A DNA stretch of 64,000 bases from Halococcus qingdaonensis. GTDB lineage: Archaea; Halobacteriota; Halobacteria; Halobacteriales; Halococcaceae. Location of the stretch: positions 2,143,112 through 2,207,111 of the forward strand of contig NZ_CP101943.1 in the NCBI RefSeq assembly GCF_024508235.1, given 5' to 3'. The notes beneath the pieces are model-generated. The model made no database searches. It was not told the DNA's origin and saw only the letters and a list, made by a program, of their open reading frames with translations. The position numbers were made by a program, and so were the translations under genes. Of this stretch, positions 1-64,000 are shown piece by piece (position 1 is the stretch's first letter; every line of letters starts with the position of its first letter).

Positions 1-1
1 G

Positions 2-127
2 GTCATCGATACCGAACCGTGGAACGAGGAGTTGGGGCTCGTGAGGCGTCGAACCACGACGCTGGCCGGCGAGACGGAGGTCATGTCGATGGTCGGACTC
101 GTGCTCTACGAGCGCCGCGAGCGCTAG
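2..127 (+). CDS. C-terminal fragment of an unrecognised protein (runs off window start)
   Basis: An open frame enters from the window edge and ends at the TAG at 125-127, giving 41 residues rich in charged side chains with a hydrophobic strand-like stretch (MVGLVLYE) near the end. It reads in the same direction as normal haloarchaeal coding sequence with G/C at third positions. I do not recognise the family from this tail. It overlaps the stop of the next, convergent gene by three bases. Confidence 0.6.
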   Translation, partial: VIDTEPWNEELGLVRRRTTTLAGETEVMSMVGLVLYERRER

Positions 128-396
128 GAGCCGAGGACGAACAGTCCGAAACTGGCGAGGACGAACCCGGCCGGCACCGCGAGCACGGTCTGGGGGATCG
201 AGCAGATGCTCGCGCCGCCGTCGCGACTGTAGACGAGCGCCCCGTCGGCGAGTTCGACGAACTGAACCGGTCCCAGTCCGCCGATCGCCTCGCCGGTCTG
301 CGTACAGGTCGCGGTCGGTTCGAGCACGGCGACGGCGGCGATGGCGACGACGCCGAGCGCGACGACGGCGATCCCGACGCCCGTTTTGCCCTCCAT
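124..396 (-). CDS. Small two-TM membrane protein, 90 aa
   Basis: The frame starting at the ATG at 394-396 gives 90 residues. A hydrophobic helix follows the start (about residues 5-26, VGIAVVALGVVAIAAVAVL), then a polar middle with two cysteines (CTQTGEAIGG and SICSIPQ), then a second hydrophobic helix at about 70-88. The middle loop probably faces outside and its cysteines could form a disulfide. A much longer version of this frame extends upstream across the next gene but has arginine-rich shadow composition, so the short start is chosen. No family recognised. Confidence 0.6.
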   Translation of the reverse strand: MEGKTGVGIAVVALGVVAIAAVAVLEPTATCTQTGEAIGGLGPVQFVELADGALVYSRDGGASICSIPQTVLAVPAGFVLASFGLFVLGS

Positions 397-494
397 ACGG
401 CGATATCGTGCACCATGACAGTAATAATCATGGGTCCGATGGATTGCAGTTGCCGGATGAACACTGATAAGCGCTGCCGTCGAAACGGGGGCGA

Positions 495-1121
495 ATGAGT
501 GACCACGATCACGAGTACACCCTCGCCGTCCGGCCGAACGCCACGGTTCATCTCGCCTACAGCACCGACGACGGGAAACTGGCGGACGCGTTTCTCGCCG
601 TCGAATACGGTCGCGAGGGGCTCGATGGCGACGACGCGACCGCGGAGGGGATCGCGTGGCGTGGCTACGAGATCGCGCTCGCGCGCGACGGCGAGGCCGT
701 TCTCGGTGAGAACGTCGAGGCGGCGCTCGATCGCGGGGTGGATCGCGTTCTCGACGGCGAACGATCGCTGACCGACGACGATCGCCTCCAGCGCGCGCTG
801 AGCGTCGCGGGCACGTACGGTCGGCGGGCGAAGGCCGGCGTGGCAGGGCTCCGCGGGAGCGGGGATACAAGTCTGGACGCCGGGATGCCGGAGACCGTCG
901 AGGTGCCGGGACCGGGCGGGGCGACGATCGACGTCTCGCTGTCGGAGGCCGCGGCCGCGTTCGATCTCTACGAGGACGACGGTGGCAACTGGCGCTGGCG
1001 GCTGGTCCACGACGACGAGACGCTCGCGGTCAGTCCGTCGGGCTACGATTCGCGCGACGACGCCGAGGCGACGATCACGACGATCAAGGAGAACGTGCTC
1101 GGCGCGGACATCGAGAAATAG
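495..1121 (+). CDS. HVO_2922-type protein with C-terminal DUF1508/YegP-like domain
   Basis: A 208-residue acidic protein. The N-terminal two thirds hold no motif I can name. Residues about 155-203 (NWRWRLVHDDETLAVS followed by GYDSRDDAEATI) match the small beta-rich fold of the DUF1508/YegP family, in haloarchaea usually called the HVO_2922 family; bacterial members often carry two such repeats, this one only one. The function of the domain is not established. Start: ATG at 495, the first in frame after the divergent membrane-protein gene, 98 bases away. It is transcribed alone, and the next gene downstream is the convergent tRNA-Arg. Confidence 0.75.
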   Translation: MSDHDHEYTLAVRPNATVHLAYSTDDGKLADAFLAVEYGREGLDGDDATAEGIAWRGYEIALARDGEAVLGENVEAALDRGVDRVLDGERSLTDDDRLQRALSVAGTYGRRAKAGVAGLRGSGDTSLDAGMPETVEVPGPGGATIDVSLSEAAAAFDLYEDDGGNWRWRLVHDDETLAVSPSGYDSRDDAEATITTIKENVLGADIEK

Positions 1122-1338
1122 CGCACCCCTTTCATCGACCCTTTATTCGTTTCACCGAGTCCTCGTTCTTCCGATCGAGATCACGACCGACGCACCGCCG
1201 AGGATGTCCGAGGCGGGCAGCCAGGGTTCTCGGGATCGTCTCAAACCGTTCGTCGTTCGTGTTGTCGATGTGTGAAAATTGGAACAATATTTGGTGAGAC
1301 GAGCGCTGCGCTGTGCTTGTCGCGTTGTGAGTCCGAAA

Positions 1339-1421
1339 CGTCCTGGCGGAGTCCCACGTGAGCGCAGCGAGCGTGGGACACGCCAGGACGCGAACGAACG
1401 AAGTGAATGAGCGTCCTGGCG
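1339..1421. repeat. Nested hairpins copying the tRNA-Arg 3' end
   Basis: CGTCCTGGCGGAG occurs at 1339-1351 and again at 1412-1424, where it is the 3' end of the tRNA-Arg gene. Between them CGCCAGGACGC (1381-1391) is the inverted copy. This makes two back-to-back hairpins. The first has arms of 10 and 8 bp around a TGAGCGCAGCGAG loop. The second has an 11-bp perfect stem (1381-1391 with 1411-1421) around a loop containing GAACGAAGTGA, the same loop found in the intergenic cassettes elsewhere in the window. The rest of the gap 1122-1411 holds no gene I can see, only an A/T-rich patch near 1273-1293. Confidence 0.8.
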
Positions 1422-1484
1422 GAGATTTGAACTCCGGTCACCGGCTCCGCAGGCCAGTAGGATAGTCCACTACCCAACCAGGAC
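1412..1484 (-). tRNA. tRNA-Arg (anticodon GCG)
   Basis: On the minus strand a 73-nt cloverleaf folds with acceptor stem GTCCTGG/CCAGGAC, a D-arm with GGGTAGTGG, anticodon stem CTGGC/GCCGG with loop CTGCGGA (anticodon GCG, reading CGC), a T-arm with GTTCAAATC and discriminator G. No CCA is encoded, so it is added by the CCA enzyme (cca, at 5264-6613). The 3' flank is unusual because it contains an inverted and a second direct copy of the acceptor/T-arm sequence. Confidence 0.92.
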
Positions 1485-1572
1485 TCACTCACCAGTAGCG
1501 GACATCCGGTTAAACCCGTTACGATTCGCGGTTCGCCGCAAGACCCATGCCGCTGGTGGTCGCCCGACCCAC

Positions 1573-2199
1573 ATGGAACGCCGCGAGCTACTCCGGGAGC
1601 TGCTTCTCGCCGGTGGGACCGTCGCCGTCGCGGGCTGTATCGGTGACGATGGTGGGGAGAACGGATCGTCGCCGACCGGGACCGGAACGAGTCGGATGGA
1701 GGACGAGCCGACCGCGGCGGGTCCCGAACCGACCACCGCGGGGCCCGCACCGACGAGGAGACCGGCGACGGACGAGCCGGCGACGGAGCCAGGCGAAGCG
1801 ACACCAATTGGGACAGGAACGCCGAATGCGACGGAAGGAGGGGAGAGCACGACCGATTCGCCGTCGGTCGACGTGCCCGGTGATGGGAATGGCACGTCGA
1901 CGGGCGGTTCGGCACGCGTGACGAGCGAGGGGGATGGCTCGCGGATCGTCGTGGAGGGGACGATCGTCGGGCAGAACGGCTGTCAGTCGGCGGTGCTCGA
2001 CTCCGTTCGGCAGGAGGGCTCGGAGCTGATCGTCACGATCGCCACGGAGAACGAGGCCGGGACGGGCCGGGCCTGCTCGATGGCGCTGACCGAACTCGAC
2101 TACCGGTTCGTCGTCCGGCGCGACAGCCCGCCCGACTCGGTGACCGTCGTCCATCGCAGCGCTGGCGGTGAGCAAACGGTGACGACCGCGACCCCGTGA
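1573..2199 (+). CDS. Predicted secreted lipoprotein with Thr/Pro-rich linker
   Basis: A 208-residue protein with a short N-terminal signal: twin arginines at 3-4, a hydrophobic stretch, and a lipobox ending VAGC with Cys22. Haloarchaeal lipoproteins of this kind are commonly exported by Tat and anchored through the cysteine. Residues about 25-110 are a Gly/Ser/Thr/Pro-rich, low-complexity spacer. The C-terminal 90 residues form a compact beta-rich domain with two cysteines (NGCQS and RACSM) that could form a disulfide; they resemble a small Ig-like or FxLYD-type extracytoplasmic domain, but I cannot assign a family. Single gene, no obvious operon partner. Confidence 0.75.
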   Translation: MERRELLRELLLAGGTVAVAGCIGDDGGENGSSPTGTGTSRMEDEPTAAGPEPTTAGPAPTRRPATDEPATEPGEATPIGTGTPNATEGGESTTDSPSVDVPGDGNGTSTGGSARVTSEGDGSRIVVEGTIVGQNGCQSAVLDSVRQEGSELIVTIATENEAGTGRACSMALTELDYRFVVRRDSPPDSVTVVHRSAGGEQTVTTATP

Positions 2200-2311
2200 G
2201 GGCCGTACCGGTGGCATGTCGTGCGAGCGAGAGAAATGACAAATCGACGGCCAGCGGCGGGCTGTTCGGCGACGACAACGCTTAAGCGGCCACCGCCTAT
2301 GGTTTTGTTCA

Positions 2312-3748
2312 ATGGGTGCGATAGCGGACATCTATGCGGACCTCGATGCCGAGGTCCCCGAGACGGAGTTCCGCGAGGCCGTCGAGGAGAAAGTCGAGGA
2401 GATGGGCGGGCTCGCCGACGAGGAGACCGCGGCGATGCTCATCGCCCACGAACTCGCCGACGGGGAGATCGAGGGCGTCGCGGACATCGAGGCGGGCATG
2501 GAGGAGGCGAAGTTCGCGGCGAAGGTCACACACGTCGGCGAGCTCCGCAGCTTCGAACGCGACGGCGAGGACGAGGACGGGAAGGTCGTCAACGTCGAGG
2601 TCGCCGACGAGACGGGGCGCGTGCGGGTGGCCTTCTGGGACGAGCGCGCCGAGGGGGCCGTCGACGAGCTCGAACCGGGCGACGTGCTCAAGATCGCGGG
2701 TCGCCCGCGCGAGGGGTACAACGGGATCGAGGTGAGTGCCGACCGCGCCGAACCGGCGGACGTCGAGATCGACGTCGACCTCGACGGCGCGGAGAGCATC
2801 GAGGGGCTCACGCTCGGCGAATCCGACGTCACGCTCACGGGCGTCGTGCTCGACACCGACTCGATCCGGACCTTCGAGCGCGACGACGGCTCCGAGGGGA
2901 AGGTGGCGAACCTCACGCTCGGCGACGAGACGGGAAAGGTTCGAGTAACGCTCTGGGACGAGCAAACCGAGCACGCCGCCGAACTCAAACCGGGAACGAC
3001 GGTCGAACTCGTCGACGGCTACGTTCGCGAACGCGACGGCGAGCTCGAAGTCCATCTGAGCGCGCGGAGCACGCTCGAACCCGTCGATGCCGACGTCGAG
3101 TACGTCCCCGAGACGACGCCGATCGAGGCGTTGGAGATCGATACGATCACCGACATCGGCGGGGTAGTTCGCTCGACCGATCCGAAACGCACCTTCGATC
3201 GCGACGACGGCTCCGAGGGCCAGGTCAGAAACGTCCGGATCCAGGACGACAGCGGCGACATCCGCGTGGCGCTCTGGGGCGAGAAGGCCGATCGCGATAT
3301 CGCCGCGGGCGACGAACTCCAGTTCGCGGACGTCGAGATCCAGGACGGCTGGCGCGACGATCTCGAAGCCTCCGCCGGCTGGCGCACGAGCGTGTTCGCC
3401 ATCGACGGCGGGGCGGCCACGAGCGCCGACGAAGACGACGATTCTGCGGATGGGTTGGACGCGTTCGGCGGTGGCGATGCGGAGGATGGAACAAGCGACG
3501 AATCGGGAAGCGACCGAGCAGTATCGGACGAAGAAAGCGGGGACGGAGGAAGTGCGGACAGTGAGAGCGACGAGGACGAACCGACGGAGTTCACCGGGAC
3601 GGTCGTCCAGGCGGGCGATCCGGTCGTGCTCGACAACGGCAGCGAGACGATGCGCGTCGAGACGGACGCCGACGTCGGTCTCGGTGAAGAGCTCACTGCC
3701 CGCGGGTCGGTTGCGGAGGGCCGACTCGACGCAGATGAGCTGTTCTGA
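2312..3748 (+). CDS. rpa2: Replication protein A, three-OB-fold ssDNA-binding protein
   Basis: A 478-residue protein that coats single-stranded DNA during replication and repair. After a helical N-terminus (about 1-65) come three consecutive OB folds (about 68-165, 170-265, 275-365), each with the recognisable pattern FERDDGSEG-x-V-x-N then G-x-(I/V)-R-V-A/T-L/F-W. A very acidic Asp/Ser-rich linker (about 370-425) leads to a short C-terminal beta domain. No CxxC zinc finger is visible, which fits the haloarchaeal Rpa2 type rather than Rpa1/Rpa3 with their partner proteins. Start: ATG at 2312. The histone gene follows 45 bases later on the same strand, an arrangement I know from other haloarchaea. 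Confidence 0.9.
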   Translation: MGAIADIYADLDAEVPETEFREAVEEKVEEMGGLADEETAAMLIAHELADGEIEGVADIEAGMEEAKFAAKVTHVGELRSFERDGEDEDGKVVNVEVADETGRVRVAFWDERAEGAVDELEPGDVLKIAGRPREGYNGIEVSADRAEPADVEIDVDLDGAESIEGLTLGESDVTLTGVVLDTDSIRTFERDDGSEGKVANLTLGDETGKVRVTLWDEQTEHAAELKPGTTVELVDGYVRERDGELEVHLSARSTLEPVDADVEYVPETTPIEALEIDTITDIGGVVRSTDPKRTFDRDDGSEGQVRNVRIQDDSGDIRVALWGEKADRDIAAGDELQFADVEIQDGWRDDLEASAGWRTSVFAIDGGAATSADEDDDSADGLDAFGGGDAEDGTSDESGSDRAVSDEESGDGGSADSESDEDEPTEFTGTVVQAGDPVVLDNGSETMRVETDADVGLGEELTARGSVAEGRLDADELF

Positions 3749-3760
3749 GCCGGCACGGAA

Positions 3761-3770
3761 ACCCTTAAGA
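3761..3770 (+). promoter_or_regulatory. TATA-type promoter of the histone gene
   Basis: CCCTTAAGA is centred near 3766, about 27 bases before the second in-frame ATG (3794) of the histone gene. This is the spacing expected if the transcript starts at that ATG without a leader. It supports 3794 over the ATG at 3788. Confidence 0.55.
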
Positions 3771-3793
3771 CCGAAACAGACTCCCGTATGGCC

Positions 3794-4240
3794 ATGAGTG
3801 TCGAGCTCCCGTTCGCCCCGGTCGATGCGATCATCCGGCGGCACGCGGGCTCGTTGCGCGTGAGTAGCGAGGCCACCGAGGAACTCGCACGTCGGATCCA
3901 GCGGCGGGGCGCGCGACTCGCCAGCGAGGCCGCCGATCGGGCGACCGACGATGATCGGAAGACGCTGCGCGTGGCGGATTTCGACGGCGGCGGCTCGACG
4001 GACTCGGAGCTCCCGATCGCGCCCGTCGATCGCATCGCTCGGCTCGACATCGACGAACGGTATCGCGTCTCGATGGACGCACGGGTCGCGCTCGCGGGCA
4101 TTCTCGAACGCTACGCCGGCCGGGTCGCGTCGGCCGCAGCCGTTCTCGCGCGCCACGCCGACCGGCGGACGATCACGCTCGCCGACGTCGAGGCGTATTT
4201 CGAACTCGAACCGTACTACCCGACAGAGGAGGCGTCGTGA
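3794..4240 (+). CDS. hpyA: Archaeal histone, tandem double histone fold
   Basis: A 148-residue protein made of two fused histone folds, so one chain behaves like a histone dimer. Fold 1 spans about 1-65 (starts ELPFAPVDAIIRR, ends near DRKTLRVADF); fold 2 spans about 73-142 (ELPIAPVDRIARL to DRRTITLADVEAYF). Both halves keep the loop motif R-K/R-T followed by a helix, which contacts DNA. Haloarchaeal HpyA-type histones have this double form and seem to act more like regulators than bulk packaging proteins. Start 3794 is preferred because of the TATA spacing and because homologs begin MSVELPFAPVD; the ATG at 3788 would add MA. It lies between rpa2 and a histone-deacetylase gene. Confidence 0.93.
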   Translation: MSVELPFAPVDAIIRRHAGSLRVSSEATEELARRIQRRGARLASEAADRATDDDRKTLRVADFDGGGSTDSELPIAPVDRIARLDIDERYRVSMDARVALAGILERYAGRVASAAAVLARHADRRTITLADVEAYFELEPYYPTEEAS

Positions 4241-4274
4241 GCCCAGTCGATCGAGCCGCCGTGGGGTGGGGAAG

Positions 4275-5285
4275 ATGAGATACGGCTATTCGAGCGACTG
4301 TCTCAACCACGACACCGGCCCGCGCCATCCCGAGAGTCCCGATCGCCTACGCGCGATCCGGCAGGGACTCTCCAGCCGCCACGGCGTCAAGTACGTCGAG
4401 GCCGACGCGATCGACGAGGCGCAGGCCCGTGCGGTCCACGACGACGAATATGTAGAAGAGGTTCGCGAGTTCTGCGCCGACGGCGGCGGCCAGTGGGATC
4501 CCGACACGGTGGCCGTCGAGGCGACCTGGGAGGCGGCGCTCAAAAGCGCTGGACAGGCCGTCTGGAGCGCGCACGAGGCGCTCGATGGCAGCGAGGGACG
4601 AGAAACGCCGTTCGCCATCGGTCGGCCGCCCGGCCACCACGCGGTCGCCGACGACGCGATGGGGTTTTGCTTCCTCAACAACGCCGCCATCGCCGCCCAG
4701 TCGGCGCTCGACGGGGCCGCAGAGCGCGTCGCCATCATCGACTGGGACGTCCACCACGGCAACGGCATCCAGGACATCTTCTACGATCGCGGCGACGTGT
4801 TCTACTGCTCGATCCACGAACGGGGGCTCTATCCGGGATCCGGTGAGATCGGTGAGACCGGCGAGGGCGATGGCGAGAGAACGACCGCGAACGTGGCGTT
4901 CCCGGCCGGCGGCGACGACGAGGCCTACCTTGCCACCGTCGACGACGTGTTCGCGCCGCTGCTGGCCGATTTCGATCCGGATCTACTGCTCGTGAGCGCC
5001 GGTTTCGACGCCCACGAACACGACCCGATCTCGCGGATGACTGTCTCGACGGAGGGGTACGGCGTGCTGGCCGCGCGCATCCGCAATCTCGCCGAGCGCT
5101 GCGGGGCCGGCCTCGGCTTCGTTCTCGAAGGTGGCTACGGTCTGGAGACGCTCTCGGAGAGCATCAACAAGGTGAACGAAGTGTTCGAGGGCTACGAACC
5201 GGCCGCACCCGACGGCGATGTCGACGATCGGTTACAGTCAGTCATCGACGACGCACGGACGGCTCACGGGCTGGGCGAGAAGTAG
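4275..5285 (+). CDS. Class II histone-deacetylase-type deacetylase (HdaI family)
   Basis: A 336-residue zinc amidohydrolase of the histone-deacetylase/acetoin-utilisation superfamily. All signature motifs are present: RPPGHHA (117-123, the two catalytic histidines), DWDVHHGNG (156-164, zinc ligands Asp and His), SAGFDAHEHD (231-240, third zinc ligand), and LEGGYG (274-279, the usual transition-state Tyr). It should remove acetyl groups from lysines. Homologs in haloarchaea are called HdaI, but many family members act on small acetylated amines, so the substrate is not proven. The gene starts 34 bases after the histone stop, with a purine-rich GGTGGGGAAG before the ATG, and ends overlapping cca by 22 bases tail to tail. 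Confidence 0.9.
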   Translation: MRYGYSSDCLNHDTGPRHPESPDRLRAIRQGLSSRHGVKYVEADAIDEAQARAVHDDEYVEEVREFCADGGGQWDPDTVAVEATWEAALKSAGQAVWSAHEALDGSEGRETPFAIGRPPGHHAVADDAMGFCFLNNAAIAAQSALDGAAERVAIIDWDVHHGNGIQDIFYDRGDVFYCSIHERGLYPGSGEIGETGEGDGERTTANVAFPAGGDDEAYLATVDDVFAPLLADFDPDLLLVSAGFDAHEHDPISRMTVSTEGYGVLAARIRNLAERCGAGLGFVLEGGYGLETLSESINKVNEVFEGYEPAAPDGDVDDRLQSVIDDARTAHGLGEK

Positions 5286-6613
5286 TCGGCGAGATCGACA
5301 CCGAACTCGTCGGCGAGCGCCGGGACGTCGTCGCCGACGAGAACCGAGTAGCCGTCGTCGATCGCCCGTTCGATATCGGTCCCGAGTGCGATCCCGTCGA
5401 ACCCGTCGGCGAGGAGGTCGTCCGCCGTTCGGTAGTCGCGTTCGCGCTCGACGACGTAGCGGTCGCCGTCGACGAACGGGCCGTCGCAGTCGGCGGTCGC
5501 GTAGGTTTCGTAGAAGCGTTCGGCGTGCTCGCGCGCGCTCACCGGCGGACCCACGTGTCGCTCGATGGCGGGGCGCTCGGCGACGGCGAGTTCGTAGAGC
5601 AGGACTCCCATGCGGTCGGCGAACGCCCGCGAGCGGAGCACGTCGAAGCCGTGGTCGTCGAGGGCGGTGCGAACGCCCGCGAGCGACTTCTCGAGCTGTG
5701 GGTAGAGCTGGTCGTCGACGAGTGACGGCGCGTCGAAGCGGACGGCGACGGGCGTCGTCTCACGGCGATCGAGTTCACGTCGAACGTCCGCCGGCGAGAG
5801 CACCGTCGACGTGCGGGGAGCGAAGCGGTCGTCGTCGGGATCGGCGAGCAGCCGGCGCGCGTGGTGTTGGAAGCGTGCGAGGTTGGTGACCGAGAGCACT
5901 GCCGCGACGTTGCGCTCGGGGTCGGTGGGGTCGATCACCACGAGCGGATCGTCGAAGCGCCGCGTGCCGTGGCCTTCCGGATCGAAGCGCACGGGAGGCT
6001 GCCAGTCGGCGGCCGCCGTGACGAGTTCTCGAAAGCCGCCGTGTTCGAGCACGAGCAGTTCAGTGAGATAGCCAGAGAAGCCGCGGGTGCGGAGGTCGCT
6101 GCCGTAGACGCCGATCGCCGAGAGGAACCGTTTGGTAACGCGGACGTCGGTTGCGAGCGCGTCGTCGAGGCGGGCGGCGAGATAGCGCGTGTGGAAGGGG
6201 GTGCGATCGACGGCCGAGCGGATGGCCGTCGCGCTCTCGACGCGATAGCAGGGGACGAGATCGACGGCGAACCCCTCGAATTCGCCGGTGACGTAGGGGT
6301 GTTCGGCGTACTCCTCGTGGCCGTCGGGCAGCACGGCGTGGCCGATGGCGAGCCCGTGGCGTTCGAGCTCCGCCCGCGGGAGGTCGGGTGGAAATCGGAC
6401 GAACAGGTCGATGTCGCGATCGCCGGGCAGCCACGTCCCGCGGGCGGTCGAGCCGACGTGGAGCGTGTCGGCCGCGACGGGGCACTCGTCGATGGCCGCC
6501 GCGACGCGCTCGTCGAGCCGGGCGGTCGCGGCGTCGAGGCGGGCGCGTTCGTCGGCGTCGGGCGTGACGCGTTCGCGGACCCGCGCGAGGAGCGTGTCGA
6601 GGGCGTCGGTCAT
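5264..6613 (-). CDS. cca: CCA-adding tRNA nucleotidyltransferase, archaeal class I
   Basis: A 449-residue enzyme that adds CCA to tRNA 3' ends without a template. The nucleotidyltransferase core near the N-terminus shows GSTARGTWLPGDRDIDLFV (about 54-72) with the catalytic D-x-D, and a third carboxylate lies in VDLVPCYR (about 115). Central and C-terminal domains follow in the usual archaeal order (HGTRRFDDPLVVIDPTDP and the tail domain). The start is the ATG at 6611-6613; the frame stays open upstream to 6724 but that part crosses the tRNA-Asn gene. It is needed here because the three tRNA genes in this window do not encode CCA. Confidence 0.93.
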   Translation of the reverse strand: MTDALDTLLARVRERVTPDADERARLDAATARLDERVAAAIDECPVAADTLHVGSTARGTWLPGDRDIDLFVRFPPDLPRAELERHGLAIGHAVLPDGHEEYAEHPYVTGEFEGFAVDLVPCYRVESATAIRSAVDRTPFHTRYLAARLDDALATDVRVTKRFLSAIGVYGSDLRTRGFSGYLTELLVLEHGGFRELVTAAADWQPPVRFDPEGHGTRRFDDPLVVIDPTDPERNVAAVLSVTNLARFQHHARRLLADPDDDRFAPRTSTVLSPADVRRELDRRETTPVAVRFDAPSLVDDQLYPQLEKSLAGVRTALDDHGFDVLRSRAFADRMGVLLYELAVAERPAIERHVGPPVSAREHAERFYETYATADCDGPFVDGDRYVVERERDYRTADDLLADGFDGIALGTDIERAIDDGYSVLVGDDVPALADEFGVDLADYFSPSP

Positions 6614-6697
6614 GCCGTTCCTCCCGCGGCGCTGGGCGAAAGCGTGTCGGTCGAAAGCGAAACGGCTATCAACGAACTCCCGCTTTGTCGAGATAGG

Positions 6698-6770
6698 GCC
6701 GCCGTAGCTCAGTTGGTAGAGCACCTGGTTGTTACCCAGGTTGTCCCAGGTTCGAGCCCTGGCGGCGGCG
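6698..6770 (+). tRNA. tRNA-Asn (anticodon GTT)
   Basis: A 73-nt cloverleaf with acceptor GCCGCCG/CGGCGGC, D-arm GCTCAGTTGGTAGAGC, anticodon stem CCTGG/CCAGG with loop TTGTTAC (anticodon GTT), T-arm CCAGG-TTCGAGC-CCTGG and discriminator G. No intron and no encoded CCA. Confidence 0.95.
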
Positions 6771-6919
6771 TCGAACTTCTTCGATTCCGATCCACGAGGG
6801 GTAGCTTCGCGACAGCAGTGAAGGTAATCAGCGGATTCGTCGGGCTGTGCCGGCTGTACGACACCGATTTCGCCAACAGACGCACTTTTATGCCACGATG
6901 GATGACTATGCCCGTAGAC

Positions 6920-6992
6920 GGGCCCTTAGCTCAGTGGTAAGAGCGCTCGGCTCATAACCGAGTGGTCGTTGGTTCGAATCCGACAGGGCCCA
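6920..6992 (+). tRNA. tRNA-Met (anticodon CAT), elongator or Ile2 type
   Basis: A 73-nt cloverleaf with acceptor GGGCCCT/AGGGCCC, D-arm GCTCAGTGGTAAGAGC, anticodon stem CTCGG/CCGAG with loop CTCATAA, and discriminator A. A TATA-like TTTTATG lies 28-34 bases upstream. The acceptor and discriminator rule out the initiator form. A CAT anticodon can also belong to tRNA-Ile2, whose C34 is modified to agmatidine; sequence inspection alone does not separate the two. Confidence 0.9.
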
Positions 6993-7083
6993 TCGATTCT
7001 TCGGTCACTCCAGACTTTTCTCCTCGTTCGCGCAGGAAATCGGCGGTCGGCTGTCTTCGCGCGAAAAACCGTGTGGCTCGGGC

Positions 7084-7845
7084 TCAGTTCCGACGCGTCG
7101 CGAGCAGCGCGACCGCGAGCAGTGCGACGACTGCGACGGCGAGGCCGAAGCCGGGACCGGACGAACTACTGTCGCCGCCGCTTTCGTTCCCACCGCTTTT
7201 GTTACCGCTGGCGTTCGCATCGGTGCTCTCGGCACCGCCAGCCTCGGTCGCGTCGCCGCCGGTGTCGGTGGCAGCGCTGTCGTTGCCCGCGCTGTCGGTC
7301 GCTGCACCGGTGCTGCCGGCGTCCTCGACGGTGACCTGAGCGATATCGACAACGCGGCGGTCACCCTGCGTGATCGGGGGGTCCTGCTGACCGTTCGAGG
7401 AGACGAAGTCGAACTGGTCGTTACCGTTGCTGTCGGTGTGGACGACCGCCGTCAGCGACGTCGAACCGTTGACCGGCTCGTCGAGCTGAACGCGGATGTT
7501 GTCGGAGGTGCCGGCGCTGAGCGGGTAGGAGGCACCGACGACCTGGTTCGTCTCGTTGCCCGAGCGAGTGCTGTCGTAGATGGCGACGAACCCCTTCTCG
7601 GGCAGCGTTGCCGACGAGATGAGCACGCTCTCGCCGCTGCTGTTCTGGTCGTCGAACGTGACGGACGGCCCGCTCGTTCCGCTTGCCGAGTCGCCCGTGC
7701 TGCCCGTTGCCGTGCCCGCGTCGGTCGTGCCGGCCGGTGACTGCTGTGCGTGGAGGGAATCAGTGACGGCGAGCGCGCCGCCCGTGCCGGCGCTCACCGC
7801 GAGGAGGGCCGCGACGAGAGCGACGGCGATCGAACGTGGTTGCAT
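7084..7845 (-). CDS. PGF-CTERM surface protein with DUF7282-type domain
   Basis: A 253-residue secreted protein. It has an N-terminal Sec-type signal (MQPRSIAVALVAALLAVSAG to ALA) and then a Ser/Thr/Gly-rich spacer. A beta-rich domain of about 115 residues (from VTFDDQNSSGESV to VVDIAQVTV) matches the haloarchaeal DUF7282 family. A long Ser/Thr/Asn-rich, probably glycosylated stalk follows, and the end is PGFGLAVAVVALLAVALLATRRN: the PGF motif, a helix and basic residues recognised by archaeosortase A, which swaps this tail for a lipid anchor. The ATG at 7843-7845 is chosen because it puts the signal peptide at the terminus; an upstream ATG at 7873-7875 would add ten residues. Likely displayed on the S-layer side. 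Function unknown. Confidence 0.85.
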   Translation of the reverse strand: MQPRSIAVALVAALLAVSAGTGGALAVTDSLHAQQSPAGTTDAGTATGSTGDSASGTSGPSVTFDDQNSSGESVLISSATLPEKGFVAIYDSTRSGNETNQVVGASYPLSAGTSDNIRVQLDEPVNGSTSLTAVVHTDSNGNDQFDFVSSNGQQDPPITQGDRRVVDIAQVTVEDAGSTGAATDSAGNDSAATDTGGDATEAGGAESTDANASGNKSGGNESGGDSSSSGPGFGLAVAVVALLAVALLATRRN

Positions 7846-7936
7846 ACTGAGTGCGTCTACAAATCCATCCGACATAAATGTAGAGATATCGGTCGGACGA
7901 CCCGCGCGTTTATTCCGCCGGCGACGTAAGGGTTGT

Positions 7937-8749
7937 ATGAGCGATCTCAGCCTCGACGCGACCCAGCTCGACCGTTATTCCCGCCACATTATCATGAACG
8001 GGGTCGGTCCGGCCGGTCAGGAGTCGCTGCTCGACGCGCGCGTGCTCGTCGTCGGGGTAGGCGGGCTCGGCGCGCCGACGATCCAGTATCTCGCCGCCGC
8101 GGGCGTCGGTCGGCTGGGGATCGTCGACGACGACGTGGTCGAGCGCAGCAACCTCCAGCGCCAGGTCGTCCACGGCGACGACGACGTCGGCGAGAAGAAA
8201 GTCGACAGCGCCGCCCGGTTCGTCGCACAGCTGAACCCCGACGTGACCGTCGAGCCCCACGACGAACGGCTGGGTCCCGAAAACGTCCGCTCGCTCGTCG
8301 ACGGCTACGATTTCGTCGTCGACGGCTCCGACAACTTCCGGACTCGATATCTCGTCAACGACGCCTGCACGCTCGCCGGAATCTCTTTCTCACACGGCGC
8401 GATCTACCGCTTCGAGGGCCAAGTGACGACCTTCGAGGGCGAGTCGCCGTGCTATCGCTGTTTGTTCCCCGAGGCACCCCCAGCAGGCACGGTCCCCGAC
8501 TGTGCGACGACGGGCGTGCTCGGCATGCTCCCCGGCGTGATCGGGACGATACAGGCGACCGAAACGGTGAAATCACTGATGGACATCGGCGAGCGCCTCG
8601 ACGGCCGACTGCTCTCCTACGACGCGCTGGCGATGAGTTTCGAGGAACTCCCGCTCGGGGCGGACCCCGACTGTCCGGTCTGCGGCGAGAGCGGTATCGA
8701 CTCGATCGAGGAGATCGAGTACGCCGGTTCCTGTGCAGTCGCCGACTAA
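7937..8749 (+). CDS. ubaA: SAMP-activating E1-like enzyme
   Basis: A 270-residue E1/MoeB/ThiF-type adenylyltransferase. The Rossmann motif GVGGLGA (40-46) is followed by R-x-N/Q-L-Q-R (SNLQRQVV, 71-78) and the adenylation aspartate region DGSDNFRTRY (129-138). The thiol-transfer cysteine is in PDCATTG (Cys189), and zinc is held by CYRC (172-175) and CPVC (246-249). UbaA adenylates the ubiquitin-like SAMP proteins and passes them either to target lysines or into sulfur transfer for tRNA thiolation and molybdopterin. The gene ends in a 4-bp overlap with the convergent binding-protein gene. Confidence 0.92.
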   Translation: MSDLSLDATQLDRYSRHIIMNGVGPAGQESLLDARVLVVGVGGLGAPTIQYLAAAGVGRLGIVDDDVVERSNLQRQVVHGDDDVGEKKVDSAARFVAQLNPDVTVEPHDERLGPENVRSLVDGYDFVVDGSDNFRTRYLVNDACTLAGISFSHGAIYRFEGQVTTFEGESPCYRCLFPEAPPAGTVPDCATTGVLGMLPGVIGTIQATETVKSLMDIGERLDGRLLSYDALAMSFEELPLGADPDCPVCGESGIDSIEEIEYAGSCAVAD

Positions 8750-9663
8750 GAAGAGATCGTCAGCGCCGACAGCGGGCGCGCAGCCTCTCTCGGTGGACGC
8801 TCGAAGGCCTCGGGGTGGATCACGCCGGCGAGATGTTCGAGCGAGTCGACCAGCCGGGTCCCGGGCCGGTTGACGTACTGGTGACCATCGATGGCGTACG
8901 TCCGGCCGTCCTGCACGGCGGTCAGCTCGTCCCAGCCTGGGCGATCGGTCAGGTCGACGAGATTCTCCGTGGTTTGATCGAGATCGAACCCACAGGGTGC
9001 GACGACCAGCACCTCGGGATCGTACTCGCGGATCGTCTCCCATTCGACCGGGCGCGAGGCTGCTCCGTGGTCCGTCAGTCCGTAGGAACCGCCGGCCATT
9101 TCCACCATCTCGGGGATCCAATGACCGGCGACCATCGCTGGATCGGTCCAGTCGAGCACCGCCACGCGCGGGCGCTCGGTGGTCATCGTGGCCGTTCGCT
9201 CGACGGCCTGCACGCGTGCTTCGAGATCGGCGACGAGTTCCGTCGCCCGTTCCTCGGTCCCCGTCGCCGCGCCGATACGACGGATGTCGTCGAAGACATC
9301 GCCGATGCTGTGTGGATCGGTCGTGAGTACCTCACAGTCGAGTTGTAGCTCGTCGACCGCCTCGCGGACGGCCACCGCGTCGACCGCACAGACCTCGCAG
9401 ATCCCCTGCGAGACGACGAGATCGGGATCGAGGCGCGCGAGCGTGTCGAGTTCGATGTCGTAGACGCCACCCGACCGCTCGGCTTCGAGCACCTGTTCGT
9501 CGATCTCCGTACTCGACGCGGTGGGGTCGACTCGCGAGCGATTGACCGCGGGTTTGTCGGCCATTCGCGGTGGGTGGTCGCATTCGTGGGAGACGCCGAC
9601 CGGCTCGATGCCGAGCGCCGCGACGATCTCGGTCGCCGAGGGGAGTAGCGAAACGACGCGCAT
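8746..9663 (-). CDS. Corrinoid/iron-type ABC binding protein (BtuF-like), no signal peptide
   Basis: A 305-residue protein with the class III periplasmic-binding fold: MRVVSLLPSATEIVAALG at the start is the hallmark of the BtuF/FepB family, followed by DPDLVVSQGICEVCAVD and a second lobe from about residue 165. Haloarchaeal relatives are annotated as cobalamin-binding. There is no signal peptide or lipobox, so it probably stays in the cytoplasm, and no permease or ATPase lies nearby. A cytoplasmic corrinoid-binding or salvage role is possible but unproven. Start ATG at 9661-9663; the frame continues upstream across the next gene as a shadow and is not followed. Confidence 0.8.
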   Translation of the reverse strand: MRVVSLLPSATEIVAALGIEPVGVSHECDHPPRMADKPAVNRSRVDPTASSTEIDEQVLEAERSGGVYDIELDTLARLDPDLVVSQGICEVCAVDAVAVREAVDELQLDCEVLTTDPHSIGDVFDDIRRIGAATGTEERATELVADLEARVQAVERTATMTTERPRVAVLDWTDPAMVAGHWIPEMVEMAGGSYGLTDHGAASRPVEWETIREYDPEVLVVAPCGFDLDQTTENLVDLTDRPGWDELTAVQDGRTYAIDGHQYVNRPGTRLVDSLEHLAGVIHPEAFERPPREAARPLSALTISS

Positions 9664-9732
9664 GCCCGAGCGAGGGGCGCGACGACCATAGCCCTTCGTG
9701 AACGGTTTCACCGTACGGAGCCAGCAACACGT

Positions 9733-10326
9733 ATGCAATCGACGACGAGCGGCACCTTCCGCGTGCTCGCCAGTCCGCGCGATCCGGCCGAACTCCTCCT
9801 GCTCGATACGAGCAGCCAGGACCCGACCTACGTCACGACCGAGGGCTACGACGGCACTCTCGGACGGACGGTCGACGACATCGAACCGGGCAACCGCATC
9901 GCCGCCACGCTCTCCTGGACCGATGGAACGCCCCGCTTCGCCGACGTCGACATCGAGACGCGCACGACGATCGAGTTCGCCGACGGCGCGACCGGTATCT
10001 TCGAGGTCGCCCGCGAGACGTGGCAGGAGGCCGAACGCGAGGGACGAGCGATGAACGCACGGACGACGCGCAACACCGATGGCGAGGCCAACGGCGTCGT
10101 CTACACGTTCGCCAAACAGGCCGGCCAGCGACGACTCTACGACGAGTTCGCCGACGGGATCACGCCGCTGGAACCGCTCATCGGTCGACTGGCCGCGAGC
10201 GCCGATCCGCCGTTCGCGGTGTTCGTCCTCGAACCGGCCGACGAGCCGTTCGTCCTCGTCGTCATCGCGGCCGACCGCGACGGTCGGTTCGCCGAGACGA
10301 TGGTCGAGAGCTACGACGGCCTCTGA
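9733..10326 (+). CDS. DUF6663-type haloarchaeal protein
   Basis: A 197-residue cytoplasmic protein starting MQSTTSGTFRVLASPRDPAELLLLD. The first part resembles a small beta barrel (GRTVDDIEPGNRIAATLSW), and the second half holds a helix rich in charged residues and a beta strand pair (PPFAVFVLEP, PFVLVVIAAD). I recognise it as the DUF6663 family, restricted to haloarchaea, with no known function. The start lies 69 bases from the divergent binding-protein start, so the two share one short promoter region. Confidence 0.75.
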   Translation: MQSTTSGTFRVLASPRDPAELLLLDTSSQDPTYVTTEGYDGTLGRTVDDIEPGNRIAATLSWTDGTPRFADVDIETRTTIEFADGATGIFEVARETWQEAEREGRAMNARTTRNTDGEANGVVYTFAKQAGQRRLYDEFADGITPLEPLIGRLAASADPPFAVFVLEPADEPFVLVVIAADRDGRFAETMVESYDGL

Positions 10327-10366
10327 CGCGTCGTTTATACGCCACGCTACCCAAACGCGACCACCC

Positions 10367-10660
10367 ATGCTCGACGAGACGGACCGCGAAGACCTGGAGA
10401 ACGTGCGACTGCGACTGCGCGTGCTGAGCGGGATGCACAAACTCGACGCGATCGAGAACGGCGACGGGATGGCCGAGCACGACGCGGGCGACGCCGAAGG
10501 CAAGAGCGTCGCCTACGGGAAAGCCGCCGATCACATCGCGGCGCTGCTCGACAACGAATACGGTCAGGAAAGCGTCACGGAACTCGTCGACGATCTCCCG
10601 GAAGAATGGAGCATGAACCTGCTACGATATGCGGCCTACAGCGAGCGTACCGACGATTAA
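10367..10660 (+). CDS. Small acidic haloarchaeal protein, 97 aa
   Basis: A 97-residue, mostly helical acidic protein ([20 protein letters not shown] at the start, [19 protein letters not shown] at the end). No cysteine cluster, membrane segment or named motif. The ATG at 10367 follows a TATA-like TTTATAC (10334-10340) at about 30 bases, fitting a leaderless start. It follows the DUF6663 gene by 40 bases and ends 4 bases into the convergent atpD stop. Function unknown. Confidence 0.7.
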
Positions 10661-11361
10661 TCGGAGGTGACGGCGACTTCGCCCTCGGGACGCTCGGCTT
10701 CCTCGGCGCTGACCGCCTCACGTTCCTCGCGCTCCTCTTCCTCTTTCTTGTTCTTGATCTTCTTCATCCGGAAGATCTCCTCGCGCTCCTGCTCTTCGAG
10801 CTTCTGCTCGATGTACTCCTGTGACTCGTGGAGCTCGGGCAGCAGCTTGAATTCGAGGGCGTTGACCCGCCGTTTGGTGGTCTCGATCTCGTTGAGCATC
10901 TTCTTCATCGCGGTCTCGACCTCGGCGGCGAGAACGATCGAGTCGATCAGCTCCTCGTAGGCGTCGGCGGCCTCGTCGATCTGCGCGCTCGTACCGAGGA
11001 TGCCGTAGCCGCGCTCGTCGAGCCCCTTCTGCACCTTCGAGGACTCGATCTGGGGGACGACGACGCCCATGATGTTCTTCGACTGGATGGTGATCTCGGG
11101 ATGTTCTTTGAGCGCCGCGGCCGCCCCGCGCACCGCGAGATCGCCCTCGATCGCACGTGCCATGTCGATCGTCTCCTGGGCCTCCTCGTAGTCGTCGCCG
11201 AGGCCCGAGCGCACGTCCTGGGCCTGATCGAGGATGTCCATGAACTCCATGATGAGCCCGTCGCGTTTCTGCTCCAAGGTGTCGTGACCGCGCTCGGAGA
11301 GATCGATGCGATCCTCGATCGCCATCAGCTCCTTGCGCGTGGGTTTGACGTCGTTTGCCAT
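10657..11361 (-). CDS. atpD: A-type ATP synthase subunit D (central stalk)
   Basis: A 234-residue coiled-coil protein forming the central rotor shaft that turns inside the A3B3 head. It begins [19 protein letters not shown], typical of subunit D, has long helices at both ends, and has the conserved turn [17 protein letters not shown] near residue 165. The tail is a Lys/Glu-rich stretch and then an acidic extension usual in halophiles. Last gene of the atp operon, 25 bases after atpB. Confidence 0.95.
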
Positions 11362-11386
11362 TGCCTGAAATAGTCGACCGAGACCC

Positions 11387-12850
11387 TTAAGCTTCGGCCT
11401 CGGACTCGGCCGCACCGTCGCTCTCGTCGCCCGCCGATTCCTCGCCCGGTTCGTCGACGTCCTCTCGGTAGTGCTCCTCGATGAGCTCCTCGTCGATACG
11501 GTTGAGCGACGATTTCGGGAGCATCGAGAGCAGGTCCCAGCCGATGTCGAGGGTTTCCTCGATGTCGCGGTTGTTGTCGAAGCCCTGATCGACGAACTCG
11601 GTCTCGAAGCGGTCGGCCAGATCGAGATAGCGGTTGTCCTGCTCGGAGAGCGCCTCGCGACCGACGATGTTCACCAGGTCGCGCAGGTCCTCACCCTCCG
11701 CGTAGGCAGCGTAGAGCTGATCGGAGACGTCGCCGTGGTCCTCGCGCGTGAGGCCCTCGCCGATCCCGTCGTCCATCAGCCGCGAGAGGCTCGGCAGCAC
11801 GTTGACCGGCGGCTGCACACCTTGACTGTTGAGGTCGCGGTCCATCATGATCTGGCCCTCGGTGATGTAGCCCGTGAGGTCGGGGATCGGATGCGTGTCG
11901 TCGTCGCCGGGCATCGTCAGGATCGGGATCTGCGTGACCGATCCCTCGCGACCCTTGATCCGACCCGCGCGCTCGTAGAGCTGGGCGAGGTCGGTGTACA
12001 TGTAGCCCGGGTAGCCACGCCGACCGGGCACCTCCTCGCGGGCGGCCCCGATCTCGCGCAGCGCCTCACAGTAGTTCGTCATGTCCGTCAGGATGACGAG
12101 TACGTGATAGCCCTTCTCGAAGGCGAGATACTCGGCCGTGGTGAGTGCGAGTCGCGGCGTGATCTGGCGCTCGACGGCGGGGTCGTCCGCCAGGTTCGAG
12201 AAGACGACCGATCGTTCGAGCGCACCGGTGCGCTCGAAGTCCGCGAGGAACTCGTTGGACTCCTCGGCGGTGATGCCCATCGCACAGAACACCACTGCGA
12301 ACTCCGATCCGTCCTCGTCGTCGCCCTCCTCGTCGATCTCTTCGGGCACCGTCGCCTGCCGGGCGATCTGGAGCGCGAGATCGTTGTGCGGGAGGCCGGA
12401 CGCCGAGAAGATCGGCAGTTTCTGGCCCCGTACCAAGGTGTTCATCCCGTCGATCGCCGAGACACCCGTCTGGATGAACTCCTCGGGGTACTCTCTGGCG
12501 GTGGGGTTGATCGCCGCACCGATGATGTCCTCGCGCTCCTCGGGGACGATCTCCGGACCGTCGTCGATCGGGCGACCCGAGCCGTCGAGCACTCTGCCGA
12601 GGAGGTCCTCGGTGACGGGCATCTTCATCGTCTCGCCGAGGAACCTGACCGAGGCATCACGGTTGATGCTGTCGGTGCCCTCGAAGACCTGTATCGAGGC
12701 GAACTCCTCGTTCGATTCGAGCACCTGACCGCGCTTCTGTTCACCGTTCGGTAGCTCGATCTCGACGATCTCGTCGTAGCCCACCGGTTCGTCGATCTCG
12801 ACGAACACGAGCGGCCCACTGATCTCCTCGATGGTTTTGTATTCTTTCAT
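11387..12850 (-). CDS. atpB: A-type ATP synthase subunit B (regulatory nucleotide subunit)
   Basis: A 487-residue non-catalytic partner of subunit A in the A3B3 head. It begins [20 protein letters not shown], keeps the family signatures [22 protein letters not shown] (split around about 140-162) and a [17 protein letters not shown] segment, and lacks the P-loop seen in AtpA, as expected. The last 25 residues are an acidic tail typical of halophiles. Nine bases separate it from the atpA stop. Confidence 0.96.
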
Positions 12851-12859
12851 TTTTGGTAG

Positions 12860-14617
12860 TCAGTATTTCTCCCGGAGCTGGCTCTCGATGTTCGACTCGA
12901 CGTCGTCGATGAACTCCTCGTACTCCGCGGTCGCGCCGATGCGGTTGAGCCGCGGTGCGGCGTCGATACCCGTGATCTCCTCGACCGGAACGCCGGCGTC
13001 GAGTGCCGCGAACGCCTCGTCGTTGTAGGTCTTGATCGCCTGCATGATGAGGTAGGTCTTCTCCGGCGCGGAGTAGGCGTCGACGTCGTCGAGCGCGTTC
13101 TGCTGGAGGAACGCCTCGCGCAGATAGCGCGCGATATCCAGGGTGAGGCGCTGGTCGTCCGGCAGCGCGTCCTCGCCGACCAGCTGGACGATCTCCTGGA
13201 GCTCGCTCTCCTCGTCGAGCGTGTCGATGGCCCACTGGCGCACCTCGGGCCAGTCGCTCGCGACGTTCTCCTCGAACCACGGGTCGAGCTGGTCGCGATA
13301 GAGCGAGTACGACTCGTCCCAGTCGATCGCCGGGAAGTGCCGGCGCTCGGCGAGATCGGCGTCGAGCGCCCAGAACGTCTTCACGATGCGCAGCGTGTTC
13401 TGGGTGACGGGTTCGGAGAAGTCGCCACCCGGCGGGGAGACTGCGCCGACCGCCGAGATCGATCCCTCGGTGCCGTTGATGTTCTGGAAGTAGCCCGCGC
13501 GCTCGTAGAACTCCGAGAGGCGCGCCGCGAGGTAGGCCGGATAGCCCTCCTCGCCCGGCATCTCTTCCAGACGCGAACTGATCTCGCGCATCGCCTCCGC
13601 CCACCGCGAGGTGGAGTCGGCCATCAGCGCCACGTCGTAGCCCATGTCGCGGTAGTACTCGGCGATCGTGATGCCCGTGTAGACACACGACTCGCGTGCC
13701 GCGACCGGCATGTTGGAGGTGTTGGCGATGAGACACGTACGAGACATCAACGGCTTCCCGGTGTTCGGGTCTTCGAGCTCGGGGAAGTCGTCGATCACCT
13801 CCGTCATCTCGTTGCCGCGCTCGCCACAGCCGATGTAGATGACGATATCGGCGTCGGCGTACTTCGCGAGACTCTGCTGGGTGACGGTCTTCCCGGAGCC
13901 GAACGGTCCCGGGATCGCCGCCGTCCCACCTTTCGCGAGCGGGAACAGTCCGTCCTGGACGCGCTGGCCCGTGATCAGGGGCGTTTTCGGCGTCTCCTTG
14001 TCGACGGTCGGGCGGGCCTCGCGCACCGGCCACTCCTGATGCATCGTGACCTCCTCGCCCGAATCGAGTTCGACGACCGTCTCGGTGACGGTGAACTCGC
14101 CCTCCTCGACGTTCGTGACTGCGCCACCCTCGTAGTCCGGCGGCACGAGCACCTTGTGTTCGATGCTCTCGGTCTCCGGGACCGTGCCGACGATGTCGCC
14201 GGCCTCGATCTCGTCGCCCTTCTCGACGGTGGGCGTGAACTCCCAGGTCTCGTCCATCTCGATGCCCGGCGCGTCGACACCGCGGTCGAGAAACGCGCCG
14301 AGCTGGTTTTCGAGCTCGTCGAGCGGGCGCTGAACGCCGTCGTAGATCGAGTAGAGCATGCCGGGCCCCAGATCGACCGAGAGGGGTTCGCCGGTGTTCG
14401 TGACGGGCTCACCGGGGGCGACGTTCGAGGTCTCCTCGTAGACCTGGATCGTCGTCCGGTTGCCCTCGATCTCGATCACCTCGCCCATCAGCCCTTCGTC
14501 GCCGACGTAGACCACGTCGTTCATCCGCGCGCCGAGGTCCGCCGCCACGACGACCGGGCCGCTCACGCTCGCGATCGTGCCGTCCTCATCGCCCTGTGTA
14601 TCGGTTGCCTGACTCAT
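12860..14617 (-). CDS. atpA: A-type ATP synthase catalytic subunit A
   Basis: A 585-residue catalytic subunit that makes ATP from ADP and phosphate. It shows the P-loop [13 protein letters not shown] (about 234-246), the A-type insertion domain (about 115-190), [13 protein letters not shown], the Walker B region and [20 protein letters not shown] with the ADP-binding residues. No intein is present although archaeal atpA genes sometimes carry one. Three bases separate it from the atpF stop, so translation is probably coupled. Confidence 0.97.
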
Positions 14618-14620
14618 AAA

Positions 14621-14947
14621 TTAGTTCTCGTCCATCAAGTCGATGCCGATGGCGCGTTTGATCTGCTCGCGCAGTCCGCCGCTGCCGGCTCCCTCACCGC
14701 CGAGGGTCACCAACGTGGGTTCGATACTCGTCTCGGCGTCCTGTCTGACGCCGCGCGAGAGATGGTCCATATCGTCCTCTCGCATCACGACGATACCGAT
14801 CTCCTCGTCGTCGAACGCCCGCTCGACGGCCGCATCGAGTTCCGCGTCTTTCTCGTCGTCGGGTACGTTCTCGAAGGCTCTGACGCCCGCGAGCCGAAAG
14901 CCCGTCGTGAACTCCGGGCTGCCGACGACGGCGATCTCCTGGCTCAT
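14621..14947 (-). CDS. atpF: A-type ATP synthase subunit F (central stalk)
   Basis: A 108-residue Rossmann-like subunit that binds subunit D in the rotor. It starts MSQEIAVVGSPEFTTGFRLAGV, the family signature, and has DEEIGIVVMREDDMDHL in the middle. It lies in the usual place between atpC and atpA. Confidence 0.94.
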   Translation of the reverse strand: MSQEIAVVGSPEFTTGFRLAGVRAFENVPDDEKDAELDAAVERAFDDEEIGIVVMREDDMDHLSRGVRQDAETSIEPTLVTLGGEGAGSGGLREQIKRAIGIDLMDEN

Positions 14948-14987
14948 GCGTTCCCCATCGGGACTGCGTCGGTTTCGGCCTGTCGGT

Positions 14988-16049
14988 TCATACCATCACC
15001 AGCTCCTCCTCGATCGTCTCGGGGTCGAGCCCCGCCTCCTTGCCGCGCGCGATCGCGCGGACGTTGTCCACCTCGCGCATCTTCGCCAGCACGTAGGCGA
15101 ACACCGGACAGACCGAGAGCGGATACCGGTTCGAGAGCGTCCGCGAATACTCGAGCAGCGCCCTGTTGAGGGCACGATCGACGCCCGAGAGGCCCTCGGC
15201 CGATTCGAGTTCGGAAAGCGCCGCGTCGAGATCATCGCCGTATGTGCTCTCGCGCAGGCGCGAGACGAGCTCGTCGGTGTTGGCCACCAGCGCACCGAGC
15301 TCCTCCTCGTCGAACAGCCGCCCACCGTCGATGTAGTATTCGGCGGGATCGATGTCCGCACCGCTTCGCGAAAGCCGCAACGCGTTCTCGATGTTGCGGA
15401 AGTCGATCTCGGCTTCGAGGAAGTCGATATACAGCTGCGTCGCCCGGTTCGGTTCGTCGGGCAGCCCCGCAATCAACGCTTCGTAGAACGCCCGATCGGC
15501 GGCGTTTTCGAGGGGGACGAGCACTGCTCGCTCCTCGTATTCACCGTAAGCACCGGCGAGCGCGTCGCCGAACATCGTATCGGCGAGCACGTCGATCACC
15601 GCCTCGATCGACTCCGCGCCGAGCAGGCGCTCGATGCGTCGCTCGGAGAACTCGCCGGCGCGGATGAGGTCGGTTTCGACCGCCTCGCGCTCGGCATCCG
15701 AGTAGATCCCGCGCATCACCGTTTTGATGTTCCAGGCGTCGAACTGGCGGAGATAGCGCGCGATGTAGTCGTACAGTCGTCCCTCGGCGAACCGAAGCAG
15801 ATCGTCGAAGTGGTTCGCGAGGTTGCGGTGGAGGGCGTGCTCGATGAGATCGACGCCCGAATAGCGCGCGCCGAGAGCGTTCATCGCCTCCTCGTACTCC
15901 GATTCCTCCATGAACCGGGCGATCTCGCCCGGCCCCATCCGGATCAGTTTCCGATAATCGTCCTCGTCGAACAGTTTTGCCCGGCGCGAACGCACGCGCG
16001 CGGTGACGTACTCGTAGTTCGACCCCGATCCGTTCGTTCGCGTGCTCAT
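14988..16049 (-). CDS. atpC: A-type ATP synthase subunit C (rotor cap on K ring)
   Basis: A 353-residue all-helical subunit (V-type subunit d homolog) that couples the membrane K ring to the central stalk. Family features include NYEYVTARVRSRRAKL near the start, three similar helical repeats with YD-type turns, and YPLSVCPVFAYVLAKMREVDNVRAI near the end. Its start overlaps the atpE stop by four bases. Confidence 0.94.
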   Translation of the reverse strand: MSTRTNGSGSNYEYVTARVRSRRAKLFDEDDYRKLIRMGPGEIARFMEESEYEEAMNALGARYSGVDLIEHALHRNLANHFDDLLRFAEGRLYDYIARYLRQFDAWNIKTVMRGIYSDAEREAVETDLIRAGEFSERRIERLLGAESIEAVIDVLADTMFGDALAGAYGEYEERAVLVPLENAADRAFYEALIAGLPDEPNRATQLYIDFLEAEIDFRNIENALRLSRSGADIDPAEYYIDGGRLFDEEELGALVANTDELVSRLRESTYGDDLDAALSELESAEGLSGVDRALNRALLEYSRTLSNRYPLSVCPVFAYVLAKMREVDNVRAIARGKEAGLDPETIEEELVMV

Positions 16050-16624
16050 TGCTGGAACAGTCGCTCGCTGACCGCCTTCAACTCCTCGTCCCAGACCGCG
16101 TCGAACACCGAGTCGAAGGTGTTGTTCACCCGCAGGCGCGAGGCGTCGCTCTCGGCGACGATGCCGCCGAGACAGTCGACCGAGCCGGCGTGTTCGAAAC
16201 CGTCGTAGTCGGCGACGATCGATTCGATGAGTGCGGCGTCGTCGTCGCGACCATACACCGTGACGGGGCCGTCGTCGAACTCCCCTGCGGCGTCGTCGAG
16301 CAGCTCGCGCGTCAGCTCCTCGCGCCGGTCACCGGAGATGTCCGCAACCGCCGCCTCGGCCCGATCGCGGACGTCGGCGAGGCTGTCGCGGCGGGCTTCG
16401 AGGCGTTTCTGTTTGGCCTCCAGCTTCGCACTGGAGAGTTTCTGCTCGCGTTCCTGCTCGATTCGCGAATCGAGATCGTCCTCGCGCTCGGCGATGATAT
16501 CGTCGGCATCGCTCTCGGCATCGGCGAGGATCTCGTCGACGCGTTCGTCGGTTTCGCGTTCGATGCGCTCGGCGCGCTCCCTGGCGTCGTCTTTGATGTC
16601 TTCGGCGACCGTATCGAGACTCAT
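16046..16624 (-). CDS. atpE: A-type ATP synthase subunit E (peripheral stalk)
   Basis: A 192-residue peripheral-stalk subunit. The first 110 residues form a long charged helix (many E/R/D, for example ERAERIERETDERVDEILAD) that pairs with subunit H; the C-terminal 80 residues form the globular head that contacts A3B3 (GGIVAESDASRLRVNNTFD). It follows atpK by 13 bases. Confidence 0.93.
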   Translation of the reverse strand: MSLDTVAEDIKDDARERAERIERETDERVDEILADAESDADDIIAEREDDLDSRIEQEREQKLSSAKLEAKQKRLEARRDSLADVRDRAEAAVADISGDRREELTRELLDDAAGEFDDGPVTVYGRDDDAALIESIVADYDGFEHAGSVDCLGGIVAESDASRLRVNNTFDSVFDAVWDEELKAVSERLFQQ

Positions 16625-16637
16625 TGATGGGAGGGCG

Positions 16638-16901
16638 CTACTGCAGGAACAGTGTGACCAGCGTCAGGAGCACGATCGTCTCCGGCAGCACGGTCAACAC
16701 CAGCGCGATACCGAACGAGATCGAGTCCTCGGCGAGCGCACCGATCGCCGCCGCACCGATCCCGCGCTCGGCGTAGCCCGCGCCGAAGCCGGCCAACCCG
16801 ACCGCAAGCGCCGCCACACCGGTCCCGGTGATCGCCGGGCCACCTTGCTGAAGCAGTACCATCGCGTCGATAAACGCAGCCGTGAGTTCGAGTCCTATCA
16901 T
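16638..16901 (-). CDS. atpK: A-type ATP synthase membrane ring subunit K (c-type)
   Basis: An 87-residue two-helix ring protein (proteolipid). Helix 1 is about 22-45 (glycine-rich, VAALAVGLAGFGAGYAE); helix 2 is about 60-85 and carries the ion-binding glutamate in VLPETIVLL (Glu74). It has one hairpin, as in most haloarchaea, unlike the multi-hairpin forms of some methanogens. The ion is not certain from this sequence; protons are the usual choice in halophiles. It seems to have its own promoter (16961-16970), which would help supply the many copies needed per complex. Confidence 0.93.
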   Translation of the reverse strand: MIGLELTAAFIDAMVLLQQGGPAITGTGVAALAVGLAGFGAGYAERGIGAAAIGALAEDSISFGIALVLTVLPETIVLLTLVTLFLQ

Positions 16902-16960
16902 GGATTAGTTCCGTTGCGTGTTCGCTCGTATCCGAACAGTGTCTACTCCCGCGACCGGAT

Positions 16961-16970
16961 TCATAAAGCT
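16961..16970 (-). promoter_or_regulatory. Likely internal promoter ahead of atpK
   Basis: On the minus strand AGCTTTATGA lies in the 168-base gap between atpI and atpK. A start about 27 bases further on would give a leader of roughly 35-40 nt before the atpK ATG at 16901. The other atp genes are packed within 41 bases of each other, so this gap stands out. Confidence 0.45.
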
Positions 16971-17027
16971 TCCCAAAAAATCCCGTCAACCACGGATGGA
17001 CAGGCTCATAACCCCACACAGCGGAGT

Positions 17028-17032
17028 AAAAA
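17028..17032 (-). terminator. T-tract after atpI
   Basis: On the minus strand CCTTTTTACTCCGC begins about 37 bases after the atpI stop. The T5-ACT-C/G-CGC pattern matches the tract at the ends of cassettes C and E, so it may end part of the atpHI transcripts. Confidence 0.4.
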
Positions 17033-17069
17033 GGTTGGAGTGACACCCCCTCGTTCGGGAGGTGATCCG

Positions 17070-19295
17070 TCAGTTTTCGGCCGTGTGTTCGCGCTCGCGA
17101 CCGAAGGGGTTGTACCGATCGCCGCCGCCCTCGTAGAACTTGTTCAGGAACTCGACGTATTCGAGGCGGATCGCCTGCAGGCCCGCGCTGGTGATTCCGA
17201 GCGCGAGCACGACCACGTGCCCGAAGAGGAAGACCACGATCCCGCCGATCACGCCGCCGATGCCCATGTGGATCAGTCCGGGGAACATCAGTTCGGCTCC
17301 GGAGCCGAGCCCGTCGACGTAGTCGGGTCCGTGATCGAGCAGGAAGTGGAACTCCTGTGCACCCGCGGGACCCTCCCGATAGGCACCGAAGAACAGCAGG
17401 TTGACGACGAACGCCATCCCGGCCTTCGCCAGCAACACCGCCGCGAGACGGGTGTACGAGAGCACGTTCACGAGCACCTGGAGGCTCTCGAGCGCTCCCG
17501 AGACGATCCCTGGCAGCACGCCGAAGTGGCCCACCTCGCTGATGATGAACAGCACGACGCCGAGCAGGAAGCCGCCGACCAGGCCGACGATCCCGACCGT
17601 CGCCGAGAAGCCCGAAAAGCCGAGCGCGAACGGTTCACCGTTGAAGACGGTGAAGAGGAACTCGGGTTTGGAGTCGGCGGCCGACTCGCTGAAGATCCAG
17701 ATCCAGATGCCGAGCATCCGGATGAGCCACGAGCCCGATTCGAGCACGGCCGTGCGCAGGTCGGCCTCCATGAACTCCTCGACGAAGCCGATGAGGTAGC
17801 CGACGGTCATGTGCAGCAGCCCCACGAGCAGGCTCACGACGAGCCAGAGCTGGGCCCACTCGACGCCGGCCGGCGACAGCCCCTTTTCGATCGGAGGGTG
17901 GCCGCCCCAGACGTAGTCGGTGATGAGATGCAGTCCGAAGATCTCGCCGTAGAGGATGCCGAACAGCATCGTGAATCCGCCCGCCCAGAGGCCGATCGCG
18001 CCGAGGCTGCGGATCCCGTCGCTCTCGAAGCGCGTGTAGACCAGCCCGCCGATCGCCGTATAGAGCAGTCCGTAGCCGAAGTCGCCGATCATGAACCCGA
18101 AGAAAGCCGGGAACGTCAGGAAGAGCACGACCGACGGGTCGAGTTCGGAGTATTTCGGCCGGTCGATGAGATTGACCAGCATCTCGAACGGTCGTACCGG
18201 ATCGGGGTTCTCCTGGACGACCGGCGGCTCGCTGCCGGACATCGGCCGGTCGGCCTCGGCGCTGCCGCCGTCGGTCTCGACCCTGACACCGCCGTCGGCG
18301 GCCGTCTCCGGCTCGCCGCGGCCACCCTCGTCGGCGTCGGTCTGCTCGCGGTTGACGAGGCGGCCATCGCTGTCGTAGTCGGCGCGTTCGAGCTCCTCGA
18401 CCTCGCAGTGCTCGCCGACGCTGTCGGAGAGCGCCTCGGCGAGATCGACGAATCGCTCGGTGGGGATCCAGCCCTCGGCGACGAAGGCGTTCTCGGTCGT
18501 CGCAAACGAGAGCGGTGCCTCGCGCTTTTCGACCTCGATGGCGAGCTGCTCTTCGGCCGCCAGTAGGAAGTCGGCGTGTTCCTCGCGCAGCGCGTCGAGT
18601 TCGTCCTCGACGTCCGCGATCTCCCGATCGAGTTCGTCGCGGCGCGTTTCGAGCTCCGAGACGTACTCCGCGGGCGCGCCGTCGCCCTCCGGCACGTCGA
18701 TCGCCGCGAACTCCGCGCCGACGAGCACGTCTTCGAGCACTCCTTCCTCGCCAGCAGCGGGTTCGGCGAACACCGCGATGGCGTCGTCCTCGACGAACAG
18801 TTCGTGGCGGGCGACGTCGTCGGTCGCGTCGAGCGCCGCGCGGACGGAGTCAGGCTCGCCCTCGCCGACGCGCGTTTCGAGGTTTTCGTAGCCCGACAGC
18901 AGGTCGAGGTCGATGCCGAGCGCTCGGAGCGGCCCCATCGCGCTGATGCGCTCGTCGACCGAGCGGCGTTCCTCGCGATGCTCCTCGCGACGGTCGTCGA
19001 GCGCGTTGGCCTCCTCGCGGACCGATTCGAGCCGGTCGGCGACGTCGACCGATCCCATACGGCCCTCGCGCTCGGGGTCGACGTCGAGTAGCGACTGGAG
19101 CGAGCGGACGGTGACGAGGCGTTCGGCGGCCTCGTCGGCACCGGCGATCGGGTTGCCGGGGTCGAACCCGTCCCACGCGCCGTCGTAGTCGGTCACGTCG
19201 ACCAGCCGGAGCTCGTGGATCGTCTCGATGACGTCTTCCAGCACGCGGTCCGCGCCGGTGACCGACACCCGGCTCATCCGCTCTGGCCTAAGCAT
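17070..19295 (-). CDS. atpI: A-type ATP synthase membrane subunit I (a-type stator)
   Basis: A 741-residue subunit. The N-terminal soluble half (about 1-375) is rich in Glu/Asp with coiled-coil stretches and anchors the peripheral stalks. The C-terminal half has about eight membrane helices and holds the half-channels; the region near LQVLVNVLSYTRLAAVLLAK carries the arginine essential for ion flow. A Gly/Ser/Asp-rich insertion around residue 480-530 looks halophile-specific. The ATG at 19293-19295 gives MLRPERMSRVSVTGADRVL, matching homologs, and overlaps atpH by 8 bases; longer upstream readings run through atpH and are rejected. Confidence 0.95.
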   Translation of the reverse strand: MLRPERMSRVSVTGADRVLEDVIETIHELRLVDVTDYDGAWDGFDPGNPIAGADEAAERLVTVRSLQSLLDVDPEREGRMGSVDVADRLESVREEANALDDRREEHREERRSVDERISAMGPLRALGIDLDLLSGYENLETRVGEGEPDSVRAALDATDDVARHELFVEDDAIAVFAEPAAGEEGVLEDVLVGAEFAAIDVPEGDGAPAEYVSELETRRDELDREIADVEDELDALREEHADFLLAAEEQLAIEVEKREAPLSFATTENAFVAEGWIPTERFVDLAEALSDSVGEHCEVEELERADYDSDGRLVNREQTDADEGGRGEPETAADGGVRVETDGGSAEADRPMSGSEPPVVQENPDPVRPFEMLVNLIDRPKYSELDPSVVLFLTFPAFFGFMIGDFGYGLLYTAIGGLVYTRFESDGIRSLGAIGLWAGGFTMLFGILYGEIFGLHLITDYVWGGHPPIEKGLSPAGVEWAQLWLVVSLLVGLLHMTVGYLIGFVEEFMEADLRTAVLESGSWLIRMLGIWIWIFSESAADSKPEFLFTVFNGEPFALGFSGFSATVGIVGLVGGFLLGVVLFIISEVGHFGVLPGIVSGALESLQVLVNVLSYTRLAAVLLAKAGMAFVVNLLFFGAYREGPAGAQEFHFLLDHGPDYVDGLGSGAELMFPGLIHMGIGGVIGGIVVFLFGHVVVLALGITSAGLQAIRLEYVEFLNKFYEGGGDRYNPFGREREHTAEN

Positions 19296-19614
19296 GTACC
19301 TTCTCGACGAAGCGCTCGACGACGTACTCGACGGTTTCGTCGCTGCGCTCTCGTGCCTCCGCTTCGAGCTGTTCGCGCTCGGCCTCGCCGGCGGCGAGGA
19401 TCTCCTCGCGCTCGGCCTCGATCTCCGCGCGGGCCTCCTCGAAGCGCTGTTGTTCGAGTTCATCGGCCTCCTCGCGGGCCTCCTCGCGGATCTCCTCGGC
19501 CTCCTCGCGGGCCTCGGCGATGCGTTCCTCGCGCTCGCGTTTGGCCTCGTCGAGTATCTCGTCGGCCTCCCGCTCGGCGTCCTGGATTCGGTCGAGAACC
19601 TCTGGTCTCGCCAT
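19288..19614 (-). CDS. atpH: A-type ATP synthase subunit H (peripheral stalk)
   Basis: A 108-residue protein that is almost entirely one long charged helix (MARPEVLDRIQDAEREADEI, then repeated E-A-R-E-E-A blocks). It pairs with subunit E to form the peripheral stalk. First gene of the operon; its ATG is about 29 bases from an A/T-rich box (19641-19648). Confidence 0.93.
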   Translation of the reverse strand: MARPEVLDRIQDAEREADEILDEAKREREERIAEAREEAEEIREEAREEADELEQQRFEEARAEIEAEREEILAAGEAEREQLEAEARERSDETVEYVVERFVEKVHA

Positions 19615-19640
19615 TCTTCTGCGAGGGTTGTGTGAGCGGC

Positions 19641-19648
19641 TATTTGGT
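19641..19648 (-). promoter_or_regulatory. Promoter of the atp operon
   Basis: On the minus strand ACCAAATAGCC places an A/T-rich core about 29 bases upstream of the atpH ATG, fitting a leaderless or near-leaderless start. Hairpin cassette A begins about 90 bases further upstream. Confidence 0.5.
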
Positions 19649-19737
19649 AGTTGCGAATGTCCGTCAGCCATCGTGAACGCACCCGAGACTGCTGTGGCGC
19701 GCGATGAATCCGGCCTCCGGCCGGGGAACGTGCGAGG

Positions 19738-20000
19738 TCTGCACGAACGAAGTGAGTGCAGGCTCGTCGGAACTTCGTTCTGACGGCGGATGAGTGAAGT
19801 GAGGGCAAAGCCTGAACGGAGCGAATCGGTTGGGGAGGTATGTGGCTGTCGCGGTGCAGTAAGCGATAGTATCCGCGCGAACGGAGTGAGCGCGGTTCGC
19901 CGCGAGTGAGCGGAGCGAACGAGCGGGAGTTTTTGGTCCAGATTTTTCAAGGAGTGGTGCGCGAGCCGCAGGCGAGCGCACCCGACGCAGAAAAAGGTGG
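19738..20000 (+). repeat. Intergenic hairpin cassette, copy A
   Basis: Fills most of the 419-base gap between divergent atpH and the methyltransferase gene. In order: hairpin CTGCAC-GAACGAAGTGA-GTGCAG (19739-19761); the module CGAATCGGTTGGGGAGGTATG; hairpin 1 CCGCGC-GAACGGAGTGA-GCGCGG (19873-19895); TTCG; hairpin 2 CCGC...GCGG; GGAGTTTTTGGTCCAGATTTTT; and an end hairpin with arms GTGCGC/GCGCAC followed by AGAAAAAGGTGGG. It is the only full copy whose end faces a gene start instead of a gene end. No protein-coding frame here is convincing. Confidence 0.8.
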
Positions 20001-20033
20001 GTGTTTATCCCGGCGGCGACCGGAGAGCCGCCA

Positions 20034-20654
20034 ATGGGCATCCTCGAGAACAAGGCGCGTGCACAGGTGTTCTACAAGTACCTCTCGAACGTCTACGACG
20101 AGATCAACCCGTTCGTCTGGAACGCCGAGATGCGTGCGGAAGCGCTCGACTTGTTCGACGTCGACGAGGACGATCGCGTGCTCGATGTCGGCTGCGGGAC
20201 CGGCTTCGGCACCGAGGGGTTGCTCGAACACACCGAACGCGTGCATGGACTCGATCAGAGCCCCCACCAGCTGAAGCGTGCCCACGGGAAGTTCGGGCGG
20301 GACGGACCGGTTAAGTTCTACCGTGGGGATGCCGAGCGCCTGCCGTTCGAGGACGATACGTTCGACGCGCTCTGGTCGTCCGGTTCGATCGAATATTGGC
20401 CCGATCCCGTGGCGGCCCTGCGCGAGTGCCGGCGCGTCACGGAGCCGGGCGGCAACGTCCTGGTCGTCGGCCCCGACGCGCCGAAGACCTCGGTGGTCGG
20501 CCGACTCGCCGACGCGATCATGCTGTTTTACGACGAGGACGAAGCCGATCGGATGTTCGCTGCGGCCGATCTCGACGTGGTCGAACATCGCATCCAGCAG
20601 GCCAACCCCGGGAGCCCGCGTGCGATCACGACGCTCGCACGCGTACCTGAGTAG
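20034..20654 (+). CDS. SAM-dependent methyltransferase, MPBQ/quinone type
   Basis: A 206-residue class I methyltransferase. The N-terminal stretch KARAQVFYKYLSNVYDEINP resembles methyltransferases acting on prenylated quinols (VTE3/MPBQ type). Motif I is VLDVGCGTGFGTEG (about 49-62); the later GDAERLPFEDDTFDALWSSG and EPGGNVLVVGP match motifs II and III. It could methylate menaquinone or a related lipid quinol, which haloarchaea make as methylated forms, but the substrate is inferred. The ATG at 20034 lies about 27 bases after a GTTTATCC box, so a leaderless start just after cassette A is likely. Confidence 0.8.
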   Translation: MGILENKARAQVFYKYLSNVYDEINPFVWNAEMRAEALDLFDVDEDDRVLDVGCGTGFGTEGLLEHTERVHGLDQSPHQLKRAHGKFGRDGPVKFYRGDAERLPFEDDTFDALWSSGSIEYWPDPVAALRECRRVTEPGGNVLVVGPDAPKTSVVGRLADAIMLFYDEDEADRMFAAADLDVVEHRIQQANPGSPRAITTLARVPE

Positions 20655-21116
20655 TCAGGTTCGCGCTGTCGCCACCGGTTCGCCCTCGGAATAGATCTTG
20701 ACCGTGACCTGCGAACCAGCGGTCGGCTGTGGGGCGTTGGTCGTGCTGGCGATGGTCAGCGATGCCATCTCGCCTGCCGTCCATCGAGGATCGCTTTCGG
20801 GATTGAACGGGCCGGTAGGCGTGTCTTTAAAACCCGGAGTTCCTGTAAACGGGACATTCGGTTGCTTTTCGAGCGGTTCACCGTCGACGTAGACACGGAC
20901 GGTGAGTTCGGTCACGTCGAGCACGTCGCCGCTGTGATGTGTGAGATTGATCTGGTTCGGATGTTCGTTGCCGAACGTCGCCGTGATGGCGGCTTCCGGT
21001 GCGTTTCCCGAATCGCCGATGCCGATGGCGAACGCCCCGACGATAGCCGCGAGCACGACGGTGACGCCGACGAGGAGGACGACGCCGACGACCGGGGCGA
21101 CGGCACGGCGTGACAC
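20655..21116 (-). CDS. Type IV pilin-like protein
   Basis: A 153-residue protein with a class III signal: MSRRAVAPVVGVVLLVGVTVVL, a basic start, a short leader and a long hydrophobic helix, as in haloarchaeal pilins (PilA, DUF1628 N-terminus) cleaved by the prepilin peptidase PibD. The rest is a beta-rich, Pro/Thr-containing globular domain with one NLTH glycosylation site. It probably forms or decorates an adhesion pilus; no assembly ATPase is nearby. Its stop abuts the convergent methyltransferase stop with no gap. Confidence 0.82.
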   Translation of the reverse strand: MSRRAVAPVVGVVLLVGVTVVLAAIVGAFAIGIGDSGNAPEAAITATFGNEHPNQINLTHHSGDVLDVTELTVRVYVDGEPLEKQPNVPFTGTPGFKDTPTGPFNPESDPRWTAGEMASLTIASTTNAPQPTAGSQVTVKIYSEGEPVATART

Positions 21117-21142
21117 ACCACGGCTGGCCTCGGCCTGCTATT

Positions 21143-22462
21143 TCAACGTTCGGTTGTGGATGGAGAGCCAGCGATGGTCGTGGTCCGGTTGCCAGCCGGG
21201 GAGAATCCCGTCTCGATCCGGACGGTGTCGCCGTTCGCCCGGGCGACGACGGTGGCGCTGTTCCGTGGCGCGACCGCCCAGAGGGAGCCATCGGTGCCGG
21301 TGCGACCGATCGAGTGGTTGGCGATCGTGATGCGCCCATCGACCGGATCGCCCGCGCGGTCCGCGAGCGAGAGTTCGACCGGGCCCGTGGGGTAGGTACG
21401 GTTGACGATCAGTCGGAGGCCGCCGCTGGTCCGGCGGAGCGGATCGGTCGTGGGCATGGCCGAGAGACGGTTTCGCTGCTGTTCGGAGAACACCGCGCCC
21501 GAGCGGCTGTCGAGGTTGGTTGTCAGGCGGCCGTGATCGTAAAACAGCGTGAAGCGATAGACGCCCGCCCGTCGATCGCCGCTCGCGTCCCGTGACACGG
21601 AGTTGTTCCACGCCCACGGGTAGCGATCGGCCACGCGATCGAGCGCGGCGGTGATGTCGGTCAGACTGCCCGCCGATTCGTTGGCCCGTTCACTCGGGAG
21701 ATACGCCTCGCGGGAGTGGCGACCGTCGTCGACCGTCGCCAGCACGACGCCCTCGTTTGAGGTTGCAACGTACAGATCAAGCGCTTCGAGGCGCTCGTCG
21801 GGTGCCGTTTGCGCAGCTTCGAGATCGGGAGCGGTCGACGCATCGAGCGGAACCGTGTTCTGCCCGCGCAGCGTCGTGGCGATGCTCTCGCGGACCGGGC
21901 CGCGCAGCGGACCGAGCTCGACGCCGCGGTTGCGTGCCCAGCTGACCGCCGGCTGGCCGTCGATGGTCGAACCGGGGATCGAGCGTGCGCGATCGGCCAC
22001 ACGGCCGGCGGCCACGCCGAGCCGTCCGGCCGCCGTGTGGATGTGCGCGAGTTCGATGACGAACTCGCGGGCCGTGCTCGTCCCGTTGTTGTACTCGCGC
22101 ACCGCCGTCGACTGCTGGCGCTGCAGCCCGTCGATACGCGATTCGATGCGGTCGGCGTTCGTTTGGAGCATTGCTCGACGTTTGGCCGTCGAGTCGGTCG
22201 CGGCGAAGCGCTCGTCGAGGACGAGCTGTCGGTAGCGACCGTCGAGACCGCGCGTATCGAGCGCGAGTGTCCCCGACACGTCAAGCGTCGCCCGTTGATA
22301 GCCGGACGATTCGGCCGTATTCGGGCCGATCGTCAGATACTCGCTCGTGTTCGTTGCCGGCGTCGCCGGCCGGGCGTGCTGCCGATCGCCGGCGCTCGGC
22401 ACCGCGACCGCAGCCCCGGCGAGCAGACAGCAACACACCACCACGACGAGCGCACGACGCAT
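21143..22462 (-). CDS. Secreted DUF7096-type protein
   Basis: A 439-residue extracytoplasmic protein. The signal MRRALVVVVCCCLLAGAAVAVPSAG is cut near A20; the three cysteines sit inside the hydrophobic core and do not make a clean lipobox. About 110 residues of charged helix (AKRRAMLQTNADRIESRIDGLQ) follow a short strand-rich start, then a central alpha/beta part, and a beta domain (DPVDGRITIANHSIG) at the end. I recognise the haloarchaeal DUF7096 family. No transmembrane segment follows the signal. It is divergent, 98 bases apart, from a membrane-bound winged-helix protein, and the two often occur together in haloarchaea, so a sensing pair is possible. Confidence 0.7.
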   Translation of the reverse strand: MRRALVVVVCCCLLAGAAVAVPSAGDRQHARPATPATNTSEYLTIGPNTAESSGYQRATLDVSGTLALDTRGLDGRYRQLVLDERFAATDSTAKRRAMLQTNADRIESRIDGLQRQQSTAVREYNNGTSTAREFVIELAHIHTAAGRLGVAAGRVADRARSIPGSTIDGQPAVSWARNRGVELGPLRGPVRESIATTLRGQNTVPLDASTAPDLEAAQTAPDERLEALDLYVATSNEGVVLATVDDGRHSREAYLPSERANESAGSLTDITAALDRVADRYPWAWNNSVSRDASGDRRAGVYRFTLFYDHGRLTTNLDSRSGAVFSEQQRNRLSAMPTTDPLRRTSGGLRLIVNRTYPTGPVELSLADRAGDPVDGRITIANHSIGRTGTDGSLWAVAPRNSATVVARANGDTVRIETGFSPAGNRTTTIAGSPSTTER

Positions 22463-22560
22463 TGGGAGAGGGAACGAACGGCTGGTATTAAAACCATGTC
22501 GCCGACGACGGACAGGTCAGGGATGGAAACCGTTTTCGCGTCGGCCCGAGGACGGCCCGT

Positions 22561-23634
22561 ATGCGCGTCCGGGCGGTACTCGTCGTCCTCGCCCTCGTGG
22601 CCGTCGTCACCACTCCAGTGACCGGAGGGGTCACGCCCGATACAGAGGGGCTCGCGCCGACGGCGCAGGCGGACGCCGGCCAACCCAGCGGCGCGACCAA
22701 CACGACCATCGCCATCCACCCACGGTCGAACGGTGACGCACGGTTCAGGGTGTCGACGGGGTTCGTCCTCGACAACACGAACGACTCGTCGGCGTTTCGC
22801 GCGCTCGGGCGACGGTTCGAGGAGGGAAGCGCCGGTTTCTCGGTCGGAACCTTCCGGCGGGCCGCCAACGAATCGAGCATCGTCACCGGCCGGTCGATGA
22901 ACGTGACGAACGTCACGCGAAACGCGACCATCGTCGGCGAAAACGCAAGCGGGCCCGACACCGGACGGCTCGTTCTGGGATTCACGTGGACGGGATTCGC
23001 CCGGACGAGCGGCGATCGGCTGATCGTCGGAGATGCGTTCAACACCACCCGCGGGACGTGGCTGCCCGGCCTCGCCGCGAACCAGACCCTGATCGTCGAG
23101 TCGCCACCGCGATACGTCGTCACCCGTTCGCCGGTCGGATTCACCAACGGCACGCTCGTCTGGAACGGCCCGGAAAGCTTCCAGCCGGGATCGCCGAGAG
23201 CCGTGTTCACGAGCCGTGAGAGTGCGAATCGGACGCCTGAATCGGGCGGTCCGCTGGCGTCGCTGCCTGCGCTGGCGGTCGGCGTCGGGATCGTCGCGCT
23301 CACCGTCGTCGGGGTCTACGCGTTCGCACGGCACAACGGCGACGATGCATCGACGGCCGACGCGCCATCCACCGACGAATCGACGGCGAGCGAACCCGCC
23401 GCGCCACCGCCGACGGAAACGGAGACCGAACTGCTCTCCGACGAGGAGCGCGTCGAGCACCTGCTCGAACGCAACGACGGACGGATGAAACAGGCCGCCA
23501 TCGTCACCGAGACCGGCTGGTCGAACGCGAAGGTCTCACAGCTGCTCTCGGCGATGGCCGACGAGGGCCGCGTCGAGAAACTCCGCATCGGGCGCGAGAA
23601 CCTCATCAGCCTCCCGGATGATGGGGAAGGGTGA
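22561..23634 (+). CDS. Membrane-anchored winged-helix regulator with outside sensor domain
   Basis: A 357-residue protein in four parts: a signal sequence (MRVRAVLVVLALVAVVTTPV), an extracytoplasmic beta-rich domain with several N-x-S/T sites (about 35-225), one membrane helix (ALAVGVGIVALTVVGVYAF, about 238-256), an acidic Thr/Pro linker, and a cytoplasmic helix-turn-helix (about 300-350: EERVEHLLERNDGRMKQAAI, TGWSNAKVSQLLSAMADEGRV). The HTH resembles the DUF7343 MarR-like group. The layout suggests an outside signal passed to a DNA-binding domain held at the membrane; its targets are unknown. Confidence 0.82.
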   Translation: MRVRAVLVVLALVAVVTTPVTGGVTPDTEGLAPTAQADAGQPSGATNTTIAIHPRSNGDARFRVSTGFVLDNTNDSSAFRALGRRFEEGSAGFSVGTFRRAANESSIVTGRSMNVTNVTRNATIVGENASGPDTGRLVLGFTWTGFARTSGDRLIVGDAFNTTRGTWLPGLAANQTLIVESPPRYVVTRSPVGFTNGTLVWNGPESFQPGSPRAVFTSRESANRTPESGGPLASLPALAVGVGIVALTVVGVYAFARHNGDDASTADAPSTDESTASEPAAPPPTETETELLSDEERVEHLLERNDGRMKQAAIVTETGWSNAKVSQLLSAMADEGRVEKLRIGRENLISLPDDGEG

Positions 23635-23676
23635 CACTCCGGAACCGTTAACAGCCGCGCGATGAGTGAATCGTTC

Positions 23677-24468
23677 ATGAAGGTTCTGGTGGCAGTGGCG
23701 GAGGTGGCCGACGTCGAGGACGAGTTCGAAATCGACGGGCTGGCCATCGACGAGCAGTACCTGAACTACGATCTCAACGAGTGGGACGACTACGCCGTCG
23801 AGGCGGGCGTCCAGCTCCAGGAAGCGGGCGACGACGTCGAGGTCGTCTCGGTGACGATCGGGCCCGAGCGCGCCGACGAAACCATCCGCATGGCGCTCGC
23901 CAAAGGCGTCGATCGTGCCGTCCGTGTCTGGGACGAGAATCTGGAGGCGACGGAGTATCTCGACAGCGAGACCAAAGCCGACGTTCTGGCGGCCGTCGTC
24001 GAGGACGAACAGCCCGATCTCGTTCTCACTGGCGTCCAATCGGACGACACCGCCTTCGGCGCGACCGGAGTGTCCCTCGCCGAGGAAGTCGGCTTCGAGT
24101 GGGCCGCCGTCGTCAACGATCTCGAATACGAGCCAGGAAGCGACACCGCATCGGTCCACCGAGAACTCGAAGGCGGCGTCGAGGAGTTCACTGACGTCGA
24201 ACTACCCGCCGTGTTGACCATCCAGACGGGGATCAACGAACCACGGTACGCGAGCCTGCGCGGGATTCGACAGGCCCAGTCCAAGGAGATCGCGCCCAAA
24301 ACCCTCGACGAACTGGGTCTCGACGCCAGCGTTACTGACAGTGCGGTGTCACTCACCGAGCTCTACGAACCGGAGACCGAAAGCGACGCCACCCTCTTCG
24401 AGGGCAGCCCCGACGAGGAGGCCGACCAACTCGCCGAGCTCCTCCGCGACGAGGGGGTCGAAGCATGA
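23677..24468 (+). CDS. etfB: Electron transfer flavoprotein beta subunit
   Basis: A 263-residue ETF beta (FixA) subunit that with EtfA carries electrons from acyl-CoA and other dehydrogenases. It begins MKVLVAVAEVADVEDEFEI, then AVEAGVQLQEAGDDVEVVSV and ADVLAAVVEDEQPDLVLTGVQSDD (split here), the family AMP-binding region. The ATG at 23677 is preferred to 23662 because homologs start MKVLVAV and a GTTAAC box lies about 27 bases upstream. The stop overlaps the etfA start (ATGA). Confidence 0.93.
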   Translation: MKVLVAVAEVADVEDEFEIDGLAIDEQYLNYDLNEWDDYAVEAGVQLQEAGDDVEVVSVTIGPERADETIRMALAKGVDRAVRVWDENLEATEYLDSETKADVLAAVVEDEQPDLVLTGVQSDDTAFGATGVSLAEEVGFEWAAVVNDLEYEPGSDTASVHRELEGGVEEFTDVELPAVLTIQTGINEPRYASLRGIRQAQSKEIAPKTLDELGLDASVTDSAVSLTELYEPETESDATLFEGSPDEEADQLAELLRDEGVEA

Positions 24469-25436
24469 GCGACGTACTCGCCGTCGCCGAACACCGCCGT
24501 GGCGATCTTCGTGATGTGAGCTTCGAACTCGTCACTGCCGGGCGCGACCTCGCCGACGCCGCCGGTGGCGACCTTCACGTGGCCGTCATCGGCGGCGACG
24601 TCGACGGGTTCGCCGAGGAACTGAACCGCGAGGGCGTCGATACGATTCACACGATTAGTGAGGGCGAGGAGTTCAACCACGACGTCTACACCCAAACTGT
24701 CGAAGCGCTCTTCGACGAACTGGCTCCGGAACTGCTCTTGCTACCCAACACGGTCAACGGGCTCGATTACGCACCAGCTGTTGCTAACAGTCTGTCACTG
24801 CCACTCGTCACCGACGCCATCGACGTCGAGTACGGTGACGAACTGGCCGTCACTCGCGAGATGTATGGCTCGAAGGTCGAGACAGTGGTCGAGGTCGACG
24901 CCGATCGGGTAGCACTGACGATCCGCCCCGGCGAGTGGCCACCCGCCGAGAGCACTGGCGATGCCGAAATCAGCCAATTCGACGTCTCGATCGACGAATC
25001 GGCCGTCCGCTCGACCGTGACTGGGTTCCAAGAAGTCGGTGGTGGCGACGTCGACATCACCGACGCTGATGTCTTGGTGAGCGTCGGCCGCGGTATCGAG
25101 GAAGAAGAGAACATCGCGCTCGTCGAAGCGCTGGCCGACACCCTCGGCGCGACGCTCTCCTCATCACGCCCGATCGTCGACAACGGCTGGCTGCCCAAAA
25201 ACCGGCAGGTCGGCCAATCCGGGAAGGTCGTGACGCCCGACATCTACATCGCCATCGGCATCTCGGGGGCCGTCCAGCACGTCGCCGGCATGAAGGGTGC
25301 CGACACCATCGTCGCCATCAACACCGACGCGAGCGCTCCCATCTACGATCTCGCCGACTACGGCGTCGTCGACGACCTCTTCGACGTCGTCCCCGCCCTC
25401 ATCGAAGCCTTCGGTGGCGAACCGCCCGCACTCTGA
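24465..25436 (+). CDS. etfA: Electron transfer flavoprotein alpha subunit
   Basis: A 323-residue ETF alpha (FixB) subunit. The N-terminal domain (1-190) contains [18 protein letters not shown]. The C-terminal FAD domain (about 205-315) shows [39 protein letters not shown], and [20 protein letters not shown], the flavin-binding signature. Translation is coupled to etfB by a 4-base overlap. No FixC/FixX quinone reductase is adjacent; the Fe-S membrane protein at 33291-35447 is a possible partner. Confidence 0.95.
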
Positions 25437-25452
25437 GGAGAGTTCCACTTTT

Positions 25453-26502
25453 TCAGGATTCGGCCACCGCGAGATCGTACGGCTGCGCTTCGATCTCCGT
25501 CCGCAGCCGTTCGAGCGGCGGGTTGTCGTCGGTGGCGAACTGGCCCACGATCGCGAGCACTTCCGCACGGGAGATCTTCACCCCGCCCTCGCGGAGCACG
25601 TCCTCGGCGCGGGCGTCGAGTTCGCGCAGCGTCCCGATCGCGAGCAGATACGGCACCGCCCACGCCGCGAGCGTGTTGCCGTTCGTCTCGGGTGCGGCGG
25701 CGAGATAGCGCCGTGCGTCGTCGGCATAGCTCTCCGCCCGATCGGTGACGCGGCGGATGACGCGCGCGACCGACCCTGTGTTCGACGGCTCACAGACGTT
25801 CTCGGGATCGACGTCCTCGGCACGGAGCCACTCCGTCGGGAGATAGACGTTGTTCTCCTCGCGATAGTCGTCACTGACGTCCTTCGCGACGTTCACGAGT
25901 TGGAGGAGCAACGAGAACGAACGGTCTGTCTCGCGAAGTCTGCGGGTCCGCTCGGGGCCGGCATCGCGGGCGAGCAGGTTCGTGACGAGCGTGCCAACCG
26001 TCCCGGCGGCGTACCAGCAGTACTCCTCCAGTTCCTCGATCGTCTCGATCCGGAGGCCGTCGGTGTCGGCGTGGCGCTCGACGAACAGCGCCATCCCGGA
26101 GACGAGCTCGCGAATCGGGTCGAGCACCGCGGCGCGCGCGTCGGGTGCGAGCGATTCGAACGCCCGGAGCACCCGCGGCGCGTTGGCGACGACGCGCCAG
26201 TCCTCGCCACCATCGTCGGGGAGCCACGGTTCGACGGCGTGCTCGAACGCCTCGACCGTGTGGTCGTCGTCAGGATCGAGCACGCGATCGTAGTCGCGAA
26301 GCAGCGTACTCTGGGTGGCCGGTGGGATGTGACCGGCGTCCTCGATCGTGTCCGCGATCCGGCAGAGCAGGTAGCTGACACAGATCTGCGTCGCCATCGG
26401 CTCGTCGAGCAGATCGACGGTGATGGCGAAGGTGCGCGAAGTACCGTCGAGCGCGTCGTGACACCACTCGCGCTCGGAATCGGTCGGTGTATCAGCAATC
26501 AT
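25453..26502 (-). CDS. Squalene/phytoene synthase family, probably squalene synthase
   Basis: A 349-residue head-to-head prenyltransferase. The two Asp-rich motifs are present: CRIADTIED (about 47-55) and NVAKDVSDDYREENNVYLPTEW (split; about 209-230), plus the conserved EEYCWYAAGTVG between them. The YLLCRIADTIED and NVYLP patterns fit haloarchaeal squalene synthase (two farnesyl diphosphates joined) better than phytoene synthase, but the two are close. Squalene and its derivatives are abundant membrane lipids in halophiles. It is convergent with etfA (16-base gap with a T5 tract) and divergent from the prenyl-diphosphate synthase that could supply substrate. Confidence 0.82.
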   Translation of the reverse strand: MIADTPTDSEREWCHDALDGTSRTFAITVDLLDEPMATQICVSYLLCRIADTIEDAGHIPPATQSTLLRDYDRVLDPDDDHTVEAFEHAVEPWLPDDGGEDWRVVANAPRVLRAFESLAPDARAAVLDPIRELVSGMALFVERHADTDGLRIETIEELEEYCWYAAGTVGTLVTNLLARDAGPERTRRLRETDRSFSLLLQLVNVAKDVSDDYREENNVYLPTEWLRAEDVDPENVCEPSNTGSVARVIRRVTDRAESYADDARRYLAAAPETNGNTLAAWAVPYLLAIGTLRELDARAEDVLREGGVKISRAEVLAIVGQFATDDNPPLERLRTEIEAQPYDLAVAES

Positions 26503-26639
26503 CGTTGTTGATAGGCGTCTGAACTACAAAAGCTCTGAGAAATACGAACCACACGTTCAGGAGTGACACGGCATATCGGCAGCGAGGGATCGATGGCGGG
26601 ACCGTCACCTACTTTCACGCGCCGACCCAACATCGGACG

Positions 26640-27482
26640 ATGGACGATCTCGAACGCCGGCGGGCGCTCGTCGAGGACCGCCTCGAAGCCGTCTGCGAGG
26701 TGGTCGAACCCGACACGCTCGGCGCGCGGATCGCCCACGTCGCGCTCTCGGGTGGCAAGCGTGTCCGCCCGACGGTCACGATGCTGGCCTGCGAGGCCGC
26801 CGGCGGCGATAGCGAGGCGGCGGTCGATTTCGCGGTCGGCATCGAACTCGTCCACAGCGCGTCGCTGGTCGTCGACGACATCATCGACGATTCGGCCGTC
26901 CGCCGGGGGACCGACAGCGCGTGGGCATCGTTCGGCTACGGCCCGGCGCTCATCACCTCGGACGGCCTGCTCGGCGAGGCGTTCGCGCTGTTCGCGACCG
27001 ACGAGCGCGCGATGGAGGTCGTCAGCGAGGCGCTGGTCGAACTCGGTGAGGGCGAAGCGACCGAACTCGTCGACCGCCCGACAGCCGAGGACGAGTACAT
27101 GGAACTCGCGCGCCGGAAGACGGGCGCGCTCTTTCGCGCGGCCGCGGAACTGGGTGCGGTGGCGGCCGACGCCGACGCGCGCACCGTCGAGGCGTTCGGC
27201 GAGTACGCCGAAGGGGTGGGTGTCGCCTTCCAGATCCGTGACGACGTGCTCGACGCGACCGCCGACGCCGACGAGCTCGGCAAACCGACCGGGCAGGACA
27301 GCGCGATGGAGCGGCCGTCGTTCGTCGAGATCACCGATCTCACGCCCACGGAGGGGACCGACCGCGCACGCCGGAAGGCCGACGCGGCGCTATCGGCACT
27401 CGATTCCGTCGAGCTGGCCGACGAACAGGCCGCGGGCTATCTCCGTGATCTCGCAGAGTTCGTCGTGGAACGCGAGCGCTGA
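26640..27482 (+). CDS. Short-to-medium-chain polyprenyl diphosphate synthase
   Basis: A 280-residue trans-prenyltransferase. First Asp-rich motif DDIID (about 79-83, in SLVVDDIIDDSAVRRG), second QIRDDVLDATAD (about 199-210), and GGKRVRP (38-44) for diphosphate binding. It is shorter than typical GGPP synthases (about 330-350). Chain length is set by residues before the first DDxxD, here IELVHSASLV, without the bulky aromatic pair of farnesyl synthases, so geranylgeranyl or farnesyl products are both possible. The leaderless start at 26640 lies about 27 bases after a CTACTTTCAC box. Confidence 0.82.
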   Translation: MDDLERRRALVEDRLEAVCEVVEPDTLGARIAHVALSGGKRVRPTVTMLACEAAGGDSEAAVDFAVGIELVHSASLVVDDIIDDSAVRRGTDSAWASFGYGPALITSDGLLGEAFALFATDERAMEVVSEALVELGEGEATELVDRPTAEDEYMELARRKTGALFRAAAELGAVAADADARTVEAFGEYAEGVGVAFQIRDDVLDATADADELGKPTGQDSAMERPSFVEITDLTPTEGTDRARRKADAALSALDSVELADEQAAGYLRDLAEFVVERER

Positions 27483-27581
27483 TACTGTTAGACAGACGTC
27501 TCCGAAGAACGGGTCTCGGAACCACACTCTGGCGATCGGCTGTTCGTGTCAGGAGATTCCGATCAGCCCCGTCCGACAGTA
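27483..27581. repeat. 99-bp element with TACTGT...ACAGTA ends
   Basis: The gap between the convergent prenyl synthase and S19e genes starts TACTGTTAGACAG and ends GTCCGACAGTA, an imperfect terminal inverted repeat. A second intergenic element of nearly the same size (42912-43008) has perfect 14-bp arms beginning TACTGTCGGA. The interiors are not clearly alike. The two may be a small non-autonomous mobile element family or paired convergent-gene terminators. Confidence 0.4.
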
Positions 27582-27590
27582 CGAGAAAGT

Positions 27591-28046
27591 TCAGGCGTAG
27601 CGTTCGAGTTCCGGACGATCGAGGTCGGCGAGCACGTCGCCGGCGGTCTCGTCGAGCAGGCTACGACCCTCGGGCGTGACGCGTCGCCCCTCGCCTTCGG
27701 CGGTCTCGACCAGTCCCTCTTCTTCGAGCTGCTGGAGCGCGGTACGGATGATCTTCCCGCTGCCCTCGGTGGATTTCGTCGGGGCGACCGTGTACCGATT
27801 CGAGCCACCCTTCGAGCCGCCGTAGGCGGTCGTGAGCCGATCGACGCCGATCTCGCCGTCGATGGCGACGCGACGGAGGAGACTCGCGGCGCGGGTGCGC
27901 CAGAAGTCGTCCTGTTCGGGTGGGAGTTCGCGACTCATGCCGGTCTTGGCGAACCGTGCCCAGTCGGGCTCTTCGACCGAATCGGGGAGCTCCGCGGCGA
28001 CGGCCGCGATGAGCTCGTTCGCCGGAACGTCGTAGAGAGTTGCCAT
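27591..28046 (-). CDS. rps19e: 30S ribosomal protein S19e
   Basis: A 151-residue ribosomal protein of the archaeal/eukaryotic S19e family: MATLYDVPANELIAAVAAEL at the start, DFWRTRAASLLRRVAIDGEIG in the middle, GGSKGGSNRYTV and a winged-helix end with VETAEGEGRRVTPEGRSLLD (split). A TTTAAA box centred near 28072 gives a leaderless start at the ATG. Confidence 0.96.
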   Translation of the reverse strand: MATLYDVPANELIAAVAAELPDSVEEPDWARFAKTGMSRELPPEQDDFWRTRAASLLRRVAIDGEIGVDRLTTAYGGSKGGSNRYTVAPTKSTEGSGKIIRTALQQLEEEGLVETAEGEGRRVTPEGRSLLDETAGDVLADLDRPELERYA

Positions 28047-28107
28047 GCTTCCAAAACGCTCGGCGCGGGGTTTAAACGCGTCGTTAGCGTTCGACCGCCG
28101 GTCGGGG

Positions 28108-29127
28108 TCACCGGTCGGCGAGCACTGCGGCGGTGGCCCCGCCGACGACCGTCGGCAGCGCGTAGGTCGCTCCACGATGGATGAGGACGGCCGCAAGAAC
28201 CGTCGCCGCCGGAATGCTGCCGGTCGTCGCGGTCACGAGCGCGCCGAGGACCGCCTCGACGCCACCCAGCCCTCCAGGGAGCGGCGTGACACCGGCCATC
28301 GCGCCCGCGGGGATCGCCACGAGTACGACCGCCGCCGGGACAGTGTGGCCGAGCGCGAACAGCGAGAGCCAGAGAGACGTGGCGAGACCGACCCAGCCAG
28401 CGGCCGAAAAACAGAGCGCGAGCAGCAGTCCCCGCGGGTTGGTGCCGACGCGCTCGACGGCGGTGAAGAAGCCCTCGATCCGGCGTTCGAGCCCCGCGCG
28501 ACTCGGCGGCGAGACGCCTGGAACGAACGCGCCGACCCGTCTGGCGAGCGGCGTCAACGTGTCGACGGCGACGCGCTCGACGCGATAGCGGTTCGTCCAG
28601 CCGAAGTAGACGGCGAGGAGCAGCGCGATCGCGAAACCGACGACGACGGCCGAGACGAGCAGGAGGTTCTCGCCGAAGGTGATCGTGGTCGCGAAGTAGC
28701 CCAAACCGATCAACGCGAGCACGATCGAGGGGACGAAGTTGAGCGCGTCGACGCTGGCGATCGCCGCCAGCCCGGTCTCGTACTCGCTGTCGGAGGCCCG
28801 CGAGACCAGCAGCGCGCTCACCGGTTCGCCGCCGGCTTGTCCGAACGGCGTGACGTTGTTGGCGAAGGTCGCGCCCGCGAAGACGAGCACGGCGACCGGA
28901 GCCGTAATCGGCGCACCGAGAACGCCGAGCACCGTGCGCAGCGAGAGCCCCCACGCCGTGAGCCAGCAGACCGCGACGGCGACCACGACGAAGATCACCG
29001 AGGGGTCGGCCAGCGACAGCGCACCGAGGATGTCCTCGATACCGACGAGCAACGAGAGAGCGGCGAGAGCGACGAGCGCGCCCGCGAAACCGACGAGCGT
29101 CGCTCTGAGGTTTCCGCCGCGTGTCAT
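28108..29127 (-). CDS. LPG synthase TM-like / UPF0104 flippase-type membrane protein
   Basis: A 339-residue protein with about eight hydrophobic helices. Near the start is GALVALAALSLLVGIEDILG; later come ATFANNVTPFGQAGGEPVSA and MAGVTPLPGGLGGVEAVLGA, the two conserved blocks of the lysylphosphatidylglycerol-synthase membrane domain (UPF0104, AglD-like C-terminal family). Members without an enzyme domain are thought to flip lipids or polyprenyl sugars. The neighbouring S19e and ThiL genes give no hint of a substrate. The ATG at 29125-29127 is used; a longer frame upstream crosses thiL and is a shadow. Confidence 0.8.
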   Translation of the reverse strand: MTRGGNLRATLVGFAGALVALAALSLLVGIEDILGALSLADPSVIFVVVAVAVCWLTAWGLSLRTVLGVLGAPITAPVAVLVFAGATFANNVTPFGQAGGEPVSALLVSRASDSEYETGLAAIASVDALNFVPSIVLALIGLGYFATTITFGENLLLVSAVVVGFAIALLLAVYFGWTNRYRVERVAVDTLTPLARRVGAFVPGVSPPSRAGLERRIEGFFTAVERVGTNPRGLLLALCFSAAGWVGLATSLWLSLFALGHTVPAAVVLVAIPAGAMAGVTPLPGGLGGVEAVLGALVTATTGSIPAATVLAAVLIHRGATYALPTVVGGATAAVLADR

Positions 29128-29229
29128 ATCCGCCGAAAGACCGACCGTGGCATGAACCCTCCGGAACGCCCGCCGTCGGTCCCTCGGGCGAACCGGACCG
29201 GTTTTGGTCGCCGCCCCGTCATGCGGGGC

Positions 29230-30099
29230 ATGGACGAACGGGCGGCGCTCGCGCTGCTCTCCGGGCGCGTCGCGGGAGCCGGCGACGACTGTGCGGTCTT
29301 CGACGGGTCGCTGCTCACGACGGACATGCTCCACGAGACGACCGACTTCCCCGATGGCACCACCAGATACACGGCCGGCTGGCGGGCGGTCGCGGCCTCG
29401 CTCTCGGACGTAGCGGCGATGGGCGGAGCGGCCAGCGCGGCGGTCGCGGTCTACGCTGCCCCCGCGTTCGACGAGGACGAGCTGACGGCGTTCGTCAAGG
29501 GAGCCAGCGATGTCTGCGAGTCGGTCGCTGCCGAGTACGTCGGCGGCGATCTCGACACGCACGAGGAGTTCACCGCGGCGACGACGGTGCTCGGGCGGGC
29601 CGAAGATCCGGTTCTTCGCTCCGGCGCGAACCCCGGCGAGGCGATCTGCGTCACCGGCACGCTTGGGCGGAGCGCGGCGGCACTCAGGCTGTTCGAGCGC
29701 GGCGACGACGCGCGCGCGAACGAACTGTTCCAGTTCAACCCGCGGGTCGCAGCGGGAAAGGCCATCAGCGAGCACGCGACCGCAATGATGGACAGCAGCG
29801 ATGGGCTCGCACGCTCGCTGCACCAGTTGGCCGACGCGAGCGACTGCGGAATGTGCGTTTCAGAGACGCTCCCGATCGACGAATCGGTCGAGGAAGTCGC
29901 CGACGATCGCGACGAGGCTCACGAACTGGGCGTGTTTTTCGGCGAGGATTTCGAACTGGTATTCACGGTTTCCGAGGACGACCTCGAAGCGGTCCGCGAG
30001 GACTCACCCGTGGCCATCACGCGCATCGGGACGGTCGTCGAGGACGGCGTCACGCTCGACGGGGAGTCCCTCCCCGACCGCGGGTTCACTCACGGATAG
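29230..30099 (+). CDS. thiL: Thiamine-monophosphate kinase
   Basis: A 289-residue kinase (AIR-synthase fold) making thiamine diphosphate from the monophosphate. Visible signatures: GAGDDCAVFD, TTDMLHETTDFP, WRAVAASLSDVAAMGGAAS, and MMDSSDGLARSLHQLAD with the metal-binding aspartates. The ATG at 29230 (MDERAALALL) matches homologs and lies about 27 bases after a GGTTTTGG box; the ATG at 29221 would add MRG. Cassette B follows the stop. Confidence 0.92.
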   Translation: MDERAALALLSGRVAGAGDDCAVFDGSLLTTDMLHETTDFPDGTTRYTAGWRAVAASLSDVAAMGGAASAAVAVYAAPAFDEDELTAFVKGASDVCESVAAEYVGGDLDTHEEFTAATTVLGRAEDPVLRSGANPGEAICVTGTLGRSAAALRLFERGDDARANELFQFNPRVAAGKAISEHATAMMDSSDGLARSLHQLADASDCGMCVSETLPIDESVEEVADDRDEAHELGVFFGEDFELVFTVSEDDLEAVREDSPVAITRIGTVVEDGVTLDGESLPDRGFTHG

Positions 30100-30119
30100 G
30101 ACCGAGGCGGTAGCTGGTG

Positions 30120-30443
30120 CAACGGTCGCAGCCGCCGGCTGCGGCCGGCGGTGCGGTTGCGGTGCGGGCCTGGCGTCTCGGCGAGCGGCGCGAGCCGAGG
30201 CTCAGGAGAGCATAGCCCTCCTGGTGGATGAAGGGCGAGATCGCGAACGAAGTGAGGGAGCGAGGGCTTCTGCGCTGCTGTGTGGTTTGCGGAAAGCCAG
30301 CATCCGCGCGAGTGGAACGAGCGCGGTTCACCGCGAACGAGCGCAGCGAGTGAGCGGGAAGTTTTTCATGAACGTTTTTGCAAGCGGGGGTCGGGCGAGC
30401 GAACGTGGTGAGCGAGCGCGACCCCCGCTTGCAAAAACGTTCA
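30120..30443 (+). repeat. Intergenic hairpin cassette, copy B
   Basis: Occupies nearly all of the 341-base gap between thiL and cmi4. The first 80 bases are Gly-codon-like GCGG repeats, then the module TCCTGGTGGATGAAGGGCGA...GAGGGCTTC, hairpin 1 CCGCGC-GAGTGGAACGA-GCGCGG (30304-30326), TTCA, hairpin 2 CCGC-GAACGAGCGCAGCGAGTGA-GCGG, GGAAGTTTTTCATGAACG, and an end hairpin whose arms are a perfect 25-bp inverted repeat (30369-30393 with 30419-30443). The right arm includes the cmi4 stop codon. It resembles copies C and D. Confidence 0.85.
30433..30437 (-). terminator. T5 tract 3 bases after the cmi4 stop
   Basis: On the minus strand TGA-ACG-TTTTT-GCAAGCGG: the tract is inside the right arm of the 25-bp inverted repeat. 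Archaeal RNA polymerase ends on T-rich tracts, so this probably ends cmi4 transcripts. Confidence 0.55.
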
Positions 30444-31031
30444 GAGCGAAAGCTCGTTCTCCATTCCTTCGGTCGCCTCGTCGAGCCCGTCGCGAGTGAC
30501 GTCGTCGGTGTGGCTGGCGAGGTCGGCGTCGAGATAGATCTCGTCGAAGGCTTCGCGGAAGCGATCGCCGACGGCGCGGCGGGCGGCCTGCGTTTCGGCG
30601 ACGCGGCGGTGGCGTTCGACGGTTTCGGGGCTGGTGTCGAGGTCGGCGGCGACCGTCGCGACGTCGGCGTCGGCGAGGCGGTCGCGGAGCTCGCTCGGTT
30701 CGATCGGGCTGTCGGTCTCGCGCTCGCGGACGAGGTGGAGCGCGAGGCGGGTGCGTTCGACGGTTTCGGTGGTGGTGTCGAGCGATTCGGCGATGGAGTC
30801 GTCGTCCGCGCCCGCGTAGAACGCCGCGACGAGGTCGACGCGCTGGGCGTCGTCGAGGCTCGTCGGGAGGTCGTAGCGGTCGGCCATCGCCGTGATGACA
30901 TCCGCGGTGCGTTCCTCGGTCGAGCCGTCGCGCGTGAGCGAGCCGCGCACGTCCTCTTGGTGTTCGGTCACGGTCGACTCCTCGGTGACGTCGATGAAGA
31001 TGTCGCGTAGCGATTCCGTTTTCTCGTCCAT
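30441..31031 (-). CDS. cmi4: Conditioned-medium-induced protein 4 (Cmi4)
   Basis: A 196-residue acidic cytoplasmic protein. It begins MDEKTESLRDIFIDVTEEST and contains two similar helix-turn-helix-like blocks (DDSIAESLDTTTETVERTRL and VATVAADLDTSPETVERHRR), both with the D-T-(S/T)-x-E-T-V-E-R core. I recognise the haloarchaeal family annotated as conditioned medium-induced protein 4. The repeated HTH suggests DNA binding, but no role is established. Its stop codon lies inside cassette B. Confidence 0.8.
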   Translation of the reverse strand: MDEKTESLRDIFIDVTEESTVTEHQEDVRGSLTRDGSTEERTADVITAMADRYDLPTSLDDAQRVDLVAAFYAGADDDSIAESLDTTTETVERTRLALHLVRERETDSPIEPSELRDRLADADVATVAADLDTSPETVERHRRVAETQAARRAVGDRFREAFDEIYLDADLASHTDDVTRDGLDEATEGMENELSL

Positions 31032-31093
31032 CAGTGGGGGACCGAACTGTCGGCGAGCTATCGGTAAAAGCCTGCCGCCGGCAACAGCGCGTT

Positions 31094-31123
31094 CGTCAAC
31101 CGATCGTATTATATGGGTTGACG
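31094..31123. promoter_or_regulatory. BirA-like biotin operator over the bioY promoter
   Basis: CGTCAACC (31094-31101), 14 bases, then GGTTGACG (31116-31123): a perfect 8-bp inverted repeat. Bacterial and archaeal BirA operators have half-sites of the form GTnAACC...GGTTnAC separated by 14-16 bases. The spacer holds the TATA-like TATTATAT about 27 bases before the bioY ATG, so a bound repressor would cover the promoter. Confidence 0.75.
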
Positions 31124-31136
31124 GAAGGGTGGATGT

Positions 31137-31718
31137 ATGAGCATCGAGAACACCGACACCGAACTCGTCGGCGACGAAGTGGTGAGCAACCTCGCCCGTG
31201 CAGCGCTGTTCGCCGCTCTGACCGGCGCGTTCGCCTACGTGAGTTTTCCGAACCCGATCTCGCCCGCACCGGTGACGCTGCAGGTCCTCGGCGTCTTCCT
31301 GTCCGGGATCTTCCTCGGGCCGCTGTGGGGCGGCGTGGCCTGCGGGCTGTATCTGCTCGCGGGCGCGCTCGGCGCGCCGATCTTCGCCGGCGGGGCGGCG
31401 GGGATCGGCGTTCTGGTCGGCCCGACGGCCGGCTATCTGCTCTCCTATCCGCTCGCGGCGGCCGTCATCGGGGGCGTCGTCCACGGTGGTCGCACACCCG
31501 TCGATCCGGGAGCGGTTGGGCTCGGTCGACTGGTCGGCGGGCTGGCGCTCGGCACGGTCGTGATCTACGCGATCGGCGTGGCCGGGATGATGATCGTCCA
31601 GAATCTTGGGCCCGTCGAGGCGTTTCTCGTCGGCGCGGCGGTGTTCATTCCAGCCGAGATCGTGAAGATCGCCGCCGCCGTCGGCATCGTCCGCAGCGAC
31701 GTAATGACCGCTGCATGA
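31137..31718 (+). CDS. bioY: BioY, biotin-binding S component of an ECF transporter
   Basis: A 193-residue membrane protein with about six helices. Typical BioY segments: LARAALFAALTGAFAYVSFP, PVTLQVLGVFLSGIFLGPLW, and GAPIFAGGAAGIGVLVGPTA followed by GYLLSYPLAA. It captures biotin at the outer face. Start ATG at 31137; the stop overlaps the ATPase start (ATGA). A putative biotin operator covers the promoter. Confidence 0.93.
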   Translation: MSIENTDTELVGDEVVSNLARAALFAALTGAFAYVSFPNPISPAPVTLQVLGVFLSGIFLGPLWGGVACGLYLLAGALGAPIFAGGAAGIGVLVGPTAGYLLSYPLAAAVIGGVVHGGRTPVDPGAVGLGRLVGGLALGTVVIYAIGVAGMMIVQNLGPVEAFLVGAAVFIPAEIVKIAAAVGIVRSDVMTAA

Positions 31719-32428
31719 TCGAGACGCGTGGGCTGACCTTTCGGTACGGGAGTGACGAATCGGGTGCTCCGGCCGTCGACGACGTCTCGCTCACGATTCG
31801 GGATGGCTCGTTCGTCGTGCTCGCCGGCCCGAACGGGTCGGGCAAATCGACGCTCGTCCGACAGTTCAACGGGCTGCTCGAACCCGACGCGGGGAGCGTG
31901 TCGGTGAACGACCAACCTGTCGACGAGAACGTCGTGGCCGCCCGGACGGCCGTGGCGATGACGTTTCAGGACCCCCGCGACGGGTTCGTCGCCGCGACGG
32001 TGGCCGCCGACGTCGCCTTCGGGCCGGAGAACCTCGGACTCGCGAGGGGGACGATCGACGAGCGTGTCGCGGACGCGCTCGCGGCGGTACGGATGGACGG
32101 GCGCGGTGACGAGCGCATCGATCGGCTGTCGGGGGGTGAGCAGGCACGCGTCGCGATCGCGGGCGCGCTCGCGATGGAGCCCGACCATCTCGTGCTCGAC
32201 GAGCCGTTCGCCGGGCTCGATCAGCCGGCACGCGAGTCGGTGCTCTCGCGGCTGGAAGCGCTCGGTGAGGCGGGAACGGGGATCGTCGTCGTCACGCACG
32301 ATCTGCGGGATCTGCTCGCGCTCGCCGACCGCGTGCTCGTCATGAACGAGGGGCGCGTGGCGCTCGATGCGGACCCCGAACGCGCGCGCGAACAGTTGTC
32401 GGGCCTCGCCGTTCGCGCACCGTGTTGA
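31715..32428 (+). CDS. ECF transporter ATPase (BioM type)
   Basis: A 237-residue ABC ATPase. Walker A GPNGSGKST (about 40-48), Q-loop MTFQDPRDGF, signature LSGGEQARVAIAGAL, Walker B HLVLDEPFAGLD and the switch histidine in VVTHDLRDLL. The Q-loop DP and the Walker B-proximal LD fit EcfA proteins. A single ATPase probably forms a homodimer, as in BioMNY. Overlaps both neighbours. Confidence 0.92.
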   Translation: MIETRGLTFRYGSDESGAPAVDDVSLTIRDGSFVVLAGPNGSGKSTLVRQFNGLLEPDAGSVSVNDQPVDENVVAARTAVAMTFQDPRDGFVAATVAADVAFGPENLGLARGTIDERVADALAAVRMDGRGDERIDRLSGGEQARVAIAGALAMEPDHLVLDEPFAGLDQPARESVLSRLEALGEAGTGIVVVTHDLRDLLALADRVLVMNEGRVALDADPERAREQLSGLAVRAPC

Positions 32429-33126
32429 GCTACGAGCCAGGAGGATCGATCGCCCACCGACTCGACCCACGGGCGAAACTCGCCGTGCAGGTGGGGTTCG
32501 CGCTCGCGGCGTTTTCCCACACCAGCCCGCGCGGGCTCGCGATCGGAACGGTGCTCGCGGGCGTCGTTCTCGTGGTCGCGGAACTCCTCCCGCAGGTCGC
32601 CGTCTGGGAGGTTCGCTACGCGCTCCCGTTCGTGCTCGCCGGACCGCTGCTCGCCGCGTTCTCGCCGGCTCCGCCGTGGATCGTCCCCGCCGAGGCGATC
32701 GCGCCGGCGCTCGCGAGCTATCGCGTCCTGCTCGTGTTGGTCGTGAGCGTCGCGTACGTCAGGACGACGCCGGTGCGCGATTCGCGAGCGGCCATCCAGC
32801 GACTGCTGCCGGGGCGATTCGGACGGCTCTGTGGCGTCGGCGTGGCGCTCGTCTTCCGCTTTCTACCGGTGGTACTCGCCGATCTCTCGCGGGCGCGGGC
32901 GGCGATGCGGGCGCGCCTCGGAAGCGAACGCTCGCTCGCCGAACGGATGAAACTCGTCGCCATCGCGGGCGTTCGCCGTGCGGACATGCGGGCCGACAGG
33001 CTCGCGGTGGCGCTCCGTGCCCGCTGTTTCGCCTGGAACCCGACGCTGCCGGCGCTGCGGTTCGCCGCGCTCGACGGTCCTGCCCTCGCGTTCGCGCTCG
33101 TGCTGTTCGTCTGGGCGCTGCTGTGA
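32422..33126 (+). CDS. ECF transporter transmembrane protein EcfT (BioN type)
   Basis: A 234-residue membrane coupling protein. It starts LSYEPGGSIAHRLDPRAKLA, the EcfT signature region (HRLDPRxKL), has about four to five helices, and ends with coupling helices containing the Ala-Arg-Ala/Gly-type motifs (SRARAAMRARLGSE and LAVALRARCF). The start is a GTG at 32422 that overlaps the ATPase stop by seven bases; an ATG does not occur nearby. Completes the bioY-M-N transporter. Confidence 0.88.
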   Translation: MLSYEPGGSIAHRLDPRAKLAVQVGFALAAFSHTSPRGLAIGTVLAGVVLVVAELLPQVAVWEVRYALPFVLAGPLLAAFSPAPPWIVPAEAIAPALASYRVLLVLVVSVAYVRTTPVRDSRAAIQRLLPGRFGRLCGVGVALVFRFLPVVLADLSRARAAMRARLGSERSLAERMKLVAIAGVRRADMRADRLAVALRARCFAWNPTLPALRFAALDGPALAFALVLFVWALL

Positions 33127-33290
33127 ACCGATCGGCGATATCGGCGGACGAATGGCGACGACACGACCTCGCTTGGCGGCCGTGGAAGACACGTAAACTC
33201 GGAACGGATTGTTCGTTCCCACCCGACAGCAGGCAGACGGTGTGCGTTGGCAAGACTTAACCCGGCCGCCCGACACTCCAACGATAATCA

Positions 33291-35447
33291 ATGACACTCG
33301 TGCTGCAGGCCGGTGAAACCATCACCCGGGAGACCTTCTGGCGGATCGGCCCGGTCGGGAAGGCGCTGTTCTACTTCCTCGCCTTCCTGGCGATCGCGAT
33401 ACTGCTCTACGGGGTCTACGACCGGTTCGCGGGCTATCTTCAGGGCACGGACGACGCCGTTACCCGACTCGACGATCTGCCCGAGCGGGTGGCGAGCAGC
33501 GTCAAGACCGTGCTCTCGAACGAGAAGCAGTTCAACCGCGATCTCTACGGCGGGCTGATGCACGCGTTCATCATGTGGGGTTTTCTCACTCTCCTGATCG
33601 GCACCACCATTCTGATGATCGACATGGATGGCTACCAGCTCGTCACCGGCCTCCTGGGCGAGGAGCAGTCCTTCTTCATCGGCGACTTCTATCTCTCCTA
33701 CTCGCTGGTGATGGACGCGCTGGGACTGCTGTTCGTCGTCGGCCTCGGCATGGCGATCTACCGGCGGTACGGCGTCCGCAACGATCGACTCTGGGATCGC
33801 CACACGAGCCTCGAAGACGGCGCGTTCGTCTGGACGCTGTTCCTGCTCGGCGTCGGCGGCTATCTCGTCGAGGGCGTGCGCATTCTCGCGACCGGCTTCC
33901 CCGACTTCGAGACGGTGAGCTTCGTCGGCTGGTTCGTCGCGCTCGTTTTCCAGGGCGCTGGCGTCTCCCAGGAGCTGGCGACGACGGCGTATCCGGCCGC
34001 ATGGTGGTCGCACTCGCTGCTCGCGCTCGGGTTCGTCGCCGCCGTGCCGTACGCCAAACCGTTCCACATGCTGTCGAGTTTCGCCAACGTCGTCACGCGC
34101 GACGAGAAGTCGGGTGTCCGTCTCCCGGGAGTGCCGGCCGACGAGGCCCCCGACGAGATCGGCTTCACCGAGGTCGAGGACATGTCCTGGAAACAGATGC
34201 TCGACCAGGACGCCTGCACCAAATGTGGCCGCTGTTCGTCGGTCTGTCCCGCCAAGGCGTCGGGTCGACCGCTCGATCCGCGAAACGTGATCCTCGACCT
34301 CAAGAGCTATCGCGAGTCGGTCGGCGCCGGCGGCGAGACCAAGGAGATCGTCGCCGACGGCGGCGCGAGCGTCATCGATTCGCGCACGATGGAGTCCTGC
34401 ATGTCCTGTATGGCCTGTATGGACGCCTGCCCCGTCGAGATCGAGCACGTCCCGCAGTTCACCGAGATGAACCGCCGGCTGACCGAGATGGGCGAGATGG
34501 ACGACAACGTCCAGGAGACGATGATGGACGTCTTCCAGCAGGGCAACTCGTTCGGCGAGCCCGAGCGCAAACGCCCCGACTGGGTCGAGGAGCTCGACTT
34601 CGACGTGCCGGACGCGCGTGATGGCCCCGTGGAGTATCTCTGGTACGTCGGCGACTACCCGAGCTACGACGAGCGCAACAGGCGCATCGCGCGCTCGATG
34701 GCGACGATCTTCGAGCACGCGGGCGTCGACTACGGCATCCTCTACGAGGACGAGCAGAACGACGGCAACGACGTGCGGCGAGTCGGCGAGGAAGGGCTCT
34801 ACGAGATGCTCGCCGAGGACAACGCCGCCGCCTTCGAGGACTGCGAGTTCGAGACGCTCGTCTGTACCGATCCCCACAGCTACAACACGTTCAAGAACGA
34901 GTATCCCGAGCTGGAGGGCGTCGAGTGGAATTCTGATGGAGAGATCGACGTCCACCACTACACGCAGGTCGTTCAGGAGCTCGCCGACGCTGGCGCGCTC
35001 GATCTCTCGGGGACGGCACTCGATTACACCGTGACCTACCACGATCCCTGCCATCTCGGCCGGATGAACGACGAGTTCGAAGCGCCGCGCGATCTCGTCC
35101 GGCGTACTGGTGCAAGCCTCCACGAGATGCCACGAAACCGGTCGAACTCCTTCTGTTGTGGCGGCGGCGGTGGCGGGCTCTGGATGGACTTCGACGAGGA
35201 GCCCAAACCCAGCGAGGAGCGCCTGCGCGAGGCGCTCGAGGATACCGACGCTGGTAACGAGATCGAGAAGTTCGTCGTCGCCTGCCCGATGTGCATGACG
35301 ATGTACGAGGACGGCCGGAAGACGGGCGATTTCGAGGAGCGCATCGAGATCATCGGACTCTCCGAGCTACTGGCCGAGGCGCTCGAAGCGGACACGGTAG
35401 CCGGAGCGACCGGGACGGGCGTGGACGCGGCCCCGGCGGACGACTGA
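33291..35447 (+). CDS. Membrane heterodisulfide-reductase-like Fe-S oxidoreductase, probable ETF:quinone route
   Basis: A 718-residue fusion. Residues about 1-280 have five to six membrane helices with histidines in the NarI/heme-b pattern (GGLMHAFIMWG, AWWSHSLLALG, AKPFHMLSS). Two 4Fe-4S motifs follow: ACTKCGRCSSVCP (about 306-318) and SCMSCMACMDACP (about 369-381). The C-terminal half has the CCG/DUF224 cysteine domain: YHDPCHLGR (about 585), FCCGGGGGG (about 620) and CPMCMT (about 665). Bacterial proteins with this architecture are ETF:(methyl)menaquinone oxidoreductases; the ETF genes lie 8 kb upstream. A TATA-like ACTTAACCC lies upstream. Role inferred, not proven. Confidence 0.85.
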   Translation: MTLVLQAGETITRETFWRIGPVGKALFYFLAFLAIAILLYGVYDRFAGYLQGTDDAVTRLDDLPERVASSVKTVLSNEKQFNRDLYGGLMHAFIMWGFLTLLIGTTILMIDMDGYQLVTGLLGEEQSFFIGDFYLSYSLVMDALGLLFVVGLGMAIYRRYGVRNDRLWDRHTSLEDGAFVWTLFLLGVGGYLVEGVRILATGFPDFETVSFVGWFVALVFQGAGVSQELATTAYPAAWWSHSLLALGFVAAVPYAKPFHMLSSFANVVTRDEKSGVRLPGVPADEAPDEIGFTEVEDMSWKQMLDQDACTKCGRCSSVCPAKASGRPLDPRNVILDLKSYRESVGAGGETKEIVADGGASVIDSRTMESCMSCMACMDACPVEIEHVPQFTEMNRRLTEMGEMDDNVQETMMDVFQQGNSFGEPERKRPDWVEELDFDVPDARDGPVEYLWYVGDYPSYDERNRRIARSMATIFEHAGVDYGILYEDEQNDGNDVRRVGEEGLYEMLAEDNAAAFEDCEFETLVCTDPHSYNTFKNEYPELEGVEWNSDGEIDVHHYTQVVQELADAGALDLSGTALDYTVTYHDPCHLGRMNDEFEAPRDLVRRTGASLHEMPRNRSNSFCCGGGGGGLWMDFDEEPKPSEERLREALEDTDAGNEIEKFVVACPMCMTMYEDGRKTGDFEERIEIIGLSELLAEALEADTVAGATGTGVDAAPADD

Positions 35448-35468
35448 GATCGTTTGCGGAAAGCAGTT

Positions 35469-35996
35469 TCAGAACGCGACTTCGATGACGCCGAGCGAGA
35501 TCGCCGCGAGCGCCGACTCGAAAATCACGGTGCCGATCGCCGAGAGGACGACGAACTTCCGAGTGCTCATCTCGGCGAAGCCGGCGGGCACGGTGAGCAT
35601 CCCACGGGTGAACAGGAGGGCGTTGCTCACCGGCACGACGACGGGGCCCCAGCGCTCGAACCAGCCGTCGAAGCGGTCGAGAGTCGACTCGCTGACCCGA
35701 AACCAGCGCTTTTCGAGCAGCCACTCGCGGCCGCCGCGCTTGGCGAGCACGAACAGACCGACCTGTCCGACGGTCGCGCCGAGCACGGCGACGCCGATGA
35801 TCGTCGCGATGCTCGGCACCGAGTGGCCGAGCAGGCCGATCGAGACGGGGACGATGGCCTCGCTCGGCATGAAGTACATCAGCATGGCTCCTTCGAGGAC
35901 GAACACGCCGAAGAGCGCGACGAGGGCGTACTCGGAGTCGAGCAGGTCACGGAGATAGGGCGGCATCTCGGCGACTTGGAGGACCGGAACGGCCAT
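35469..35996 (-). CDS. DedA-family membrane protein
   Basis: A 175-residue protein with the SNARE-associated/DedA fold: FGVFVLEGAMLMYFMPSEAIVP (split) with the conserved acidic/Pro motif, ATVGQVGLFVLAKRGGREWL (G-x-x-x-Y/G region) and the F/N-x-x-x-F/T-R-x-x-x-x-x-P-A-G motif as NALLFTRGMLTVPAGFAEMS. DedA proteins are linked to lipid translocation and membrane potential. It is convergent with the Fe-S protein, 21 bases apart. Confidence 0.87.
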   Translation of the reverse strand: MAVPVLQVAEMPPYLRDLLDSEYALVALFGVFVLEGAMLMYFMPSEAIVPVSIGLLGHSVPSIATIIGVAVLGATVGQVGLFVLAKRGGREWLLEKRWFRVSESTLDRFDGWFERWGPVVVPVSNALLFTRGMLTVPAGFAEMSTRKFVVLSAIGTVIFESALAAISLGVIEVAF

Positions 35997-36076
35997 CGAC
36001 CGGGGCTACTCCGCAGGCTCCTAAATCGTTTGCGTCATGCCGCGGGTGTTTTGCCGCTCGCGAGCGGAGTGAACGC

Positions 36077-37105
36077 ATGGATCCCACACGTCGCCCGCGA
36101 CGGCTCCGCCGGGACGGGCTCCGCGATCTCGTGAGCGAAACGGCGTTGCAGGCGAACGATCTCATCGCGCCGATGTTCGTCGACGCCACGACCGACGAAC
36201 GCGAACCGATCGAATCGATGCCGGGCCACGAGCGCGTGCCCGTGAGCGAGGCGGTCGCGCGCGTCGAGGAAATCCAGGCAACGGGTGTCGAATCGGTGAT
36301 CCTGTTCGGGATCCCCGAGTCGAAGGATGCGCGCGGGACGCGCGCGTGGGCCGAGGACGGCGTCGTTCAGCGCGCGCTCCGGCGCGTCACCGCCGAGACC
36401 GACGTGTTCGCGATCACCGACGTCTGTCTCTGCGAGTACACCGATCACGGCCACTGCGGCGTGCTCGACGACGGCGCGCGTGAACGCTGGGAGCGTGCGG
36501 AAACCGACGGGGGCGTAGCGACGAGCGAGCGGGAAGCGAGTCTCACGGTCGACAACGACGAAACCCTGGAGCTGCTCGGGAAGATCGCCGAAAGCCACGC
36601 CGCGGCGGGGGCGGACATGGTCGCCCCGAGTAGCGCGACCGACGGGATGGTCGGCGCGATCCGGGAGACATTGGATGGGGCGGGCCACACCGACGTGCCG
36701 ATCATGAGCTACGCCGCCAAATACGAGAGCGCGTTCTACGGGCCGTTCCGGGACGCCGCCGACGGCGCGCCGGCCTTCGGCGATCGCCGGCACTACCAGA
36801 TGGATCCCGCGAACGCCGACGAGGCGCTCCGGGAGGTCGATCTGGACGTCGAGCAGGGCGCGGACGTACTGATGGTCAAACCGGCGCTTCCCTATCTCGA
36901 CATCGTCCAGCGAGTCGACGAACGAGCCGACCAGCCCGTGGCGGCCTACAACGTCTCCGGCGAGTACGCGATGTTGCAGGCCGCCGCCGAGAAAGGGTGG
37001 CTCGACATCGATGCCGTGGCTCACGAGTCGCTGCTGTCGATCAAGCGCGCCGGTGCGGACCTCATACTCACTTACTTCGCCGAGGACGTCGCCGAGTCGC
37101 TCTGA
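36077..37105 (+). CDS. hemB: Porphobilinogen synthase (delta-aminolevulinate dehydratase)
   Basis: A 342-residue enzyme joining two 5-aminolevulinate molecules into porphobilinogen for heme and cobalamin. The metal site is DVCLCEYTDHGHCG (three cysteines, zinc type), and the two catalytic lysines are in MSYAAKYESAFYGPFRDA and LMVKPALPYLD. The N-terminal MDPTRRPRRLRRDGLRDLV (R-P-R-R-L-R) is usual. A CCGCTCGCGAGCGG palindrome lies 10-25 bases before the start. Confidence 0.95.
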   Translation: MDPTRRPRRLRRDGLRDLVSETALQANDLIAPMFVDATTDEREPIESMPGHERVPVSEAVARVEEIQATGVESVILFGIPESKDARGTRAWAEDGVVQRALRRVTAETDVFAITDVCLCEYTDHGHCGVLDDGARERWERAETDGGVATSEREASLTVDNDETLELLGKIAESHAAAGADMVAPSSATDGMVGAIRETLDGAGHTDVPIMSYAAKYESAFYGPFRDAADGAPAFGDRRHYQMDPANADEALREVDLDVEQGADVLMVKPALPYLDIVQRVDERADQPVAAYNVSGEYAMLQAAAEKGWLDIDAVAHESLLSIKRAGADLILTYFAEDVAESL

Positions 37106-37188
37106 GGCTGCGCGCAGCGGGTCGATGGGGAGACAAGGAACGAGGCCGAGAGAGAAGATACTTGACCGACGGCGGGTAGACCTACTCG

Positions 37189-38274
37189 ATGTACGATTTC
37201 GTCGTCGTGGGGGCCGGACCCGCCGGCTCGCGCTTCTCACGACAGGCCGCGCGGGCGGGCCACGACGTGCTCTGTCTCGAACGCGGCGAGGTGGGACGCC
37301 CGCTCGCCTGCTCGGGCCACGTCAGCACCGATATCTGGAACTTCACGCCCGAAGGCGCACGCAACGAGCTACTACAGAACGAGGTCTCGGGGGCGCGCTT
37401 TCACGTCGGCGGCCCCGGAAGCGAGAGCCACCTGTTCTACAAGGACGAGACCATCTCGAACGTCATCGACAGGATCGGTCTGGATCGCACGCTTGCGCGT
37501 GCGGCCCGCGAAGCGGGAGCCGATCTCCGGGAGAACCACAGTGTCGTCGGCCTCGACGAGGACGCAGACGGGGTGACGGTCCGGGTACGAACGCCCGACG
37601 GCACCGAGACCGTTCGTACGCGGATGGTCGCAGGCTGCGACGGGCCGGTCTCCCGGGTGCGGCGCGAACTCGACATGCCCGAACCGGGCGAGAAACTCCA
37701 GGGCATTCTCGCCTTTTCGGAAGAACGCGATCCGGGCTCGCACGTCGACGTCCACCTCACAGTGCCCGAGTTCTTCGCCTGGCGCATCCCCAGAGGCGAC
37801 GCCGGCGTCGAGTACGGTCTCGGGGCCGCACCGGGCGAGAACGCCACCGACCTATTCGACCGATTCCTCGACGCGTACGGCGTCGAGACGGGCGAGACCT
37901 GCGCCGGGATGATCCCGATCGGGCCGGCCGAGCGCGTCACGAGCGATCGGGTCTTCCTCGTCGGTGACGCCGCCGCCCAGACCAAACCGTTCACCGGCGG
38001 CGGCATTCTCTACGGGATGACGGCCGCCGATCACGCTGCCCACGAGATCGACCCCCAGCAGCCCGAGACTCTCGGAAAGTACGAACGAGCCTGGCGCTCG
38101 GATCTCGTGCGCGAGATCCGCCTCGGCCACTGGGTTCGCCGGGCGTACTCGCTGCCCGATGCCGTCCAACGGACGGGATTGTCGGCGCTCTCGGGGAAGA
38201 TCGGCGTCCACATGGACAAACCCTCCACGCTGTTCTCGCTGGAGAGCCTCAAGACGCTGCTCTCGCGATCCTAG
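37189..38274 (+). CDS. Geranylgeranyl reductase family flavoprotein
   Basis: A 361-residue FAD enzyme. It has the dinucleotide motif VVVGAGPAGSRFSRQAARAG (4-23), CSGHVSTD with the cysteine typical of the family, and FLVGDAAAQTKPFTGGGILY, the second FAD motif. Family members saturate double bonds of geranylgeranyl groups in archaeal ether lipids or menaquinone side chains; which substrate this one uses cannot be read from sequence. The gene ends overlapping the YgfZ-like gene by four bases. Confidence 0.85.
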   Translation: MYDFVVVGAGPAGSRFSRQAARAGHDVLCLERGEVGRPLACSGHVSTDIWNFTPEGARNELLQNEVSGARFHVGGPGSESHLFYKDETISNVIDRIGLDRTLARAAREAGADLRENHSVVGLDEDADGVTVRVRTPDGTETVRTRMVAGCDGPVSRVRRELDMPEPGEKLQGILAFSEERDPGSHVDVHLTVPEFFAWRIPRGDAGVEYGLGAAPGENATDLFDRFLDAYGVETGETCAGMIPIGPAERVTSDRVFLVGDAAAQTKPFTGGGILYGMTAADHAAHEIDPQQPETLGKYERAWRSDLVREIRLGHWVRRAYSLPDAVQRTGLSALSGKIGVHMDKPSTLFSLESLKTLLSRS

Positions 38275-39353
38275 TAGTTGGGGAGTCGCGCCGACCGGTC
38301 GCTCCCGTCGACGAACGGGAGCGTCGCGACGGTCGCTGCACGTTCCTCGCCGTCGATACGAACCGTCAGTTCGTCCGCATCGAGAGTGAACTCGCAGAGC
38401 GCGAGCGCGATCGGTTCTTCACACATGGGGCTCTCGACGGCGCGCGTCACCTCGCCCACCGTCGCATCGCCGTTGAAGACTGCCGCGCCCGCTTCGGGGA
38501 GGCGATCGAGAGCGAGCCCGACGAGTCGGCGGCTCGGCCGACCTTGGTTCTCGACGCGCGAGACGACTTCCTGGCCGACGTAGCAGCCTTTCTCGAAGTC
38601 GAGCGCGTTCCGCAGGCCGAGCACGTTCGGGATCCGCCCGCGGAGTTCGGTCTCGAAAAGTGGCGTTCCGGCTTCGAGCGTGAGCGCCTCCCACGTATCG
38701 TAGCCGAACGGCGCGGCGTTCAGGCCGTTGTTGATGAGCGTGTCGAACACCGATTCGGCCGCGTCGGCGTCACAGACGACCGTGTAGCCCTCCTCGCCGG
38801 TGAGCCCGTCGTCGCGGATCACCGTCACGCCGTCGTCGCCCATCGAGCCGCGGACGAAGGCGAGTTTCGACTCGGGCGAGCTCGCGCCGTTGAGGACGCT
38901 CGCGATCTTCTCGGTCGCCTTCGGGCCATACACGCCGAAGACGCCGAACCCCTCGGTCGCGACCGTGATCTCGACGTCCTGGATGAACGTCTTTCCCGAC
39001 CACTCCTCGGCGACCGCGGCGGCGCGCTCGGGGGGCGTGAACACCAGCAGCCGCTCGGCGGTGGTGTAGATGTAGAGATCGGTCTCGATCTTGCCCTGTG
39101 GATCGCAGAGAAGCGCGTAGCAGCCCGCTCCGTCCTCGCGGGGGACGCGGTTCGAGACGGCGTTGTCGACGAACTCGATCCGGTCGTCGCCGGTGACGGT
39201 GAGAACGCCGTAGCCCATCTCGATGACGCCGACGACGTTTCTGACGGCCAGATGCGTGCGTTCGGGCCGGCCGTAGTGGGCGGCGACGCGGACCCCGCCC
39301 CGGTCCTCGAAGGTCGCGCCGTGGGACTCGTGAAGCGTTTCGACGAGCGTCAT
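38271..39353 (-). CDS. YgfZ/GcvT-like folate-binding protein
   Basis: A 360-residue protein of the aminomethyltransferase fold. The signature ALDFEKGCYVGQEVVSRVEN (about 271-290) contains K-G-C-Y-x-G-Q-E, which marks YgfZ/IBA57 proteins that help assemble 4Fe-4S enzymes using folate. Classical GcvT lacks this cysteine motif. Haloarchaeal genomes often label it aminomethyltransferase; no other glycine-cleavage gene is nearby, so the YgfZ reading is preferred. Confidence 0.83.
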   Translation of the reverse strand: MTLVETLHESHGATFEDRGGVRVAAHYGRPERTHLAVRNVVGVIEMGYGVLTVTGDDRIEFVDNAVSNRVPREDGAGCYALLCDPQGKIETDLYIYTTAERLLVFTPPERAAAVAEEWSGKTFIQDVEITVATEGFGVFGVYGPKATEKIASVLNGASSPESKLAFVRGSMGDDGVTVIRDDGLTGEEGYTVVCDADAAESVFDTLINNGLNAAPFGYDTWEALTLEAGTPLFETELRGRIPNVLGLRNALDFEKGCYVGQEVVSRVENQGRPSRRLVGLALDRLPEAGAAVFNGDATVGEVTRAVESPMCEEPIALALCEFTLDADELTVRIDGEERAATVATLPFVDGSDRSARLPNY

Positions 39354-39390
39354 TGCCCACGATTGGGGCCGATCGCGGATAAGGCGTGTC

Positions 39391-39684
39391 TTACAGCCCG
39401 AAGCGCTCGCGGAGGCGGTCGAAGAACGTCGGCTCGTGGTTGTCCTCGTCGGGATCGGGCACCACTCGCTCGTCGGGCGTGATATGTAAGCGCCCGTCCT
39501 CGGTTTCGGTCTCGATGAGGCCGTCGTCGTTGAGTGCGGCGAGTGCGTCCTCGAGTTCGTCGATACCGGTGTCGGCGTGCGAGCGGAGTTCGAACACCGT
39601 CAGCCCCTCCTGACGGTCGACCAGCGCGTCGAGGATGGCCACCTCGACGTCGCCGCGGTCGCGAAACTCGCGCTTTGCCCTCAT
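39391..39684 (-). CDS. DUF6432-type small winged-helix-like protein
   Basis: A 97-residue protein starting MRAKREFRDRGDVEVAILDA. The middle (GLTVFELRSHADTGIDELED, then LNDDGLIETETED) has the helix-turn-helix and wing pattern of MarR-like domains, and the tail DRLRERFGL is basic. I recognise the haloarchaeal DUF6432 family. The ATG at 39682-39684 is chosen; an upstream one would cross into the next promoter. It may be a small DNA-binding regulator. Confidence 0.75.
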   Translation of the reverse strand: MRAKREFRDRGDVEVAILDALVDRQEGLTVFELRSHADTGIDELEDALAALNDDGLIETETEDGRLHITPDERVVPDPDEDNHEPTFFDRLRERFGL

Positions 39685-39772
39685 GGAACGGGGTTCGTCC
39701 GGACCGGTCTTACGCTTATCCCTCGGCAGCCAACAGTAGAGTTTATTGCACGCGATACGAAAGCACATCCCG

Positions 39773-40639
39773 ATGGGAGTCAAGTGTTCGCTGCTCGGGC
39801 ACGACTACGGCGAGAGCGAGATCGAGCGCGAGCGCGACGAGGAGGGCGACGAGGTCGTGCGGACGGCCAAACGGGTCGAACGCTGTCGACAGTGCGGACG
39901 GACGCGAACGATCTCCGAGAACACGGAAGTCACCACGCTCGAAGCCGCTGCCGGCGTGGTTCGCAAACCCGACGGCACGGTCGTCGCCGCGACCGACGAG
40001 GCGGCGATCACCGACGAGATCGACGGCGACGTCGTCATCGAATCCCCCGCCGGCGAACGACCGGTCGAGGGAGCGACAGCGGTCGAAGACCCCACAGCGA
40101 CCGGGGAATTCGTATCGAACGACGAATCAACAGCGAACGACGAGTCCACGTCGGTCGAACCGCTCGGAGCTACCGGCATCGGATCGGAGACGAGTCACTC
40201 GTCCGAGATAATCGAGTCGGTAACGTCGTCCGAAACCGACGACGATCGGGTTGTCGAGGACGAATCCACGGGGTCGGTCGACATTGATCGCATCGGCCAC
40301 GACCGCAAGCCACAGCGGCCGACGCGTGCGCCCGGCGAGTGGCCGACCGACCCCGACGAGGACGGGGCGACGGCGGACGATACCGACGACGCCGGCTCGC
40401 TCGCCGACGGTGGTGCGGCCGTCGCCAGCTGGCCCGAGACGGACGAGCCCGAGGCAGTTGCCGACGACGAGGCCGAAGCGACGACTCGTGGAAAGCGCCA
40501 GAGCCGCCGGCCGGGCGATACGCTTTCGTGTGGCTCGTGTCGGTTCACCAATCTCGTCGCCGATTCGCCGCTACGAGCGGGCGACATCTGCCCCGACTGC
40601 GGCAGCGGCTATCTGGCGTGGGAGACGCGAAAGGGGTAA
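39773..40639 (+). CDS. DUF7093-type protein with two zinc ribbons and acidic linker
   Basis: A 288-residue protein. The N-terminal part has MGVKCSLLGHDYGE and a CRQCGR pair (Cys5, His10, Cys43, Cys46 as likely zinc ligands). A long acidic Ser/Thr/Glu/Asp linker runs from about 80 to 245, and a second ribbon lies at the end (LSCGSCRF and ICPDCGSGYL). This matches the haloarchaeal DUF7093 family, function unknown. The middle looks disordered. Confidence 0.72.
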   Translation: MGVKCSLLGHDYGESEIERERDEEGDEVVRTAKRVERCRQCGRTRTISENTEVTTLEAAAGVVRKPDGTVVAATDEAAITDEIDGDVVIESPAGERPVEGATAVEDPTATGEFVSNDESTANDESTSVEPLGATGIGSETSHSSEIIESVTSSETDDDRVVEDESTGSVDIDRIGHDRKPQRPTRAPGEWPTDPDEDGATADDTDDAGSLADGGAAVASWPETDEPEAVADDEAEATTRGKRQSRRPGDTLSCGSCRFTNLVADSPLRAGDICPDCGSGYLAWETRKG

Positions 40640-40665
40640 ATTCACCCCTCGCAAAGCTGGCGTCC

Positions 40666-41058
40666 ATGCGTGAGTACAAGATGCGCCGCGGCGAGCACCT
40701 GGACGAGCGAATTCCCGACATGGAAACGACCGTTGAGGAGTATTTCGGCCCGCCGACAGCGACCAAGGAATACGAGGGGAGCGACCTCTACGTGGTCGAA
40801 GACCCCGAGAACGCGGTCTTCGAGCGTATCGTCGCCGGCACGGTCGAATACGGCTCGAAGAAGGACACTCTCGCCGTGCATTTCGAGGAACGACCCGCCG
40901 AGGAGGTCATCGCCGAGGGCAACGCCGACGCCGCCGCGGACGCGGTGGACGCGAAAAACGATTTCCTGCTCGAAGCGACCGGGCGGGACGCGAAAAGCCG
41001 CCGCGAGTCGATGAAACGCACGGTTGAGGACGACGCGGAAACGCCCGATAACGTCTGA
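40666..41058 (+). CDS. DUF5611-type protein, 130 aa
   Basis: A 130-residue acidic protein starting MREYKMRRGEHLDERIPDME, with TKEYEGSDLYVVEDPENAVF and FEERPAEEVIAEG, matching the haloarchaeal DUF5611 family. No cysteine, no membrane segment. The charged C-terminal tail is helical. Function unknown. It is 26 bases after the DUF7093 gene and probably co-transcribed. Confidence 0.75.
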   Translation: MREYKMRRGEHLDERIPDMETTVEEYFGPPTATKEYEGSDLYVVEDPENAVFERIVAGTVEYGSKKDTLAVHFEERPAEEVIAEGNADAAADAVDAKNDFLLEATGRDAKSRRESMKRTVEDDAETPDNV

Positions 41059-41118
41059 GGCCGTCTCGGAAGGGTTGCGTTCGTACAGCGTTATTACTAT
41101 GGGCGACGAGTGGCATCC

Positions 41119-41850
41119 ATGCTGACGACGCCGATGCGACGAACGGTCGTCGCTTCATTGATCGTGCTGCTCGTGTTCTCCGCCGGCTGTTCGCAACTCA
41201 CCGAAGATCCGATCGAGCGAGAAACCACCGATGCAGTCTTGGAGGGGACGGCAACGCCCGATCCGTCCGCCGCGACCACGACAGTGGAAACCGCGACGGC
41301 TGCGGCGACGGCCACAGCGAGTCCGACGGCTGTTGCGACGGAGACACCGACTGAAACGCCCACCGCAACACCGACGGAGACGGCGACATCCACGCCGACA
41401 CGAACCGAGACGACCACTCGGACAGCAACACCGACCGAGACGCCTACCGCAACGCCGACAGCGACCGAGACAGCGACACCGACGGCAACTGAAACGCCGA
41501 CAGCGACGACCTCCGCAACGACGACGTCGGACAATCGCAAGGTGCTCGTCATCGAGGCGGCGGGCGATGGAGCGTCATCCTACGAAACGGTCTTCGACGG
41601 CTCCGCGAAGTACGGCCCCGAGGCCGACCGATCGGGTGAAGCCGACCATCCCGATGACATTCGCCGGATCGACGCCGAACCGTACATCACGATCAACGGC
41701 TACGTCGGCGACGGTGGCTCCGATTCGTACTACGTCACTGGTTACTACGGATCGCTCGAAAACAAGGGCGACGTGCCGCTGAAGGTCTATTACGACGGCG
41801 AACTCTGTATGACCGTCGAGCCACATTCGAGCGATTCCTGTACCCCGTAG
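41119..41850 (+). CDS. Predicted lipoprotein with long Thr/Pro repeat stalk
   Basis: A 243-residue protein. The signal MLTTPMRRTVVASLIVLLVF ends in a lipobox SAGC. Residues about 45-135 are a degenerate TETPTATPT repeat, a likely heavily glycosylated stalk. The C-terminal 100 residues form a beta domain with two cysteines (ELCMTVE and DSCTP) that could pair. The ATG at 41119 is used because a TTATTA box lies about 25 bases upstream; a GTG at 41110 is the only earlier choice. Role unknown; probably cell-surface. Confidence 0.75.
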   Translation: MLTTPMRRTVVASLIVLLVFSAGCSQLTEDPIERETTDAVLEGTATPDPSAATTTVETATAAATATASPTAVATETPTETPTATPTETATSTPTRTETTTRTATPTETPTATPTATETATPTATETPTATTSATTTSDNRKVLVIEAAGDGASSYETVFDGSAKYGPEADRSGEADHPDDIRRIDAEPYITINGYVGDGGSDSYYVTGYYGSLENKGDVPLKVYYDGELCMTVEPHSSDSCTP

Positions 41851-41976
41851 CTGCATCGACGGCGATCACTGGTTGCTATCGATGTCGAGAAAGAGAAGCA
41901 GCTCGGCGTTACCCCTGACGACGGGTGGCTATTTGGTCGGATAGTGAGGACAGTCGCCATCGGTCGGAGAAACCGA

Positions 41977-42342
41977 CTACTCGCCGAGTTTCGTCCGGCT
42001 GATGCCGACCGAGGCGGGCGTGATGATGAGCTGATCGTCGGCCTTCTGGACGATGTCGCCCCCGACCTCGCGGGTGATCTCCTGGAGGTCCTGCGTGATG
42101 CGCTCCATCGTGCGGTCGGTCGCGGTGTGGCGGGTGATGTCCGCGATCACGATGTCGCCGTCGTAGATGGCGTTTTTGATGTCGATGACGTCGCGCTGGC
42201 CCTCGATGCGCGCGATGTGCACCTGTGTCGAGGCCTCCTCGACGCCACCCTCGACGTCGTCGATGTCGAGGGGGACGTACTCGCCGCCGGCCTGGCGCTG
42301 TCGGGAGCTGCCACCCCCGAGAATGTCGTCCATGAGTCCCAT
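41977..42342 (-). CDS. sepF: Cell-division protein SepF
   Basis: A 121-residue protein of the DUF552/SepF family: an N-terminal membrane-binding stretch (MGLMDDILGGG), then a compact alpha/beta domain with ARIEGQRDVIDIKNAIYDGD and LQEITREVGGDIVQKADDQL. SepF tethers FtsZ to the membrane; FtsA is absent from archaea. Size and signature fit. Confidence 0.92.
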   Translation of the reverse strand: MGLMDDILGGGSSRQRQAGGEYVPLDIDDVEGGVEEASTQVHIARIEGQRDVIDIKNAIYDGDIVIADITRHTATDRTMERITQDLQEITREVGGDIVQKADDQLIITPASVGISRTKLGE

Positions 42343-42410
42343 GCGCCCACGCAGATCGGATTCGGTATATCTCTTACGACCCCTCAACGACTGCTGGCCG
42401 GAGTGTTCTT

Positions 42411-42908
42411 ATGACACCTAGCCGTACCGATCGTGTGACGACCGTCGAGCCCACCCGAACCCGCGAGGCCGTTCGTGCCGATCTGCTCGCGGTGTTCCGT
42501 ATCGAGAAGGCCTCGTTCGCCCAACCGTGGCCCTACCGTGCGTTCGAGCGCTTTCTCGGAATTCCGGGCTTTCTCGTCGTCGACGTCGACGACGGCGGTG
42601 AGACGGGCGCGATCGCCGGCTACGTCGTCGCCGACAGCGAACGCCAGCGCGGCCGGCCGGTCGGCCACCTCAAGGACATCGCGGTCGATCCAAGCTATCG
42701 CGGACGGGGGATCGGCGCGACGCTGCTCGAACGCGCCCTCGACGCGATGTACCGCCAACAGGTCGGACGGGTGAAACTCGAAGTCCGCGAGAGCAACGAG
42801 CCCGCACTCGCGCTCTACCGACAATATGGCTTCGTCCACCGCAGCACCGCGACGGGCTACTACGCCGACGGCGAGGACGCGCTCGTGCTCGTCCGCGAGT
42901 TCGACTGA
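42411..42908 (+). CDS. rimI: Ribosomal-protein-alanine N-acetyltransferase
   Basis: A 165-residue GNAT acetyltransferase. The acetyl-CoA loop is DPSYRGRGIGATLLERAL (R-G-x-G-I/A), and the C-terminal KLEVRESNEPALALYRQYGF is the RimI/Ard1 signature. It acetylates protein N-termini. It is divergent from sepF with 68 bases between the starts. Confidence 0.9.
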   Translation: MTPSRTDRVTTVEPTRTREAVRADLLAVFRIEKASFAQPWPYRAFERFLGIPGFLVVDVDDGGETGAIAGYVVADSERQRGRPVGHLKDIAVDPSYRGRGIGATLLERALDAMYRQQVGRVKLEVRESNEPALALYRQYGFVHRSTATGYYADGEDALVLVREFD

Positions 42909-42911
42909 CGC

Positions 42912-43008
42912 TACTGTCGGAGGGATACCACGACCATCGCACAGGTCGACTCGCTTCCCGTCCCGACGTTTGCGAGGGCGGCTGATGGAATACGTCCCTC
43001 CGACAGTA
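42912..43008. repeat. 97-bp element with perfect 14-bp inverted ends
   Basis: TACTGTCGGAGGGA at 42912-42925 and its inverse at 42995-43008 enclose 69 bases between the convergent rimI and subtilase genes. The element starts 4 bases after the rimI stop and ends 1 base before the subtilase stop. The arms could form a hairpin in RNA from either side; no T-run is visible. See also 27483-27581. Confidence 0.55.
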
Positions 43009-44058
43009 TCACTCCCCGTTCACCGTTGCCGCATAGTCGGCCAGTCCCGCCCCGTCGCGCGGCTGGTCCGGTATGTTTCGTGCTGCGGCCTCGAACTCGC
43101 GCATGATCGGCTCCGGCGCTGTCTCCGGAGCGACGGTCAGATATTTCGCGACCATCCCGGTGACCTCGGGGGACGAAAAGGACGTTCCCGAGGCCTTGAC
43201 CCACGGTCCGTCAAGCTCCGTGCCCATCGCCGTACCGGACGCCTGCGCGAGGCGGTTGTCCTTACCGATGGCCGCGACATCGGGGTTGTCACGGTCGGGG
43301 TTGTAGGACGAAAACTCCGCGATCGCCCCGTCCTCGGTGCAGGCCGCGATCGAGAAGGCACGCTCGGCAGTCGCCGGACTGCCCGATTTCTCGCCCGAAT
43401 TTCCGGCCGATACGACGTCTCTGATGCCCTTCTCGACGAGTTCGTTGTGTGTTCGGTTGATGGCTTGCGAGCTCTCGCTCGATCCCCAGGACATGTTGAC
43501 GACGTCGTACTCCTCGACGTTGGTGTGGAGCCACTCGTAGGCGCGCATGATGACGTTGTTCTTCGTCTGTCCCTCCTCGCCGAAGATCCGTAGCGCGACG
43601 AGCGACGCGTCGGGCGCGAGACGGGTGATCTGACCCAGCACAGCTGTCCCGTGTCCGACCGCGTCACCCTCGCCTGATCCCGTGACGTCGACCTGTTCGA
43701 TACTCTTGCCCTCGAAGGCCGGATGCTCGGGGTCGATCCCCGAGTCCATCGCCACGACGGTCAGCCCCTCGCCGGTGGTATCGTCGTCGGGCACGTCGTG
43801 GAGTTCGCGCACGTCCTCGATCGTCGCCACCGCCGCGGGGTCCTCGCTGACGGCGGCGGGTTCGAGGTGCGGTTCGACGGTCATGTTCGGTTCGAGATCG
43901 AGCACGCGGTCGTCGTCGGCGATCGTCGATTCGTGATCGGCCTCACACTCGATGTAGGCCGCCCCGCTCGTGCCGAAATCGTACGTTTCGACGACGTTGC
44001 ACTCCATTTCGCCGAGGAACCCGGCCGGCTCGCGCGTAAAGACGATGCGGTCGTTCAT
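43009..44058 (-). CDS. Subtilisin-like serine protease (S8), apparently cytoplasmic
   Basis: A 349-residue subtilase with Asp in VVAMDSGIDPEHPAFEG (about 105), His in VGHGTAVLGQI (about 138), oxyanion Asn in VSAGNSGEKSG, and Ser in KASGTSFSSPEVTGMVAKYL. The first 90 residues look like a small I9-type propeptide domain (beta strands, AAYIECEADHE). There is no signal peptide and no Tat motif, unlike halolysins. It may work inside the cell or be exported in another way. Confidence 0.87.
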   Translation of the reverse strand: MNDRIVFTREPAGFLGEMECNVVETYDFGTSGAAYIECEADHESTIADDDRVLDLEPNMTVEPHLEPAAVSEDPAAVATIEDVRELHDVPDDDTTGEGLTVVAMDSGIDPEHPAFEGKSIEQVDVTGSGEGDAVGHGTAVLGQITRLAPDASLVALRIFGEEGQTKNNVIMRAYEWLHTNVEEYDVVNMSWGSSESSQAINRTHNELVEKGIRDVVSAGNSGEKSGSPATAERAFSIAACTEDGAIAEFSSYNPDRDNPDVAAIGKDNRLAQASGTAMGTELDGPWVKASGTSFSSPEVTGMVAKYLTVAPETAPEPIMREFEAAARNIPDQPRDGAGLADYAATVNGE

Positions 44059-44159
44059 GCTACCATACCACGTACGTCGTGCGAGCCCTTAACAGTTCAG
44101 CCCGAATCGGGCGAAAAAATCGTCCGCTCGACGTGCGGACTGTGACTCCGACGCGCGAC

Positions 44160-45347
44160 CTACTTCTCGACGATCCGCTCGTCGACCGCTTCGCCGAAGT
44201 GTCTGGCCGTCGATTCGTAGTAGACGCGCACCTCGTCGCCGGGTTCGAGCTCCGTCACCGCGCGCGGCCCCTCGCGGGTGGCGACCTTGATCGTCTCCGC
44301 GTTCTGGAGCAGCGTCTCGATCCGGTCGCCCGTGGGCTCGCCGCCCTCCGCGTCGTCGATGTCGCTGCCGACGACGGCCTCGATGCGGAACATCGGCCGG
44401 CGCTCGATCTTCGCCCGCCCCACGAGCGCCTCGCGCGCGTGGCCCTCGGTGTCGACGATCTGGATCTCGTCACCGCTGCCGAGTTCCGAGAGATACTTCG
44501 TCCCGCCGCCGGGCGTGCGCGCGTAGGCGTGGACGGCACCGGCGTTCACCCGGAACGGCCGCGAGGCGACGTAGGGCGACTCGGCGGTCTCGGCGTGGAC
44601 GAAGAACAGTCCCCGGGACATCGAGCCGACGAGCATCCCCTCGTCGCCCTCCATCAGCGATCCCGTATCGACGCAGACCCGATCGGCCGAGCCGACCTGT
44701 TCGACGGCGGTGATCTCGGCCCACTGGAGGTCGAGCGTCTCGCGCTCGGCCGCGTCGCGGATCTCGACGGTCTCGCGGATCTCGTCGGGGTCGTCGCTGT
44801 CGAGCAACACGCCGTCGGCACCCGTCTCGAGCGTCTCGAAGGCGGTCTTGGCCTCCGCCGCGCTCTCGACGCCCGCGACGAGTTCGGTCTCGTCGCCGAT
44901 GCGCGCGATGAGGTTCTCCAGAGGGATGATCGTCCAATCCTCGCCGACGACGATCGTGTGCTCGGCCGCGTCGGCGGCCTCCTCGGCGAACGCCTCGTAG
45001 TCGTCGTCGAGAATGCGGACGTAGGCCCCGTCGGCTTCGCCCCGTCGCAGTGCCGAGAGGTCGGCCGACCCCGAGAGATCGGGCGGGAGATCGACGGAAC
45101 CGTCACCCTCGCCGTCCTTGCCGACGACGGTCGCGTCCGGTGCGTCGCCGGTGTCGATGACGTCGACGCCGTTGCCGTCGCCGAAGGCCGCGACCGAGAC
45201 CGCGCCAAGTTCGCGCACGCGCGAGACATCGCTCTCGTCGCAGAGCACCCAGTCGACGCCGGCCTCGAGACCGGCGGTGATGCGCCGCTTGCGACTCTCC
45301 CAATCGCCGACCGAGCCGTCCGCCTTGAGCCAGACCGTCCGTGTCAT
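44160..45347 (-). CDS. 3-dehydroquinate synthase II (archaeal AroB' type)
   Basis: A 395-residue enzyme of the archaeal DHQ synthase II family, which closes ADH (2-amino-3,7-dideoxy-D-threo-hept-6-ulosonate) to 3-dehydroquinate with loss of ammonia, replacing the classical AroB. Signature parts: MTRTVWLKADGSVGDWESRK, EDWTIIPLENLIARIGDETE, VCVDTGSLMEGDEGMLVGSM and GALVHAYA-like AGAVHAYARTPGGGTKYLSE. It is NAD-dependent. It shares the block with ADH synthase, its upstream enzyme. Confidence 0.92.
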   Translation of the reverse strand: MTRTVWLKADGSVGDWESRKRRITAGLEAGVDWVLCDESDVSRVRELGAVSVAAFGDGNGVDVIDTGDAPDATVVGKDGEGDGSVDLPPDLSGSADLSALRRGEADGAYVRILDDDYEAFAEEAADAAEHTIVVGEDWTIIPLENLIARIGDETELVAGVESAAEAKTAFETLETGADGVLLDSDDPDEIRETVEIRDAAERETLDLQWAEITAVEQVGSADRVCVDTGSLMEGDEGMLVGSMSRGLFFVHAETAESPYVASRPFRVNAGAVHAYARTPGGGTKYLSELGSGDEIQIVDTEGHAREALVGRAKIERRPMFRIEAVVGSDIDDAEGGEPTGDRIETLLQNAETIKVATREGPRAVTELEPGDEVRVYYESTARHFGEAVDERIVEK

Positions 45348-45704
45348 GTCGTGGCGGTCGAAGCGGGCAGGCTTGAACGTGGCGAAAGCGGTCGCTGTGA
45401 GTGGAAATCACGTTCGTTGCGCAGCGGCGTCGCTCCACACAAGCGGTGTCACGAAACGGGACCAACGGGGGACGACGGCGGACCAACTCTGAACGATGCG
45501 GGTGATGCCACGCAACGGCCGCTCGTCATCCCGACGTGGGCGGAGCAGTGATCGGCTCCACGTTGACTAAACGTTTCGTTAGGTCATAAGCCTTCTGCTG
45601 GCACAATACGGGTTCGTCGTGAGGGGGCGATAGGTTACCCCGAAGTGCGATCGTGTTTCGAAGAATGCGATGATGGAACAATCGGGTGAAGACTCGCTCC
45701 GTCG
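45348..45704. other. 357-base gap with a possible promoter and short upstream ORF
   Basis: On the minus strand GGCTTATGACC (45582-45592) is followed by the imperfect palindrome GACCTAACG-AAA-CGTTTAGTC (7 of 9 paired, 45565-45585). A transcript from there would have a leader of about 210 bases before the DHQ synthase II gene, containing a 26-codon ORF (45449-45529, MTSGRCVASPASF...). Both are weak. Nothing else with protein-like composition is seen. Confidence 0.35.
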
Positions 45705-46499
45705 CTACGCCTCGACGGCCAATCCGGCGCGATCGAGCGCTTCCTCGGTCGGGAGGTCGTCGTGGACGACGCCGGAGACCGCGCGCGCCATCGCCTCGGG
45801 ATCGTCGTGCTGGAAGACGGTCCGGCCCATCGAGACGCCGGCCGCACCGGCGTCCATCGCGCCGCGGACGGCGTCGAGCGAGGCACGGTCGCCGGCCGGA
45901 TCGCCGCCGGCGATGAGGACGGGCAGGCGGGTCGCGTCGGTCACTCGCTCGAAACTCTCGGCATCGCCCGAGTAGCCCGTCTTGATGAGATCGGCACCGA
46001 GCTCCTCGCCGAGTCTGGCGGCATGGGCGAGGCGTTCGGGGTCAGCTTCGTCGACGCCCGGCCCGCGTGCGTAGGTCATCGCGAGCACGGGAACGCCGAA
46101 CTCGGCGGCGCGTTCGGTGACGTCCGCGAGATCCTCGATCTGGTTCGGCTCGGTCTCGCTGCCGACGTTGAGATGGAGCGAGACGGCGTCCGCGCCCGCC
46201 CGGATCGCGCTCTCGACGGTGCCCGTGCGCCGTTTGTCGTTCGTATCCGGGCCGTCGGCCGTCGAGCCGTTGAGGTGGACGATGTAGCCAGCGCCGTTGC
46301 TGTTGGGATGGACCCGCGGCGCGATGCCCTTCTGTGTGAGTATCGAATCCGCGCCGCCGCGTGTCACCGCGTCGATCGTGGATTCGATGTCCGCGAGCCC
46401 CGCGACCGCCCCGAGGGTGAGCCCGTGGTCCATCGGTACCACGAGGTAGCGGCCGTCGGTTCCGATGCGATCGAGTCGTGCGTGCGTCCCGGCGTGCAT
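45705..46499 (-). CDS. ADH synthase (2-amino-3,7-dideoxy-D-threo-hept-6-ulosonate synthase)
   Basis: A 264-residue class I aldolase-fold enzyme related to archaeal fructose-bisphosphate aldolase, with DGRYLVVPMDHGLTLGAVAG, ADAVSLHLNVGSETE, ADLIKTGYSGDAESFE (Schiff-base lysine in LIKTGY) and IAGGDPAGDRASLDAV. Archaea use it to begin aromatic amino-acid synthesis from aspartate semialdehyde and a ketose phosphate. The ATG at 46497-46499 gives MHAGTHARLDRIG, matching homologs. Placed between trpA and DHQ synthase II. Confidence 0.9.
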   Translation of the reverse strand: MHAGTHARLDRIGTDGRYLVVPMDHGLTLGAVAGLADIESTIDAVTRGGADSILTQKGIAPRVHPNSNGAGYIVHLNGSTADGPDTNDKRRTGTVESAIRAGADAVSLHLNVGSETEPNQIEDLADVTERAAEFGVPVLAMTYARGPGVDEADPERLAHAARLGEELGADLIKTGYSGDAESFERVTDATRLPVLIAGGDPAGDRASLDAVRGAMDAGAAGVSMGRTVFQHDDPEAMARAVSGVVHDDLPTEEALDRAGLAVEA

Positions 46500-46522
46500 A
46501 CTGACAGTCGGTGCCACGGTGG

Positions 46523-47335
46523 TTATGTTCGTTCCGGTCGCGGCGCGACCCCCGCCACCGCGCCCTCCTTCAGTTCGCGCGCCGTCGCTTCCAGTTCGTC
46601 GGCAGCATCGGTCCCCTCCTGGGCGATGATATCGACGAAGACGCTGCCGGCGACGACGCCCTCCGCGCCGGCGGCGACGATCTCACGAGCGTGCTCGCCG
46701 TTCGAAACACCGAAGCCGACGGCACGCGGGACGTCGGCCTCCGCAAGTCGCGCGAGCGAGTCATGAGTCTGATCGCTTACGTCCGCGCGCGCACCGGTCG
46801 TCCCGAGGCGAGCCTGGACGTAGACGAACCCCGAAACCCGCTCCAGCACTCGCTCCAAACGCTCGCCGCGCGTCGTCGGCGCGACGATGAAGACCAGATC
46901 GATATCGTGGAAATCGCAGGCCGATTTCAGCGTGTCGCTTTCCTCGACGGGGAGGTCGGGCACGATGAGTCCCGCGAGGCCCGCCTCGGCGGCAGCCTCG
47001 ACAAACGGCTCGACGCCCCTCTCCTGTCCGTACTGGTAGATGAGGTTGTAGTAGGTCATGCAGACGAGGGGGACGTCGACGTCGAGACTCGCCACGAGGT
47101 CGAAAAAGCGGTCGGGCGTCATGCCGGCGTCAAGCGCGCGCTGGATCGCGTTCTGGATGGTGGGACCGTCGGCAATCGGCTCCGAGAAGGGTAGACCGAG
47201 TTCGATGACGTCCGCGCCGCCGTCGGCGAGCGCACGCACCTGTGCGGCGGTCGCGTCGGGGTCCGGGTCGCCGGCGGTGATGTAGGGCACGAGCGCCGCG
47301 TCGGTGTCCTCGAAGGCTGCACGGATCGCACTCAT
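46523..47335 (-). CDS. trpA: Tryptophan synthase alpha subunit
   Basis: A 270-residue TIM barrel that cleaves indole-3-glycerol phosphate. Catalytic Glu lies in [12 protein letters not shown] and catalytic Asp in [15 protein letters not shown]. The usual FSDP is FSEP here (the Asp next to the beta-subunit contact loop is Glu); the catalytic residues are kept. [11 protein letters not shown] and [14 protein letters not shown] are also present. Overlaps trpB by four bases. Confidence 0.95.
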
Positions 47336-48579
47336 TCGAAGACCTCCATCGTGGGCGCGCTCTCGATGTCGCGCTTTTCGGTCTCCTCGATAACGCTTTC
47401 GAGGTCCTTGTCGCCCCGGCCCGAGACGTTGACTACGATGTGCTCGCCGGGGCTTTCGATTTCTTCGAGATACGCGAGCGCATGGGAGGTTTCGAGCGCC
47501 GGGATGATTCCCTCCAGTCGGGACAGGCGATGGAACGCGGAGAGCGCGGCGTCGTCGCCGACCGAGACCGCTCGCACACGGTCACTATCGACGAGATCGG
47601 CGAGTTCCGGGCCGACCCCCGCGTAGTCGAGGCCCGCGCTCACGCTGTGTGATTCGAGAATCTGGCCGTCCGAGTTCTGGAGGAGTTTCGTGCGCGCGCC
47701 GTGGAGGACGCCCTCCTCGCCAATCGATAGCGAGGCCGAGTTGGGTGCGAGATCCTCCTCTTCGTCGATTTTCAAACTACTGCCGCCGGCCTCGACGGCG
47801 ACCAGCGAGACGGTATCGTCCTCAACGAACGCGTCGAACGCGCCCATCGTGTTCGAGCCGCCGCCGGCACATGCGAGGACGCTGTCCGGGAGAGCCCCTA
47901 TTTTCTCTTCCATCTGGCGTTTCGCCTCCGTACCGATGACGGACTGGAAGCCCCGGACCATCGTCGGGAACGGGTGCGGCCCGACGACCGAGCCGATGAC
48001 GTAGTGGGTGTCCTCGACCGTGGTCGCCCACTCGCGCATCGCCTCGTTGGTGGCCTCTTTGAGTGTACCGCTGCCCGTGCTCACCGGGTTGAGCTCCGCC
48101 CCGTTCAGCCGCATGCGGAAGACGTTCGGGCGCTGGCGGTTGATGTCGCGCTCGCCCATGAACACTTCACAGTCCATGTCGAGGTGGGCGGCGGCCATCG
48201 CGGTCGCCGTTCCGTGCTGGCCCGCACCGGTCTCGGCGATGATGCGCTCCTTGCCCATGTACTTCGCCAGCAGCACCTGTCCGAGCGCGTTGTTCAGTTT
48301 GTGCGCACCCCCGTGCAGGAGGTCCTCTCGCTTGAGGTAGACGTCGAACCCGTATCGCGAGCTCAGCGTCTCGGCGTGCTGGAGCGGCGTCGGTCGCCCG
48401 CCGAACTCCCGTAGTCGCGTCCGGAACTCGTCCATGAACCCGTCCTCGTTGTCGAGCACGTAGCGTCGGTAGGCGTCGTCGAGTTCCGAAATCGCGGGCA
48501 TCAGCGCTTCGGGCACGTATTGGCCGCCGTACTCGCCGAATTTTCCCGATGTCTCCTCGCCCGCGTCGGTCTCGCTCAT
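47332..48579 (-). CDS. trpB: Tryptophan synthase beta subunit
   Basis: A 415-residue PLP enzyme joining indole and serine. The PLP lysine is in [20 protein letters not shown]; the phosphate loop [12 protein letters not shown] and the start [17 protein letters not shown] mark the TrpB1 type that pairs with TrpA. Overlaps both trpA and trpC by four bases. Confidence 0.96.
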
Positions 48580-49334
48580 CGCTCCGCCCCCACGAGCCGC
48601 CGGGTGTTCGCCGCGACGTCGCCGTCCATGAGCGCGCTGCCGACAAGCAGCCCGTCGGACCCGGCACGGCGCATCCGCGCGGCGTCTTCCTCGCTGGCGA
48701 TACCGCTCTCGGCGACGAGCGTCACGTCCGCGGGTGCGTGGGGCGCGAGCTCCTCGAAGGTCGAGAGACTTACCTCCAAACGGGCGAGATCGCGGTTGTT
48801 GATGCCCACGATCTCCGCCCCGGCCGCGAGCGCGTCGTCGAGCTCCCCTCGGGTGTGGACCTCGACGAGCGGCTGGAACCCGCGCTCGCGCGCTGCTGTG
48901 ACGAGTCCCGAGAGATCGTCGACGAACCGTGCGATCAGGAGCACGGCGTCGGCCTCGACGATGTCCAATTGATCTTCACGACGGATGAAGTCTTTTCGGA
49001 GAACGGGCACCGAGACACGCTCGCGCACCCGTCGGAGAGCGTCGGGCGACCCGCCGAAATGGTCGGGTTCGGTGAGGACAGAGAGTGCCGCCGCACCGCC
49101 GTCGACCAGCGCCTCGGCGAGTTCGACCGGATCGTCGTCGCGCCGGCCGTCGGTCGTCGGGCTCGTGGGCTTGACCTCGCCGATGATCGGCACTCGACCG
49201 TCCTCCTCGGCCGCTGCGAGCGCCGCCGGCAGCGATCGTGCAGCGACCGACAACCGCCGGTCACCACCGCCGCGCTCGTCGGCGGCGGCCAATATCGACT
49301 CGATCGCGGGAGCGACCCCCTCGCTGGCGTTCAT
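48576..49334 (-). CDS. trpC: Indole-3-glycerol-phosphate synthase
   Basis: A 252-residue TIM-barrel enzyme. Catalytic residues sit in [33 protein letters not shown] and [10 protein letters not shown]. First gene of trpCBA. It is not fused to TrpF, as usual in haloarchaea. Two TGTACA boxes precede it. Confidence 0.95.
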
Positions 49335-49337
49335 TGT

Positions 49338-49363
49338 TGTACATCAAGGCACTGTTTTGTACA
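49338..49363 (-). promoter_or_regulatory. Paired TGTACA boxes over the trpC promoter
   Basis: TGTACA occurs at 49338-49343 and 49358-49363, exactly 20 bases apart (two helical turns), each inside a longer repeat that reads GCCTT-n-ATGTACAA on the minus strand. The second box overlaps the TATA-like TTATGTACA about 27 bases before the trpC ATG; the first lies just upstream of the ATG. TGTACA is the TRP-box consensus of the methanogen repressor TrpY. Confidence 0.65.
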
Positions 49364-49428
49364 TAAGGCTTGCGTCACGCACCGCTCGCGGACAGAATGT
49401 TGAAGGTCGACACGGGGCTATATTTGGT

Positions 49429-49884
49429 ATGAGCGAGGCAGCCGGCATCTACGCGCGCGAATCCGACTACCTCGACCGCTGCGTGCAGATCGGCATCGCC
49501 GGCGATCGCGTGCTCTCGGTGAGTTTTCCGGCGAGCCTCGCGGCCGATGCCGACCCCGACCACCCGCTGCTCGACAGACTGTTCGAGTATCTGGCTGGTG
49601 CACCCGACGAGTTCGACGACATCGAGCTCGCACTCACCGTTCCGACCGACCAGCGCGCGGTGCTCGACGCCGTCCGAGAACTCGCCTACGGCGACCAGAC
49701 CACTGTCGAACAGCTCGCACGGCGCATCCCCACGCTCGACGCGGACGACGACCGCGACCGCGTCCGCACCGCCCTCGACGAGAACCCCATCCCGATCCTC
49801 ATTCCCGACCACCGCGTGCGCGACGGCCCGAGCGCCGTCCCGCCGAAGGTCGAGCAGAAGCTCCGCTCGCTCGAAGGGCTCTAA
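49429..49884 (+). CDS. MGMT-domain alkyltransferase-like protein without the catalytic Cys
   Basis: A 151-residue protein resembling the C-terminal DNA-binding domain of O6-alkylguanine-DNA alkyltransferase (helix-turn-helix near TVEQLARRIPTLDADDDRDR and a tail IPILIPDHRVRDGPSA). The active-site PCHRV is replaced by IPDHRV, so it cannot take alkyl groups; alkyltransferase-like proteins (ATL) keep the fold with another residue (often Trp) and flag alkylated bases. A leaderless start is possible but I see no clear TATA. It is divergent from trpC. Confidence 0.75.
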   Translation: MSEAAGIYARESDYLDRCVQIGIAGDRVLSVSFPASLAADADPDHPLLDRLFEYLAGAPDEFDDIELALTVPTDQRAVLDAVRELAYGDQTTVEQLARRIPTLDADDDRDRVRTALDENPIPILIPDHRVRDGPSAVPPKVEQKLRSLEGL

Positions 49885-49887
49885 AAC

Positions 49888-50155
49888 CCACTTTTTTACT
49901 GCGGAGGGTCGCCGGAGGCGACCCTCACTTGCAAAAACCTGGACTAAAAACACCCGCTCGCAAACCACGCGAGCGGTGAACCGCGCTCACTCCGTTCGCA
50001 CGGACACGACATTTTTCGCACCACTTCTGCAACCGCACGGCGCAGCACTGCAGAAGCCCTCGCATCTCTCCGGAAGAGCTTCACCCTTCATCCACCAGGA
50101 CCACAAACCGCACCACCACAACCGCAACGGGCTGCCGCAGCAGCCGAGAGAAAAT
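49888..50155 (-). repeat. Intergenic hairpin cassette, copy C
   Basis: Inverted relative to copies A, B, D and E; fills the gap between the convergent MGMT-like and aldo/keto reductase genes. Read on the minus strand: TCCTGGTGGATGAAGGGTGA, variable part, GAGGGCTTC, hairpin 1 CCGTGC-GAACGGAGTGA-GCGCGG (49981-50003), TTCA, hairpin 2 CCGCTCGC...GCGAGCGG, GTGTTTTTAGTCCAGGTTTTT, and the end hairpin GGGTCGCC-TCC-GGCGACCC, then CCGCAGTAAAAAAGTGGG. The end segment is nearly identical to copy E. Confidence 0.85.
49892..49897 (+). terminator. T6 tract 7 bases after the MGMT-like stop
   Basis: TAA-AACCCAC-TTTTTT-ACTGCGGAGGG: the end of cassette C supplies a T6 tract right after the gene, followed by the hairpin. 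Same arrangement as htpX. Confidence 0.6.
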
Positions 50156-50161
50156 GCGAGT

Positions 50162-51214
50162 TCAGTCGCCGGCGTACGTCGCGCCGACAGCTTCGAGATC
50201 GGATCCATCGACCGACGAGCGGAACCCGGCCATCCCGTCGTCGCGCTCGATGTCGTAGTCGCGGGCGTGGAGATCGGCGACGCGGTCGAGTTCCTCGTCC
50301 GAGAGCGCGGGCGTGTCGGGTGCGGCGGCCCACTCGTCGACGTCGTCGGTCATCCGGAAGGTCGGCGTGACCGAGGCGACCTCGTCGTGGGCGAGCAGCC
50401 ACTGGATAGAAGCCTGTCCCATCGTCCGCTCGCCGTCGCGTTCGAGGAAGCGCAGTTTCTCGACTTTCTCCCAACCGGTGTCGTACCATTCGTCGGGTCG
50501 GAACCCACGGTGGTCGCCCTCGCCGAGTTCAGTCTCAGGTCTGACCTGCTCGTTCAAGAGTCCGGACGAGTGCGGGACGCGCGCGAGGATGCTCGTCGAC
50601 GCGTCGAGATCGTCGATGGTCTCCATGAAATGAGTCCCTGGGGTCTGCTCGAAGACGTTGAACACCACTTGAACGGCGTCGAACTCGTTGGCGATCGCCG
50701 CGTCGCCCTCGGCGAGCCAGCCGATCGAGGGGCCGAGCGCCCAACCGACCGCGTCGACTTTCCCCGACTCGCGCAGTTCGTCGATGGCCTCCAGAACGTC
50801 CTCGTCCACCTCGTCGACGTCCGCGTTGTGGAGGTGAAGCAGATCGAGGCGGTCCATGTCGAGCCTGTCGAGGCTCTTGTCGACCGCCTCGTGAATGTAC
50901 TCCGGCGTCATCTCTTTCGGGATCTCGCCATGGCCGGCCTGTGGATTGTTGTAGAAATCGTAGCCCACCTTGCTGGCGATGGTGATTTCGTCGCGGTGCT
51001 CGGCGAGCGCCTCGCCGATGAGTTCCTCGCTGCGCCCGTGGCCGTAGACGTCGCCCGTGTCGAAGAAGGTGACACCCTGATCGAGCGCGTGACGGACCAG
51101 ATCGATGCTCTCCTGCTCGCCGCGGTCGCCCCACCAATCGGTGCCGACGACCCACGCGCCGAAGCCGATCGTCGATACCTTGACCCCCGAATCACCGAGT
51201 TCGCGGTGCTCCAT
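50162..51214 (-). CDS. Aldo/keto reductase
   Basis: A 350-residue NADP-type oxidoreductase. It begins MEHRELGDSGVKVSTIGFGA, with the tetrad Asp and Tyr in TFFDTGDVYGHGRSEELIGE, Lys in IASKVGYDF and His in LLHLHNADVDE. Near the end is the usual cofactor region (SVTPTFRMTDDVDEWAAA), although the family TPG-x-R/SxxL motif is changed. The substrate is unknown; it belongs to the general stress or sugar aldehyde group. Confidence 0.85.
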   Translation of the reverse strand: MEHRELGDSGVKVSTIGFGAWVVGTDWWGDRGEQESIDLVRHALDQGVTFFDTGDVYGHGRSEELIGEALAEHRDEITIASKVGYDFYNNPQAGHGEIPKEMTPEYIHEAVDKSLDRLDMDRLDLLHLHNADVDEVDEDVLEAIDELRESGKVDAVGWALGPSIGWLAEGDAAIANEFDAVQVVFNVFEQTPGTHFMETIDDLDASTSILARVPHSSGLLNEQVRPETELGEGDHRGFRPDEWYDTGWEKVEKLRFLERDGERTMGQASIQWLLAHDEVASVTPTFRMTDDVDEWAAAPDTPALSDEELDRVADLHARDYDIERDDGMAGFRSSVDGSDLEAVGATYAGD

Positions 51215-51251
51215 GTGTCCACGTTCGGTTCGGCCACACTTAGCGAATGTG

Positions 51252-51512
51252 GTCGGCGGCTGCCGCGGTGACGGTGGCGGTTCCTGGTGGATGAAGGGCG
51301 AGGCGCGCGGAGCGCGCCGAGGGCTTCGGCGGTGCTGTGGTGGTCGTGGTTACGGAAGCGGGCGGGAGTGTCAGCATCCGCGCGAACGAATGTGAGTACG
51401 GTTCACCGCGAGTGAGCGAAGCGAACGAGCGGATGTTTTTCATGAACGTTTTTGCGAGGGGTTGAGCGCGGGAGCGAAGCGAGCGCGCGAACCCCCGAAG
51501 TAAAAAGGTTCG
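51252..51512 (+). repeat. Intergenic hairpin cassette, copy D
   Basis: Between the aldo/keto reductase start and the radA stop. GCGGCTGCCGCGG, then TCCTGGTGGATGAAGGGCGA, inner palindrome GGCGCGC-GGA-GCGCGCC, GAGGGCTTC, hairpin 1 CCGCGC-GAACGAATGTGA-GTACGG (51378-51401, one mismatch), TTCA, hairpin 2 CCGC-GAGTGAGCGAAGCGAACGA-GCGG, ATGTTTTTCATGAACGTTTTT and an imperfect end hairpin whose right arm is CGAAGTAAAAAGGTT. Confidence 0.83.
51502..51506 (-). terminator. T5 tract 8 bases after the radA stop
   Basis: On the minus strand TAGCACGAACC-TTTTT-ACTTCGGGGG, within the end of cassette D. Confidence 0.55.
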
Positions 51513-51514
51513 TG

Positions 51515-52549
51515 CTATTCGGGCTTCAGTCCCTCTTCCTCGACGCGCATCACGGCTTCGCCGTCAGCGAGGTTCGGGGCATCCACGAGACGGACGATGC
51601 GTTTCGTGCCCTTGGATTTGCGGAGATACATCCGGAAGGTCGACTTGTGGCCGAGGATGTTGCCGCCAATCGGCTGGGTCGGATCGCCGAAGTAGGAGTC
51701 AGGGTTCGAGGCGACCTGATTGGTGACGACCGTGGCGGCGTTGAAGAGGTTGCCGACCTTGTCGATGTCGTGGAGATGTTTGTTGAGTTTCTGCTGGCGC
51801 TGGGCGAGCTCGCCACGACCGACGTACTCGGCACGGAAGTGGGCAGTGAGGGAGTCGATACAGACCAGTCGGACGGGCCACTCGGAGTCCTCGTGTTCGC
51901 TCGCGATGTCCTGGGCCTTCTGCGCGAGGAGGATCTGGTGGTTCGAGTTGAACGCCTTGGCGACGTGGATGTTGTCCAGGATCGCGTCGATGAGTTCGTC
52001 CATCGCCTCGTCGCTTTCGGGACTGCCCTCGATCTCGCGCTGGTCCATCGCGGCGGCGAGCGCGTCGTCGGGGAGCCCGCGCACCATCTGGTCGATCCGT
52101 TCCGGTCTGAAGGTATCCTCACTGTCGATGAAGATGGCGCTGCCCTCCAGGCCGCCGTACTCCTGTGGAAGTTGGACGTTGACCGAGAGCTGGTGAGTTA
52201 CCTGGGATTTGCCCGCGCCGAACTCGCCGTAGACTTCGGTGATCGACTGGGTTTCGACGCCGCCGCCGAGCAGGTCGTCGACCTCGTCGACCTGCCACGA
52301 GAGCTTGCCGATCTCGTTACGGCGTTCGAGCACGTTGGCACCCGTCTCGAACCCGCCGATATCTGCTGCGTCACGCGCGGCATTGATGATGTCGGCGGCC
52401 GTGCTCTCGCCGATGTCCGCCGTGTTCGAGAGCTCGCCCGGGCTCGCCACCGCGATGCCCTGATAGGAGTCGAACCCCGATTCGGTGAGCTTGTCCGCGG
52501 TCGCGGGACCGACGCCCGGCAGGCTCTCTAGATCTTCGGTTGCTGCCAT
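51515..52549 (-). CDS. radA: DNA repair and recombination protein RadA
   Basis: A 344-residue archaeal RecA/Rad51 recombinase. An N-terminal helix-hairpin-helix domain ([20 protein letters not shown]) binds DNA; the core has Walker [10 protein letters not shown] (about 106-114), the polymerisation FETG motif ([10 protein letters not shown]) and Walker [13 protein letters not shown]. No intein. A GGCTTTATCACC box centred near 52577 gives a leaderless start. Confidence 0.97.
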
Positions 52550-52623
52550 ACGACCGGGTTGTGCGGCTTCGGTGATAAAGCCTCGTTAACAGCTCGGCGA
52601 AAGTGAAGCGAGGAGTGTGTCGC

Positions 52624-53223
52624 TCACTCCCAGGGGTGAGTTCCGGTGTCGGGCCAGAGCGGATACCAGTACTCCTTGTCACCCTCCACGTCGAGCTCGC
52701 CGTCGAGGACGGATTCGAGTTTGAACTCCACGGACGACTCGCGCTCGTTGCCCGGGCGCGGCGCGAACGGGTAGTACGCCCCCCGGCGGAACGAGTAGAC
52801 CCAGTAGACGGGCCCGCTCTTCTCGAAGCCGAACAGTGCCGCGAGCAGCCGCGAGCCGTAGCCGCGCTCGATGAGCGTGTCGGCGGCGAAGTGCACACTC
52901 GTCACGAGATCCTCGAAGTCCGAGTCTTCGAGCACGACCCACTCGTAGCCGTGCGAGTCGTCGACGAATCGGGCTTCGGTCCCTGTCTCGACTTCGCCCG
53001 CCTCTAGGATGGCCTCCACCTCCTCGACCGTGTCGGCGAAATCCGTGCTGTCGACGCCCGAAAAGCAGAGCGCGGCCACATCCGCCGGCTCGAAGCCGAG
53101 ATCGGCCTCCATCGTGAGGTGGGCCGTGCTCATCCCGAAGAGGTCCTCGGGGTCCGCATCGCGCGTCGCGTCGGCCTCCGCGCTCATCCCGAGCGCCGAT
53201 CGCAATCCGTCGAGAAGTCCCAT
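52624..53223 (-). CDS. pspAB: PspA-associated protein PspAB
   Basis: A 199-residue protein beginning MGLLDGLRSALGMSAEADA with the haloarchaeal PspAB signature EDLFGMSTAHLTMEADLGFE and ALCFSGVDSTDFADT. It is annotated as acting with PspA in membrane stress; the mechanism is unknown. The ATG at 53221-53223 is used; an ATG six bases upstream is less likely. In other haloarchaea it sits next to htpX; here an IS element and cassette E lie between. Its TATA-like ACTTTTACC sits at the insertion point. Confidence 0.85.
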   Translation of the reverse strand: MGLLDGLRSALGMSAEADATRDADPEDLFGMSTAHLTMEADLGFEPADVAALCFSGVDSTDFADTVEEVEAILEAGEVETGTEARFVDDSHGYEWVVLEDSDFEDLVTSVHFAADTLIERGYGSRLLAALFGFEKSGPVYWVYSFRRGAYYPFAPRPGNERESSVEFKLESVLDGELDVEGDKEYWYPLWPDTGTHPWE

Positions 53224-53256
53224 GCCCACGATCCGTGCGCCAGTGGTAAAAGTCGA

Positions 53257-54302
53257 CGCTCTTGCCGAGTCTGGTGAAACAGTCGCGGAGGAACTACAGC
53301 ATCCCGCCGTATGCTAGTGGATGTGCTCCAACGGACAGCTTTCGGCGGGATGCTCCAGGAAGTTGTTGAGCGCCAAGCAATAGTGTTCCGCCCCGAGCCG
53401 CTCGACGCCATCGTCGAGCGGCGCTGCAAGCGTGCGTGGGAGCAGGCTCCCTGTCCCGAGTGTGGGGAAACAGCTCTCCAGACTCGGGACGGCAGTCCTC
53501 GAGTCTGGTGTCGTAACTGCCGCTATAGCTTCACATACACCCGAAACACGCCGTTCGCAAACACCGGTCTTACACCCGGTGAACTCCTTCTCATCTTCAT
53601 TCTCTACGCTGATACCTTGCTCAGCATCAACCAGATCGCCCAACTATTCGATTCCTGCTACGACACGATCCATACGCAACTCCGCGATGGGGAAGCCGCG
53701 TTCGAACGCGGCTTTCCCCTCGTCTGGGAGCGCATCCAGCACACCGTTGAGGGACCAACACAGATCGATGAAACCGGCTCGAAGTGTTCGGGCTACAAAG
53801 GTCAATCGCCGCCGCGGGACGGTCTCTCCCGCGGCGGTTCTGGGGAACCGGGCCGATCACGCTGGGAGGGAGCACCGGGCGACAAACTCACGCTCGTCGC
53901 GGCGAGCCGCGACGTGCTTCGGGTAATCTCAGCCGAAGAAGGATCAAAATACGACGAGAATCTCGGGCCAGTGATCGAGGAAGCAGGCGATCTCTCCCAG
54001 CCGCTGGGAGAGATCTGGACCGACGAACTTCCCGCGTATCAGCAGATGAATCACGAGCATCGAACCGTTGTTCACGACGATAAGTACGTCTCAGACGAAG
54101 GCGTCCACACAAATCAAGTCGAATGCCTCTGGTCGCTGATCCAGCCGTGGCTGGAGAAATTCCGCGGTCTCTCCAAACCAGGATTGGAGCAGTCCGTCCG
54201 AACCTACGGGTTCGTACGGACGTTGAACCTCGTCGGAGCACCGCTACACGGCCTCGTTGACTGCTTCGCCCTCAACGTGTTTCACTAGATTCGGCAAGAG
54301 CG
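53257..54302 (+). mobile_element. Complete IS1595-family insertion sequence
   Basis: A 1046-bp element with 25-bp terminal inverted repeats (53257-53281 and 54278-54302, 2 mismatches; outer end CGCTCTTGCCG). It is flanked by a perfect 8-bp target duplication AAAGTCGA (53249-53256 and 54303-54310). It carries one transposase gene. The clean ends and duplication show a recent insertion. It landed 33 bases upstream of the pspAB ATG, at the edge of its TATA box. Confidence 0.95.
53311..54288 (+). CDS. IS1595-family transposase
   Basis: A 325-residue transposase. The N-terminal zinc ribbon is CPECGETALQTRDGSPRVWC plus CRNC; the DDE/N core has Asp in PTQIDETGSKCSGYKG, Asp in GEIWTDELPAYQQMN, and the HTNQVECLWSLIQPWL region of the IS1595/ISXO2 group. 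The frame is intact from ATG 53311 to TAG 54286-54288, close to the right inverted repeat, so the element may be active. Confidence 0.93.
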   Translation: MLVDVLQRTAFGGMLQEVVERQAIVFRPEPLDAIVERRCKRAWEQAPCPECGETALQTRDGSPRVWCRNCRYSFTYTRNTPFANTGLTPGELLLIFILYADTLLSINQIAQLFDSCYDTIHTQLRDGEAAFERGFPLVWERIQHTVEGPTQIDETGSKCSGYKGQSPPRDGLSRGGSGEPGRSRWEGAPGDKLTLVAASRDVLRVISAEEGSKYDENLGPVIEEAGDLSQPLGEIWTDELPAYQQMNHEHRTVVHDDKYVSDEGVHTNQVECLWSLIQPWLEKFRGLSKPGLEQSVRTYGFVRTLNLVGAPLHGLVDCFALNVFH

Positions 54303-54330
54303 AAAGTCGAAGTAATACGACGAACCCCAG

Positions 54331-54605
54331 TGCGGAGCGGTCGGCGCGCGCTCGCGCTCGTGTGCGAACGAAGTGAGCACCGAGCGCGGATCGGCGTGCG
54401 AGGGATGAGCGAACGGAGTGAGCGAATCGGTTGGGGAGGTATGTGGGCGGCTGCGGGGAAGTGGTAGAGAAACAGTATCCGTGCGAACGGAGTGAGTACG
54501 GTTCACCACGAGCGAGGCCGAAGGCCGAGCGAGTGGGAGTTTTTAGTCCAGGTTTTTGCAAGCGGGGGTCGCCGAAGGCGACCCTCCGCAGTAAAAAAGT
54601 GGGCG
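54331..54605 (+). repeat. Intergenic hairpin cassette, copy E
   Basis: Between the IS element and htpX. GCGCTCG-t-GTGC-GAACGAAGTGA-GCAC-CGAGCGC (54354-54387) is an 11-bp stem with one bulge; then GAGGGATGAGCGAACGGAGTG leading into CGAATCGGTTGGGGAGGTATG, hairpin 1 CCGTGC-GAACGGAGTGA-GTACGG (54479-54501), TTCA, hairpin 2 CCAC-(GAGCGAGGCCGAAGGCCGAGCGA)-GTGG, GAGTTTTTAGTCCAGGTTTTT and end hairpin GGGTCGCC-GAA-GGCGACCC, CCGCAGTAAAAAAGTGGG. Confidence 0.87.
54593..54598 (-). terminator. T6 tract 8 bases after the htpX stop
   Basis: On the minus strand TGAACGCCCAC-TTTTTT-ACTGCGGAGGG, the same end sequence as cassette C. Confidence 0.6.
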
Positions 54606-54606
54606 T

Positions 54607-55479
54607 TCAGGCGGTTTCGAGGTCGCGCTCCATGTCGCGGAGGCGCTCAATGCGGTTCTCGGTCGAGGGATGCGTCGAGAGCAGTTTGCCGAGCGCGCCG
54701 GCGCTGACCGGGATGATGAAGAACGCGTTCATGTCGGCCTGCTGGCGCATGTCGTCGGACGGCACCTTGTCCATCCGACCGTCGATCTTCATCAGCGCGG
54801 AGGCGAGCGCCGCTGGCTTGCCAGTGATGATCGCACCACCCCTGTCGGCGGCGAACTCCCGGTAGCGCGAGAGCACGCGAACGAGCAGGAACGACACCAC
54901 GCCGACGACCATCGAGACGAGGATGGCGACCATCACGGGCGCGCCGCCCTCATCGCGATTACCGCTGAACAGCCAGCCCCAGCGGACGATCATGAACGCG
55001 AGCGTCGAGAGGAACGTCGCGATCGTCATCACCATCACGTCGCGGTTTTTGACGTGTGAGAGTTCGTGGGCCAGCACGCCCTCCAGCTCCTCGCGGTCGA
55101 GCGTGTTCATGATCCCCGTCGTGACGCAGACGGTTGCGTTCGACGGCGAGCGCCCGGTCGCGAACGCATTCGGCGTTCGCGTGTCCGAGACCGCAATGGT
55201 GGGTTTGGGGAGGTCGGCCTGTTGGGCGAGCCGGCCGATCGTGGCGTGGAGTTCGGGATACTCCTGTTCGGAGACCTCGTGGGCACCCATGCTCCGGAGG
55301 GCGAGCTTGTCGCTGAAGAAGAACTGTCCACCCATGAACAGCGCCATGATACCCACGGTCCCGACGAGCCCGATGTCGGAGTACGCGAGCACGCCGAGGA
55401 AGACGGCGTACAGCGCGAGCAACAGGACCATCGTCAGTCCCATTCGGGCCCGAAGACCCCAATCAGTCTTCCATTCCAT
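54607..55479 (-). CDS. htpX: Zinc metalloprotease HtpX homolog
   Basis: A 290-residue membrane M48 peptidase with four likely membrane helices (two near the N-terminus, two after the active site). The zinc motif is LAHELSHVKNRD (HELSH), the third ligand Glu in SRYREFAADRGGAIITG, and TRTPNAFATGRSPSNATVCV precedes the active site as usual. It degrades misfolded membrane proteins with cytoplasmic active sites. Its partner gene pspAB is next along the same strand beyond the IS element. Confidence 0.94.
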   Translation of the reverse strand: MEWKTDWGLRARMGLTMVLLLALYAVFLGVLAYSDIGLVGTVGIMALFMGGQFFFSDKLALRSMGAHEVSEQEYPELHATIGRLAQQADLPKPTIAVSDTRTPNAFATGRSPSNATVCVTTGIMNTLDREELEGVLAHELSHVKNRDVMVMTIATFLSTLAFMIVRWGWLFSGNRDEGGAPVMVAILVSMVVGVVSFLLVRVLSRYREFAADRGGAIITGKPAALASALMKIDGRMDKVPSDDMRQQADMNAFFIIPVSAGALGKLLSTHPSTENRIERLRDMERDLETA

Positions 55480-55624
55480 GAACTAGAAGTAAGCGCTCGA
55501 TTCATAAGATTCCGTCGTTCTCGACCGGGAATCGCGGCGGTGGCCGGGGCTCACGTGGTCACGAAAAACGACGAAACGGGCGCGTGACACGGCGCTTAAC
55601 CGCCGCGAGGCGCTACGACGGCCA

Positions 55625-56719
55625 ATGAGCCACTCACGCCAGTTCTGTCCTCGCTGTGGCGATCCCGTCGAGATCGAGCGCGAGAACGGCGAACGGACGC
55701 CGCTCTGTGCGAGTTGCTACTTCGACGAGTTCGAACTCGTGGACGCGCCCGACCGCATCGAGGTGCTCGTCTGTGCGACCTGCGGGGCCGTCAGGCGCGG
55801 CAACCGCTGGGTCGACGTCGGCGCGCGCGACTACACCGAGATCGCGATCGACGAAGTCACCGAGGCCATCAGCGTCCACGTCGCCGCCGACGAGTTCTCC
55901 TGGCAGGTCGATCCGGAACAGGTCGACGAAAACACCGTCCGGATGCACTGCTATCTCTCGGCGATCGTCCGCGGCGAGTCGGTCGAGGAGGACGTGACGG
56001 TGCCCGTCAAGATCTCACGGGGCACCTGCACGCGCTGCGGGCGCATCGCCGGCGACTACTACGCGAGCACTGTCCAGATCCGAGCGCGCGGGCGCACGCC
56101 GACCGACCAGGAGACCCAGCGCGCGCTCGATATCGTCACCGACTACGTTGCCGAGCGCGAGGCCGACGGCGATCGCGACGCGTTCATCACCGAGATCGAC
56201 GAGACGAGCGACGGCGCGAACGTCAAGCTCTCGGCGACCAAACTCGGTCAGGGCGTCGCCGAACGCATCGTCCGTCGGTTCGGCGGCGAGATGGACGAAT
56301 CGGCGACGCTCGTCACCGAGGACGAGGACGGTGACGAGGTCTATCGCGTCACCTACGCCGTCCATCTGCCGGAGTTCACGCCGGGCGACGTCATCGACGT
56401 CGACGACGACGGACCGGTGTTGGTCGAGAGCGTCCGCGGCAATCTGAAGGGCGTCCGCGTGACGACGGGCGACCACTACGAGGCTGCCTTCGAGGACGGG
56501 ATCGCGCCCGAAGCGACGCGTCTCGGCCGGCGTGCGGACGCCGAGGAGACGACGCTCGTCGCCGTCGAGGACGAGCGGGCCGTCCAGGTGTTGGACCCGG
56601 AGACCTACGCGGCGGAGACGATCCCGCGACCGTCGTATCTCGATCCCGACGCCGACACCGTCCCGGTGCTCAAGAGTCGTGCAGGGCTGCACGTGCTGCC
56701 GGCGGCCGAAACCGACTAA
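55625..56719 (+). CDS. NMD3-like ribosome-associated protein
   Basis: A 364-residue archaeal NMD3 homolog. Four CxxC pairs near the N-terminus (FCPRCGDP, LCASCYFD, VCATCGAV, TCTRCGRI) form two zinc ribbons, followed by the alpha/beta NMD3 domain (EIDETSDGANVKLSATKLGQ) and an OB/SH3-like end (VLVESVRGNLKGVRVTTGDH). Eukaryotic NMD3 is an export adaptor for 60S subunits; archaeal members probably act in late 50S assembly. Confidence 0.9.
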   Translation: MSHSRQFCPRCGDPVEIERENGERTPLCASCYFDEFELVDAPDRIEVLVCATCGAVRRGNRWVDVGARDYTEIAIDEVTEAISVHVAADEFSWQVDPEQVDENTVRMHCYLSAIVRGESVEEDVTVPVKISRGTCTRCGRIAGDYYASTVQIRARGRTPTDQETQRALDIVTDYVAEREADGDRDAFITEIDETSDGANVKLSATKLGQGVAERIVRRFGGEMDESATLVTEDEDGDEVYRVTYAVHLPEFTPGDVIDVDDDGPVLVESVRGNLKGVRVTTGDHYEAAFEDGIAPEATRLGRRADAEETTLVAVEDERAVQVLDPETYAAETIPRPSYLDPDADTVPVLKSRAGLHVLPAAETD

Positions 56720-56742
56720 TCGCCCGGGCCACTAGTCGACCC

Positions 56743-56826
56743 ATGAACCGCCAGCAGCTGTTCGCCATCCTGTTCGTCCTCATGATGGTCGGCTCGTCGT
56801 TCACGTACGTGGTCTCGCTCGTCTGA
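56743..56826 (+). CDS. 27-residue single-helix membrane microprotein
   Basis: ATG to TGA gives MNRQQLFAILFVLMMVGSSF followed by TYVVSLV: a basic/polar start and one 20-residue hydrophobic helix. Third-position GC bias and the Asn-Arg-Gln start with a hydrophobic run look like real coding. It lies alone between NMD3 and the NhaC-type antiporter on the same strand, starting 23 bases after the NMD3 stop. It is too short for most gene callers. No family name known to me. Confidence 0.55.
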   Translation: MNRQQLFAILFVLMMVGSSFTYVVSLV

Positions 56827-56874
56827 GCAGTTCGACCGGACGCTCTTTTGTACCCCGTCCCTGAAGGTGGGGGC

Positions 56875-58545
56875 ATGCCGCTCGAACCCATCGCGGCCGG
56901 CCCGTGGGCGCTGGTGCCGGCGCTGCTGGCTATCTCGCTGGCGTGGTACGTCCGGGACGCGCTCATCGGCCTGTTCGTCGGGATCGCCGGCGGTGCGGTC
57001 GTTTACGGACTCTTTCGCCCCGAAGTCGTCGGTGTGCCGCCCGGGCTCGACGGCCCATTGGGAACGCTCCTCGGCGGCCTACTCGGCATCACGGTGATCC
57101 CCGAACTCGTCGCCACGTCGCCGCTGTTCGCCGATCCCTGGTACGTGAAGAACGTGCTGCTCGCCCTCTTCGCGATTGGTGGCCTGATGGGGCTGATGAT
57201 CCGCGCCGGGGCGATCCGCGGCGTGCTGGAGGCGCTCGCCAGCCGCGTCGAGTCGCCGGCCGACGCCGAGAAGGCCTCCTTCCTCGCAGGAGTCATCATC
57301 CACATCGACGATTACTTCAACTGTTTGGTGGTGGGCTCGATGATGCGCCCGCTGACCGACGAACACGACGTCTCGCGGGCGAAGCTCGCCTACTACGTCG
57401 ATAGCGCCGGCAGCCCGGCCGCCCGCCTCGCCTTCTACTCGACCTGGGGCGTCGCGCTCGTCGGGTTCATCGGGGCCGGCATCACCGCCGCTGCGAAACA
57501 GAACGTCCTCCCCGCCGGGATGTCGGGCTACGTCACACAGACCGGCGACGGCCTCCAGGCGGCCACGGATGCCGTCTGGCCGCTGTTTTTCAACACGCTC
57601 GGGTTCGCCTTCTACTCGTGGGTCGCGCTCGTCGTCGCCGCGCTGGTCGCCTGGCAGGTCATTCCAAACATCTTCGAGATGGGCGAGGAGGAAGAGCGCG
57701 CCCGCAACGGCGGTGGCGTCGTGGGGCCCGACGACGATCCGCTGGTCTCCGACGAGATGGCGAACTACGAGATGTACGAGGGCGCGACCCCCGACTGGCG
57801 CAACTTCGCCATCCCCGTGCTCACCATCGTCGGCATCGGCCTGCTGGCGATGTTCTGGCGCTCCTCGCCCGTGCTGAACGCGCCACGGATGACGTCCGTT
57901 CTCTCGGCGTTCGGCTCCGAGCTGCTCGTCCCCGCGGGCGGCCCGTGGTCGCTCAACATCGGCGAGATCCGGCTCGGACTCGCGTCGATGATGGGGCTGC
58001 TCGTCGGCTTCGTCCTGTTCAGAGCCCGGGGAGACATCCCCTCGAACGCCGACGCGACCGACGCGATGGTCAACGGATTCAAGGGCATCTTCCTCGCGGC
58101 CGCGATCCTCACGCTCGCGATCACCATCCAGAACACCGTCTCGACGCTCGGCATCTCCTCGTTCGTCACCGACTGGTTCCAGGGCGTTCCCGTGGGACTC
58201 ATCCCGGTGCTCGTCTTCGCCGTGACGGCGTTCGTCAGTTTCTCCGACGGGAGTTCGTGGGCAACCTACGGCATCATGTTCCCGATCGTCATCCCCGTGG
58301 CGTTCACCACCGGCGCGAACCTCCCGCTCGCCCTCGGCGCGGTGCTCTCGGGCGGGATCTTCGGCGATCACTGCTCGCCGATCTCCGATACCACAGTATT
58401 ATCCTCGTCGACCAGCGGTGCGGACCACATGGTCCACGTCAAAACACAGATCCCCTACGCGCTCATCTGTGCGGCGATCGCCGGCACGCTCTTCCTCGTG
58501 CTCGGCTTCCTCGTTCCGGGGGATTTCTCGCTCATCCCGTACTGA
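56875..58545 (+). CDS. Na+/H+ antiporter, NhaC family
   Basis: A 556-residue membrane protein with about 12 helices. Family signatures: GGLMGLMIRAGAIRGVLEAL, SFLAGVIIHIDDYFNCLVVG, YYVDSAGSPAARLAFYSTWG, FSDGSSWATYGIMFPIVIPV and GAVLSGGIFGDHCSPISDTT with conserved Asp/His. An acidic cytoplasmic loop lies around 285-320. The ATG at 56875 is chosen over a TTG at 56848 because a TTTTGTA box lies about 27 bases upstream. It would pump Na+ out using the proton gradient; some members carry other substrates. Confidence 0.88.
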   Translation: MPLEPIAAGPWALVPALLAISLAWYVRDALIGLFVGIAGGAVVYGLFRPEVVGVPPGLDGPLGTLLGGLLGITVIPELVATSPLFADPWYVKNVLLALFAIGGLMGLMIRAGAIRGVLEALASRVESPADAEKASFLAGVIIHIDDYFNCLVVGSMMRPLTDEHDVSRAKLAYYVDSAGSPAARLAFYSTWGVALVGFIGAGITAAAKQNVLPAGMSGYVTQTGDGLQAATDAVWPLFFNTLGFAFYSWVALVVAALVAWQVIPNIFEMGEEEERARNGGGVVGPDDDPLVSDEMANYEMYEGATPDWRNFAIPVLTIVGIGLLAMFWRSSPVLNAPRMTSVLSAFGSELLVPAGGPWSLNIGEIRLGLASMMGLLVGFVLFRARGDIPSNADATDAMVNGFKGIFLAAAILTLAITIQNTVSTLGISSFVTDWFQGVPVGLIPVLVFAVTAFVSFSDGSSWATYGIMFPIVIPVAFTTGANLPLALGAVLSGGIFGDHCSPISDTTVLSSSTSGADHMVHVKTQIPYALICAAIAGTLFLVLGFLVPGDFSLIPY

Positions 58546-58584
58546 TCGGGTCGCCGCCTGCGATCCTCACTCCCCACTCTTCAT

Positions 58585-59892
<1,308 letters not shown>

Positions 59893-60012
59893 ACACTGTC
59901 GTCCATGCGAGATAGCGATGAACGTTTCGGACGATCCTCGTATCGAAGCACGCTACCATCGGTCAATCGGAGTCGGATGAACGACCGGCTCACGGCGCGA
60001 ATTCCTTCGGCT

Positions 60013-61803
60013 TCAGTCTGTGCCCCAGACATCCGCGAGCGGGTGGTCGTCCGGGTTCGATCGGCCGCTCTGTCGTCCCGATCGATGTGAATCGCCACCG
60101 CCGCTGGAATCGGCGCTGCCGGCACTCGCCGCATCCGGATCGAACGCCGGTAGCTGTGGACTGCTTATCCGATCGACCTGGGCGGCGAACCAGTCGGGCA
60201 TCGCACCGCGCGAGCGCCCGAACAGATCGAGCAGACTCGAATCGGCGAGATACGTCCGCCCGAAATCGTCGGGCGAGCGCACGACGCGGCCACAGGCCTG
60301 GATGACGGTCTTGAGTGCCGTGCGGTAGTACCAGCCCCACTGGCCCTCTTCGAGCCGGCGGGCGACGCGCGAATCGCGCGTGTTCGGATACGGAGCCTTG
60401 CAGAGCACCTGCCAGCGCGCGCGGTCGCCGGCCAGATCGAGCGCCTCCTCCATCTTCACCGAGACGAACAGTTCGGGATCGTCCGTCGCGAGCCACGAAC
60501 TCAGCTGTGCGTCTCTGTCGTCGCTGTCGTGCGTTCTGATGCGCCCATCGGCCCCGAACTCCCGAAGTCGGTCGGCGAGGCGCTCGGCGATCGCGTAGGA
60601 GTGGGCGTGGACGATCCCCTTCTCGTCGTCGTGTTTCGCCAGCAGTCGAACGAGCAGCCGGGCGACTTCCGGGATCGTGTCGTCGCGGTGCTCGTAGGTC
60701 ATCTTCCCCTGGGTCACGTCGTACAGCGGACGGTTCTCGACCGGAAACGTGTGGGAGATGTCCACCAGCGCAGTCCTGTCGGGATCGAGACCCACGCCAC
60801 GACAGAACCCTTCTTTGTCGAGGATCGTCGCCGACAGCAGGGCGAACGTGTTGCCGCGCTCCCAGACGGTGTGGGTGAGATATCGCTCCGGCGCGAGCGG
60901 CTTGATCGTCACTGGGCTTCCCTCGCCCGCGCTGTCAACGACCCACGTGCTCGCGCTCGCCGGATCGCGGTAGTCCGAGACGAACCACTTCAGATTGGAG
61001 ATGAGCTCCTGCAGGCGATCGCGCTCGGTGACTTCGGCGATCGAGAGCTCGTCGGCCCCCACGAGAGTGTCTTTCCGGCGCGTGCAGACGTCGACGAGTC
61101 GGTCGGCGAACCGTGCAGCCGCCTCGGGACCGTCGATCTCGGGGATGGTAACCTCGTCCCAGACCGGGACCGTCGACGGGTGGAGATCGATCGTCGCGTA
61201 CATCTCGGCCCACTCGGCGAGCCCGTGGGCCTCGTCGATCACGACGACGTCGCGCTGGCCGAAGGACTCGGAGCCGGCGGTCTGCATGAAGTAGGCGAGC
61301 GTCATCGCCGCGATCGAGCGGTTCGAGGCGATAGCGCGATCGGAGAAGTACGGACAGCGATGGCGGATCGAGCAGTCGAAGCCGCTCTCGCGGGCGCACG
61401 GCGCGCGATCGACGGGGGTGTCGGTCTCGCCGGGCAGGAGACAGCTGTAGTTGCGCTTGCCACGGATGACCTGCAGATCCGAGAGGAGCGGGTCGGCGGC
61501 GACGTCGTCGAGCTGGGAGACCTGCGGGGTGGTGTAGTACGCGCCGATGGCGTCCTGGGGATCGGCCTCGTCGGGCTGGCGCGCACAGCCGGCGATGGCA
61601 CGGGCGAGCAGCGATTTCCCCGACCCTGTGGGCGCGCGCACGAGCACGACGTCGTTGTCCGATTCGAGCGCCTCACCGATCTTCCCAAGCGCTCGCTGCT
61701 GGTTGCCGCGATAGGAGGGAGCGGGAAACTCGGCGGTGAGGCGCGCGGGGTCCACACGAACGGAACTACTGTGCGGCACGTAAATCCTCCGAGCGATGCG
61801 CAT
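60013..61803 (-). CDS. Fe-S superfamily 2 DNA helicase (XPD/DinG/Rad3 type)
   Basis: A 596-residue helicase. Walker A APTGSGKSLLARA (about 57-69), DEAH box VVIDEAHGLAEW, and motif VI IQACGRVVRSPDDFGRTYLA. Between them four cysteines in the XPD iron-sulfur pattern: NYSC, APC, FDC and HRC (about 119-150). The last 40 residues are a Ser/Gly/Asp-rich tail. Several such helicases occur in haloarchaea; this one is shorter than classical XPD (about 650-720). Role in 5'-3' unwinding for repair is inferred from family. Confidence 0.87.
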   Translation of the reverse strand: MRIARRIYVPHSSSVRVDPARLTAEFPAPSYRGNQQRALGKIGEALESDNDVVLVRAPTGSGKSLLARAIAGCARQPDEADPQDAIGAYYTTPQVSQLDDVAADPLLSDLQVIRGKRNYSCLLPGETDTPVDRAPCARESGFDCSIRHRCPYFSDRAIASNRSIAAMTLAYFMQTAGSESFGQRDVVVIDEAHGLAEWAEMYATIDLHPSTVPVWDEVTIPEIDGPEAAARFADRLVDVCTRRKDTLVGADELSIAEVTERDRLQELISNLKWFVSDYRDPASASTWVVDSAGEGSPVTIKPLAPERYLTHTVWERGNTFALLSATILDKEGFCRGVGLDPDRTALVDISHTFPVENRPLYDVTQGKMTYEHRDDTIPEVARLLVRLLAKHDDEKGIVHAHSYAIAERLADRLREFGADGRIRTHDSDDRDAQLSSWLATDDPELFVSVKMEEALDLAGDRARWQVLCKAPYPNTRDSRVARRLEEGQWGWYYRTALKTVIQACGRVVRSPDDFGRTYLADSSLLDLFGRSRGAMPDWFAAQVDRISSPQLPAFDPDAASAGSADSSGGGDSHRSGRQSGRSNPDDHPLADVWGTD

Positions 61804-61844
61804 CGTCGGAGCGACGCAGACGGACCGGCCGTCACGGAGTCGCG

Positions 61845-62054
61845 CTATGCCTGCTCGTCGAGCGCCGCGACATCGTCAGCCCGTGGATTGTCCGGAAGTC
61901 GATCGATACAGTCGTAACAGAGGAAATGCTCCGAGTCGTCGGTAAACTCGAGCGTGAGGCCGCCGCTCTCGTCGCCGCCGAACGTCCAGAGGTTGGCGAC
62001 GCCGCCGGCGATCTGCACCGACCGCCCACAGCCGTCACACGGCTCGGTGGCCAT
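61845..62054 (-). CDS. Small zinc-ribbon protein, 69 aa
   Basis: A 69-residue protein with two CxxC pairs: PCDGCGRS (6-9) and LCYDCIDRLP (45-48), joined by a beta-rich segment (GGVANLWTFGG). It should bind one zinc. The length and pattern match a conserved haloarchaeal family (I think DUF7561, not certain). It follows the helicase direction but lies upstream of it, 41 bases away, so the two are probably co-transcribed. Confidence 0.78.
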   Translation of the reverse strand: MATEPCDGCGRSVQIAGGVANLWTFGGDESGGLTLEFTDDSEHFLCYDCIDRLPDNPRADDVAALDEQA

Positions 62055-62189
62055 GATTGCGATCGGGTGCGAGCGCGGATAGCACTTTCTCAACGATGAT
62101 GGTTTGAGGAGACCGGATTCGATGATCTGATCGGTTATCGTGACCGCCCGCACAGCACGACTGCTGACGACAATGAGAGACCGCACCCG

Positions 62190-62305
62190 TCCCGGACAGC
62201 CCACATACCTCCCCAACCGATTCGCTCGCTGCGTTCGCTTCGCTCACTTTGCTCGCTCATCCCTCGCGCGAGTCGCGCACCTTCGGTGCGCTCCCGCGCG
62301 CCACC
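62190..62305 (-). repeat. Intergenic hairpin cassette, copy F (truncated)
   Basis: On the minus strand: GAGGGATGAGCGAGCAAAGTG, AGCGAAGCGAACGCAGCGAG, then CGAATCGGTTGGGGAGGTATG and TGGGCTG, like copies A and E. Hairpins 1 and 2 and the T-tract end are missing. It lies in the 335-base gap between the zinc-ribbon and NAD(P)-binding genes, which otherwise contains only a possible TATA box (GATGTTAAAT near 62312) and no gene. Confidence 0.7.
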
Positions 62306-62389
62306 GCAACCGATGTTAAATCGAGGTGTTTCTGGATCGGTCGCTACCGTCGAGCGTGAACTTATGGCCCGTCCGCTCCTCGCGCCCAC

Positions 62390-63316
62390 ATGCGCGTTCT
62401 GGTCACCGGTGCGACGGGTTTCGTCGGCAGTCGGCTCGTGCCCGCACTCCTCGCGGCGGATCACGAGGTGGTCGTGCTCACCCGCGATGCCGACGGCTAC
62501 GACGGGCCGGCCGAGGACGTCCGCGAGGGCGACATCCTCGATGCGGGGAGCTTCGAGGGCGCTCTCGACGGGATCGAAGCGGCCTACTACCTCATCCACT
62601 CGATGGGTTCGGGCACCGACTTCGCCGCGCGCGATCGGAAGGCAGCGCACAACTTCCAGCGCGCGGCGAGCGGGGCCGGCGTCTCCCGGGTGATCTATCT
62701 CGGCGGGCTCGGCGAGACGCGCGAGCGGCTCTCGAAACACCTCCAGTCGCGCCGCGAGGTCGAGGCGATCCTCGAGAAGGGGTCGTTCGATCTCACGACG
62801 CTCCGGGCGGCGATCATCATCGGCGACGGCTCGTCGAGTTTCGCGATGGTCGAACAGCTCGTCCACCGCCTGCCCGTGATGGTCACGCCGACCTGGGTCC
62901 GTACCGAGTGCCAGCCGATCGCCATCGCCGACGTCGTGAGCTACCTCGTCGGCGTTCTCGACATCCCCGAGACGGCTGACGACACCTACGAGATCGGCGG
63001 CCCGGAGGTGCTCAGCTACCAGCAGCTGCTCCGGCGCACGGCCACGGTCGCGGGACGATCGCTCCACATCGTCCCGGTGCCGGTGCTCTCGCCGCAGCTC
63101 TCGGCCTACTGGGTCGATCTCGTCACCAGCGTCCCGAAATCGGTCGCTCACCCGCTGATTTTGGGGCTGAAAAACCGCGTCGTCGTCACCGACACACGTA
63201 TCGAGGAGCTGCTGCCGATCGAGCGCACGGAGTTCGAGACGGCCGTCGAGCGGGCGCTCGGCGTCGCAGCCGAGCCCGCGCCCGAACGCCCCGCCGAACG
63301 CGCGCGGGCGGACTGA
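62390..63316 (+). CDS. NAD(P)-binding SDR-a5/NDUFA9-like protein
   Basis: A 308-residue atypical short-chain dehydrogenase. The Rossmann motif VTGATGFVGSRLV (4-16) is GxxGxxG; YYLIHSMGSG follows, with an SKHLQSRREVEAIL segment in place of a Tyr-x-x-x-Lys pair, so ordinary SDR catalysis is unlikely. It resembles complex-I NDUFA9/YbjT-type sugar-nucleotide epimerase relatives. The substrate is unknown. Its stop overlaps the next start (TGATGA). Confidence 0.82.
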   Translation: MRVLVTGATGFVGSRLVPALLAADHEVVVLTRDADGYDGPAEDVREGDILDAGSFEGALDGIEAAYYLIHSMGSGTDFAARDRKAAHNFQRAASGAGVSRVIYLGGLGETRERLSKHLQSRREVEAILEKGSFDLTTLRAAIIIGDGSSSFAMVEQLVHRLPVMVTPTWVRTECQPIAIADVVSYLVGVLDIPETADDTYEIGGPEVLSYQQLLRRTATVAGRSLHIVPVPVLSPQLSAYWVDLVTSVPKSVAHPLILGLKNRVVVTDTRIEELLPIERTEFETAVERALGVAAEPAPERPAERARAD

Positions 63317-64000
63317 TGAGCGGCCCCGAGTTCGGCGAGACGTGGACCTACGAGAGTATCGTCGGCGCGCTCCCCGGCATCGAGGTCTCGACGACGCTCG
63401 CGCTCACGATCCAGCTCGGCGTCTTCGAGGTGGGCGTGATCGTGCTCGCCTGGTACTACGACCTCTGGAACGTCGCGCTCGCGGGGAGCGCCGCCGTCTT
63501 CGTCGCCGGCATCGGCTCGATCGAGATGGTCCGCGTCGCCCGGCGTATCCGCAGCGTCGAGATGCCGGGAGCCTATCGCCGACTGCTGTTCGGCTCGAAC
63601 ATGGAGGTCGTGTTGGCGGTACTGGCTTTCTGCGCGATGCTCACCTATCTGTTCGTGCCGAATCCCGCGAGCGGCCGCGCGCCGTTTCTCGATCGGCTTC
63701 TCGGGCCGAACCCACCGGTCCTGGTCGTCTACTTCCTGCTCATGGTGCTCTGGGACGTCTGCTATCGCATCGGTACGGGCTGGTGGGCGACGGTGACGGC
63801 CGTCTGGCGCTCCTACCGGTACGTCTTCGACGACGAGACCGCACGAACGTTACTGCGGGCCGACGTCGAGACGATCGCGTTCGGCCTCGTCCAGCTCCTG
63901 CTCGTGCCGTTCGTGCTCGACTACCCCGTCCTCCGTGCCGTGTTGCTCGCACACGTCTCGGCGGTGATCGTTGTGACGAGCGTCTCGCTGTGGTTGTTGT
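63316..64000 (+). CDS. Integral membrane protein (runs off window end)
   Basis: 228 codons are visible from ATG 63316 to the window edge. It has at least five hydrophobic segments (VSTTLALTIQLGVFEVGVIV, LAGSAAVFVAGIGSIEM, MEVVLAVLAFCAMLTYLFV, PPVLVVYFLLMVLWDV, TIAFGLVQLLLVPFVL). The start MSGPEFGETWTYESIVGALPG is polar and probably cytoplasmic. I recall a conserved haloarchaeal DUF family of this type (possibly DUF7530) but am not sure. Translation is coupled to the NAD(P)-binding gene. Confidence 0.7.
   Translation, partial: MSGPEFGETWTYESIVGALPGIEVSTTLALTIQLGVFEVGVIVLAWYYDLWNVALAGSAAVFVAGIGSIEMVRVARRIRSVEMPGAYRRLLFGSNMEVVLAVLAFCAMLTYLFVPNPASGRAPFLDRLLGPNPPVLVVYFLLMVLWDVCYRIGTGWWATVTAVWRSYRYVFDDETARTLLRADVETIAFGLVQLLLVPFVLDYPVLRAVLLAHVSAVIVVTSVSLWLL

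Follow-up and report, generated by a model that had tools for sequence, protein, structure and literature searches.

A predicted BirA operator at the bioYMN promoter of Halococcus qingdaonensis and its conservation in haloarchaea

Introduction

The bioYMN genes of Halococcus qingdaonensis are preceded by an inverted repeat enclosing a TATA-like element, and the question arises as to whether this repeat is a regulatory site and, if so, which protein is likely to recognize it. The repeat was analyzed in the window (the whole 64,000-nucleotide stretch of DNA presented above), in the complete genome and in other haloarchaeal genomes. A previous sequence-only reading of the window had proposed that a biotin-protein-ligase repressor shuts off biotin import here. 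Since the sites are conserved, an HTH-containing BirA is encoded in the genome and the operator and the HTH have been lost together, the palindrome is very probably the operator of the repressor BirA, and can be predicted with great confidence to be the switch shutting off biotin acquisition.

In 2002, Rodionov, Mironov and Gelfand (reportedly in Genome Res 12:1507) are said to have predicted a BirA regulon common to bacteria and archaea, bioY included, in which the HTH on BirA reportedly goes with the operators. No paper dealing with the haloarchaeal operator was found among the open-licence literature. The bacterial BirA signal is quoted in another paper (PMC545781) as TTGTAAACC-N14/15-GGTTTACAA.

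Results

The Palindrome and the bioYMN Operon

The predicted operator is the inverted repeat CGTCAACC-N14-GGTTGACG at positions 31094-31123, to which no strand is assigned. As read directly from the sequence, it consists of a left arm CGTCAACC (31094-31101), a spacer of 14 bases GATCGTATTATATG (31102-31115) and a right arm GGTTGACG (31116-31123), the two arms being perfect reverse complements. All 12 fixed positions of the BirA pattern (GTnAACC half-sites 14-16 bp apart) are present, with a spacer of 14, so that the half-sites and spacing previously read at exactly this place hold good. No second exact copy exists in the genome: GTCAACC-N12-18-GGTTGAC matched once in the window, vs. 0.00 times expected from 100 dinucleotide shuffles, and once in the whole 2.70-Mb genome, where the reversed-pattern control gave no match. 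When up to 3 mismatches were allowed, the 54 genome matches were near the background (46 for the control), and there is therefore no appreciable family of weaker sites in this genome. The most promoter-like near match, at position 906831 of the genome, adjoins no biotin gene and was rejected.

The spacer contains a TATA-like element, TATTATA (about 31108-31114, plus strand), which is probably the TATA box of bioYMN, as the sequence-only reading had supposed. The center of the palindrome lies 28.5 bp upstream of the bioY ATG (31137), the distance expected in the case of a leaderless haloarchaeal transcript.

The genes downstream, all on the plus strand, form one operon with overlapping starts and stops. 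They consist of bioY (31137..31718, 193 aa), encoding the biotin-specific S component of an ECF transporter (PF02632 BioY, E 5.7e-34), bioM (31715..32428, 237 aa), encoding the ECF ATPase (PF00005, 2e-29; TIGR04520, 1.4e-66), the start of which overlaps the bioY stop (ATGA), and bioN (32422..33126, 234 aa), encoding the T component (PF02361 CbiQ, 7.7e-13). A BioY S component adjoined by an ATPase and a T component is the composition of the BioMNY ECF biotin transporter. The BioY sequence is 96% identical to that of Halococcus morrhuae and 94% identical to that of H. thailandensis, and these identities place the organism close to both species. The gene divergent from bioY (30441-31034, minus strand, about 197 aa), which starts about 60 bp away, matched no Pfam family.

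BirA in the Same Genome

An operator of this kind calls for a BirA with an N-terminal HTH, and the genome search yielded one: a single gene (G000:C1:917381-918295) encodes a complete BirA with HTH_11 (8e-12), BPL catalytic (1e-19) and BPL_C (8e-10) domains, which is the architecture of Group II biotin protein ligases. The alignment of this protein with E. coli BirA (33% overall) extends over the HTH, and its recognition helix, SRAAVWKHIEALREAG, is near-identical to that of the E. coli protein, SRAAINKHIQTLRDWG. The two further PF03099 matches in the genome are both weak and may correspond to lipoate-type ligases. The region upstream of birA itself showed no operator, and none of the ten birA loci scored carried an 11-12/12 site. 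Since bioB was not found in this genome (the best match reached only E 1e-4), the regulon is probably restricted here to bioYMN; several congeners have bioB.

Conservation of the Operator Upstream of bioY

The bioY gene is present in 277 of the 292 genomes of the class. In a sample of 160 bioY upstream regions from 11 haloarchaeal families, the best GTNAACC-N12-18-GGTTNAC in each region was scored at 12 fixed positions, reversed sequences serving as the control. The palindrome was found before the orthologous bioY genes in 157 of these 160 regions, with 10-12 of the 12 positions conserved (12/12 in 98 regions, 11/12 in 56 and 10/12 in three), and the best scores were 9, 8 and 7 in the three others. 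Among the reversed sequences, 2/160 reached 10 and none scored higher. Twenty-six of the 160 regions had already been picked up by an exact-pattern scan; the fact that 131 of the remaining 134 carry the operator indicates that the choice of the sample did not determine this result. The two congeners G044 and G073 have only 10/12 versions, which is a point against the assignment to BirA.

The haloarchaeal consensus is TCGTnAACC-N14-GGTTnACGA. Alignment of the operators gave about 2 bits of information for most positions in the arms and nearly 0 bits for the flank upstream, and the spacer is AT-rich (63% vs. 39%) with a conserved core, T14 T15 n A17. In 107 of the measured cases, 28-29 bp separate the center of the operator from the start codon, and a leaderless haloarchaeal promoter needs a TATA-like core at the position given by this spacing. 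The same scoring procedure picked out GTAAACC-N16-GGTTTAC in the bioA/bioB control region of E. coli MG1655.

bioB as a Probable Second Target

The full-pattern scan, which covered 67 genomes, yielded 59 sites in 47 of them, nearly all of which were at bioY or bioB. Fifteen of these sites are at the start of bioB, encoding biotin synthase (TIGR00433, E 1.6e-100). In all 30 of the bioB loci scored, an 11-12/12 repeat with a fixed location overlaps the start, whereas the control did not exceed 9, so that the repeat is located at the promoter in 157/160 cases at bioY and in 30/30 at bioB. At bioB, the distance from the beginning of the repeat to the start of the match is 19 or 22 bp; the repeat lies directly downstream of a TATA-like element (68% AT in the 14 bp before the repeat), and its spacer is not AT-rich (50% AT). 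Since the repeat is placed differently relative to the promoter at bioB and bioY, it is probably a protein-binding site rather than a promoter element.

The off-target sites at L025, L026, L027, L036 and L267, where no biotin gene was seen, look like chance occurrences. The site at L267 (positions 2039-2066, G129) is a perfect operator-like GTCAACC-N14-GGTTAAC located between two genes with no evident biotin role.

Joint Loss of the HTH and the Operator

Among the genomes screened, an alignment of BirA starting only at residues 58-60 was found in G124 and G173 alone, which belong to one genus. Genomes without an alignment range were judged by their scores, which, with E values of about 1e-95 or better, are too high for an HTH-less BirA. 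The reading frames of BirA in G124 and G173 matched no HTH model in Pfam, and the absence of this domain is also visible in the alignment. The low BirA scores obtained in many other genomes, which had suggested further losses, turned out to be due to split or divergent full-length matches. In both G124 and G173, the bioY operator is missing: where BirA lacks the HTH, the operators are therefore absent, in the one genus available for this comparison. This genus is a natural knock-out. However, since a single genus is involved, the two losses amount to one evolutionary event rather than to independent replicates, which counts against the strength of the argument.

In a third species of this genus (G293, locus L314), bioYM occurs without an operator; the BirA comparison covers G124 and G173. 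In the BirA sequences of G124 (L245) and G173 (L253), the glycine-rich ligase loop QTGGRGRLDR, which is conserved in the other haloarchaeal BirA proteins aligned, is changed into QTAPRGRGDR and QTAPRGREGR, respectively.

Apart from G124 and G173, the bioY operator is missing from the 160 regions only in G136, where bioY is a divergent gene (L316:2451-3149) located between dnaK and dnaJ; this genome keeps the HTH-BirA and an operator at bioB. In both G136 and G260, the HTH-BirA is kept and the search yielded no bioY-like gene other than a divergent one (36-38% identity) with no operator, which also counts against a strict association. BirA is absent, or represented only by a weak HTH-like match, in 13 of the 15 genomes lacking bioY, in agreement with the absence of both bioY and BirA reported in H. 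utahensis (PMC3102087).

Discussion

The repressor reading of this locus is supported by the HTH-BirA encoded in the genome, the 157/160 bioY sites, the bioB sites and the co-loss; we infer BirA binding, its ligand dependence, the direction of regulation and the steric mechanism by analogy. Some other transcription factor sensing biotin or the status of the carboxylases might bind the palindrome instead, since haloarchaea have many HTH regulators and the assignment of the site to BirA is indirect. This is very improbable, however, given that the half-sites fit the bacterial BirA signal, E. coli control included, that the recognition helices are nearly identical in haloarchaeal and E. coli BirA, and that the absence of the operator coincides with the loss of the HTH from BirA.

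Even less credible is the idea that the palindrome might be a core promoter element (the BRE/TATA context) which is palindromic by chance: the TATA-like element is certainly enclosed by the repeat at bioY, but at bioB the repeat lies downstream of that element, over the start codon, and a sequence so rare and specific (almost all of its 59 sites, found in 47/67 genomes, belong to bioY or bioB), which is absent before bioY in three species of one genus, does not behave like a part of the promoter. One might also imagine that BirA activates instead of repressing, or that its target is the divergent gene (30441-31034), since the direction of regulation is deduced and that gene starts about 60 bp away; but an operator around the TATA box or over the start site is in the position of a repressor at archaeal promoters, and the operator here encloses the TATA box or covers the bioB start and tracks unlinked bioY and bioB genes across families. 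This possibility can practically be set aside.

The picture of BirA as the repressor is in line with known bacterial systems. As in the case of E. coli BirA and bioO, the half-sites are an inverted GTnAACC/GGTTnAC repeat and the bifunctional HTH-ligase is homologous over its length, whereas the spacer is 14 here and 16 in E. coli (by the same count), one outer arm base is C here and T in bioO and in the bacterial signal, an archaeal TATA/TBP promoter lies inside the haloarchaeal operator, and the target is an importer; the spacer length and the outer base count against the assignment. The BirA of Bacillus subtilis has operators at the bioW operon, yuiG and yhfU, and gel shift assays have shown that its binding requires biotin and ATP (PMC4016012). 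As in that species, a single repressor would serve biotin synthesis and BioY-type importers, although the promoters are bacterial and the demonstration experimental there, and the conclusions reached here are deductive. In view of the homology with the E. coli and B. subtilis proteins, holo-BirA can be expected to act as a repressor, bound to the repeat in dimeric form.

With an ample supply of biotin, BirA would make biotinyl-5'-AMP and, once few acceptor domains of carboxylases remain to be modified, holo-BirA would dimerize, its two winged HTH domains binding the two GTnAACC half-sites. Since the TATA-like element lies between these half-sites, the dimer would keep TBP/TFB off the bioY promoter, thus silencing bioYMN; under biotin shortage, it would dissociate and the importer would be made. 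In relatives with bioB, the second copy of the operator, over the bioB start and just downstream of its TATA-like element, would allow the dimer to block the polymerase rather than TBP.

The signal, the bioY target and the rule linking the HTH to operators match the BirA regulon predicted in 2002 in bacteria and archaea. What the present, unusually well supported case adds to that prediction is the universality of the system in the haloarchaea as a whole, bioB as a second target with a geometry of its own, the mostly fixed position of the TATA-like element inside the bioY operator, and the genus-level co-loss with the HTH. It is therefore likely, although with less confidence than in the case of the operator itself, that BirA is a practically universal, ancestral haloarchaeal repressor which shuts promoters in two ways (TBP exclusion at bioY and polymerase exclusion at bioB), and that the system decays as a unit once the HTH is lost.

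A short palindrome thus leads to a testable class-wide regulon consisting of one repressor and one or two targets per genome, with a natural HTH-less control genus. It would provide a simple genetic system in Haloferax for studying how a repressor also present in bacteria acts on TBP/TFB promoters, and a candidate biotin-responsive promoter for use in haloarchaea.
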